This document shows positions 1-64,000 of a stretch of DNA of 64,000 nt, piece by piece. Numbering within the stretch: position 1 is the stretch's first letter; every line of letters begins with the position of its first letter. The notes under the pieces were generated by a model. The model was not told where the DNA came from, searched no databases, and saw only the letters and a program-made list of their open reading frames with translations. Source of the DNA: Sanderia malayensis (Eukaryota; Cnidaria; Scyphozoa; Semaeostomeae; Pelagiidae); assembly GCA_013076295.1 (NCBI GenBank), contig RQOL01000855.1:186001-250000 (forward strand), written 5' to 3'. The position numbers were made by a program, and so were the translations under genes.

Positions 1-3000
1 GGGCCAAATGGACAAAATTGGAACATGACCGCAACTTTCCATGTGTACTACTTCAACAGCCTAAAGCCGTATACGCTGTACTGTTTTCAAGTTTTATTGG
101 TATTGCAGAGCAAGGTTGAAGGCAATATAAGTGATTCCACGTGTGAACGCACAGATGAAAGTGGTAAGACTCCCAAACCTTTAAATCTTTTAGAACCCCA
201 TTTACACTGTAAATATCAAATGTAAGCTGTAGTGCAATGTTTGTATATTCGCATACTCATCTTTATCATCTTTATCAGTGTGGAAACATTTGGGTTTGAT
301 GCCTTTCGCTAGTTACAGCCTTTCTTTGTGACATCTAATCTATCACGCCACAAAGCGTTGAATGCATCTCCCTGCGCCACAGAAACAGACCTTTGATTAG
401 CGCCCACGGGCGTCTGAACAATTGAAGCATAAAGCGAGAACACTTTTTCTGCTCTCGCGCCAACCTATATCAGTAACAACAACAGCAACAACAATAATGA
501 TGATCATAATGATTCTTTTAGTGCCACTGGATCCACCAGCCAACATAGCTGGCTCGAATGTAACAGCATGGTGTTTGCTCATAACATGGAGTCCAATCCC
601 AACCGAACGAGCCCAGGGAATTATCACGAAATACCTCATCAACTATTGGAAACAGAGTGGTGGTAGTGCAGGAACTCTCACAAGAACAACCACATCGAAT
701 AGTTCTCTAGAAATCTGCGAACTAGAGCCGTACACTGCCTATTCGTTTAAAATATGTGGATTCACAAGGATTGGAAAAGGTCCCATGTCCATTCCTGTTA
801 CTGGGGTTTACACAGATGAATATAGTAAGAAAATTATTCAATGTTTATTTAGTTATCTATTCACTTCACCGTTATTTACTTACTTGCCATTCCTCAATCG
901 AATAATATGTGAGAAAATACGAGATTTTTAAAGGAGGGGTGAGGGGGTATATTACTGTTTTGTTGCCACCCGTTCTTTACCACTATCTTCATTTTTTCTC
1001 TTTTTCTACTCCTCGAACAAACGTTTACCACTTCATTTGCTTTATTTTAAGCTGCTTTTCTTTAATCGTTGTTTATATACTATTTTCGTGTATAGCATTT
1101 ATCAATGCCTTAGCATGCTTTAGTCTGACTTAATAAGTAAGCATCCATCTTTACTTTTCTGCTGTAAATACTATCTACCTGGCAAATTGTTTTCTTTCGC
1201 CACCGACTGTTTATGTTTATTCCCACACAGCTGTTTACTTGCTGCATGTTCATTTAATTACCTATTCATTTCTCGTTGGGTTTTATTAGTTCCTTCGGTG
1301 GCTCCATCCATTGCCTCAACCGAGCACACCAGTTCCACATCAATGAAAATCAAATGGCAAAATCTAGCTGCGCCGTATTGGCGAGGAGTACCTTATATGT
1401 ACGTTTTATACTATGTTTTGAAAGACATTTACACTGTAACTGGTGCTGCCAGCAATGTCTCGTCTGCATTCACCAACTATCCTGCCACAGAAATTGAACT
1501 GACACAGCTCGAGAAGTATAAATTCTATGTCATCTGGATGTGTGCATTCACAATCAAAGGATCTGGTATTGCAAACTCCACTACGAAGGAGCAACGAACT
1601 GACCAAGATGGTGAGTCAAACCATTTTACTTTTGGTCAGTTGGGCCTTGGTGGTTGTGCGTTTAGTCTACAATTTCTTGATATCTGCGCAGTATTGGCTT
1701 CTTCCGATTTTGCTCTGGCTTACATTTGCCTTTTCAGGTTTCATGTTTGATCGTAATATTTTGAAAACCTGTTGAGACGGTTTATTTGTTTTGATTTTAT
1801 TTATAAAATGATGCGAGATATGTGTGAAACTGAAGGCATTGCTGGACATCAAGTTTCAAGGCAACAACTTTGGGACACTTATTTTTGCCACATTAATTGA
1901 TTATTTGTCCTATTTCTCGCTTCTTAGAAATTTAATGAATTTGGAACCGCACTAACTTTTGATACCCCTGATATCTCAGTTCGATTCTTTTTCAGTTCCA
2001 AGCAGAGGACCTGATGCTAGAGCCCATAACAGCAGTTCATTCAGCATCATAGCCAATTGGACCGAACTTGAATACGAATACAGACTTGGTATACTGCTTG
2101 AGTACAGGGTCTTCTGCACTAATCTGAAGACGAACGTAGAAGTGACAGTGGGTGTTGACGCTGCTAAGCTATCAGCCGAAATAAAGGATCTTCTTCCATT
2201 CAAAAATCACAGTGTAGAAGTGGCTGGTGTTACATCGAAAGGTGTGGGAACTCGTGGTACTGCCGTGTACACACTAACAGATGAATACAGTGAGTTTATT
2301 GAGTGGACAAATTTAATGCTATTTTAGTTTGCTTACTTCTATTTTTATGTCCATGCACTGCAACCCTTCTTGCTTTAGCATCTTTGGGTTTGTTGTTTTT
2401 GTCTGCTTTTCTTTTCTATCCATTGCTTTCTTACGTTTTGCATTTATGTTCTTTGTTTGCATATGCTTCGGTTTTGTCTGCGTCATCTAATATACTTTTC
2501 TTTTCTTTGTATTGCTTTCCTATTTTACCTTTTCTTTGCCCTTCCTTCTTATGATTTGTCTTCATATGCTTGCATTTTGGCTTTGATTTTCAGTATTTTT
2601 CATTGATCTTGCTCCACATGAAAAACACATTTTGTACTGATGAATTTGATCTATTCTTCCTCGTGCTGTGTAGTGCCAGCTTACCAAATTGGGTTTGAAT
2701 AATACTGACCACTGAATACTGATCAAGGAATATTTCTTTCCCACACTCGAATCCAACGAATTTGCAAATTATTTTAGCATCTTTGCTTCTACTAATTACA
2801 TTTCTTTTTCTCGATTTTCTTCAGAGCCTTCGGCCGCTCCACCAAACTTTTTCGGTGTAAACATCAGTTCGTATGCCCTGAGATTGAACTGGTCTCTCAT
2901 ACCAAGCGACCACCGGCTTGGAATAATACGTGGCTACACGATAATGTACAAGAACACGTCTTCAGAAGACGACCACTGGAACACCACCGTCGTACACAGC

Positions 3001-6000
3001 GGACACCTACGTCATGCAGAGATACACAACTTGACGGCGTACACATTCTATTCACTTAAAATCGCCGGCTTCACAAAAATGGGCGACGGAACATTCAGTG
3101 ATGAAATTGTTGTCAGAACAGACGAGGACGGTAAGTCTTGTGCCATTTTTGATGTAGTTCAAGTGACCAACTGTTTAGTTTATTTTACCAGGAATGATTC
3201 TTCAAAGCTGACTGAGTCTTCTTCAGATTGCAACGTTCATTGCATTTTTATTTAATCTTCTAGGATCTCTTGTGGCTTGTAATCTTTTCAATTGTTTGTA
3301 ATAATTTTTTGAAATAGGAGGCGCCTATTCAATATTTTATTGGAGCAGGGAAGCCTTTATAAAATTTGACTTAATGACACCAACGGGCGTTTACTCTTTA
3401 CGCCAATGGAAGCATTGCTAACAATGTCTAGCTGCCATTGATTTGACAGTTGCTTATGGACTCTGCTTTTTTCACAGCACCATATGAGCCACCGCGATCT
3501 TTGAAAGCCTCCGAAATCAATGCGTTTAATGCCATCATAAACTGGAGTCCCCCCCACTCTTCTGCAGTTAGAGGCATCATTCGCGGATACAAGATAATGT
3601 ACACAGCAGTTTATTCGCCGCTAGATTTCACAAGCCACTTGCTGATTACGAGTAATAATAGACGCCGGAGGTCTCTTATTTCCAAGCCTCTGGACCTAAA
3701 TCAGTATGTTATACTTGATATTTTGTATATTTTTTGTCTTTAATTGTTAACTGTAGCATTATAGGGTATTGAATTATAGGACTTTAGTGGGTCAAAGTAA
3801 CATCTTAAAATCTAACATCTTGTGGAAAATAATTCCCGAATTCTCCCGTTTTCCATAAAATTCCCAAATTTAACGAATAAGAGTATCAATAAAAGGCATT
3901 CAATTTTCCCAGCTTAAAGGGTAATTTTTAGTAAATACACCCCTGGGTTTCATTTGTACTAACCCCTTCCCCTCTTCAAGCAATTTTCAAAACCTTCCGT
4001 TCTCCCCTTACCACCACCATATACGTTAATCGTTGTAGCATTAAGCAGTCACATATGCCCCTTTATACCCCTTATACCCCCGTTTGCGTGCTACCCCATG
4101 ATTATTAACGATAGCTTTATCTCTCTTCGTGGTTTTAGGTACAATGTTACGGTCAGTAGCAGCCAGTTTCATTTAGATATCCGGGATCTGCAAGGTGCAA
4201 CAAACTACAGTGTCGAAATATTGGCATTTACCATTCGTGAAGGTGTAGTCAGTGCACCACTCTATATCTATACAAAAGAAAATAGTAAGTTAATATATAA
4301 TGTTATAATACATCCTATCCTTTATTCTTTCGAATATCCTAGATTTTATATTTCATCATGTATCAATTTTGCCCTATCCCATTCTATTTTATGACATGCT
4401 GTTCCATTTTACTAACATTATGCCAATGCTATACTGTATACTGTACAATGTTATTTTATGCTATACTAATGATGGTATACAATACTATGCTATGTTATTG
4501 TATGCCATGGTATGCAAAACTATGTTATGTTATACTATGCTATTATATAATGGCATATGCTATACTGTACTTTGCTATACTATGCTATACTATGCTATAC
4601 TATGCAATTTATGTTAAAAATTGCATTTACATAAACTGTATAATCAATGATTTACCTGAATTTTAGTTCCAGCAATGGCCCCAATAAATGTTACAGCTCA
4701 CAACGCGACTTATACAAGCCTGATGGTGAGATGGAAGCACATTTTTCCAGCATATGCGCATGGAAACATTGAAGGATTTCTCGTCTACTACCAGCTGGGC
4801 AATCACAGCGAAGCAACTGCTCACAAGGAGTCGCAAATTGCACGAAGAACATTCCTTGAAGTTACACATCTTCATATTTTTGCACTGTACACAATACAGG
4901 TTGCTGCGTACACGAAAGTTGGCATTGGCATCAAAAGTAAACCTGTTTATGCAAAAACGGATGAATGGGGTAAGTTCCCACTGGCATTTGCGGTTTCAAA
5001 CTGTCTTACCTCGACTTTCGCAATTTTTAACTCTGTACCTATTTCATATAGTTCTCTCGTAGCTTTATGCAGATGTAGACAAGACACTTACTTATAGCTT
5101 CAGTTCTTCACAGATTTATTTAGGTTACCGAACTGTCCTATCCACCCGTCCATACCCTCGATCAGCCCTGTTTGGTGTTCTATGGCTGTCTATAGCTTTA
5201 CCAAGCTCCTGGATCCCTAGTTGATTTAGCTCTCAGAAGCTTTTGTCTAACCCTCTGTTCTAGTTCTTGAAACAAATTTGTTTATACCTAGTTTAATATG
5301 TACCTTTATATTACTTTAATTAATTTGTTTTGATGTTTAATGAAGATTGATTAATGTTTAATAATTCTGCATGTCACTTCTCTTTTTCTTCTAGTTCCAT
5401 CAAAAGCACCTGACAGCATAGTTGTGAACAGCTACTTGAAGTCACGCGAGTTTGATGTTTCGTGGAGCCATTTGGACTACAAATACTGGAACGGCATTCC
5501 ACTTGGCTATCAAATTGTGGCAACCACTATTAGCATCGGTGGAGTGAAAGTCAAGAAATCGGAACGACTGACGCACACTTTGAGGGTTGACAGCCATTTC
5601 AACAATGTCAAATTCAGCAACATGCAATCTTATTGCATGTATGGAATCCAAGTCAGCGCTTATACGAGAAAAGGAGTTGGGCCTTCGAGTGCCATGAAAT
5701 ATCTCGGTAAGTGTGTGCATTTATATATCGGACATCCACGTTGTATTCTGCTGTCCGTTTTAAAAGAAGGTTGATTAAAACAGCTACGACATGAGTGAAC
5801 CAATGTTACGTCGCACATATGTGGTTTTTAACGGAGGCTCCACTGTGTATTGCTATATCTTTATACAATTTCAGTGTGTACCATTTTGTTGCCACCAGAA
5901 AATGCAAGCACGATAGAGTCTCATAGTATTGATAAATAGTACTTCTATTCGATGTCTTTATATCTCAAAGCGTGACATATAATTTACTGTATACAGTATT

Positions 6001-9000
6001 TCCAATGACTATTACCATGTAATCTTTATGTGTGATGTCAGACCATATAGCAAGTGCCATATAGCAGATGCCATGCTAAGTAACATAGTGTACCACGTTG
6101 TGTATGCAATAGATCAATGTTCTGTTTCGTACTCTCATCTCCTAGAAACATGCTACCTTACAAAAGGCATTATGTCCACATCTTGGATAGATCACATGCC
6201 CATGATCAAACAAAACCCGCATGGCAAGACTGCTGGCGGACAACAAATCATGGGATTCCTCCCACCTTTGTTGCTGAAAATCTTAAAGCAATGTTCAGGT
6301 CTGTGCGCTGAGATCAACATCCGAAACAACGGCACGCTCGATTTTCAACGGGACGGTCACGGCAGGCCTGCGAGAAAGAGCAATTTGCAAGAGTTACTGG
6401 CAACAATGAGCAGCAAGACGGATCTAATGTTCCCAGTCCTTAAGCCGAGCTATTCTATCGAAGATTACAAGTATATAGAGATTATGTCAATGAGTAAGGT
6501 TGTGCTGGTCGAAGGAAAACCATTGGTCAATACCATTGGCTTGGCTGTGAGTAACAGTCTGTCACCAATGCTCTATATGCTACTCGTGTTTGTTCTATTC
6601 TGCCTTTTGGCTGGTTGCTGTATGTGGTTGCTGGTAAGTACAGTTCAATCTATAGCACTTACGAGTAGCGCGCTGCCATCTCAACCGGTTTTATGTCTCT
6701 GTTGTTTTGCCAGTCAAATCCAGTATGAATCGCAACCCTTAATGTTCTAGCCTTAAATTAGTCTTTGATGTTCTCAACCTTCGAAACAGCGTTCGTGGAA
6801 GCAATTTTTGAACGCGCGCAGACTTTTTTAGGATCAAATTCCTGAGTTTTCTATTTTTTGATTTGTTGTTACAGCACCGCCGTTTCCCTTTGTTCCTAGG
6901 AAAGATATGCTGATTCAGATGAAGTTAGAAGGCATCCAGTATATGGGATCTTTGATGGTTTCTACTGGGCGTTTGTCGTTGCTACAACTGTAGGGTGCGT
7001 CTTGTCAGCCATATTGTTTTTCCTTTTCCTCTTTATGCATTGGTTGTTCTGTTTTTGTTTTTGCTCATCTACTCTCTCCCTCCCTCTTTCTCCATAATTT
7101 CCCCTCGTCCACACGTGCTGAACATGAATATCCTTTCGTTATGGTCCTTACACGCTTCTTTTTTTTAGTTATGGCGACATAGTTCCATCGAGAAATCTCA
7201 GTCGAATATTTTCAATGATTTGGTCTCTGATTGGCCTAATATTGGTTGTTTTTTTGACTGGAACACTTACATCTGTCCTGACGTCTTCAGAATCTTCAGT
7301 TAAAATTAAAACCGTGCCAAAATCTGGGGTAAGTTCCACTTCCATCATTATTCTCACTACTGCAAAGCATTTCAAGTTGCCGTGGCCATCAAGGTAGCTT
7401 CTTCCATTGTTTGGTATAACCTTTTGTAGCTCCTTCTGATACTATACTATCCAGTCCAGCTTTTTGTAGTTTAGCAGTTTAGCTCTTTGTAGACATGAAC
7501 GCTTTCATGCAGCTCTGGTTGCCTTTCACTAACTTTTTACAGCTAAACATTTTTCTCTTCTGTGCTCTCAACTTTCTCAAATTCACATTTCTTTCTCTGG
7601 CGCCGTCGATGTCTCTGCAGCTTTATATCAGCGCCTTTTCTTCGTAGACTTGTATTTTTCTTTTTAAATTCTTATATGCCTTCTTTGATAATAAGTTAAT
7701 TCATATTATGTTATAGTACATTCTAAATTGGTCTTTCTTCCATCACCAGGTTATTGAGATTTCAACGTTTAAAGTCATTTATTTTTTCACAGATTGGCAT
7801 GGTGAAAGATTCTTGGGAGTTTCTCGTTGCCCAAAAGAAAGGAATGAAAATTGGTATGACGTAATTAATGATGAAGGTTTCAAGTCGTATGCTACTTCAT
7901 GAACATAGCTATTACGTTACAACGAAACTTATGGGTTCATTCAGCTACATCCTACAGTTGCAGTTAGCTACATCCTTTCAATTGGCCCTAATGTGTTAGT
8001 TATCTTCCATGAGTAAATTATGTGTCCAAGCATCTTTCCATTAATGTAAGATGCAACATGATCTTGTTAATGCAAAGCTTAGATAATATCAACTCTCACT
8101 TACTTAAAATGTTTTGGCAAGGGCTCGAACATCTACTTTTCTTTTTTAAACCCAGCCATGTTTGCATCTGTCTCTTGGTGGCTCGCGTTATGAAGAGGAT
8201 ACTGAATTTTCGTTGACATTTTGGTGTTTGTTGAAATTCCGTTTTTATATGTCGTTAGATAAGAACTACAGCGACTATATGGAGTTGTTGAATGCTGTTG
8301 GAAATGGGACAGTGAAGAATGGTCTTCTGGATGTTGATGTTGCAACCATTTGGAGTGAAAAGCTTGCCAAAGAATCCATATCAATAAAAGCTCTTGTCAA
8401 CCTGGGTGGTAGTATGGGCATTTTTGCAACTGGAGATGCAAGAAAATTGGCCGGTTGTTTCAGGGCAGGGATAAAAGAAGAATCGGGCTTCATTCTCAAT
8501 GAAAAAATACGTGCCATTCAGGTCAGTAACATTATATTTTATGCAGATAAAGTAGAGTAGCTCAACAAAATGCAGGTGTGTATGGGAGATAGAGGCACCA
8601 TTATCCCATTTGTAAATTAAAACGTTGGAAATGACGTTGTACTTTACTTGTCCCTCACCCTGCCTGAATTCTCGAGCTATGTCTTCACTACCGTGTTAAT
8701 CGAATGATGTGGCAGCTGGCATTTTAATCTTTTCTCTAATGCTCTAAACATTAAGAGTTGATATTTAATTGTAGCATGCCTTGGAACTACCCATATTTAT
8801 ATAGCACAGGCATTCATTTAGCATTTAAGATTCATATTTAAATGTATGTGCTCCATAGTTATGCGTATTTGACTGTGTTTTCATCGTGAACCATCCTTCA
8901 ATTCCACTCCAGATCGAAACAGCTCATATCAGTAAGCAACTTCAAGTGAATACCAGCGCTTCCACTGCAGTAATCACTGTCGCCGATACAGGTCCCAAAT

Positions 9001-9825
9001 TCTACAGCTGGGAATCAACTGTCATGCAGTTTTATATCAAAGGCGGCGCCATGATTTTAGGAGTCTTTCTGGTTCTTGGCTCCATTTACGAAATTATCAG
9101 ATGCATCAGGAAGCGAAGAGGGAAAAATAATTCTGTCAAGCCTCGTTTTGGTTTGTCTCAATTTTACATTGTATTGTATTTAGATGCGAGGATAGGCTAA
9201 TTGTTTGGGTTGCGTGGAAGTCATTTTATGGATTAACTGTTGTGTCAATATTTGCCTTTTGCTTTAGAAAAGGAAAGGCTGGCTGGCATCATGCTTTCCC
9301 ACTTTGGTCATGCCCAGTCCTCGACGCAATACCGTAATGCTTCGAGAATACGTCAAAACACTATGAAAAAGCAATTATTCGCTCTGGGCGTTTATTGGAA
9401 GGTCTTGTAATAATTTTCTTCATCTTTCAGGTGTAAACGAAGAAGTGAATGCAGGTCCTTCAGATGAGGAGCCAGCTGAGCATCGTGATGAGCCAGCCCA
9501 GTACGAGAACATATACCCTTCTCTGACAAACCTCGATGACAATGCGAGCTTGGATCCCTATGCACAGCTAATGGAAAGTTTATCATCAACAATACCCGTC
9601 CCTTCAGCATCTGTAGTGCCCAATGCAACAGTCAATGATATTGTGGAGGCAGAGACAAGCGTGTTGATAGAAAAACTCGCTTCCAATTTCGTGGAAATCA
9701 TGGATGAACTCGAAAACTTGCACGTACAGGAAAGACTGAAGTTACAGCGATTGAAATGGGACTTGTATGGAATGTATAAGTACGTTGATCCAACTGATTA
9801 TGGGGTTCCTTTTGACTTTGAGTGA
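1..9825 (+). CDS. FN3-repeat receptor fused to a GluR0-like potassium-channel/ligand-binding module (5' partial)
   Basis: Sixteen exons: <1-163, 522-824, 1290-1610, 1996-2289, 2825-3130, 3478-3703, 4139-4284, 4667-4969, 5395-5706, 6146-6633, 6900-6994, 7169-7328, 7793-7853, 8259-8521, 8913-9150, 9431-9825 (TGA). Every junction has GT/AG and keeps frame. The first nine exons encode about eight fibronectin type III domains, each with the B-strand Trp and a 'Tyr...Gly.Gly' F-G end. Exon 10 encodes a domain resembling the S1 lobe of glutamate receptors, then a hydrophobic helix (MLYMLLVFVLFCLLAGCCMW). Exons 11-12 give a pore loop TTVGYGDIVPSRNLSRIFSM and a second helix. Exons 13-15 give an S2-like lobe and a third helix followed by a basic stop-transfer. 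Exon 16 is an acidic, partly coiled cytoplasmic tail. The order S1-TM-pore-TM-S2 matches bacterial GluR0; the FN3 ectodomain is unlike classical iGluRs. Inferred: ligand- or adhesion-gated K+ channel at the plasma membrane. The 5' end, with any signal peptide, lies outside the window. Confidence 0.85.
4395..4612. repeat. AT-rich simple repeat, (TATGCTATAC)-like
   Basis: Imperfect short repeats of 'tatgctatac', 'tatgttat' and similar lie in the intron between exons 7 and 8 of the FN3-channel gene. They produce spurious reading frames rich in Tyr, Met, Leu and Cys. Confidence 0.7.
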
Positions 9826-10008
9826 ATATTTGAAAAGTTTGCTTGCACACCCTCATCATTTGCACATGACTTGTTGTTGACTCTTTAAATTTATGTTTTG
9901 ACACCCTATGGCATTGCACACGTGTTGTAAAAAATTGACGTTGACTTTGCTTTGGGTACCCTACGGTTTCTTTTTTGAAACCCATTGTGATAACTGACAG
10001 CCGTTTGA

Positions 10009-10030
10009 TTTGAATTACGAATCAACCAAT
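10009..10030 (+). promoter_or_regulatory. CHR-like TTTGAA and CCAAT box upstream of PLK1
   Basis: TTTGAA at 10009-10014 and CCAAT at 10026-10030 lie in the roughly 380-bp gap between the FN3-channel stop and the PLK1 start. G2/M genes, PLK1 included, are known in vertebrates to use CHR (TTTGAA) and CCAAT (NF-Y) elements. That these copies act is inference, because short motifs occur by chance. Confidence 0.3.
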
Positions 10031-10206
10031 CAGATTGAAAGGGACGAAAATTTAAACAAAAATCTGATCCAAGCATTTTTTTGCACTCAAACCGTTGGAC
10101 AACAACGAAAGGCGAAGCTTCACTTCACATTTTCCATTTCTGGCAATTCTTGGCTATAATTTGCACTATAATATCTTATATTTTCATTGTGAAATACCAC
10201 TTCAAA

Positions 10207-16128
<5,922 letters not shown>

Positions 16129-17888
16129 ACTTTATCTCTAACAGTGGCGAGCTGCAAGTGGCATGCAATATCGGTCACGTTCTTATTAGATGAAGTAAAT
16201 AGCTTAGTAATACATCGTAAATTTTGATATTGCGTCGTGGTTTTCATTTTTCTATAGACAATAGTCAGCAGCTATGAATAACAGTGATTTAGTTTTGTAA
16301 ATATGTTCTCGGTTGATTAGATCAGTTTGCTGGGATGTTCTTCAAGTTTTTTGGAAGTTAGACTAGATTGGAAGGCCAGTTTAATATAACGTGTAACATT
16401 TTAATGAATGCAATGTCTTTGTGTAGTTTTTCATCTCGTTACAACTTAATTTTTGTACATAACAGAACGTAAACGGATTGTATTTCTTGATTTGAAATAG
16501 AAATTGCAACGAAGGCAGTTGTGATCTTTTTCTGAATGGATCTTGTGGAATTAAAGTCAAGTCTAGGTAGCCCCGACAATAGCGTTCACTAGGAAATAAG
16601 ATATGTAAAATATAAGTTTACAAAGGTGGGGGCCAGTTGCTGTTTTCCCATGGGAATTCACGATAGTCATCTATATTCTCATCTTCACTGTACTAAACCA
16701 GGAACAAAAAAGCATTTCAAATGAAAAGCATTTCAAATGAAAATAGCTAATTAGAATTTGTATTTGTAAAAAAGCAATATAATAGAAGCTTACAGCTGCT
16801 CAATAATGCACTCTGCATCATTCCATCATGCCTAATAAAACTTCAATAGTTTGATCCAATGTATTGTTAGTAAGTACGAATATTTATACTGGATAGCCAC
16901 TTCACCTTTGATATCTGTTATCAATGTGGGTCCAGTTGGTATAAATCCTTACCCCCAGAAATTCTGGGTACATATTGAAATGCTGAAAGACGAAAAAACA
17001 TAATCAATGGGAAATTATTACAATTTTGAAACTTTGTAAAGGATACAAAAATGAAGTAAAAACAGTTCAAGTTATTTTATACCTTTAGTTTGTTGCTTCT
17101 TTTTACTGTTTGAGTTGTTGCTATTGACATGCCTATGTTCTTTTCGCTATTCTTTGTACCCAAGCTTAACGTCTTGGATCCCATGAAAAGGAAACTTCAA
17201 TTTCTCCATTTTAGTATGTAGTTTTTTGGAAAAAGGAACATGTTCTTAAATGATTTCCAATCGATGTTTTATTAGTAAACCTCACCCACTCACAAATATT
17301 CGAATGATAAAGCCGCACAGGTATGACAGCCACTACACAGCATATTGCATTTAGATTTTACAGCATCTGACTGTAATGTAAGGTAGAAAAGTGTAGAGAC
17401 TTGCCAACATGATTAAATTGTCTGTCCTGCTTCCTATGTTTGACTTCGATTCGATGGATGGCGATAGCAGAGAAGATGAAGATGATTGATTTGTTATCAA
17501 CAACAGCAGAACGCTAGAACAGTGCTGCCAGATGGTCGAAATGAGAACAGACCAACCGACCAACCTATAAAAAATGACCAATTTAGACCAAAACAGGCCA
17601 AACTGTTTCTGTTACATTCCTTCTCTAATGACTCCCTCAATACTGCACTGGTGGTGTCACACTAGAGGAATGGATAGTACGTCATATCGTTTTCAGTGTG
17701 TTACTACCGGTAACACACTGGCCCAGACCAATACCCCAAAACCCCAGACCTATAAACAAAAGGAAATGACACTGCAAAATGAAAAGGAATGTCACAAAGT
17801 AATGCCAAAATTAGAATTAAAATTAATAACTGCGTTGCATCGAAGACGGCTTGGTTGCTCTTGTCACAAATGCATTGAAATGAAAGTA
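16129..17888. other. Intergenic region downstream of PLK1
   Basis: Presumed PLK1 3'UTR, with an AATAAAA-type signal near 16833. Further on I see only short repeats (a direct 'aaaagcatttcaaatg' doublet near 16715) and a small palindrome around 17694-17720 (cagtgtgttac/gtaacacactg). I found no gene. Confidence 0.4.
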
Positions 17889-18073
17889 CAGTCAGCTCTG
17901 TCTAATTCGAGCACCCTGGAGAAGCTTGAAAATGTTCGAATTACAAAAAGTGTCAACTATAGAGGTTTGTTTTATAAGAATTGGTTCATTAGTGACCCTT
18001 GAAAGGACGGAGAAGTTCGTTCGAATTAGACAGAGTTCGAATTAGACGAGTTCGAGCTATGCAGATTTGACTG
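17889..18073. mobile_element. 185-bp MITE, TA target duplication
   Basis: TIRs CAGTCAgctCTGTCTAATTC and, at the far end, the inverse of CAGTCAAATCTGCATAGCTC are related but imperfect. Both ends are rich in 'tcgaattagac' words. TA flanks both sides (17887-17888 and 18074-18075). The length and TA duplication suggest a Tigger/pogo or mariner derivative. Confidence 0.7.
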
Positions 18074-18892
18074 TAGTTGCAACTCTCATACACAGCAATA
18101 CCCCCATTCATTGTAAGTGGCCAGGCCATTGTTTACACCACCATGTAATGTTATTTATTTTAAAAAAAGTTTCACCTGACCAAGAATCTCGCATGATACA
18201 TCTGCAGCAGTCTCCATTTCATGCTGAAATTCCAATTTATTTACACCAAGCTACGAGAAACATTGACATGAAGTTTTAATTAAAATGAAATTAAAATGAA
18301 GTTTTACACAAATAAAGCCATGCATATTAATAACACTGGCTCAACCTGATATTTTTCTGCCTTCTTGGATCTTGAACAAAAAATAAGTAAAGACAAAAAC
18401 TGAATATGGTCAATGTTTCATCTTCGCTTTCAATTTCAACCAGCATTGCACGATTTTTATTAATCGCTCCACTCATCAAAGCAGATATTTTTCTGCAAAC
18501 AAAAAAAATTGCTAGCAAATGAGAGTTTAATAAAGATTATAGCATTATGTCAAATAGTAAAGGTGTGGATCACCATTATGCAAGATAGACAGTCGTAATT
18601 ACCAATATAGCTATGCTTTTCAACTTGAAGATCCATTTTTCTTGCATACTTGAAACGGTGCATGCCGCCTAGCTCTGCTAAAAATTAGATGATCAACAAG
18701 CGCCATAACGGAATTGATTCTGCTTTCGTTGATTCCCGGCAAAATTTCTTGCCACAACAATAACAACAATCACACTTGATTTTTCAGTCCTGGACTAAAG
18801 TCACTGCAAGGAAACAGAAGGATCCTATATATAGCGATTGCTTGTTGCGACTGAAAGAAGAATAACGTATTAATTTCAGATTGTTGTGAAGT
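18074..18892. other. Intergenic stretch, nothing recognised
   Basis: I see no open frame with family resemblance, no RNA gene and no clear inverted repeat. Sequence is AT-rich with short homopolymer runs. Confidence 0.3.
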
Positions 18893-19186
18893 TTTTCAAG
18901 CGCTGGGTGTGCTTCAAATATCGAGCCTTTTTGTGCGAAAATAGGGAACTACATGCGAAGAAGGTCAATTCCCTTTCGAAATATAACTGTTGTAAAGTTG
19001 TTTTTGAAAAAATATAGTGTGCCACTTAAGCGCGAATACTTGAGGGAGTGTCCAATAAACATTATGACCCATTTGTGTTCGGAATTCTTCATAAAAAAAA
19101 TTTCCCCTCTTTACAACGAACTCCCACTATTGCGAACTAACTATTTTCTTGGTCTTTACAGAGTTCGTTAAAGCGGGATTCCACTG
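18893..19186. mobile_element. 5'-truncated copy of the Tigger-like MITE found at 26746-27478
   Basis: The segment from 'tttttcaagcgctgggtg' to the terminal 'gcgggattccactg' aligns by eye with the last part of the 733-bp element at 26746-27478. A deletion removes about 230 bp after 'attccctttcgaaat'. It shares the 'tatagtgtgcca..ttaagcgcgaatacttgaggga' block. Only the 3' TIR is present, followed by TA. Confidence 0.75.
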
Positions 19187-20603
19187 TATATCCGTCATAT
19201 CAAGATTGAAAACAATAGAAATAAAGCACGCGCTCAAGCATGCGCTGAAGGGGCAAGCAGTCAGTCTCATGGGAGATGGCGCCAAAAAAAGTTCTAGGCG
19301 AAGTCTGGATGTGATTGTTTATTCAACTTTGGCTTCAAATCTTTGACACATTTTCAATAACCTGTGCTTGAAAATGATGTTATGGTGGCATCGAAACGTC
19401 GCTGAAACAAAATTATATTAATTATACTATAGTCTTAAAATGACTGAAATTCAAAATAACTAAACACTAACCCCGAAATCTTTGTGAGCTTCGTCCAATT
19501 CCGTTCTGCAATTCCATACAAGCTTTGATAACAACTGATGTCATACTCCTGCAGAATTCAGTCACATTTTCTGTCCTTCATTCTCCAAGTATTTCCCACG
19601 ACATCTTGTTCAACTTTTGCAATATCTTCTGCCCAGAACTTGCTTGTTCCTATTTCCAAGGTATGCAAATATCGTTTCTAATTGTATTTCATACTTGTTG
19701 TCTTATCGATAAGGTTTGAAAACGGAGGCTTCAACACACGTTGTTCAGTATTAATCTTCCAGCCATCTTCGCTCGATGACACCACCCGCCTTGAACATGT
19801 TCCTCACTGGATGACAACACAAACCGAAAAAACAACAAGGGAAAAACAAACACGTGAAAAGTTTCAATACTTGCGCAACCGCGCAGACAGGAAATGCATT
19901 GGAGAACTTATTTATGACCGTATTTGGTAATATCATAGAAGAAAACAGGAAATGCCAAACTCTCAGTGCCCCACACAATACAAACATTGTTATCGATTCT
20001 TTCCAAGGCTCAAACCCATCTTTTCACATTTCAAGTTTCATTCATTTCTCAACAAACCCAATTAATTACAAGATATAATATGTTACATTTTAGTAACAAT
20101 GCGAATCAAAAGGTTACTAATCCAAGTACAACAACGAATGACAATTTATGTTGTTCGACTTTCTTCGTGACTGGAGCACGATTAACAGTGACTGAAACAA
20201 TTAACTCTTCCTTACTTTACTCTTGATTTGATTACTCTTAAAACCCAAAAACTTTCTCTACTAATAATTCTATTTACAGGGCAATTATAATCATTTTAAA
20301 GGTCATGATGACAATAAGCAAAAAAGTTTCTAGATATTTCGAGAAGAAAGACTAAATCATGCTTACGAAGTTAAAAACAAAATGATGCAATTGATTAAAA
20401 TTAGATTTGACGAAATGGTACAAAATAGACACTCTACAACATTACTCAATGTTAAGGTTAATACAAGTCAATATAAATTATACAAAATAACAAAATCAAT
20501 CATCAAAAAATAAAATTTATTGAGGAGGACAGATGGAAAGAACTCCTCTGAACTTTCGAAGTTATTACCACCATCTATATAGTATACAGCAATAATAATG
20601 GAA
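19187..20603. other. Intergenic stretch, nothing recognised
   Basis: Several short frames of 60-90 codons exist on both strands but none resembles a known family. I see no TIR pair. Confidence 0.3.
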
Positions 20604-20871
20604 TTACCGTAAACTGTTTTTGCAACCGTTTTCGTTAAAAACGAAATTTTAGCTGGATTATTGTTCAATATTAAGCAAAATAAAAGCTACACGATGCAGC
20701 CAAGCAATAAAGTTATTGGTTCAAACTTGCTGTTATTTGCAATACATTCATTAAACAAATTCAATGCCTGGAAACCTGGGCTCAATGTCCTTGCAAATGA
20801 TTATCAGGATTGGGGCTTATTCGAGGGGAGGGCTTATTCGAAGGTGGGGGTTTATTCGAGGATTTACGGTA
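20604..20871. mobile_element. MITE, 'GCTTATTCGAGG/TTTACGGTA' family, copy 2
   Basis: It starts 'ttaccgtaaa' and ends 'ttattcgaggatttacggtaa'. The interior ('gttcaatattaagcaaaataaaagct', 'tgctgttatttgcaatacattca') matches the element at 42903-43150 over most of its length. Confidence 0.75.
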
Positions 20872-21990
20872 AATACTTCTAATTTAAAATGGTTTTACCG
20901 GGTCCTAGTTCTTGGTAGAAAGAGGTTACCAGCTTTAGCCTGACGGGTTTGGATGTTGTGTTTTGTTAAATAAGTGAGACCAAAGTTAAACATTGCTCTT
21001 CTCATGTGCCGAATCAAATAGGTGAATTAAGTGCACGACAAAAGCCACGTTTAACTTGATTAAATACGGCAGATTTGATTTGGAGCGATAGATTATATTT
21101 GGAGCGACACGTCCAACTTAAACGTTTACTAGAGCATTTGAATAATAACAATTGCAAGGGAAGCGGAAATGTTCTATTGTTACATGCTATTAAGAGCGAC
21201 ATTAAGTTCGACGTTTAACTTTCTGCCGCTCTAGAGTCGCTCCACTGCCGTACTTAATTGTATTTGATTTGGGTCATGAGAAGCAGTGCTTCCACATTGG
21301 AGGAAATTTCCTGACCTGTTCTTAAAAAGAAAAGTTGATGGGAAAAGATGTAATCGAGGCAGTCACACCTTCTCCATCAGAGCAGACAAAAGCGGCAGTA
21401 CTAAATTCTAAAATGAAAAGAAAGAGAGTTCAAGCAAAGCTAGGTGAAGTCTTGACGTCCGATGATGGTGTCGAAAGGCTGAGGAAAGAGAGGGAAAGAG
21501 AAGCAAGAATCAGACAAAAACAACCTCCAAAAGGGCAAAATAGCTTTGAACTCATTGCTAGTAGCTCTAGTTCTAAATCAAACACAGCAACAAAGACGAA
21601 GAAAAAAATCTCAATGGTTCCGGAAGAAAGCTAACGAGGGGAGATAAGAGTGAGAAGGAATCTAATGTCTCTTACTACTCATCCACAGAAGACCAAGACC
21701 AAGATGAAGACCAAGAAGTACCATGTATCAGTTGTGGAAGGCTTGTGGAGATGAAGCAAAAAAAATACAAATAAGAAATACATGTTTGTAATGTTTGGAC
21801 TTGTGTCCAGTATTTGCCAAATGATTTTGATATTTCACGAGAGTTCTTGTGCCAAGAATGCTTATCTTGACTGTGACATTTTAAGAACATCGCTATTCTT
21901 TTGGGTTTTTGTAGTTTGTAAAATCTCTTGATTGTGACTGAGAAAAACGGAAGAGTGACGAGAACGAGGAGACAAAAGCGAAGGCTTGAG
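20872..21990. other. Intergenic stretch with imperfect 'ggagcgac/cgtttaac' repeats and a Lys-rich frame
   Basis: Around 21010-21262 the words 'cgtttaactt', 'gagcgac' and 'aattaagt' recur in both orientations, which may mark a decayed inverted-repeat element. A 99-codon Lys/Glu-rich frame at 21335-21634 leads toward the transposase relic that follows and may be its N-terminal part. I do not recognise it. Confidence 0.3.
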
Positions 21991-23645
21991 TTTTGAAATT
22001 AGAAAAAACGATAGATTCGTTCGAATTAGAAATCGTAGTATTCTGTGTTGGATTTCCTTTGAAGAAGGTTGAGTCAGATCGTGAGAGCTCAAAAACAGCT
22101 CTAGTAAGACATCAGGAAAGTAGCACCCACAAAGAGGCAATGAAAAGAGGTGCAATATTAGAAGGAACAAACAAGAAAATCGACTCCATGTCTGGTCCAA
22201 GCGACAGGGTTAAAGCAAGAATGCAAATTAAAATTGCTAGTTCTATTGCTGAGAAAAATTTGCCTATCAGCATATCTGAAGATCTGATGTTTATTATTGA
22301 GTAGTTTATTTCCCAATGATAAAACTTGACGTAGAGTCTTAATGGGAAAGCAAAAAACAGCCAATGTTATTCGTCAGGTGGTTGGATTCAAGCTCTTAAG
22401 AGAAGGTTGTCAGAAGCTGCAAGAACGCAAGTGTTCTTTGATCATTGACGAGACAACAGACCGTTCAACACAAACTCTACTGCATCTTCTTGCTACCTAT
22501 TTTGACGATGAAGAATATCCTCAATTCCGGATAGAAAAGCAATCACAATAACTGATTGTCTTGTCAAAAGTCTTCAAGAAGGGCAAATCCCATTTGCAAA
22601 TGTGATTGGTTTTGTGCAGACACATGCAATATCGCAATATGATGTTTGGGATGAATCATTCTCAACATTAAATCATATTCTCAACATTCTCAACAACATC
22701 GCTTTGTCCAAACATAAATTATCATGTCTGGACAAAGTTCACCAGTATCCCAAATCCATTGGGCTTCGTGCACCTCAATGCACGATTATGATGGGTTGAT
22801 ACCAGTTTTGGCCAGAATTCCTGTTTGTAAGACCCATTCTGCAGATTGTGAGAGGCGAGTATCTGCATAGAGTTTCATGAAAACAAGTTGAAGAAACCGA
22901 CTTCAGGGACGAAAAATCAGTAACAATTTGTACATAAATTTGAATATGCCAGTAGTGGGAGAATATGATCCACTACCAGCTTTTCACTACTTCATGACAG
23001 ATAGAAAACGCTGGACCCGAGATACCCCAAAAGCTGACAAGCAGTCTTGGTTCCGAAAAGTTTTTGAGAACAGAGATATTAAAAAAAAAGAAAATCAAAA
23101 TAAGCTGGTTCAGCGAAGCTTTTAAACTGTATTGACAGTTTACTTTGAGATTGTTACTTGCATGGATGTGCACGAGGACGACATTTACTAAAAGAATTTT
23201 TTCTTGGAATTTGTCTAATATTGTCTTGTTAAAAAGTTATCATTGCACAAATTCGATTTTATCACTGCTCAATCATGATTTATCACTGCACAAATTGGTT
23301 ATGACTTCACGCTAAACGCCAAAATAAACCCTGCATTACTGAAAGAACGGTTCCCTTGCACTGCAAACTGCAAAATGTTCATGTCATTCCATATGTCTTT
23401 GTGCCTCACACGCGGGAAAAAAGCTGCCAAGATCTTTGGAAGATTTATGAAGAAACATATACCCTCATTTCAATGTATCTTCAAAATAAACAGATGCATT
23501 GCGGGAATTTCAAGACTTTTTTGAAGCTGACTAGCACAAAATGCTGCAAGCTTCTCAGACAAGATGGCTCTCCATGAAGCAATGCGTGGATCGCATTATT
23601 GAACAGTATGAAGTATTGACTCATCTTCAGACACAGCGCTCTTCT
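21991..23645 (+). pseudogene. Degenerate hAT-type transposase (SCAND3/ZBED-like)
   Basis: Broken frames line up in the order expected for hAT-derived DUF4371 proteins. A segment with 'HQESSTHKEAMKRG' (21991-22304) is followed by a part with 'CSLIIDETTDRSTQTLLHLL' (22342-22551). A 'PFANVIGF' stretch lies around 22590, and 'SQTRWLSMKQCVDRIIEQYE' (about 23550-23620) is the RW-motif region. Frameshifts and stops separate the parts and the C-terminal dimerisation region is not visible, so the gene is dead. The family name rests on motif memory; Asp-Glu-Thr-Thr-Asp is the strongest mark. Confidence 0.65.
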
Positions 23646-23989
23646 CAGTCTGAAAGAAGGTTCAACAATAGCTGGCTGGTAAGATTGGTAGATAGATTTT
23701 CCTGGTAGGCCTCTGGCCTAAGTATTCTCTGGCTTTGTTTTTAGGCCTAGGCATATCAGACTCTTTATAGTCATTTGGCAGAGGTTTGTGGCTACGAGGA
23801 TTAACAGTTTTGAACCACCACCAACACCGACTTGCACTTGTTTGTTGCTGTTTTTCTGCCTTTGGATCTTGGTGCGTTCGACCGACTTGCGTAGTGCTAC
23901 TTGACGGGTACAATCCTTGCTGCATGAATTGGAGAGTGAGGTAAGGAAGCTTTTCAAAAGAATTAATTTTGATTTTCTTGATCTGGAAT

Positions 23990-24125
23990 ATGCCAGAGAA
24001 ACGAAAGTTTTCTCCATTGATAAGAGCAATGTCATCACGTAAACTACTCAGGCCATTGTGAACGGGAAGAATGTGAGAGTTTTGTTTGACAGTGGGAGTC
24101 ATAGGTCTAAAGGTCTTTTGTCACC
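23990..24125 (+). pseudogene. Retropepsin-like fragment (LTR retrotransposon)
   Basis: A plus-strand frame reads 'QAIVNGKNVRVLFDSGSHRS' and then hits a stop. Asp-Ser-Gly-Ser after a 'RVLF' beta strand is the active-site signature of retropepsin-like proteases in BEL/Pao and some Gypsy elements. Upstream sequence is frameshifted. It may belong to the BEL/Pao pieces further right, although the order is not collinear. Confidence 0.4.
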
Positions 24126-25040
24126 TACCATGTAACATGGTATTTCTTTTAATAAATTTAAACTTGTTCGTTCTTTTTTGCAGAAAATTAGCAAGATTAA
24201 GACAAACTTTGGCTGATTACGAAACAAAAAGTCTGTAAGACGAGATTCCTACACTGAAACATTGGAAGCAAGAATTATTTATTTGTTTTTGATTAATTTC
24301 AGTTTGGATTATCGAATGTTGGATATTAATAATTTGAATTTGATTATAATTGTTTGTTTTATTTCTCACTTTCAGTCACAATAGCGTGAGCAAATAAATG
24401 CCATATTAGCTCATCTAGATATTGCGAGAAAGTATATTCTCCAGGCAAAAGAAAAAGCTTTAAACGAGGAATCAATCGTGAAAATGAAACAAGGTGTTCT
24501 TTAAAAGCAATGCTGCTGATATGTTTCCAAACGCAGCTCAGTTAAAGAAAATGAAACATTTCTATGTTAATACTGATTTTGATGTGATTAAACTCGAGGA
24601 AAATGTAGAGTACTCGAAAGTAGAGTCAGAAAAGGCCGTTTAAGGCAACTAGCGGGTTACACTCTTGTCTTACGGTGTGCCACGTGGTATAAGCCCTCAT
24701 AAGGAACTCCCGTAAGCCAGGCGTGCAAATTTACATTCTCCTGCATTTCCTGTAGCTATATAACCTCTGCTGTCTGTTGTCAGGAACATTCGTAGTCCGT
24801 TTGTAAATCGTCGTGGCAGGAATCAATGGCATTAGTTGCTTAGGTGTGGCCCCATTTTTGCTGCGTATAGGCCATTTCGTACATTCTACAGGGATACATA
24901 GATTGCAAGTTGGTGTATTAATTTATTAATTCATTTATTTGTTTATAGTCATTAGAATATTCATTATTTAATTTAGTACAAATTTGTTTTTGTAGCGAAC
25001 CACACATGAAAATACACGTTTGTTATGATAAGCCATTGCT

Positions 25041-26560
25041 GTGTTTTTATTGCGTTGGCTCTGTTGGGCGTGGTCCGAGCGTGGGCTACAGAAGGTCGTT
25101 TGTGGTAGAAAAGAATTGTTCCAAGAGTTTCCAGCTCTCAGATCTAAAGCAAATGCTTTGGCTGTCAGACCGAAACTTTTGATGGATGAAGAAAAGCCCA
25201 TTATTGACAAAGAGAGAGCGCTGCAAAAGGAGAAAGGACAGTTCTTGAAAGAAGATCAAGAAAAAAAGAATATAAGAGTTACCTCTGCTCAGATTGCAAA
25301 GTGCAAAGAAAGAAGAGCAGCAAACTGCTTGAAATTACAATTTCAAAAAGAGAAGACTTTCGAGCTGCAAAAGGATAATTTTGAATAATTTTGAATTTTG
25401 GGTAATTTGTAATGCAAGGAAGTCAATGGAGTCTATCAGTTCAGTAGCGACCTGCGGCAGTGGAGCTGTTGAAAAAGAGACTCAGTAAAGGGGCGATTAC
25501 AAAGAAATTGCACACAAACGAGTTGCTAAAGGTAAACGTGGTGTTTAGCGAGAAGGACGTAGACAGATTTATACAGCTGTACGACAACTTAAGGACTCCA
25601 GTGCCGCATTTACCCATGGGCCAACTGGGCCCGGGCCCAGGGGCCCCTTAAGATTCTTAGATTTAGGGGGCCCCGAGCAAAATTTCGAAAAACCTATGAA
25701 CTGTTGTTGATTTCATTCTTGTATTTGAATTGAAAACTAATGTCTTCAAACAACACAGTGGCTTCATTTTTTGACAATATGTGATCCTGTAAATGATATA
25801 TTATTGTTTGATGAGTTTGGCGCCATCAGCCAGTAATCATGATTTTTCTTTTTATTTCCGTTAGCAAGTTGTTAGTATGCCAATAAAATTATGCTTACAG
25901 GGTACTGAGGACTGAAAACACGTGACAGAAAAACTTTTTTACATATTTCAGGGGGCCCAAATCAACTTTGGGCCCTGGGCCCCAACTGACTTAAATGCGG
26001 CCCTGGACTCATTATCGAGGAATCGAGGATCTGAAAGTTGACACTTGCTGGTATTGTCGTTCCCATGCTGATGGAAAAGATACCATAATGTTCCGGTTGA
26101 ACATGCTGTGAAACCGAGGCAGGCATTTGGAATGGGACATGAAAGATCTATTGAAAGCATTCGAGGAAGAGTTGGAACTGGGAGACAGTCAGGTCCCAAT
26201 GACGGAGAGAAACGATGGTCATAGAGACAACAGTAAAATTGTGTCAGATAATGCAAAAATATTCAAGGCCGCGGCAAACGTTTTGGATAGTTTTTGTAGA
26301 AATAGAGCTGCGTGTGATTTTCTTGGATGAAGATGCATAAAATGGCGATTTACTTTAGAAAGAAGCCCCTGGTGGGGAGGTTTTTTGAACCGGTACACGG
26401 ATCAGTCTAATGTTGTTTAAGAAAGGTTCTTGGTAAAGCAAAACTTTCATTTGACGAAGTCAGCACGCATATAATCGAGATTTAAAGTACGCTTAAACTG
26501 CTGTTAACGCCGTGAGAAGCGGACGTGTTTTTCATGTGCGGTGACTTCAAAGGATTTCCA
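25041..26560 (+). pseudogene. BEL/Pao LTR retrotransposon relic (gag-like DUF1759 and integrase pieces)
   Basis: The 25460-25597 frame (MELLKKRLSKGAITKKLHTN...FIQLYDNLRT) resumes at 26006 beyond an inserted MITE and runs to about 26190 with 'MKDLLKAFEEELELG'. This is the DUF1759 pattern of BEL/Pao Gag. From about 26237 come 'SDNAKIFKAAANVLDSF' and, after stops, 'WRFTLERSPWWGGF', which match the C-terminal part of the BEL/Pao integrase core. Reverse transcriptase is missing between them, so large internal deletions have occurred. A Lys/Glu-rich frame at 25041-25388 may be the Gag N-terminus. Confidence 0.6.
25599..26005. mobile_element. hAT-like MITE with GGGCCC-rich TIRs
   Basis: It opens CAGTGCCGCATTTACCCATG and closes with the inverse of CAGGGCCGCATTTAAGTCAG. 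Dense 'gggcccgggccc' blocks lie just inside both ends. 'gactc' flanks both sides (25594-25598 and 26006-26010). Termini beginning CAG next to a G/C-rich block suggest hAT, although an 8-bp duplication is not clear. It interrupts the DUF1759 frame of the BEL/Pao relic. Confidence 0.75.
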
Positions 26561-26666
26561 ATATGCGAGTCGATCCTTTGTGATGCTACTTTTTTAGTTT
26601 TTGTCTTTTTTGTTTTTTGTTTTTTTACTCTTTTATGCGGTTTTAAATCATTATGGATGAGAAAAA

Positions 26667-27870
26667 ATGGCTGATGTATTAGATAAAAAACTATCTGAGA
26701 TCTTGGATAAAAAACTTGCCTCATTCAAAGCCGAAATCGAAATTACAGTGGAATCCCGCTATAACGAACTTCCCGCTATTACGAACTAAAACTCCGGTCC
26801 CTTGGATTCTGGGAAGCAAATCCTACTGTAAATGCTCCCTGTATAACGAACCCTGGATATAACGAACTCTCGTTATTACGAACAAAACTTCCGATCCCCT
26901 GACCACAAATACCCTCGATATAGCGAATCTTTGAAAAAACTTATCGCCAAGGGTAAAGTTTTTCAAGCTCAAGGGTGAATTTTTTCAAGCTCTGGATGGA
27001 CTTCAAACACCGAGCCTTTTTTGTGCGGAAATAGGGAACGAAATGCGAAGAAGATCAATTCCCTCTCGAAATTTTATGACGTAGCAATGAGAAACAAAAA
27101 GCAAAAAAATATCACTGATTTTCTTGTTTAACAGAGCAGAAAAAATAAAAGGAGATAAAATAGAAATAGTAATTAAAAAATCGACATCAAGTGGTAATAT
27201 CGACTTTGCTTTGTGATGTTTCATTGTTAAACATGCCTGAGCGTCTTTTCGTGTTGAAATCTATCAGAGCAATAACTGTTGTCATCCTGCAAACTGTTTT
27301 TTGGAACAATATAGTGTGCCATTTAAGCGCGAATACTTGAGGGAGGGTCCAACAGACATTCTGGCCCATTTGCTTTTGGAATTCTGCATAAAAAAATGTC
27401 CCTTCTGTACAACGAACTCCCGCTATTGCGAACTATTTTCTCGGTCCCTACAGAGTTCGTTATAGCGGGATTCCACTGTACAATTGAAGAGAACATCGAT
27501 AAAGCCTTCGCCTCTCAGTACTCGAAAATAAATAAAAAATTGCAAGACATAGAAAAGGCGCAACAATTTCAATCTGATCAGTATGAAAGTTTCAAAGAAC
27601 AGATTGGAGGTATACTGAGAATAAACACAGAGCTTAAAAATGAAAACGAGCATCTCCTCAAACGTATTAGAGATCTGGAAAAAAAGATCAACAAAGAAGC
27701 AAAGCCATTGATGACTTGGAGCAATATGGGCGCAGATTGATGGTAGAAGTTTCTGGCATTCCCCGGCTTCAAAATGAAAATTGTGAAGAGCTGATGATCG
27801 AGATCGGGAAACCGCAAAAAGCAGTGACAGTGAGAGTTTGTGATAGTGGCCAATAAAAACACATACAGGA
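26667..27870 (+). pseudogene. LINE-type ORF1-like coiled-coil protein, split by a Tigger MITE
   Basis: ATG at 26667 opens a frame with a repeated 'LDKKL' heptad pattern. The frame stops at the MITE (26746) and resumes in the same phase at 27481. It continues as a coiled coil rich in Lys/Glu ('DKAFASQYSKINKKLQDIEK'). Near 27700 a one-base shift moves to a frame reading 'DDLEQYGRRLMVEVSGIPR', the hallmark junction of L1/CR1-type ORF1 proteins (coiled coil to RRM-like). Stops follow after 27855. ORF1p is an RNA-binding chaperone of non-LTR retrotransposons. Confidence 0.6.
26746..27478. mobile_element. Tigger/pogo-like MITE, 733 bp, perfect TA duplication
   Basis: The TIR CAGTGGAATCCCGCTATAAC is the inverse of the right end GTTATAGCGGGATTCCACTG. 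TA lies at 26744-26745 and 27479-27480. Internal 'tataacgaactc' words recur. The terminus is typical of Tigger/pogo elements. No transposase. Removing it restores the phase of the surrounding ORF1-like frame. Confidence 0.9.
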
Positions 27871-27959
27871 GACACAAACCAAAATATATACTATTTCACT
27901 CACTGGTAAAATGAAAATATCAGCGAGAGCCATCCATATTCAAGAAGCACCATAAAGAG

Positions 27960-28332
27960 AGCGAAGATACACCAGGGGTCATTTGATATCTGGCAGCCGG
28001 TTGATTGTGGATTTGGGAGCATGATAAAATCCATGACCCATATCATTCAAGGTGAATGGCTGGAAGATTATCAGAATATTGAGCTGTGGCTGGGGAATTC
28101 TGAGCAGAAGATTCATGTAAAGCAGCAAAGAATCCTTATCAGTGATTGGATGGGTGAAGCCTTAAGCTATTTTTCAGACGACAACTACGCAAAATTGCGC
28201 TCCTGCTGCTTTGAAAAAACAGGGTGCCTAATAACTGCGGACGACTCTGAAGATCCAAAGATTCAACCAGAAGGACTACCAAATTATATGTTCTCACAAC
28301 CATTACAGGTACTAGCTGGCAAAAAAATATAG
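27960..28332 (+). pseudogene. DDE_1-type (pogo/Jerky-like) transposase, C-terminal fragment
   Basis: The frame begins upstream of the Met at 28021 with 'IWQPVDCGFGSMIKS'. It continues through 'WLEDYQNIELWLGN', 'RILISDWMGEAL' and 'CFEKTGCLITADDSEDPKIQ' before a stop at 28330. This resembles the region after the last catalytic acidic residue in DDE_1 superfamily endonucleases, where a conserved 'Q P.D .G.G' segment is followed by Trp-rich helices. The N-terminal and catalytic part is absent. Confidence 0.4.
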
Positions 28333-28880
28333 AATGCCCGCCACAAGAAGATGCAGTATAATTCCATCACTGCCACAAAACTCAAATCATCAGGACGTCC
28401 CAAAAACCAAGCCAACAATCTGAGGAGGCTGTCCGTGCCCCTGTGAGACAACCAGGCATCCCAGCAGTTCACTCTGCTGCTTCCTCGTGTAGTCAGGGTG
28501 TTTCGGCCGCGTTGGTCGCTGGTGCTTCTTCTCGGACTCTGTCAAGTGAGCCCAATACGCGTTCCTCTGGTGAGGCTCCTGTGTCTTTATCCGCCATTAC
28601 CAGTGCTTCCCGACCAATGAGAGCTACTCAAACTCCCCATCCAGCTGCCGTTGCTCCAGCCATTGCCCTGACAGGAGTTACAGAAAATGTTGCTGAACCT
28701 GTCGTCACAACCCGTTAAGACGTACCTCCAGTACCCTTTGCCAGTTGACTTGAACACCTCTTATTATTACCAGTACCCAAGACGGTCCAGTGGTGTGATG
28801 CTGATGGTCGACCCTCATATGCAGCTACTCAGCCGTATGCATGTCTGACACTGATGACGTTTGCTCTGGGCGGATCAAGC
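28333..28880 (+). other. Ser/Ala/Pro-rich frame of unknown origin
   Basis: A 91-codon low-complexity frame (28443-28718) is rich in Ser, Ala, Pro and Thr. It lies between transposon fragments, and I do not recognise a family. It may be a linker of a neighbouring element. Confidence 0.25.
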
Positions 28881-28894
28881 GCTCAGCGCACAAT

Positions 28895-29110
28895 GTTGTG
28901 TTTTGAGAACCTTCCTCCTTTATTGCGGGCAAAATCCACAGTCATCTTGACGCATGGCAGGAAATCACGCACGATTATCCAAAGCGTGATGAAATCCTGG
29001 ACATCATTACAAATGGAATATCTATTAAGCGCTATTTCAAGCATTTCAAGGGCTCATTTCACGGTCACAACTTTGATTCTCATTTCCCACCACGGGCACG
29101 CTCTTCAAAT
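28895..29110 (+). pseudogene. DIRS-like retroelement fragment
   Basis: A frame reads 'EPSSFIAGKIHSHLDAWQEI' and then 'YFKHFKGSFHGHNFDSHFPP'. This resembles the segment just before the reverse transcriptase of DIRS-type or similar tyrosine-recombinase retroelements. No RT catalytic motif follows. The match is from memory and short. Confidence 0.3.
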
Positions 29111-29477
29111 AATAAAACTTGTAGGGATTGTTACAATAATGAGAAATGACATCTGTGACATAAACACAGATGACCCAGTATCTGAGGAGACTCGTGGAGA
29201 TAAATGGGACCAGAAGAGTGTTGGTGAAAATGTTCCTGCAACAATTTCTTCAAGGCTTCTGGCTTTTCCAAGGACACTGCAAAAAATCTAGGCAAGTCGC
29301 GTGTTCTTGTAGGTGAGGAAAATGAATTGAAACTGAAAGAGCGGCTTGTGATGACAGAGATGGAACCAGCTTCGCGAGATATACCGACAGTGGCTCGAAA
29401 AGATGGCAGCAGACGCTTTGAGGAGACTGGAGCCAACTTTTCAATTCTGTTGTAGTAAAGTTCAACCCACACTGTGT

Positions 29478-29570
29478 ACTTGCCTTTAAAAACAACAGGT
29501 TGAAATGTCTGCATTCCAAAAGAACAATGCAGCATTTTACAGCTAATAGTTGTTGCACTGTATGCCATAA
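29478..29570. repeat. Dispersed repeat, copy 1 (second at 36505-36600)
   Basis: 'tttaaaaacaacag.gtgaaatgtctgcatt' followed by 'aagaacaatgcag.atttt' and 'gttgttgcactgta.gcc' is shared with 36505-36600 at roughly 85% by eye. It probably marks the 3' or terminal part of one transposon family. Confidence 0.65.
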
Positions 29571-29610
29571 ACCATTTCGGAGTAGTGTCTGCCATTTGTT
29601 GCAAAGTGAC

Positions 29611-30828
29611 ATTTTGACCCTAATGGTGGTCACTTGTTGCTATAGTAAATTAGCCACAACAAAGTGTTGTTCATCATCATCTGCTGCGCTCGACTGTTTA
29701 AGGTAACTTGTTGATGTCTAAGAGATTTTTATTCAATTTAAATAAATTCTATGTAAATAAGTAGTTATTTAGCAATTTAAGTGTTGTCCAAATTTGTTAA
29801 TTTTAATCAAAATAATCAACAAGAAAAGTGGCCTAAACAAGAAAGTTATGGGAAGACATGGTCGTGGCTGTGCTGGAAAATGTAACAATGATACGTGCTA
29901 TCCTGAACGTTATGACACCAAGAAGCACGTAGAAACTTTGAAATTCCATAGATTTCCAACCAGTGATGAAGCCAAGAGAAATACATGGACTGGTTTGGTG
30001 AGTAAAGGCAGGGTTGGTTCCATTCCAAGTGGTGGAAGTAGAATTTCTTCCAACAATTTCTTAGATAGTAAACCAACGCCTAAAAATCCGAATCCTACTA
30101 TTTATCGCGCTAAACATTATTTTGAAAGACTTCAAGCAGAAGACGTTGACTAACAATTCAGGAAAACAGAGAAAAGAAAAATACAAGAAGAAGATCATCT
30201 CCAAGAAAAAGGATATGTTTGGTTTCAGGGCCATCAGGTGTGCAACATTCGATTTTGCACTGGTTTTGAAAAAGTGGAAACATTTCAGGCAATATTTGAC
30301 TTTCTTTTACCAAGAAGCAAATTAATGAAGCGCTGGGAAGGCCCTAAGAAACGTGCAAGAATCGCAACAGCCTCCACTTCAGCCTGCCAGCAAAAAACAG
30401 ATGATATTATAACTTCATCAGCATATGCAGAAGTAGATGAATTGCCAATTAACAGAAAAGGGCCAAGCAGAAAACTTTGTTTACAGCAAGAACATCTTCT
30501 TGCGTTAATGCGTTCACGGTTGGGCTTGCTTGTTAAAGACTTAGGCTTTCGATTTCAAATCTCTTCTGCCACAGATTCGCAGACCTGGATAACATGGATC
30601 AAACTGCTGTCAAAAGAACTGCGTTATTTAATAATATGGCCATCAAAAGGCCAGGTTGCAGCAATATTGCCGGGTGTTTTCTAGAAGCTTAAGGTATCAT
30701 GACTTGGTGATGTTTCCACACAGCTATTTCAAGATATCTTACATACACCAAACAAACGTTTCTTGGAATCTGAGCGTCGTATTCCGAGGACTATCTCAAC
30801 TAAACAGCTAAGAGAATACGAGTGTAAC
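29611..30828 (+). mobile_element. Transposon fragment, tandem copy 1: THAP-like plus Harbinger/ISL2EU-like transposase N-terminus
   Basis: This is one unit of a head-to-tail duplication with 30829-32047. It holds a frame from ATG 29848 (MGRHGRGCAGKCNNDTCYPE...KFHRFPTSDEAKRNTW), which resembles a THAP zinc finger. A second frame at 30238-30684 contains 'FEKVETFQAIFDFLLP' and 'LLALMRSRLGLLVKDLGFRF', the helix-turn-helix (HTH_Tnp_4) that precedes the DDE domain in IS4EU/ISL2EU transposases. The DDE catalytic domain is missing and the two frames are out of register, so the unit is a relic. Confidence 0.65.
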
Positions 30829-32047
30829 ATTTTGACCCTAATGGTGGTCACTTGTTGCTATAGTAAATTAGCCACAACAAAGTGTTGTTCATCATCATCT
30901 GCTGCGCTCGACTGTTTAAGGTAACTTGTTGATGTCTGAGAGATTTTTATTCAATTTTAATAAATTCTATGTAAATAAGTAGTTATTTAGCAATTTAAGT
31001 GTTGTCCAAATTTGTTAATTTTAATCAAAATAATCAACAAGAAAAGTGGCCTAAACAAGAAAGTTATGGGAAGACATGGTCGTGGCTGTGCTGGAAAATG
31101 TAACAATGATACGTGCTATCCTGAACGTTATGACACCAAGAAGCACGTAGAAACTTTGAAATTCCATAGATTTCCAACCAGTGATGAAGCCAAGAGAAAT
31201 ACATGGACTGGTTTGGTGAGTAAAGGCAGGGTTGGTTCCATTCCAAGTGGTGGAAGTAGAATTTCTTCCAACAATTTCTTAGATAGTAAACCAACGCCTA
31301 AAAATCCGAATCCTACTATTTATCGCGCTAAACATTATTTTTGAAAGACTTCAAGCAGAAGACGTTGACTAACAATTCAGGAAAACAGAGAAAAGAAAAA
31401 TACAAGAAGAAGATCATCTCCAAGAAAAAGGATATGTTTGGTTTCAGGGCCATCAGGTGTGCAACATTCGATTTTGCACTGGTTTTGAAAAAGTGGAAAC
31501 ATTTCAGGCAATATTTGACTTTCTTTTACCAAGAAGCAAATTAATGAAGCGCTGGGAAGGCCCTAAGAAACGTGCAAGAATCGCAACAGCCTCCACTTCA
31601 GCCTGCCAGCAAAAAACAGATGATATTATAACTTCATCAGCATATGCAGAAGTAGATGAATTGCCAATTAACAGAAAAGGGCCAAGCAGAAAACTTTGTT
31701 TACAGCAAGAACATCTTCTTGCGTTAATGCGTTTACGGTTGGGCTTGCTTGTTAAAGACTTAGGCTTTCGATTTCAAATCTCTTCTGCCACAGATTCGCA
31801 GATCTGGATAACATGGATCAAACTGCTGTCAAAAGAACTGCGTTATTTAATAACATGGTCATCAAAAGGCCAGGTTGCAGCAATATTGCCGGGTGTTTTC
31901 TAGAAGCTTAAGGTATCATGACTTGGTGATGTTTCCACACAACTATTTCAAGATACCTTACATACACCAAACAAACGTTTCTTGGAATCTGAGCGTCGTA
32001 TTCCGAGGACTATCTCAACTAAACAGCTAAGAGAATACGAGTGTAAC
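30829..32047 (+). mobile_element. Transposon fragment, tandem copy 2
   Basis: Copy of 29611-30828 with an offset of 1218-1219 bp and very few differences. One extra T occurs near 31338, and there are substitutions near 31734, 31802 and 31854-31859. It carries the same THAP-like frame from ATG 31066 and the same HTH frame at 31457-31903. The near identity means a recent duplication or an assembly artefact. Confidence 0.85.
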
Positions 32048-32119
32048 ATTTTTTGTTAAGGTTATTGTCTAAAGTAGTGGTGAAATGGGGACTTCCATTT
32101 TAGAATTTGAAAAAAACAC

Positions 32120-32269
32120 TAAATCATAGGTGAGGATCGATATTTGTTCCACTCACTCCGAAGGCCAAAAAACAAGGTACCTCTCAGTTCAGAGACAATA
32201 GCAATGAAAATCCAACCCCGCTTTTGTTTAACATGGTTATTTCTCTCAGGACATAGGCAATGACAATAG
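32120..32269. repeat. ~62-bp tandem repeat array, left part
   Basis: Units of the form 'ctcag.tcagaggcaataacaatagaaaaccca.cccgacttttgtttaa' recur here and at 34918-35060. The 2.6-kb element is inserted inside one unit. The array may be the 5' region of the LINE relic that follows. Confidence 0.65.
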
Positions 32270-32720
32270 AAAACCAGTAGGAGATGAGGTAGGCGTCCTA
32301 GGACACGCATGCGCAGTAGAATGTGTTAAGATCGCGCATGCGCGAGAGTCTTCGAGAATTGAAAAGAGCATGAACAGTAAAATAATTAACTACTCCAGCA
32401 TCAGGTGACGTCGTTATAGATTGATAGACTATTTTTCGGCTGAATCACTTTATGGATTAGAAATTGTTTTATTTAACAAGTGAGTTTTTCTTCTACTTTG
32501 TAACCCCGCCATTTTTACAATTTCTCAGTAAGTTGCTTTTATCTACAATAAATTTTATTTAATTAATTAAATTTTGTTGCTTCATTCTAGAAATATCAAG
32601 AAATCGCAAACCAAATACCGAGTGAGTATCCTTCGTTTTAAAGGATGTCTTCGTTTCCTAAAACTCATTTGCTCTGAATTCCTCCTCGGCATTACTCAAA
32701 CTAAATTTATTCTCTTAGAT

Positions 32721-34135
32721 ATGTCATTATCACCATCTTCAGGGGAAGATAACGTCTTCGATTTTATTCAAAGGCGTCGAAGAAGTAAGTTAAGCGATAA
32801 TTTTAATATCAAGATATGAACTGACCTTTTATAGTTTCTAATTAAATTGCCTTCTTTCCTACAGTAAGACCTACTACACCACCTAGGGGTGGTGCGATTT
32901 TTGGCGTTGGGGATGAGGAGGGGGAGGATGCTGTGGCACTCCACGCACCTAGTGAGTAATTCATAACTTTTTAATAAATACACACGTTTAGTAGCTTGAT
33001 AATAAATTTCATTGTACTCTAATCACATGAAATTAATTTTAAAACCTTTCCTCATAGTCCAAAGAAGAATTGTATACAGGAGGCGGCGTAGGATGCTGCT
33101 CAGCCCCACCTTCTCCCCGCCTCGTAAGTTCATCTTTATTATTGATATAAATTGATTGGAATTTTTCCCATATCTCGTTTTTAATAAAATTACCTTCTTT
33201 CATAGACCCTAGAACACCATCACCCCCGCTGATTTCGTCATCCAACCCAATTATGACGGTCAGATGTAAGTGTTTTTGATATTTTATCATAATTCATAGT
33301 ACTTACTCCTATTGGAATTCTTTTCTAGTTCTCATTTTTTAATAAAATTACTTTTCCTTCATAGATCCTAGAACACCATCAACCTCCCCACCTCGTAAGT
33401 TCATTTTTATTATTGATATAAATTGATTGGAATTTTTCCCAGATCTCGTTTTTTAATAAAATTACCTTCTTTCATAGATCCTAGAACACCACCATCATCC
33501 GCGCTGATTTCGGCACCGAGCACAATCATGACGATCAGATGTAAGTGTTTTTGATATTTTATTATAATTCATAGTACTTACTCCTAAGTTGAGTGTTTCT
33601 AAATCAACTAAAATTTATTTTTAGCATCCCAAAGTCAGGGGACCCAGACAGAGTGTAAGTGACTTTACTCTATCTTTGGCATTCATCACTTTCATAAATA
33701 GTTATATGAATTAATGAACACTCTCCTTTCTTTTTAGCAATGGAGCAGACACAGCGTTTATTTCCGGGGGAGCTGACCCCATGCATTGTGTGCATGGGGG
33801 AGACTCCCGATCCCGAAATGAGAAGATGCCCCTCTTGTGGGGGTATCTTCCATACACCATGCATTTTTCGCTGGCTAGAGACAGCAATGAGGCCAACTTG
33901 TCCTAACTGTAGGGCGGAGTTGGATTTGGATGACTTTGGGGTCGTTCAGGTGGTGACTCCAATTACCACAGAGGGGGTCTTGGGGAGGGAAGTTATCTTC
34001 TCCCCTGAGATATTCATTGCCAACGCTCCTCCCGGGATGAGTTGGAGGGCCTCTCACCAGAGCGTCGTTGGGCCCTTTGGCGGGAGGTCATCCGACTCGC
34101 CCATGTTGAGATTATTGATCCTTAAGGGTGTATAA
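32721..34135 (+). CDS. RING-finger protein encoded by the Polinton-like element, 9 exons
   Basis: Exons 32721-32784, 32865-32951, 33058-33123, 33206-33265, 33365-33394, 33478-33540, 33625-33654 and 33738-34135 give eight certain exons, all joined in phase 1. An upstream non-coding exon is likely. The N-terminal part is Arg/Pro-rich. Three exons begin with the same 'PRTP' motif and look like duplicates. The last exon holds a RING-like zinc finger: CIVC, RCPSC, FHTPC, W and CPNC, as in RING-H2 E3 ubiquitin ligases, then a tail without recognised domain. No stop or frameshift is seen. The role in the element is unknown; RING proteins of viruses and transposons often redirect host ubiquitination (inference only). 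The start codon is the first in-frame ATG. Confidence 0.7.
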
Positions 34136-34441
34136 TCTCAGCATAGAGGGAGTGTGGGCGATGAATCACCCCGTCATAAAAACATTTTTATTGAATGTGA
34201 TAATTTGAAAAGAATTTACTGAAGTGGTAATTGAAGCCTCCCATCTCAATGTCTCTAAAGTCTTCTATCTTCAACTCCATTCTATAGTTAGTATAATTAC
34301 TTTTTAAAATCTTTCTGGTCTTTCTCCCTACCTCAATTATCTTATTATCTTGCATTTGAATTGATTACTTTTTAAAACAAAAAAATCTTTCTGGCCTCAT
34401 TGTTGGCTCTAGCCTAAATGTTTAAATATTACTTTAATTAT

Positions 34442-34690
34442 TGTTGTATATATTTATTTAATTGAATGATAAATGTTGTATATATTTATTTAATTGAATG
34501 ATAAATGTTGTATATATTTATTTAATTGAATGATAAATGTTGTATATATTTTAATTGTTGAAAATTGAATGATAAATGTTGTCTATATTTTAATTGTTTA
34601 AAATTGAATGATAAATGTTGTCTATATTTATTTAATTGAACGATAAATGTTGCCTATATTTTAATTGTTGAAAGTTGCCTATATTTTAAT
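34442..34690. repeat. 32-bp minisatellite inside the Polinton-like element
   Basis: Three perfect units of 'tgttgtatatatttatttaattgaatgataaa' are followed by degenerate ones with 'tctatattttaattgt' variants, ending just before the right TIR at 34708. Confidence 0.85.
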
Positions 34691-34917
34691 TGCATCTATT
34701 TCAAAATTTGTTAAATAAAACAATTTCTAATCCATAAAGTGATTCAGCCGAAAAATAGTCTATCAATCTATGACGACGTCACCTGATGCTGGAGTAGTTA
34801 ATTATTTTACTGTTCATGCTCTTTTCAATTCTCGAAGACTCTCGCGCATGCGCGATCTTAACACATTCTACTGCGCATGCGTGTCCTAGGACGCCTACCT
34901 CATCTCCTACTAAAACC

Positions 34918-35060
34918 CATCCCACTTTTTTGACGATCGCTTTTCCACTCAGATCAGAGGCAATAACAATAGAAAACCCACCCGACTTTTGTTTAAGATC
35001 ACTGTCCCACTCAGGTTGAAAACCAAAACAACAGAGACCCACCCCAATTTTGATGAAGAC
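34918..35060. repeat. ~62-bp tandem repeat array, right part
   Basis: Continues the array interrupted by the 2.6-kb element: 'ccactcagatcagaggcaat' followed by 'aacaatagaaaacccacccg' and a more diverged next unit. Confidence 0.6.
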
Positions 35061-35129
35061 GGAAGTGTGAGCACGAAGGCAATGCCAGAACACCAAAGAT
35101 GAAGATCTGTGGATCAGAGTACACAGAAA

Positions 35130-36446
35130 ATTGAAACCCTTCAAGGCGCCAGGCCCTGATGGCATTCGAAACAATATATATGCAGATCCCAGCAGTGTTT
35201 GCCTGTCTAAGGGAATTCATCGTGAGCATGGTCGATGGGAAGACAGGGATACCCGACTGGTTGATGGAAGGCAGAACGACCCTCATCCACAAAGGTGGAG
35301 AAACGCGAGATCCTGCTAACTACAGACCTATCGCATGTCTCAATACGGCATACCTGTCTGAGCTCCACGTTGTCCTGCCATTTGAGCAGCAATCAATGAG
35401 AACAGGTTCGTGGGGTACCATCAAATGCCTACTTCTAGACCAAACAATTGAGACTTATACTAGGAGTTACAAAAGACCACTATCGGCAGCATGGGTTGAC
35501 TTTCTAAAGGCATTCGACCTGGTACCACATGCGCACATACTACACATGCTGGAGATTCTGCGAGCGCCCCCCCCCAAATCACGGAGGCACTCAGGCGGGC
35601 GAAGCACTGCCTACAACATCAGGAATAACATAACAATCAGCCATCTGTTCTACATGGATGATTTGAAAGTGTACTCACCAAGCAAATCTGAGCTGGAGAA
35701 AGCCATACGAGTAGTTGAAAAAGCCTCACGAGCCATCGGCATGGAGCTAGGCCTGAAAAGTGTGCCATTGCACACCGTAATGCCAAGGGTCAGGGCCAGC
35801 TTCAAGCGAGGGAGGACAGAACCTATCACAACATCCCCTTACCCAAGCGGAGGACAGTTGAAAATACTTGGGCCTACAGCAACTGATGCCAAGTACTGAC
35901 CATGGCCTGCGCCATGGTGAAAACACTACTCGACACTGACCTGAATAGCTGTAACTTGACCAACGCCGTTATAAGCAAAATAGCAGGTACTATGCGGTAT
36001 TACATAGCAGCGCAAGTGTGGGCAAAAAGGATATGTGCGTCTTGGACAGGTAAATTCTAGGCCAACTATGAAAGGCCAGATATCATGATGGCGCATCCTC
36101 CACCGTGAGACTCTACCTACCCAGTAGGCTGGGGGGCAGAGGGATACCCCTACTTGAAGAGGTGTACTGCAGCACCCTACTGGGCCTCGTGTGCTATCTA
36201 GGGCAGCCTGTGGATGACTTTGGGAGAATGCTGTGGCACTGCTGTGGCGTATGTATGCGTCGGAGAAGAAATAGACCGGGAAGGGGGCACCAGACTGCAA
36301 TGGGAAAGGCCAGCCAAGTCCTTGCTCAGCTAGGCCTTACTACCCACTTCCTAGTGGACGAGCAGGGCTTAAACCTCTGCGAGAATAACCCCGACAGGAG
36401 GGTGTCAGAGTACAAAGCGCACATCAGGAATTACTTTCAGAATTGA
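35130..36446 (+). pseudogene. Non-LTR (LINE) retrotransposon, degenerate reverse transcriptase
   Basis: RT motifs appear in order across broken frames: 'PFKAPGPDGI' (about 35140), 'LIHKGGETRDPANYRPIACL' (about 35283), 'WVDFLKAFDLVPHAHILHML' (about 35490) and the catalytic 'LFYMDDLKVYS' (about 35646). A post-RT segment 'LYLPSRLGGRGIPLLEEVY' follows (36105-36446). The region between motifs A and C is shortened and several frameshifts occur. The order and the LGGRG segment suggest an R2/R4/NeSL-type lineage, but the clade is uncertain. Confidence 0.8.
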
Positions 36447-36504
36447 ATAGAGATGACCCTATCCAGTCATGCAGTCCATGGCCGGTACTATAACCTTCTT
36501 ATAT

Positions 36505-36600
36505 GTACCTGCTTTTAAAAACAACAGGGTGAAATGTCTGCATTCTAGAAAGAACAATGCAGTATTTTTAGAGCTGACGGTTGTTGCACTGTACGCCCTT
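36505..36600. repeat. Dispersed repeat, copy 2 (first at 29478-29570)
   Basis: Shares 'tttaaaaacaacaggg', 'gaaatgtctgcatt' and 'gttgttgcactgta' with the first copy. It directly follows the LINE relic, so it may be a LINE 3' end or a separate element. Confidence 0.6.
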
Positions 36601-36661
36601 GTGAGTGCACAGTAATTCTGAGAATAGACAATGTATGTGTGAAGGACTGGAGATTTGTTAA

Positions 36662-38151
36662 AGTGCCCCTACGGCTTTTTTTTTTATTTGTGAATTCAAT
36701 AAAACTCGGTACGCTGACTTCAGATCTGAAAATTATTTTTAAATCAGACGCGTAGTTCACGAGTTATAGCGTGTGGAAGTGTCGATGTTTCGTCATTTTC
36801 GCCATTTTCCTTGTCTCACTTTTAGGACTGGGTCGAGTCCACTATGACATCATAGTGGCAGCCCCTTTTTTTCCCGTACTGAAGCAACAAATCTGACGTC
36901 GATTTTCTCTCATACTATGGACTCGATATTTGTTTTTTTTTACTTTGAACATTAGAAACAGGTCGGCACATTATGGCATTGAAATTTGAAAGGGTTGTGA
37001 TGAGTTTGCAGCTGTGGGGAGGAATTACAAAATTCCCATGTAGTGGCTGCTCAGTGTGCTCAGTGGCGGCGGGCGTAGGCCGTGCAATGTTAAAACAGTA
37101 CGGGATTTCAATAGGATCAAAAACACGATCACAGATATTTTGACAGGACCTGAAAATTGTTAGATTTATACATGAAACTGGGAAAATATGCCAAATCGAT
37201 GTGTTTTGCTATGCCGTGGAAATACACCGGATAAATCAAGATTTGTAGAGCTTCACAGGATTCAGGTTTATGAGGACGATCGCCCTGAAGCTGTAGGAGA
37301 AGGAAGTGGACAGATTTCATCAATTCGCAACGACGGACAAAATTCTAAACTTCGCAGTTAGAAAATGCCAACATGCAACCATCAATTTCGGTGCAATAAC
37401 GAATTTCATGTGTAGTAATAAGGAATTGTGTTGCACATTTTCTACACTTGCTGTATCTAATGAAAATCGAATCGTTTCAAGTTTCTTCAACCACAAAGGT
37501 TGACCGACACGGATGGATATGGCCATGGCCTAAATCATATCACGTATAGAATTTTGATACACTTTTACTTCATCACATACACAACAGAAAGATAATAATT
37601 CAGATCCAGTCAAATGCCCAGAAAGTTTTCTTTCAACATTTCTTTTCTTGCTTAAATCTCTTCCATGGCTTTGAGTGAAAGAGTTCTCAGCCATAGGATC
37701 AAATGCATCAGGTTCTCCTCCATCGGTATCACTATCATCTGTCTGCTTTACTCTACGATACGATCAATCCTATCCCCTCGCCATCTTCGCATTGCAATCC
37801 CTACTGTCATGAACTACTATCCGACTAAGAATGTTTAATTTATGGAAACTTTCTATTCAATTCTGATCACCAAAATTGCACAAATACCCACGAATACTCA
37901 TAACAAGACAGCGCAAACAACATTAGCTATTATACTGAATGTAGGCCTACGCCCGCCGCCACTGAGCACACTGAGTCCACTATGATGTCATAGTGGATTC
38001 GACCCAGTCCTAAAAGTGAGACACGAAAGTGTGAACGCAATCTCTCGTAACTCAACAATCACTCATCAGATCAAAAAAATATAAACGGTATCAGAATCAG
38101 CGCATTCGATTCTATACTTTTAGCCAATAAAAAAAAAGCCGTAGGGGCACT
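36662..38151. mobile_element. Kolobok-like DNA transposon relic, TTAA target duplication, THAP remnant
   Basis: TIR AGTGCCCCTACGGCTTTTTT is matched inversely at 38130-38151, with TTAA on both sides (36658-36661 and 38152-38155). A second inverted pair lies inside: 'gtctcacttttaggactggg' and its inverse around 36815 and 38000. From 37186 a frame reads 'MPNRCVLLCRGNTPDKSRFV', and after a shift 'RRRKWTDFINSQRRTKF' before a stop. This is a THAP zinc-finger pattern. TTAA duplications together with a THAP domain are known for Kolobok transposons; piggyBac shares TTAA but not THAP. No catalytic domain remains. Confidence 0.7.
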
Positions 38152-38389
38152 TTAAGTAAAATAATATGCAGTAGGCTGAGCGTATATGGATTTTAATCCA
38201 TGCCCCCATGAACTTTTTATTTTTCATCACATAACTGTATGTACGTAACAGATCGTGAGAGAGCACATGTTGCGAAAAGGTTCATCTTGTGAATTTAGAA
38301 AAATCAAGCAAGAATTGTGTCAGCACTTGTAACCATAAAGTTATTGTTTTTAAAAACGTCATGTTCCACTGCACATTGATAGGTTATTT

Positions 38390-40230
38390 GTGTATTATTA
38401 TCTACAAAAATTTACAAACTTTGGTCACGGTTTTAACATATGTCTTCTGCAACTAGAGTTCAAAGGGATTAAGTCGCGTAGAATAACAGGGGAGAGGCGT
38501 CATGCAATAAAACCAAATTTTCTGAAGCAAAGGAAAGCCCCTGTAACTGTTTACAGACAAAAGTGGTCCAAGCTGAATACTGCAGTGTATGCAGCAGGCA
38601 AAAGAAGCGGGTGTGGTGTCTCAGCAAAAGCATTTCAGAACATCTCCTCCGAAGCTAATACTCAGAAAAATGACATCAACTACATAGCAGAGAAGATACG
38701 AAAATGTGACGCAAAAATACGCGAGAAGACTGCCTTGCTACATAAAAGCATGATGGAAACACAGAAATTGGAAGGTTACGTACAGTCGTGTCCACACATA
38801 CGGTTGTTGGAATATATCGATTATTCAATGTTTTACGACATAAAGAGAAATTCTGGCATGGTGACAACATAGTACCATTGGAAATTATAAGTGTTTTCAG
38901 CACTGCCATCCTTTGGGCAGTGATAAGTATTTCCAACTCCGGTATGACTATTCACGAATACACAGACAAATGCTACAACATAATCATTGGTATTGCAGGA
39001 AAAGAACAGAAACCAACTCTAGCTTTGATATGCTCAGCACATCTCATGAAAGCAAATGCAAAGCAAATTGAAGCATGCCTCAAAAAATCTCATGTAACTG
39101 ATGATGCAGGATTGGTGAAGCATATTGCTATGCGAATTGTGGGAGTCCTTATCAATGCTCATTGCTTGGCTGACATAGCAGTGGCTGTAGAGTTAGCATA
39201 TATCGCGTTTCTGTCAGAGAAGGTTACCCAACAGTTGGAAGGAGCACTACAGCCCCTAGCAAGCATCATCAATAATTTCAAGAAGATAAGAAGGATGATT
39301 TAGATGCTGTTGCGCACGATGCGAGTACAGATAACACAAAAGAGCAGCTCAAACTGCCCCACAGCCAGTTCAGTCGATACTTCGAGAATTTCTTTAAAAC
39401 AACAATACTGCAGAAGATGGATGTGACGTGTTAGCTGGAAAAAAACAAGTATTTCATGCAAAAATAAATTGAGTACATGCGTAGCACATTGCTGCCATAT
39501 TTGCCTCTGTGGACAAAGATTATGTTGAACACAAATAGAAACCCACCATTGGCAGGAGAAACGCAAAACATGCTGAAAATGCAAGGCAAAACATTCTTGG
39601 ATATCAACCAGGGGCGCAGTGGCTGGGGGGACAGGGGGGCGGCTGATCTTCTTAAAATCATCTTAGAAAAATTTTTTCTAAGATGATTTTTTGAACAAGT
39701 TATTACTTATATGACTTGAATTATTGTTGGCTTATATTACTTTTGAATTGGTGTGGTTGCATTTTAAGCCAATCAAAGCGGCGTGGCCATACCTTTTTCC
39801 GGGGGAGTACTCCAAGGATTTCCGGACCCCCCCCCCCAGTTGCTTTGGTTTGCCAAATATCCGTCGGAAAAAATTTGTTTTTGTTGGAAAATTTTCAGGT
39901 TTGCCCCCCCCCCCTGCAAAATAGCTCCTACTGCGCCCCTGATATCAACGTAAATAATGCCACAGCGGAGCAATACTTTAATTTTGTAAAACAGAGAATG
40001 ATGCAGAGAGTGCTTCCAACAGACAAATTCATTTATCGTCATTTCTAAGACGTGCAAGGCCTGAGATGGCAATTTGTTGACACGTTACGAAAGCAGAAGA
40101 ACACATCAAAAGGCGACAACATGGCGCAAATCAATAGGTGCATCCCAAGGTATCCAAATGATATTGATATCGTGCAACACGGTCCACTCATTCAATTTTT
40201 GAAGCGAGTTAGCCAGCCTCGTTGTTATTA
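38390..40230 (+). pseudogene. Unclassified transposon-like ORF relic
   Basis: Frames 38390-38872 (basic, with 'NDINYIAEKIRKCDAKIREK'), 38788-39303 ('IHEYTDKCYNIIIGIAGKEQ', then alpha-helical sequence) and 39477-40048 overlap through frameshifts and read as parts of one former protein. I do not recognise the family. A 333-bp MITE interrupts the last part at 39609. Further fragments of similar style continue to about 42070. Confidence 0.4.
39609..39941. mobile_element. hAT-like MITE, 333 bp, perfect 8-bp duplication
   Basis: TIR CAGGGGCGCAGT..., inverse CTGCGCCCCTG. The duplication ATATCAAC lies at 39601-39608 and 39942-39949. Inside is a long palindrome (aaaatcatcttagaaaaatt/aattttttctaagatgattt, about 39653-39690). 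An 8-bp duplication with CAGGG ends is characteristic of hAT. Confidence 0.9.
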
Positions 40231-42070
40231 GTTTAGAGTAGTTTGGTTGCGGTGTGTCTGACGATTGATCTTTGGCTCCACGCCATGCCCCAAATCTGTT
40301 TTCCGCCAATATACAGAGGTAATTCGTGTTTCGTTAATAACAGAAGTGTGGGGTGGGTGGTTCTAATCGCTGGACCCCACGACCAGGTGAAAAGCGGACC
40401 CACAACCCAAAATACGACCCCTGTTTTAAAACTGCTCAATTCGCATTATTTGCCCTGTAACTATTGTATCGAAGTCAAAGGCACTGTTTTGAAGTATAAA
40501 ACGCAAAAAGTATAAATTATAAAATTTGGTGATCATATGAGCAGAAATAAATGCTTTTTGAGTAAGCAATTTTGTCGAAAAACGCACATGGTCGCTACAA
40601 ATGAGGCTTAGGAAACGTACGCTGAGGCTTTTCATGTCGCAAACAAGACAAATGCGATGGCGGTAATCGAATTCCTGTGGAACGACGGCATACACATTGC
40701 ATCCTAATCAGAATTCCATCCTTTTCAAAAAGTTACACAATTCCTTTCCCATAAAGCCAACAAAGGATGCAACAAGTGTCATTTTCAGGCAGAATGAGAC
40801 AATCCTATTGCTGCTGACAAAATGAGTTATCTTGCAAATAAATTTTGGTGCCAACTGAGAACAAATAATGAAGTTGGACAGCATGCAGAAGATTACAAGA
40901 GTGCCAAGTATAGGTGCAAAGCAAATGAAATTGCAATAAGAAATGGGCTTTGCTACTCAGAGCATCCACCTTTTCCATAACAGCATCTTGCTGCAATGTA
41001 TGCAGTTGACTGTACACAAAATGACATGTCTTGCACAGAATGCAAGAAAATGGTTGGTATACTGTCACTGAAGCAAACAGGGAGAAAATCAGTGCATGAG
41101 AAAAACTATTGAAGTGCTTGGAGATTGTTCTTGGACAAACAACAACAAACGGTTGAACAGAACAACAGTGACATTTTATGCTGTTTTATACATCAGAATA
41201 TGCTAAGGCAGTTGCCATATATAAGGCCTTTTTGTGTTCTTTCAATGACTGTATTCCTGAGCTGATAAATCAGGTGAGATGAGATTGTTATTGTTTTAGC
41301 AAGAAATTATAGCAGGGAATTTACATCACCGAAAACCGAATTAATTAATTGTACACCCTTACAACTTAACAGCTGTAAGGGTGTACAATTGCAGAAATCC
41401 ACTAAGTGAAATTACGGAAATGTGCAAACAGACTAAATGCAGCAAGCATTCCAAAACTGCGAAGAAACTTGTGTAGTTTTATGTAGTGCTTCGGAAGATA
41501 TATGGAAAATTGAATATGTCAATAAACCATCATATGGATTTACATATCCCAGACAAAATTGAAAGATTTGGACAAAGTCATGGGCGTTAGTGTTTTGGTG
41601 CTGAGAGATTGAACAGTGTGCTTATATCAACAACTTCAAATAGCCATTCAATCGAAAAAGAGTTGTTTGTAAAGTTTCTGTCTCAAAAACATTATCTGGC
41701 AAAGATCTCTTTCAAAGCCTTCCTCCAGCTATGAAGTTAACAATCACTGATAATTGTGTCAATATTGACACACCTCTTGCAAGTTCTTCTGAAGACAATA
41801 CGAATGGTGTAGGAATATCAGGCTAGGGAATTCATGTCAAATTCAGGACAACAAAACAATGATTGCTTTGATAAACAAAGGCAAATGGAGAGAATTGAAA
41901 GCACCATTTTAGTTAAGAAGACAGCTTTACTTCCACCAATGCAAAAACACTTGTGCACGGAAGCTGAATTTTGAATGTATACATCAATGTATACAAATCT
42001 CCACAAACAATTTGCAGACCTGTTTGAGGAGGACCTGCAACATGTTTCATCAAAATAGACAAAGTACACT
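40231..42070. other. Decayed coding-like sequence, no recognised gene
   Basis: Plus-strand frames interrupted by stops (for example around 40830-41060, Cys-rich with 'CTECKKMVGILSLKQTGRKS') look like a dead transposon protein. A perfect 17-bp-arm hairpin sits at 41347-41390. I found no intact gene or TIR pair. Confidence 0.3.
41347..41390. repeat. Perfect 17-bp inverted repeat with 10-nt loop
   Basis: Arms 'aattgtacacccttaca' and 'tgtaagggtgtacaatt' are exact complements around 'acttaacagc'. It could be a tiny foldback element. Confidence 0.85.
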
Positions 42071-42902
42071 TGGTGTATTGTTAATGGTATTTAACAATTA
42101 ATAGATCACAGCGATCATGTTGCATTGATAGCACAATATGCAAAGGCATATTGGGCTATCAATGAGGGTGAACAACCTAAGCCATATTTCTGCAAACTTA
42201 ATTGTCAAAATAATTACTCTGAAAAGACTGTCCATGTACAACACCACTGCAACCCATTGGAAATTACTCTTTTCTGTCACAGGCTTAAAATTCGAATTCT
42301 CTCAAAATATCTTGGTTTGAATTTAGGGTTCCAGTCTTTGGCTATAGGCAAAGCTTCTGCAATCACATCGTTTGTTTCACCCTTGCGTACAACAATTTGA
42401 CAGCCCGCATTGATTTTAACAAGAAAAAACAGGAGTGCGTACCTTGAGGTGGGATAGGTTGCATCTAAGAGTGCCAGCTTGTCGACATAGCTTGTCAATA
42501 ATCTTTGCTGCCATTTCACTTGATAAACAAGCAATAACGAGTTATGTTGATCTTCTTCGCAATCTTCATCACTCTCTTCATTTATGCCCAATGCCTCTTC
42601 ACTTAACATTACAGTGTTCTTCTCTGTTACGTGCGAGTCTTATTAGGTTGTGGGTGGTATCTATAATGTGCAAGGTTTTAATGATCATAATTCATGCTTT
42701 TGCTAAATAATTAAAACATGTGCACTTGAAAAAGATCAGTTATATTAGATTAGGAATATGAAACAACAAAACAGATGGAAGCTTGTATCTATTGTCATTC
42801 TATCTATCAAGACAACGAGACTTGGGGTTCTCTGACTTTAGTGTTGAAAAGCTAATTTCTCCTTGTGTACTTTGTTTAGCCTTCACAAGTAAATATTTTC
42901 AT
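42071..42902. other. Intergenic stretch, no supported gene
   Basis: The minus-strand frame at 42277-42609 is acidic at its N-terminus and may be another transposon remnant, but I recognise no motif. Confidence 0.25.
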
Positions 42903-43150
42903 TACCATAAATCCTTGAATAAGCCCAGCAAAAACAAAACTTTAGTCTGCTTTTTGTTCAATATTAAACAAAATAGAACCTCTACGATGCGGCCAATCAA
43001 TGAAGGTTTAAGCTTGGTTTAAACTTGCTGCTATTTGCAATACATTCACTAAACAACTTCAATGTCTGGATACTTGGGCTCAATATCCTTGCGGCTTATT
43101 CGAGGGGAGGGCTTATTCAGACGTGGGGGCTTAATCAAGGATTTACGGTA
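42903..43150. mobile_element. MITE, 'GCTTATTCGAGG/TTTACGGTA' family, copy 3
   Basis: The left end taccataaatccttgaataa is the near inverse of the right end ttaatcaaggatttacggta. The interior shares 'tttgttcaatatta', 'cttgctgctatttgcaatac' and 'gggctcaat.tccttgc' with 20604-20871. Confidence 0.8.
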
Positions 43151-43581
43151 ACTGTAATATAGAGAAATACAGGAAGAGAAAATTTACAGAAAATACTTGG
43201 TTCCAATAGAATTTTGCCAGAAAAACAGCAAAACCCTACCTTCATCAGGAGAATCTATGTGAAGTGTGTGCTGAGCAGTCACAGCTGATCCTCTTTCATC
43301 ATTTTGAAAGTTACAATTTCTCTGACCATTGTTTCCAGCTCTCAAAAGTACTAAAGTACAATGCTAAAGTACAATGTTTTCAGTGAGGTAAGCTGAGGAG
43401 ACAAACAAGAAATTTCTGATGTTAGGTTTGGAAATTCTATCTGAAAATACTCTCCAAATTGTGTTGCAAAAAAAGAAAAAGAAAAAAAGTAAACAAGGCA
43501 CTTACAACAACAACATACTTTTAATTTTCTGAAATACATCCATTTTGATTAGGAATGATATCCGAGTTGCATGTGAAGGCT
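43151..43581. other. Spacer and presumed PIGV 3'UTR
   Basis: Non-coding. It lies downstream of the PIGV stop on the minus strand. No feature stands out. Confidence 0.35.
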
Positions 43582-45471
43582 TTATGTCCATGGGTAGAAA
43601 TTACAGTGCAATAGGAGACCAACCAATGAATAGGAAAGAAAAAATGAAAGCAGAAGACCAGCCTTTGAACAAAGTGAGAATCTTCTGAGATCCATACTTG
43701 AGTTCAGTAAAATCTTTGCTGCAAACCAATAAATGAAGGGAGTCGACGAAAAAATCATTCTTGTCAGCACCTGAAAATATAAGGCATGTTGTGTAGCAAG
43801 GAAATCCTACTAACACTCATGTGTGGAAGTTAAAACAGAATTCTAGAACTAACCTGAACATGAATATTTACAAGCCCAAACGTAACAAGAAATGCCAAAT
43901 GACAGGCATAGGGAAATACTCTTGCAGTCTGGTAGGCTTTGGCATCATTACCCTGATGTGATAACCTGTGGTATGCAAAAATATAAAATCACAAACTGCA
44001 CATTTCATTATCAAATCAAATAATCCTCTCTATTCATTGTACAATAAAACTGAAACATGACGAGATACCATCAATTATATTCAGTATTTTTCTGTTTCAC
44101 CTTTAATCTTCATAATAAGATGTTTTGGTAAGCAGCTAGATTTCCTACTCCTTTGAGTGCTTAACATGCAATCAAACTATAAGAACATTTTACACCCAAT
44201 ACAAAATTTAATGATATATGAACCACCTGTTTTCTGCTTGATCTTCTGTACAGAGATATTCAATCAGTCCTGCAGTTCCTCCATTTGCAGCAAAATAAGA
44301 CCACACAGCCGAGTAAGAGAGGAGAATGGTTGGGAAGGCCAGGAAGAAATTAGGGATTTGTTTCACTTCATAATATTGAAAAGGACCAACATTCCAGTAG
44401 AAATTCTGTACGTAGTTGTAGGAAAAAGGAATTGTTTTCTGGCACCAATGGTCTTTGTCTTCTGTTGTTATTGATGCAGACTTTAAGCAATAAAGTGCAT
44501 AGCCATACATTTGAAACAGTACAAATGAGGCCAGGGTTAAAACAACACCAATTCCTGATGCTAGTATTACTCCAATAACCCTCTGGATTACAATAGTCTC
44601 CTTCAATTTCCAAGAATTAGTTGATTTATCCACTTTGATAAGCAACTGCAAGACATCACGTACAGCCATGCAAAGGAGAAACCCAGCAGACAAGATACCA
44701 TTTGATCTTGTAAATGAACCCAGACTGAACAAGACACCAGCTTTAAGATATCTGGATGGACAATTACTGCTTTCTAAATAATACATTGCCATCAGTTGCA
44801 GGCAAACATACAAGGACTCAGTATATGTTGCCATGTTGAAAACATTTGCTGGATTGGTGCAGAATAACAAAACGGCTATGTTGCCAATTGTTGGGCCTTT
44901 GGCATTGCATGTTAGTTTGTGAAGGAATGATGCAGCAAGTGAGAATATTGCAATGTTCATCAGACATGATACAAGGTACATGGATGCAAGTCTTCCTAAA
45001 AGTGAGTAGGAAATTACAGACACAAAGTCTGCAATTTTTGATAGCAGTGCAGGCAGTAATGGAAAGAAGGCCATAAACTGTTCGTATTCGTAGCCGAAGT
45101 AACTAACATGGAGGAAAAATACTGAGTCCCAGTTGCCAAAGCCACTAAGTGAATTCAAGACGAATTTATCCAGCAAAGTGTGATTTTCGTCAAGATTTAA
45201 AACAGTAAATTCCTTCTTTTTATCTTCTCTGATATTTCTTGACAACACACTTTGTGAAAATGAAGAGGAGTCGTATTTAGACCCAATACCAATGAATGCA
45301 ATCTGTCGCAAAAATAGAAAAAAATGTTTAGGCCATAAATCCATATTTGCAAAGCACAGAGAAATAAAAAGCATAAATAAAAAAAGAACATTTGGTAAGG
45401 AGAATCACCTGAATAATCAAAAGAGCTATTCTTGAAGATAATGCAACCTTGACAGGGTTTAGATTTGCCAT
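43582..45471 (-). CDS. PIGV: GPI mannosyltransferase 2 (PIG-V), complete, 4 exons
   Basis: Minus-strand exons 45409-45471, 44227-45302, 43854-43965 and 43582-43770 join in frame to about 479 aa (human PIG-V is 493 aa). The enzyme adds the second mannose to the GPI anchor precursor in the ER membrane, using dolichol-phosphate mannose. The translation is strongly hydrophobic with many membrane segments. It has the luminal 'FGNWDSVFFLHVSYFGYEYE' motif containing the conserved W-D needed by this GT-C-type family. Further marks are 'FPLLPALL', 'RSNGIL' and the C-terminal 'LLLHCNFYPWT'. All splice sites are canonical and the start ATG sits at a clean MANLNP N-terminus. Confidence 0.93.
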
Positions 45472-46120
45472 TCTTATCCAAACGGCAGCCCATGAAATGA
45501 GAAAAATTGAAGGAGATGAGAAAGCCTCGTGCTTGTCGTCTCTATCGACTTGACTTGACGAGTGACGACTCCTCTCCTCTTCTCCTCCAGACCTCCACCC
45601 ACCACGAGGTGTGGTGATGGGGAAAGGAAGTGCTCTGCGTAGTGCGCGCTTTTTGTTTGTTACATTGGGAAACTCCCTAGGGGTGCCAATTTGGGATAAC
45701 TTATGCCATTTTAGGCTAAAATATGCCCCAACACAACATGAAGTAACTCGTTGAGTGTGTACAACGTCAAGCCACAAAACTATCGCCTGTCATCAAAGAG
45801 CTCCCCTACAAGGAAAGATTACAGAAATTGGACCTCCCTGGCTCGAGGAGATATCATTGAGACCTACAAGCACGTGGCAGGAAAATATGCAAAACAACAA
45901 GTTCGAAATATGCCAAATTTAAGGAACATGCCAAACAGATATTTTATATGCAAAGCAACTTCAAAAAGTGTCAAATATGCTAAATCTGGCATATAGTATG
46001 CCAATATGGCTGAAACTCGGTCCTAGGTCATGACATCATAGGAATTAACCTCCAAAATAATTCAAAAAAATTCCAAAGAAAAAAATTGGTATAGAAATTG
46101 ATATTAAATAAAACAAAAAT
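45472..46120. other. PIGV 5' flank and hexosaminidase 3' flank
   Basis: About 650 bp lies between the PIGV start and the stop of the first hexosaminidase, both on the minus strand. The part next to PIGV (45540-45660) is less AT-rich and probably holds its promoter. No clear core element is seen. Confidence 0.35.
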
Positions 46121-49100
46121 CTAGTTCTCCCATTCTTCGAGGCAGAATTTTCCCTTTACCACTGGCTCTGCAGGAATTCCACGACTGAAAAAAATTCAAA
46201 ATTATTCAATGCGAAAATGCAGGTCTTCCAACTTCTACATGTACCATTGGAAGAAACGTAAGTAAGCTGTTTGTTTATTGAAGCTCACATATACCTTATA
46301 TATCTACATCTATGCTCCCATATCCTCTGCATCGCATTTTCTGCATTTCGAACTGATTTTGCACTCCACAGTCGTTCGCCTACAGCAAGACCACGCGCCC
46401 TAAAAAAACAACGAAAATCACAAGTTTGGCAATCACATTTCATTCAAAACTCATGAAAGAAAGCGTATAGTATTCGCATAGAACTCTTTATAAAACCAAA
46501 TCAATCCAAATCGTTTTTTCACATGGTTCTATTCGAATAGAAAAAGTAGGGTATGAATTGAACGAGGCATAACTTGCAAATAGAGATTATTCCAACAAAC
46601 TGTGTTATGCCAGGCTTTTTGTCAGTGTACACGTTTTTTTATATAAGAAACCGCTTTATAAGAAACTCACTGGTAAAAGGCCAAAAAAATTAAGAAACTT
46701 TCACTGGTAAATGAAAAATCACTAAGAAACTTTTCAATTTTTTATTCTTGTTTGAAATACGGAAAATAACCACTGTACATGGTAATATCAATATCAAGGG
46801 AGTAGATATGATGCTTGCTTATTGATTAATGTTAGATAAACAACTATATTAAATCGATTTTCCAGCCTAACCTTACTTTTCACTTGTTTTCCGATGTTTT
46901 TGATTCTATGCGTGCGCTTTTCAAATATTCAATTAAGAAACTTTTAAGAAACTTTTACTGGTAATATGTGTCAAAAAATGCCCTGAAATTAAGAAACTTT
47001 CACCGGTGAAGCTTTAGCCAGGTTTCTTATAAAAAAACGTGTAACGTAACTGTATCGTTTCAAAAATATTACTATATATTATTACGTATATTACAACATA
47101 CCAGGTTCGTGATAGGATGTTGGTTGCATCAACGTATTCCCCCCACATGGCTGCAGTACCACCAATCACAAGTCGCTTTTGCTCTTCTGTACCTGCAATA
47201 GAAGTGTTTTACATAACATTAAAACGTGAATGCTTGTCTACAACGTCTAATGATAAGATAAAAGAATTATGGTAGGAAGAGCAATGAAATTTCACTGCAT
47301 ATACAAAAATCACCTTGAAACTCCTCTGGATCGCAGAAATAAAACTGCAATAAAAATTCGTAGCAAAATTGAAAAAGATGTTCAAAGAAATACTAAAAAT
47401 GGATTTAAGGCTTAGATCAATAGATTTTGAATTTTCTTAGTCGAAATACAACAGATTTTATCTATATGCAATAAAAGAGTCAACCGTAGAAAAATAAATG
47501 ACAAATCCTTTGTTAAGGGCCCCCGGCATTTATTCATGTTGGGAGAAATGTTAATGCAACAGGTGGGTCAAGAAATTGTACTGACCTCGGGCCAATCCAT
47601 GCCATAGTTGATGTAGTTAAGATACCAACAGGCTGATAAAATTGCTTTATGTCCCTTCTTGGTAATATTTGTCAATTCCTCTTTCCAGTTACCAACCCAT
47701 ACGTTCACTACAGTGTTACTGTCCAGCTAAAATAAAAATAAAACAGTTGTTTATGTTTGTTTGGAAACTTTTTACGTGCCTATTTCACTGTGGAGCATTG
47801 GTTGAGATTTGATTTCAATTTGAGATTATACAACAACGTTTTTGTACCTCCACGTTATTGTCGAATATATCTTGCCATACGATGTAATGCTTCTGCAAAT
47901 TATCAACTATCTTTATCAACCTATACAGACGGAATAAAATAGAAATACGGCACTAAAGTATAGTACACTGCAATAGGCCAAGCCAAGTCAAGCATACTAA
48001 ACTAATATATTCGTACTTTTCAGCATAATATTGCTCTAGTTTTTCATATGTTTCGATACTGTGTGACTTCATCCAATCTTTGATTGTTTTACTTTGTTTC
48101 CTGAAAGTTAAATATAATGATAGCATGATAAGTAAAATAGTGAATGATTTATAATATCAAAATTCAAACATCATTCTAAATTATATTCTAAGAAAATGCG
48201 TAGTGAAGCTATTTTTAAATAATTTTCTGATGATTGCTTGTTTTAGACAAGTGTACAACTGATGAAAAGATATCGAAATTACCAGCAAGTGAAGTCTACT
48301 TCATCAGCTCCCAAGTGAACATATTTATCTGGAAACACTTCAGCTACTTCACTGAATAATTTAGTTAAGAACTGATAGTTTTTGTCTTTCGTAGGATCGA
48401 TAGGTCCGTAATTTCTACAATAAATCAGAAGTCCTATTACAATTAACATCCAAAAACAATTCAAAGAAGATTTAATCGATTGCCATAGTCAAGAAAAAGA
48501 TGAAAGAAAACAAATCCATACGGCCATTGGAGGCTCGCGGGCGAATTTACGAAGGCTTCAATCTTTATTTGAGATGAAGCAATGGTAATATCCGCGTAAT
48601 TCTTATTCAAATTACTTTCAATTCTCAAATGAGCCTTCAACAAGATGGTGTCCCATCTGCTTTACCGCGCGGAGCCTGGTTCGCACTCTAGTGTATATCA
48701 TATCTTATATCTATGGCCATCTACAACTGGAAGTGCGAGCAAGCGAGACATTTAGAGTACTAGAATTTGTTATTTTATAAACCAACTCTCTGTTGTTGGG
48801 CTTGACCAGAATGTTGTCGTTATACCAATTGCACGGGTCAGCACGCTTAAAATTGTCTACTGTTCGTTGTATTTAGAAATAATTCAACATTGGTAATCCA
48901 AAAATCAGTCATTATTAGGTAAATGACTGACAAAAGTCAGATATTAAGCGCCCAATGCCTTTATTCAAAATTGTTAGAACTTGACCGATGCGCTAAAATG
49001 AATCTACTCTCATTCAGTTCAGTTTTAAAAGATCCACAGAACAACCAATTTAAGTAACTACATCAGGTATGTAATGGCATTTAATTGGGAAGAGCGTTTG

Positions 49101-51835
49101 AAAAGAAAACGTTTATTCAAAACATAACGACAATCTAGGTGTGAGCATACCCATTTCCACAATCTGTTAAGAGACCATCAATCGCCTTCCATGACTGTGT
49201 GTGTCCCTGCAAACAAATGAATCAGCATCAAATTGTATGCATATCTCAAGAATTTTACGTAAAGACTTTAGATTGGTCTCCATATAGAGACATAGTATAC
49301 ATACACACAGTGTTTCAAAAAAGCTCTCTGACAAATGAAAACCGCTTTCCTAACTTTCTGCATGCAACACTTCAAAACATATAGAAACCAGGCTGCAAGG
49401 CCAGAAAAGTATTAAAGTCAACCTGATATGTTATGTCAAATTCTTCTGCAGCTCTCATTATCTCAACCGAGAAGAGAAATGAAAACTCGGTCGATATAAT
49501 GAGAGTTCGAGATATCTAAAGAAACTAATATGGTGTTGATCTTCTTGGGAAGTATAAACTTGCTCGAGATAGCACGATCTTCGAGACAGCGAAAGTCAGT
49601 TGCATATACTTGTTATACATTTAACGATACTCACTGGTGTGTCGAATTCAGGAATGACTCGAATGCCTCGGTTTCGTGCGTAGTGAATCAAATGCTTCAC
49701 ATTATCTGGGGTGTACACGTGAGTACGTGTATTTGTCGCTCCCTGTAATAACAGCAATTGAGATTATAAGTTGTTATCATGAAACAAAGTTTCAAATTTA
49801 ACTCGAATGCTCGAAAGACACAAGCAAAGCGTGTACCTTATTGCTTAATTCTGGGAAGGTCTTGCTCACAAATGGAAACGCCGGGTCGTCCACGATATGC
49901 CAGTGAAGCACGTTGAATTTACTGTACGACATTGCATCCTGAAACAAGGCAGTATTATCAGAAGGAAACCACAGTCATTCACTGACACTTGAATTAAGTT
50001 GTATAGGCAAGCAAGTAAAGACAGCTGGGGTTGGTGTCTCAGGCTAATTTCTGCATATGAAAACCCCATAAAAATTGTAAAGCATCGTTGGAAGAATTAT
50101 TATTATTTCATGCATATAAACACGAGCAGACACCCGGATAAATGTTAATGCTTGTTTGTTAATTGAAGTTTCCCTCGTCAAATTAGCGTCATGTACATTG
50201 ATTTCAGCGCATTGAGAGGAGAGGCCGGGAGGGTGTATGATGCATACTTACTAAGAATTTCTCTATAGTTTTCACAGACAAATAATGTCGAGATGTGTCG
50301 ATGAGGAATCCTCGATGCTTGAACCTCGGCCTGTCTACAATTCTCGTTTTCTTTGCAAAGTACTTAAAAACAAAGATTCTTAGCTTTAGCTTGAGTCAAT
50401 TTCAGTCACACGGGGATATCAATGAATGTGAGTGCACAAACTGATTTCAATGCGATTCTGGTTGTTTCTTGGTTGAATGAATAAAAGAGCAATGTGCAAG
50501 TGTACTACAATGCATGTTAAAAATTGTTTACTTGCACACCTTGTTCTCATTGTTTCTATAGACCAGCTGACTGAATGTCTCAAGTCCTAAAAAATAAACG
50601 AAACAAATAAAAATTAGCACCGTTCTGAAAAATCCCAAAATCCATAATAATTATCATGCCGTTCGAATTTTAGTTTCACTGACGTTCTTCACCAAGGTAG
50701 AAAAGAAAATTGATTAAAAAAAAGTGTGACAAAGCAAAGCAAAATCAAGGAAAAACAGCATTTTGCAAAAATGTTCATTTGAGTAAAGTTTGCAACGTAG
50801 TCAGCATGATACCTCGTAAAGCACCCCAAATGGTGGTTGCTTGGAGAGAGGACGATGGCGCATTCACTATTAGATTATCTAAAAAATAACACATCATTTA
50901 GAACATCAGTTTAGTCACGTGAAAAGTAAAGCAAAACAAAGCAGAACAGAGCAAAGTAGAGCCAAAAAAAGAAAGGCAAGGTATAGATTGAGTTAGATCA
51001 AAATAAATCGACATTAAGTAATGAAAGAATAGGCAACACAAGTAGAAGAAAGATAAAGTAAAATGAAGAAAAAACATAGCAAGCATAATCAAGATGAAGT
51101 AAAAGAAAGTAGAATGAAAAAGAATGAACTTAGGTACAGAATAGTAGCAAACAAAACTAAAATTAATTTTGATAATTGTTGCCCCGAATGTTTTACAGCT
51201 GACGCTCGCAATCTCAAACATTTGCTTTCTCAAATGATTTTCCATTTCCCTTCGTTTTTACACAGTCTAATTAGGATAGGATATGCATTATTTCGAATAT
51301 TCGCTATCTCTACTTAATTCCCGTTGAGAGTTCAAGATAGATAGTTCTTACAAGATTCATCCATGTCCAGTTTTAGTTCTGCTTCCTCTGTCCTGACATT
51401 CACTTCCAAACCGATGATAACGCTATGCTCGTGGTTGCCAGCAGCATTGGTCGTCTTGGGGAACGTGAGCGAGCGATATCTCTCAAAAGCGGAGCTCAAA
51501 ATATTCGAAGTCTTTCCGGTCGCTCTGAATTTGAAATTACTATGGTCTATCGAGAAGTAAACATCCTCTGGGTGCTCTTCTTGAGGCTTAGGCCACAGCG
51601 ATCCCTTGACATAATCATCATCAAGTTGGACATGCTCTAACTCTCCATATTTCAGTTTCGTGGTACGCTTGTCGCCAAGGTTGGCATTGCAGTTCTTTTG
51701 AGGTGTCTTGTTGTAATGTATCGGCTCTGATATTGAACAACGTTTCCTGCTCCTGTTAAGAGATGGCCTTTCGCAATCAACAGCAAGAACCAGGCACAGT
51801 AAAATGCAGCAGTATAGTAGGCATTGTAGTACCAT
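46121..51835 (-). CDS. Beta-hexosaminidase, tandem copy 1, 15 exons, about 564 aa
   Basis: Minus exons: 51352-51835, 50813-50878, 50540-50586, 50252-50362, 49837-49938, 49635-49742, 49151-49206, 48283-48414, 48017-48100, 47848-47920, 47586-47726, 47314-47344, 47102-47192, 46295-46399, 46121-46184; 1695 nt in frame. Lysosomal GH20 exo-enzyme releasing terminal GlcNAc/GalNAc from glycoconjugates. A hydrophobic signal peptide ([20 protein letters not shown]) leads into a basic linker and the GH20 N-terminal domain (WPKPQE). The TIM barrel has '[13 protein letters not shown]', '[11 protein letters not shown]', 'FDTPGHTQSW' and the catalytic Asp-Glu pair in '[13 protein letters not shown]'. '[12 protein letters not shown]' and 'GERLWS' follow. 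An in-frame ATG 48 nt upstream is possible but would put polar residues before the signal. Family length is normal. HEXA versus HEXB cannot be told by eye. Confidence 0.95.
46630..47041. mobile_element. MITE family 'CACG-T8', copy 2, in hexosaminidase intron
   Basis: Left TIR CACGTTTTTTTATATAAGAA, right end ...GGTTTCTTATAAAAAAACGTG, TA on both sides (46628-46629 and 47042-47043). Internal 'aagaaacttt.actggt' words match the PLK1 intron copy at 13907-14305. It lies in the intron between exons 13 and 14. Confidence 0.85.
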
Positions 51836-53010
51836 TTTATGACTACAAATACTTGTTTTAGTCCTTTGGGAAATAAAACACATGCAAAGTTAATGATTTT
51901 ACTTCCAATTCCCAAACTGTTTGGTGGGTTAAGAAAACTTAACATTTCTATTCCAATATCTTCCAATGTTGAAGTCAGTGAACAGAAACACCAGTGGAGC
52001 GGATAGCATCGGTGAACAACTTAAAAAGGTACCTGTTCTCTTTTATCTTACAGTCGGAGCTAACAAATCAATCTTCAGTTAAAAATCAAATAAAACAAAT
52101 CAAGTTTGACCCATTTTGAGCAATGGCAGGGTGGAGCTGAACACTATTTAAACCTTGAGAATAAAAAGGTGTTACTCGAAATCTCACACCAATGCAACCA
52201 TTAGCCAGAAAACGAATTAATCTGCAGTGATTTTCGGAGAAATATCTCCAAAGGTCAAAAACGTTAAAAATCAAATGTTTTTCATGATCGGTGCTAACTG
52301 AACGGGTAGGGCATGACCGTAGAGAAACGCAAAATGAATGGTTTTGCTAACGGATTTGGTTTCTTCATTTGAATATTGTACCACATGAAATGAGCCTACA
52401 CTGATTGAGCTGAACGTAATATTAATTGCCCACTTTTTCTCTGTTTTCAATTAAGAACATTATCCCATAAAAAGACAACATGAGTAAATACTATTTGACT
52501 CATGAAAATAATACATGGCTAATTGAAATGGATAAAAGCTATTGATTGAATTGAATGTAGGAATGACTTACTGCACAGTCTTCCTATTTCGAAGCCTCTG
52601 AAAGGATGTGTCAATAATTTGAACACTTCGACAAAAAGGTGCGCACAAACACGATACAATATTCTGGTTGTGACAATAAGAAACTTTGCTAATTCGAAAC
52701 CTTTCAATTGAAATTCAACAACAACACTATACTAACATATGAAGATCAAGAAAAAGGCAAGTGTAAGCATATTACACATGTAGGCAGATTTAAGTACGAG
52801 ACAATTGAAAAAACAGCTGAGCTTGCTGAACATATTCTCATCATCAAACACAAATTGAAGAAATTGTTTCTTAATGCTAATGATCAAAATATTTAATGAT
52901 AAAAAAGGAATCAGCTTAAATCAGCAAGTAATGGTGCACATTATATTAAACGTACTCGAGAGAATTATCATCACAATTAGAAAATTACCGTAGATGACCA
53001 AATGGTCAGT
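51836..53010. other. Spacer between the two hexosaminidase genes
   Basis: About 1.2 kb containing the promoter and 5'UTR of the first copy and the 3'UTR of the second. AT-rich; no repeat family or gene recognised. Confidence 0.4.
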
Positions 53011-56000
53011 TTATTTGTGATCCTTTGGGTTCTTCCACTCATGGCGACAGTACTGACTCTGTGCAACGTTCTCAGCTTGTATCCCTCTCCTGCAAAAAGA
53101 ATGAGCAAAACACAGCTTTAGCTTAGGCCAAGGCAATCAATGTTTATCCCATGGCATCCACATACACATATATTATCCAAACGTAATAATAAATGATGTT
53201 TTTTAAATCACCAAGACAAATTAGTATAGAAGCACATGATTGTAGTACCTCAAGTAGCGGCAACGATGCTCCCACATTCTTTTTGTAGCCTCGTTTTGAT
53301 CTTTGACATTCTGATTACTCCAAAGGCGCTCTCCAACTGCCAATGCTCTTCCCCTTTTGGAAAAGAAATATTCGTATTCCAGTAGCAAAATCTACATTAA
53401 ATAGATTAAATACAAAACCATGCTAATCTGCTCCGCTTGATACGAAAAACCTGTTAACTGTGCATTTTTGAAGAAATTAACACAGCACATATCGTGAAAC
53501 AAACAGATGTGAAAAGAGTAAAGAGCACAGAGGATTAGGATGAGAAGATGAACATGACGAGGAAAAACATGGAAACACACACCAGCTTAGAGAGACAAAA
53601 ATAAAGATTGATCATAAGAGATGAAGAAAGAATAAAGAACAGAGAAAATAAAATAGATAAGAAGATGGAGATAAAAGAGATAGGGAAGTCAAAGAAAGAA
53701 TGCGATCAAGGGAAGGCAATCCAAGAGACAAAGATAGAAAATTAACATTAAGAAATAGACAGTGAGTGAAAGAAAGAATGTGAACAAATAAATATATAAA
53801 CAGAGAGATAAAAAATGACTTGAACTTTAAGTAAAATAAACAGAAAGAAATGAACTTAGAGAAACAACGGTAAACTCGTGGCTTGGGAAAGAAAATGAAA
53901 ATAAAGGTATCAACGATGAACACAGGTAAAAAAGCATAATAAAAACATGAGCCATAAATTCAGCAGATATGGAAAGGGACATTTTGGCAAAACAATAAAT
54001 GATCAACAAATATACCATGTTCTTGCAATCAGATTTGTTCCATCCACCCATTCGCCCCACATGCACCCTGTTCCACCAATCACCAAATTCTTCTGTGCAG
54101 TTGTACCGGTAAAGTCTTGTGGATCACACTTGTAATACTACAAAAGACAAACACGATCAACAAAGCAAATGTATCATAGCAATATCACTTTTCCACAAAA
54201 CAATAGAAGAAACAATACCCTATTGTACTTGAACAATAGCATGAATGCAAACTGGACAGGTTCTTGTGGGCAAACCTTTACTGTACTACTATATATTCTG
54301 GTTACTTCATTATACTGGTTTTCATTTGTCGCATTTAGTCGTATTCTCGGAATTATGGATTCACGATCAATTACGATCATGTTCGATATACGAAAATCTA
54401 CCAAATGATTCGAAAACCGCCAATCGTAATTTACCGACAAATACTTCAAGCATAGTATAGCTGTAAAGCATATTTGATCTTATTTTATCGACAAATGCAA
54501 TTAAATGAGATGAAATATGCTTTACAGTTTTTATATGTCGTGAAAATCTTGCGCCCAGATTTCTGACGAAATACGACATTTGAAAACCAGCTTTCAAAAG
54601 AGGCTCAAATGCAGCTGGACAACTCTCAACTGTTATCTTACAAAATATTATCGAGTAATTTAAAGCAATGGTACATGGGAACTCACATTAACCCAATCGG
54701 GACCATAGGAGATGTAATTCAAATACCAACACGATGACAGAATGGCCCTGTGACCCAAACCAGTAACCTTTGCCATTTCGGCTTGCCAGCCTCCTTTCCA
54801 AACATTGACGATTGTATCTGACTTCACCTGATAGAAAATTCAAAAATATTCAATTACATACGAACAACAGTTGTTGCAAAACGACTGCGCACATTTTGAT
54901 TTTAGTGATGTATTTCCATTGCCTCTGCTAATAATGTTGAGTTTATGGTCATGACGTCCACATCTTACCTTCACTTGATTGTCAACAACTTCCTGCCAAA
55001 TGATGTAACCTTTCTTTAATGCACCAACAATATCCAACAACCTGAAAGATAACAAAAGATAGCATTCAAAATGCTATCCATACCTATAAGCCATGCTCAA
55101 GCAACAATAGGAGACAAAAGTCCTTGGAACATTTACAAAAATACAAAAAAAGCTATCAATCCGTAAACTTATTTTTCGTGGGCTTTACTTCTGCCCCTAC
55201 TGTAGGTATTGCAACGCAAAATAGCAAAGGTAATTGGACACTTGGTAAAATACAATGCTTTAAATAAAGCGCAATAAAAAATCAAGGCGAGGTTGAGATA
55301 ATGAAACAACAGAAACATAAATTTAAAAAAAGTTAAATGAAAGGATTGCAAACTCACTTCTGTTCATAATACTGTTCAAGCAATGAATAATTCTTTCCCA
55401 TGCTATGAGACTGCATCCATTTCGCGATGTTTGGATTGCTTTGCCTATGATCAAAACAAGTTTTAATACAGTAAAATAGCCCAGGCAGCATCAGAAATGC
55501 CAACAGGTAGGTGCAAAATGAAAGCTGTGACAGAATAAGAAAAAGCTTCATGAAACTATGATTGAATGACTAAATAACTCAATATTTTGTCGTATGTTGT
55601 TTTTGTCCCCCATTAAAGCGTGTGTCTAAGATTTGACTTTCGACAATTCGAAACCTGCTTTCCTCCAACCATTCGCCTCTTCCATGAATGCATTTTTAAT
55701 ATATTACAAATTCCAGAAGATGAAATGCTCTGACTTGACAAATTCGAGAACAAAAGCACTCCATCCTAAAAAAAGTCTTTGCAGCCGAAAGAAACAGCGT
55801 CTCAAATGTCAATTAAAACTCACCAGCACCAAAACGAGACTTCGTCACCTCCTAAATGAATGTAATGGTCGGGGAAAGTTTCACTGACTTCAGTAAAGAA
55901 CTTCTTGAGAAAATCGTAGTTTGCATCAATAGTTGGATCGATAGGACCAAGTTGGCTAGAATGAACAGCAAGGTAACAAATCATATAACAGTAGCTATCT

Positions 56001-58070
56001 AATCAATATCGTGTGCATATGAAGGTACCGTAAAGGCTCCATCAAGTCTCCCTCTCTATTAAGCCCGCAACAAAACGAAATTTTCAATGAAGCTTCCCCA
56101 TTGTTTTTGAAATTACGAACGACGATGAAACTGCGATTGTAACTATAAAAACCTCAAGTTGTTTTGTAGCTACTATACACGATCATTTTTCCGAAGTTAA
56201 TTTCAGAACCTTATTAAGCTCCATCTGAAGCCCCCAAAATTAATTGAGCCACCCAGGCCGCAAGGCAGCCTTTACATTATAAGATTTTCAGAGGATCTGC
56301 TTACCCATTTGGCTTTCCACCTTGATAGCATTTCGTCAGCAGATCTTTGATACTAAACCACGATCCGGTATGGCCCTTATAAAAATAATAACATATTAAT
56401 CTCTGCATTTATAGCAATGAAAAAACACACATCTCATGCATGCACACATACAGCTGCAGGTTGTATCACGTTTACTATATAGGTCCAATAAAGTCAACTC
56501 TAAAGGGCACACCAATATAATTAGTAACATTAAGACGAAGCTCAATGGATTAGACCTAGCTATTGTAATCGTGAAATTCATTATTAAGAACGTTCCTTGC
56601 ACACTTTCCTTTGCACGAGAACAATATCTGTGAGAACACAAAAGCATAAAATTGCAACTGAGGTATAACATCATGCTACTCAATGTCGAAGCTCGACATT
56701 AAATAGCATGATTTCACTTTGGAGAGCTCGTCGAAGAATTATCACTGAATGCAAACAGCCGGTATGATAATCGATGCAAAAATGGGTTCAACTTACAGGC
56801 GTATCAAATTCAGGCATCACTCTAATACCTCTGGCACCAGCATAACGGATGATTGTCTGGACATCTGCTGCGTTGTAAATGCTTGTCCTGTTATTACGTG
56901 CTCCCTGTAAACAGGACAAAATTCATCACAGGACAGGTGGTGCTGAGCTTTGACGCACAGAATAGGTTTTGGTACGTTCACTGACACAGATATCTTTGAC
57001 ATCTGAAACTCTCAGTTTGTGTAGCAAACAAACGAATAAAGTGATGTATGCCAATGGCTTTATTACTGCAATAAACCAAGGCACAGGCAAATGCAGTAGT
57101 TGGAATTTTTAAATAGGTAACATTTCCCAGCAGTTCTAAAGTTTGACAACGATTAGTACTATGGATTTTAAACCTCTTTCTCATCTGAGGGATAAATTTC
57201 TGATATAAAAAATGAGTGCATACAATGAAGGTGCAATGCTATTAAACAGGGTTGTTATCGGAAAGGGAAATTTAAAAATAAAGAATAAAGCAGAAAGCTT
57301 CAATAAAATAGGTATTCACAGCCATTTAACTTACAAATGGGTGGTAAACGGGAAAATGTTTAAGATAATGGGACATTGGCATTTATTCATACACAACACA
57401 CATAATCAGGCATGCGTGTGTAAAATGCATTGAGCCAACTTAACTACAGGAGAGTTATTCTCGGCTTGGTGCTACTATCTAATTTTGCAAAGACCCTTAT
57501 CCAAAGAATTGTCAGCGTTGTGAGATTGATGTAGTGAAGGTAAAATTCAATTGAACAAGTGTGAATTTGATAACAATACCTGTCCGTGTAATGAAGGGAA
57601 AGTCTTGCTAACAAATGGAAAAGCTTGGTTGTCTACAATGTGCCAGTGAAGTACATTGAATTTGCTGTATGACATTGCATCCTGTAAGTGAAGAAAAATA
57701 TGTCTTAAAAATGGGATACAAAGCAATATGCATTATAAATCTGATGAGTGCAAAAACCCAGATATTTATTCATTTTTGTTAGGTATACTCATAATGCACA
57801 TTCAAGGTGGGCGTTTGAGGCAGGCATATTTAAGGTGTGGTGAGTGAAGATGAGCGTGAATTGGATTGCTCTCTACACTAAGGGCTTCTTTGTTGTTGTT
57901 TTACACCAATGCTAGCGCGAAACAAGAGCGTTATTCGAAAGAAATTCCAGTGGAGTTGGCAAAAAATTCACCTTGTGGGTATAAAAATTAAGCCCGAAAC
58001 CTTCTGCAATTGTCTAAGGGCATACCGTAAATACAATCGCCAGGCAACTTTTCCTTTATCACTTTGAGGA

Positions 58071-58106
<36 letters not shown>

Positions 58107-61100
58107 ATTTTACGGTCGAGTTACTAGCGTTTGCAGTAATCGCAGGGGTCAACCAAACCGAACTGCAATGGAATGGCCTCACCCTGGAAGAAACACCTTT
58201 TTGATCATGTTATCTTCCCCGTCAGGTAAGTATGAACTAGATGCGGACGTCAATGCAGACCACTGCAATTCTTCTCATAACCCACACGAGGGAGCGTTTA
58301 AAGAAATATAACAGATTGCATCAAGATCGAAGACTTTTCATTGGATGGGCTATGACAGTGGGGAACTGCCCGCATTTTTGAGAGCGCGGGGCGTGGCTCT
58401 GCGGAGAAATCGACACTTATGGGGGAAGGGTGGTGTGGTAATACAGGGGGCCTAAAACGTGGCGACGTGCAGGAACTGACATCCAGGAGAAATGGAGGCG
58501 TCCAAGAAGACATTGCAATATCCATTATCGTAAGTATGTATTACAAATAACCGCATCTACTTTCACAAGCGACAGTTGCGGTAATTAATGAATTAATGGT
58601 TTTATTTTATGCCCACACACATGCATCGACTATTTTTGCATGCATGACATGACTATATAATTTGCGTAGACTTTCTGTCTCACCCTTGTCGTTGAAAATC
58701 CAGACACAACATAGTTTAGTGGTGAGTACCTAGCACGCTTCATATGCAGCATTTTTAATTTTTCAGATTATTTATTTTTCTGAATAGTACCTATACTTTG
58801 ACTTTTTCCGCTGCTTGCTTTTGGTTTCTTCCCTTCTTACTTCAATGTACTTTGCATTACTGTTCCTCCATTTTAATGAAATTTAACAATTCTCAACACA
58901 CATACAATATTTCTCTAGTCTTTTAAAGTGCCCCAACAGGTTTTTCTCATTTCTGATACAAATAAAACTCTCTTGGCTGAGCTGCAGCATGTTAATGAGC
59001 ACAACAATTTAGCCATCAATGTCTGGAAACTTAAAGTGAAAATAAAAATGGAAGCCTACAACACCAGGTGTTCCCAGGCGGTCACCCAACCAGGTACTGA
59101 CCTGGCCCGACCATGCTTGACTACGGTGATCGGACGAGAACCGGTATACTCATGGTGGTATGGTCGTAGGCAAAGGAAGAGCGCCTTGACGCTGATATCA
59201 TTCGCAAAGTTTCAAACAATTCTGACAGTGAGCACACTTGCACAGGTAAAGGATAAGGCCAAAGAAATACAGTCTGCACAAAAGAGATAAACCCCATCTT
59301 GAAAAATCGCAGTTAATGTAAAAAAGAAATCGAAAAGTCGAGTTGGTTAATGTTGGATGAACTATAAATGGGAAATGTCTTTTCTTGTTTCATTTTGTTT
59401 GAAAACTGTGAAAACAATAGTATACTTTAATTTTTAACCTGCATGTGTTTTCCTTTTTTTATGGCACTTGTGGTTTCCTTTTCATTTTTTCTAATTTCTC
59501 TTCAATAGTCATTGCATCCTTATCAAGTGATATAAGGTGCACAGTGCCCTCTTCATTGTTGAATAAATTATTCTAGCTGGTTACATTATCCTGACAACTT
59601 TATGTTCTGGTAGGTAATAAACCCTATTAATTTTTTGTTCTCCCAATGAAGGACAATTATAGTACATTATTTCCAAACAAGATGTCTCTTGAGTGGAATA
59701 CTTTAGGCCAGAAATTTTAGAAAGTTTTATGAAACACTTATCCACCTTGTATACAACATATACAGGGTGAGCAAAGACATAACCCCCTAAACAAAATATT
59801 TTTTTGGAAAGGAATCTTATGAGTTTCTTGCAAATCTCTACCATATAATATTCAATTCAAGAGACATCTTGCATAAATATACTTTGTATTTATGCTTTGT
59901 CATTTTGGAACAATTGCAATTTTGAAACTTCTGGTCGTGAAACCTGCTGTTATGACATTTAAATGTATGAGAATTGACTATTTGTGAGGTGGTAACAGGT
60001 CGTTTCGCCCAACCACCATTTCACCCAACCCCAAGAGTTCATCTGAGTCATGTTAATTTCATTTGGAATTCTGAAAAACAACACAATGTTTCCTAGCAAG
60101 TATCTACTCCACTTCTAATACTGATACTGATCTTATTTATACTTTTCTAAGGATGTAAACAACCTTTTTCTATAATCATATTTTCATTGTTATTTATGCA
60201 AGAGATTAATTAGCAGCTCTCTAAGGCATGAAACTTTCTTCTACACAGTGCTCAAATTAATACCAATAACAAATATAATGAACAAAACCTTATTGTCCCA
60301 GGTATCAAAACCATGGTAATGACAAAACAATTTTAAAAAGGAAAAACAATTATTGTTTTGACTACAAAGAGAATAAAAAACATGAAAACCAGGTTTGTAT
60401 TCTCAACAACACATATGCCTTGTCATTTTCAAATTGTTCAGAGGAAAGCAATTTGCCCAAAATATCACAAGAAAATAAACATTTCATCCAAAATTTGCAA
60501 ATTGAGAAAGGTTGGGAAAGAAAGAGAATTATTTCTGAATTTCCTAACAAAAACGTTTCTGTTGGCCTGAGAATAACATACACAACAAGCTATTGAACGG
60601 ACACGGGGTTTGTCGTCAACGAAAAGTTATGAAAATAATTAATACTTGGCCCCAGAAAAACTACAAAAATTTAATGAACAAGGAGGAAGACACTTTGAAC
60701 ACCTTGTTTAATTATTGTTTTTTTTTGCTATTTCTAACTTTTCTTGTTTTGTTTTTTAACGTTTTTGATGTCATAAAAGTAGGCTTTGCAACTAGACGTT
60801 TAAAAATTATAACTGCTCAAAAATGACTCAACTGTAATTACAAAATATTTTGACACAAGATGTTTTTGGAGCTAAATGTTGTACGGTAGAAATTCCAGAA
60901 AGTTGTTGGTTAAGATGAATTTTCTACGAATTTTTATGTTAGGGGGGTTGATTTTTTTGGCCCACCCTGTATATATCAGAAAGATATTTTTGGCTCTGTG
61001 TGAGTTTATGTGTGTGTGTGTATGCATGAGATGGACTATCTGAAAGGCTACAATTATAATATTGCTGTGATAAAGTAATTGTAGCCTTTTACTGTGCAAA

Positions 61101-62844
61101 GCTGCACTAATATTATGGGTCTCAATAGTAAACAACTTGACTCTTAGCTCAGTGGCAACATTGTACTTACAATAAAATCCAATATTATAGGAACTGCAAC
61201 ATAATGTCTTGATGTGTCAATCATAAATCCTCTATGGTGAAATCTTGGGAAGTCATTGATGTGATTCATTTGTACAAAATACTAAAAGAGAACAATTTCA
61301 AATAAATTTATGAGAATAAGGCATACTGATAGCTTGTGCTGGTTTATTTAAGAATTGATTGAAGCATAAAAGTGACTCCCACACTATCATCTCAACCTCA
61401 GCTAGATGAAACTATTTGAGGTAAATAAAAACTAGATTTACAAATGAAAAAACACAAAGAAAGCCATTTTGCCTTGATTTGAAACAATAAGGTGTGTTGA
61501 ACTGTAAGCAATTCATTGGTAGCTGGTGATGACTTGAAGTCATAACAACAACAATAAATAATAATAATAAATTCTTATTCCTTGAGAATTGAAAATTTCT
61601 TTGATTCAACATTTTATGTCATTGTTATTTATGTTGTATTTTGTTAAAAATATGTTTATCTAATTTGTATTCATTGTATGTAATCAGTGTTTTTGTGCAT
61701 TTTGAGTGGAAGCTACTTTAAAACATGGACTGAACTCAACTGAAAAGATAAAAAAGTAAGGTGTTTAGAGCTAATATTTGAGCAGTCCAATTTATCTACT
61801 TACTGATCCACTTTCATTTTGGTGAACAACTTGACTGAATGTTTCAAGACCTGTAAGTTAGAGTAGATTTTTAAGTAAAACAATGATAATCCACCCAAAG
61901 AAAAAACAAGAGTTGGAGAATTAGAATGAATGGATCAGTGACCAGACATGTTTTGGCAAGAACTAGACTAGAACAGACATGTAACAAAATCCTGCTCACA
62001 ACATCACAATTTTCTCAGCAGAGTTTTCATTCCAGATTGTGGAATATAGAAGCATATGATCTTGTGCATCAAGGACCTAATTCTCTTGTTCTCCTCTATT
62101 GTTCTATTGTTTTAAGACATGCATGCCTTCTTCTTCTGGGCATGGTTGCAGCATATGCCATGCATGGTTTCTTCCCCCAAAACCTTGCCTCACTCACCAC
62201 CACCCTAGCTCCTCCCCAAAACCTTACCTTTCAAAGCACCCCATACAGTTGTGGCTGTCAGCATTGAATTGGGAGACTGGATATCCAAGGTATCTGAAAA
62301 TTAGACGTTTGTCTGATAATATTCATTAGAGGTGAGATGATAATAATTGACGACGCTGGAGAATCCTAATGTACTGCAAAATGGTCTTTGCTTATAGACG
62401 AGAGAAAATTTTAGAATAATGCCTGGTTGGGATTAGGAAACTGTGCTCACATGATTCGTCCGATTCAAGTGCAAGAGGCTGGAAGGCGTCCACGACTTTG
62501 ATCTGAAGTGTCTCCACCATTTTCATCGTCTTCTCCACGGGAACCACCATGTCCGGAAAAGTAAGTGTTTTGTACCTTACCATAGCTGCAGAAAGAACAC
62601 TGCTCTGTTGCCCGACTGCAGAAAACATGAAGTGGCCAGGGTCGAGAGAAAAGAAGGTGTCCACCCTCTTTTCTGACTGTGGCTTGGGCCAAACAGAGCC
62701 GGTTACATAGTTTTCCACTGTTCCAAACTTCAAAGGTTCAGAAGGCCCATTAAGGCCAACATTATCGCTAAGACTGGGCTCCCAAGCTTTGATGCTACAA
62801 AATGCAGCAAAGAACAAGGCTACGCCAAAGATTGCAGACGACAT
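53011..62844 (-). CDS. Beta-hexosaminidase, tandem copy 2, 14 exons, about 545 aa
   Basis: Minus exons: 62451-62844, 62228-62293, 61804-61850, 61171-61281, 57580-57681, 56797-56904, 56305-56375, 55824-55955, 55358-55444, 54969-55041, 54687-54827, 54016-54137, 53249-53353, 53011-53089; 1638 nt in frame. Same GH20 lysosomal enzyme family as its neighbour. Signal peptide [20 protein letters not shown], 'WPKPQS', '[13 protein letters not shown]', '[11 protein letters not shown]', 'FDTPGHTGSW', catalytic '[13 protein letters not shown]', '[13 protein letters not shown]', 'GERLWS', and a Cys near the C-terminus. Fourteen exons equals the number known for vertebrate HEXA and HEXB. Exons 2-6 have exactly the same lengths as in copy 1. 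The 3.5-kb intron between exons 4 and 5 contains a 5S rRNA gene and transposons. Confidence 0.95.
53600..53900. repeat. Purine-rich low-complexity stretch in intron
   Basis: Strongly A/G-biased plus-strand sequence ('gaaagaa', 'agagaaaat' words). A similar A/G-biased stretch occurs at 50920-51130 in the other gene. Simple composition only. Confidence 0.5.
56670..56712. repeat. Imperfect hairpin in hexosaminidase intron
   Basis: Arms 'atcatgcta' / 'tagcatgat' enclose a second pair 'aatgtcga' / 'tcgacatt'. Function unknown. Confidence 0.6.
58927..59040. mobile_element. Solitary end of the Kolobok-like family
   Basis: TTAA at 58923-58926 is followed by AGTGCCCCAACAGGTTTTTC and 'aaataaaactc', matching the left end of the element at 36662 (AGTGCCCCTACGG..., 'caataaaactc'). 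I could not find the opposite end. Confidence 0.45.
59052..59171 (-). rRNA. 5S ribosomal RNA gene, single, intronic
   Basis: The minus strand reads GCCTACGACCATACCACCAT at its 5' end and ends GGTGTTGTAGGCTT, 120 nt, the usual 5S length. The ends pair as helix I. The internal control region is present: a box A-like 'TCAAGCATGGTCGGGCC', an intermediate element 'TGGTTGGGTGACC' and box C 'GCCTGGGAA'. A TTTTT pol III terminator follows a few bases after the 3' end (about 59043-59048). It lies in the same orientation as the hexosaminidase gene whose intron holds it. I see no tandem copies, so it may be a dispersed gene, a pseudogene or the head of a 5S-derived SINE. Confidence 0.85.
59763..60969. 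mobile_element. Mariner-like non-autonomous element, 1.2 kb
   Basis: The left end CAGGGTGAGCAAAGACATAA (then 'ccccctaa') is the near inverse of the right end ('ttaggggggttgatttttttggcccaccctg'). TA occurs on both sides (59761-59762 and 60970-60971). Interior has no recognisable transposase; a frame at 60593-60826 is low complexity. CAGGGTG...AAA ends with TA duplication fit Tc1/mariner. It lies in the long intron of hexosaminidase copy 2. Confidence 0.75.
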
Positions 62845-64000
62845 TTTCTTTTTCGCTTTACCGCTTGCTCAATGCTCTGCTGCTCGTCGAGAGACAGAAG
62901 CTGCTTTTAGTGGAATCTAAAGTATGCACCAAACTCATTTCAGCAGATGCAGCCTGCAGCTGATTATTCATGTCATGCTTCGAAAAGTTTTGGGCGCATG
63001 TTAAAATTGATTTGTTTTCAAAAGCACAAACAGGGAAGTTTCTTTCTGGATGAGGCACGAGAGCAATCATGTGACTTTGCGAAGAAGTTAATTATTTACT
63101 TATGCAAATTATACATTTGGGCCGCCTGATGTCTCAAGTGTTTTCAAGGATTACATTACCATAAAATTAAGTCCTCAGATATCTCAATTTCTTCTGTACT
63201 AAAACATTTTCTTATCAAAATTTGTACTCAAAGTATAGAAGGCTGGGACAAGCTGTATAGTGGGACTGGAGGAGCCCAGAACCTTCAGCGAATTAAATTG
63301 GAAATTATCGTTTGTGCTTTGATGCGAATCTATGATCACCAATGCAAATTATATTCGTGATCAGCTACAGTAAATCCTCGAATAACCCCCCGGGGCTTAT
63401 TTGCAAAAATGAATTTTTGGGTGGGGGCTTATTTGAGGGGAAGGCTTATTCGAGGGGGGGGCTTATTTCAAAGTTTTGCTTTTTCCTCGAAGGTTGACAG
63501 AAAAAAGACAACATAATTTTCTCAATCAGCTAAACTTTTTTCACAAAGTGCTGTGTGGAAGATCTAACAAAAATTATAGGTAATTTGTTTATCATCACGA
63601 AAATCGCGTTTCTTTTTGCTTTTTTGTCTCGAGTCAAAGGAAGTGATACCAGGGGCGTCGTGGGTAGGAACTCATAGGGGGGGCACAATTCAATGATTTT
63701 CCGACGAGGGATTAAGTGAAATCCAATGACGTCATTATGCGCATGCGCAATATTTTTAAATCTCCCTAAATTAAAGTGGCCATGTGCGTCAGGGGAGCAC
63801 ATTCAAAAGGTTTGGGGGTGTTGACATACTTGACACAGACTTTTTAATGAAAATTTCTTTGGACCGACTGAAAAGTACCGTGGCTCAAATTGCCCCAAAC
63901 GGATACAACACGCATTAATTCAGAAAGTTCTCAGCGACCAATGAGAAGGGGCATCTTTAGGAAAATGTTTTTACGGGAAAAATAAAGCCTTTCTACGCCA
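62845..64000. other. 5' flank of hexosaminidase copy 2, with a further MITE end near 63370
   Basis: The region upstream of the ATG holds the presumed promoter. Around 63368-63470 'agtaaatcctcgaataaccc' and 'gggcttattcgaggggggg' match the terminal words of the GCTTATTCGAGG MITE family in inverted arrangement, so this is a fourth, probably truncated or hairpin-only copy. No gene is recognised to the window end. Confidence 0.5.

Follow-up and report, generated by a model that had tools for sequence, protein, structure and literature searches.

Glutamate receptors are widely thought to have descended from a K+-type pore combined with a binding protein. In the portions of the papers drawn on here, the links cited for the pore transition are the bacterial GluR0 and a single rotifer receptor (PMC3483616, PMC12332018, PMC11479355). 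For GluR0, the abstract of PMC13099474 gives K+ uptake and an inverted orientation in the membrane as experimental results. The rotifer receptor, AvGluR1 from Adineta vaga, is an animal glutamate receptor with a TXVGYG filter, according to the same portions of the three papers, and a first-pass annotation of the DNA discussed below is corrected on this point, having stated that animal ionotropic glutamate receptors (iGluRs) lost the GYG filter. Excerpts from PMC6307864 and PMC12226733 place animal iGluRs in the classes AKDF, NMDA, Epsilon and Lambda.

The gene described here lies in a 64,000-nucleotide stretch of the genome of the scyphozoan Sanderia malayensis (contig RQOL01000855.1, positions 186,001 to 250,000), referred to as the window. 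It was spliced by hand into 23 exons on the + strand, from window position -3751 to 9825. Sixteen of these are at least partly in the window, in agreement with the earlier count. All inner exon borders are AG/GT, and the exons share a single reading frame with a single stop, which ends at 9825. The reading of FN3 repeats and channel as one frame across clean splice sites is therefore confirmed (AG acceptors, GT donors, GT-AG introns). The gene extends at least 3.75 kb 5′ of the window, where ILEI, FN3 and TSP1 are encoded (locus L011). A search for a first exon encoding a signal peptide found none, and the modelled 5′ end is incomplete. The modelled protein is 1,907 residues long and has the order ILEI, FN3, a stretch without assignment, TSP1, eight FN3, S1, M1, the TTVGYGD pore loop, M2, S2, M3 and a tail. 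The exons in the window are as follows.

1 to 163 (exon start about 120 bases before the window), + strand: FN3 domain 1 of the series (splice model, Pfam)
522 to 824, + strand: FN3 domain 2 (splice model, Pfam)
1290 to 1610, + strand: FN3 domain 3 (splice model, Pfam)
1996 to 2289, + strand: FN3 domain 4 (splice model, Pfam)
2825 to 3130, + strand: FN3 domain 5 (splice model, Pfam)
3478 to 3703, + strand: FN3 domain 6, first of two exons (splice model, Pfam)
4139 to 4284, + strand: FN3 domain 6, second of two exons (splice model, Pfam)
4667 to 4969, + strand: FN3 domain 7 (splice model, Pfam)
5395 to 5706, + strand: FN3 domain 8, with a phase-1 junction to the channel module (splice model, Pfam)
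6146 to 6633, + strand: S1 lobe (PBP-like lobe 1) and helix M1 (splice model, hydrophobicity, profile comparison)
6900 to 6994, + strand: pore helix, followed by the TTVG half of the filter (splice model, Pfam, paralogue comparison)
7169 to 7328, + strand: helix M2, preceded by the YGD half of the filter (splice model, genome matches)
7793 to 7853, + strand: start of the S2 lobe (splice model, paralogue alignment)
8259 to 8521, + strand: core of the S2 lobe with a conserved acidic residue, GLLD (profile comparison, PDB matches)
8913 to 9150, + strand: last part of S2, then helix M3, which corresponds to iGluR M4, and a basic stretch (splice model, hydrophobicity)
9431 to 9825, + strand: putative cytoplasmic tail and stop codon (splice model)

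The eight exons from 5395 onward are in one frame, and a phase-2 intron (6994/7169) interrupts the codons of TTVGYGD. A redundant 154-kb contig (L115, C469:1-10000) duplicates the 5′ part of the gene at 99.85%, with 2 mismatches and 3 gapped codons, and ends near window position 5114. Directly 3′ of the gene, at 10200-12300 on the + strand, are exons of a protein kinase that is polo-like by eye.

Pfam matched ILEI (6.9e−14), TSP1 (1.7e−6) and fn3 in eight stretches of the series (218.6 bits), which confirms the at least eight FN3 in series of the first-pass annotation. Its FN3 outer part stands, but the description was incomplete, as ILEI and TSP1 are also present. The FN3 ahead of TSP1 is weak in Pfam (23 bits against a cut-off of 25), and nothing in Pfam, up to E 0.1, matches the stretch that separates this FN3 from TSP1. 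This stretch contains cysteines (GCSRGYYQFVLKVDGRKDTFDF...; L011:7382-7431 and 8134-8410). Residues 1-1340 carry 24 N-glycosylation sequons. Searched with Pfam up to E 0.1, the 1,907-residue model, from which the first exon is absent, gave no match to the LIVBP-like amino-terminal domain (ATD). The DNA at L011:7855-7977 (window -2145 to -2023) stays open behind a good acceptor, with the translation ETCGIHCIFIV...STIAFLSLVISLLK, until it reaches a stop. It is possibly an alternative last exon, yielding a short ILEI-FN3-TM protein.

Within the module, Pfam identified Ion_trans_2 (9.6e−16) and Lig_chan (2.2e−7), the latter at 31.2 bits, just over the 30.8 cut-off. The S1 lobe of the window protein has no Pfam match. 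The Pfam search proposed with the first-pass annotation thus recovers fn3 (8), Ion_trans_2 and, marginally, Lig_chan, but not S1. Only three segments of the 1,907 residues rise above a plain hydrophobicity threshold, M1, M2 and M3, all of them within the module, and a cluster of basic residues follows M3. The three membrane helices with a re-entrant loop, the S1/S2 split, the weak Lig_chan match and the post-S2 helix (M4) with a tail are likenesses to animal iGluRs. Unlike these, the protein has the K+ filter TTVGYGD in place of the Q/R/N site, its gate helix reads FLTGTLTSVLTS where animal iGluRs have SYTANLAAF, and it is without an ATD match. The pore helix and filter are like those of Kv and two-TM K+ channels; however, with hydrophobic segments numbering three only, an S1-S4 voltage sensor is absent, and the pore is set between two ligand-binding lobes.

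The pore on its own resembles K+ channels generally, and the lobes were therefore tested one by one. Twelve family modules from the same genome were assembled with a spliced aligner, weaker paralogue exons being placed approximately. Ten of the 12 entered the S1 profile (A2; L023 and L025 omitted) and 11 the S2 profile (A3; L023 omitted). For the bacterial set, GTDB contigs were scanned with the family alignment, using a search pattern that requires GYGD. Of at least 393 relatives confirmed in this way, the best 80 were kept; 69 of these, with open frames of 340-420 residues, make up the bacterial profile, and the 11 outside this range were left out. The whole module, as a 12-member profile, aligned with these 69 proteins (from the best 80 of 393) over 297 columns (probability 100, E 1.4e−46), a score that is mostly pore-driven. 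In hhalign, S1 alone matched the bacterial profile at 61% (E 8e−5) and S2 alone at 95.9% (E 5.5e−9); all three E-values refer to single comparisons. Each lobe aligned singly keeps collinearity with its bacterial counterpart, crossed-lobe alignments between animal and bacterial profiles fail (0.2% and 12%), and none of 100 column shuffles matched the real score for either S1 or S2.

At a cut-off of E 10, the S2 profile retrieved 17 sequences from PDB. Top-ranked was 2pyy, a bacterial iGluR homologue (6.1e−4), followed by AncQR, a reconstructed amino-acid-binding protein (0.0054), and Slr1257/GluR0 as 1iit and 1ii5 (0.011 each, borderline). None of the 17 was a eukaryotic iGluR. As a control, the iGluR-type frame L007 (S1 and pore) from the same genome retrieves NMDA receptors from PDB at 2.5e−18. 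The S1 profile found nothing significant in PDB (histone H2B 0.16, arginine-binding protein 0.7). When Pfam was run on four more paralogues, one of them, L021, showed a weak SBP_bac_3 match (0.0036) over S1. SBP_bac_3, Ion_trans_2 and Lig_chan occur together in all eight bacterial relatives scanned, which were picked by their lobe matches. An AF2 model of S1 and M1 was unusable (pLDDT 45.6), and Foldseek matched nothing to two predicted models at E 0.001.

The GluR0-like reading of the module is therefore supported by the lobe-by-lobe comparison with bacterial GluR0-type proteins and by the PDB matches of S2. At the level of sequence, a predicted PBP-like ligand-binding domain is interrupted by an M1-P-M2 pore whose K+ filter is complete, and a third helix and a tail come after it. 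The order S1-M1-P-M2-S2, the K+-type filter and the PBP-like lobes are shared with bacterial GluR0 (Synechocystis Slr1257; homologue 2pyy) and with similar SBP/pore proteins. A TM helix follows S2 in 11 of the 12 animal modules, the exception being L021, whose prediction stops early. In contrast, a hydrophobic segment after S2 was found in none of the 69 bacterial proteins, and the length at which these were chosen, 340-420 residues, from the best 80 of 393, leaves no space for an adhesion ectodomain. AvGluR1, compared by description only, has the usual eukaryotic iGluR architecture in the portions of PMC12332018 and PMC11479355 drawn on, whereas the window protein carries FN3/TSP1/ILEI and gave no match to an ATD.

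Searched across the genome, the M2 exon gave 33 matches at E 0.01 or better, its own included, and the distinct animal channel family proposed earlier is supported to this extent within its own genome. Judged from these sequences, the gene belongs to a multi-gene family of S. malayensis. We read 24 loci, the window gene and 23 others (L012-L034), picked from Ion_trans_2/Lig_chan matches, a choice that favours intact filters. In loci picked this way, the module layout recurs at all 23 paralogous loci, and GYGD and the filter-internal intron are kept in 24/24. The filter is TTVGYGD in 22 of the 24 and GTHGYGD in L023 and L024. C829 carries six family loci in a tandem array, and C859 has four near-identical loci, two of which were read. 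Point values of dN/dS are below 1 (0.14-0.61) in 17/17 close-paralogue pairs, from which the window gene is absent because it is without a close enough relative. The recurrence of the layout and these values speak against a chance arrangement. Elsewhere in this genome, L001 and L002 encode ordinary iGluR pores, which have LQQG and (T/S)YTANLAAF. Wnt and nuclear-receptor exons mark the genome as metazoan. Two further frames about 7 kb apart (L007, L008) have the gate helix SYTGNIIASLV, and L007 matches NMDA receptors; these are possibly another divergent iGluR group.

The gene is likely to encode a cell-surface, ligand-gated K+ channel subunit that is GluR0-like and carries an adhesion-type ectodomain. 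Four subunits would form an inverted K+-channel pore. A small extracellular ligand would close the S1/S2 clamshell, pull on M2 and open the pore, and the K+ outflow may hyperpolarise the cell or serve to control its K+ or volume. The outer part, FN3/TSP1/ILEI, would occupy the position of the iGluR amino-terminal domain and may anchor the channel to matrix or adjacent cells.

The filter motif alone does not settle selectivity, because sources disagree on AvGluR1: the part of PMC3483616 drawn on reports that it has TXVGYG and yet is Na+-permeable, whereas that of PMC11479355 describes the Adineta receptor as K+-selective. A channel with a GYG filter that passes cations without K+ selectivity, i.e., an excitatory receptor, would have a precedent in the first of these reports, but the second runs counter to it, as do the pore helix and filter of the window gene, which are of K+-channel type (Ion_trans_2 9.6e−16); we consider such a channel unlikely. 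The arginine of the bacterial S1 consensus (LTVTAER), which we take to be the amino-acid site residue in iGluRs and in the bacterial consensus, has no counterpart in the window protein, according to a profile alignment that is weak over S1. The S2 acidic residue (GLLD) lines up with its bacterial equivalent, and at least 90% of the 12 modules have it. With the S1 arginine unmatched and the S2 acidic residue kept, the ligand is probably other than plain glutamate. S1 is also the less similar lobe, and the ectodomain is a long chain of adhesion-type domains, as would be expected if the clamshell no longer bound a ligand and the channel were opened by force or by binding at the FN3/TSP1 ectodomain. 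Against this, paralogues without FN3 keep both lobes, and together with the conserved S2 acidic residue this suggests that ligand binding is retained in the family. We consider opening through the ectodomain alone unlikely.

FN3 lies upstream at 7 of the 23 paralogues, found by Pfam in L018, L022, L023, L030 and L032 and by a sequence pattern in L019 and L024. This recurrence and the matching splice phase support the FN3 fusion proposed in the first-pass annotation. At all seven, S1 opens with ETC, as in the window gene. The FN3 regular expression gave one false match, the S1 exon of L030. In the upstream DNA examined, 15 of the 23 had no FN3 pattern (L012-L017, L020, L021, L026-L029, L031, L033, L034). 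In L025, a CUB domain lies upstream in the stead of FN3 (L025:2195-2854), and ectodomains may therefore differ within the family. The channel module can exist without FN3, since these 15 paralogues lack the pattern and L025 has CUB. On a pore-region tree of 23 rows (L019 omitted), the FN3 bearers cluster with one change, and none of 500 shuffles was as low; a single FN3 origin is weakly supported by the tree (42/80; 43% of bootstrap trees). That two neighbouring genes, for an FN3 adhesion protein and a GluR0-like channel, were joined in the gene model only would fit these FN3-less paralogues, the CUB of L025 and the candidate alternative TM-bearing last exon 5′ of the TSP1 exon (L011:7855-7977), but is very improbable: neither a stop nor a hydrophobic segment interrupts the serial FN3 exons before the module, the last of these exons is free of stops and has a phase-1 end that the start of the S1 exon matches, and at seven of the 23 paralogues FN3 stands ahead of an S1 exon starting with ETC.

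The proposed GluR0-like channel with an adhesion-type ectodomain is of a known kind, as AvGluR1 already combines a K+ filter with a glutamate receptor in an animal. As far as the literature was searched, the family expansion, the FN3/TSP1/ILEI ectodomain and the coexistence with ordinary iGluR pores are new, and no layout of a ligand-gated channel fused to an adhesion ectodomain was met there. We tentatively suggest, at somewhat less than even confidence, that these approximately 30 genes constitute a fifth, unnamed family of animal glutamate-receptor-like proteins outside AKDF, NMDA, Epsilon and Lambda, derived from a GluR0-type ancestor that was either kept or acquired. Its channels would be K+-selective and therefore inhibitory, and one branch would couple ligand sensing to adhesion via FN3/TSP1/ILEI. 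A resident, intron-bearing and expanded family beside ordinary iGluR pores would open the transition from K+ pore to iGluR to direct recording.
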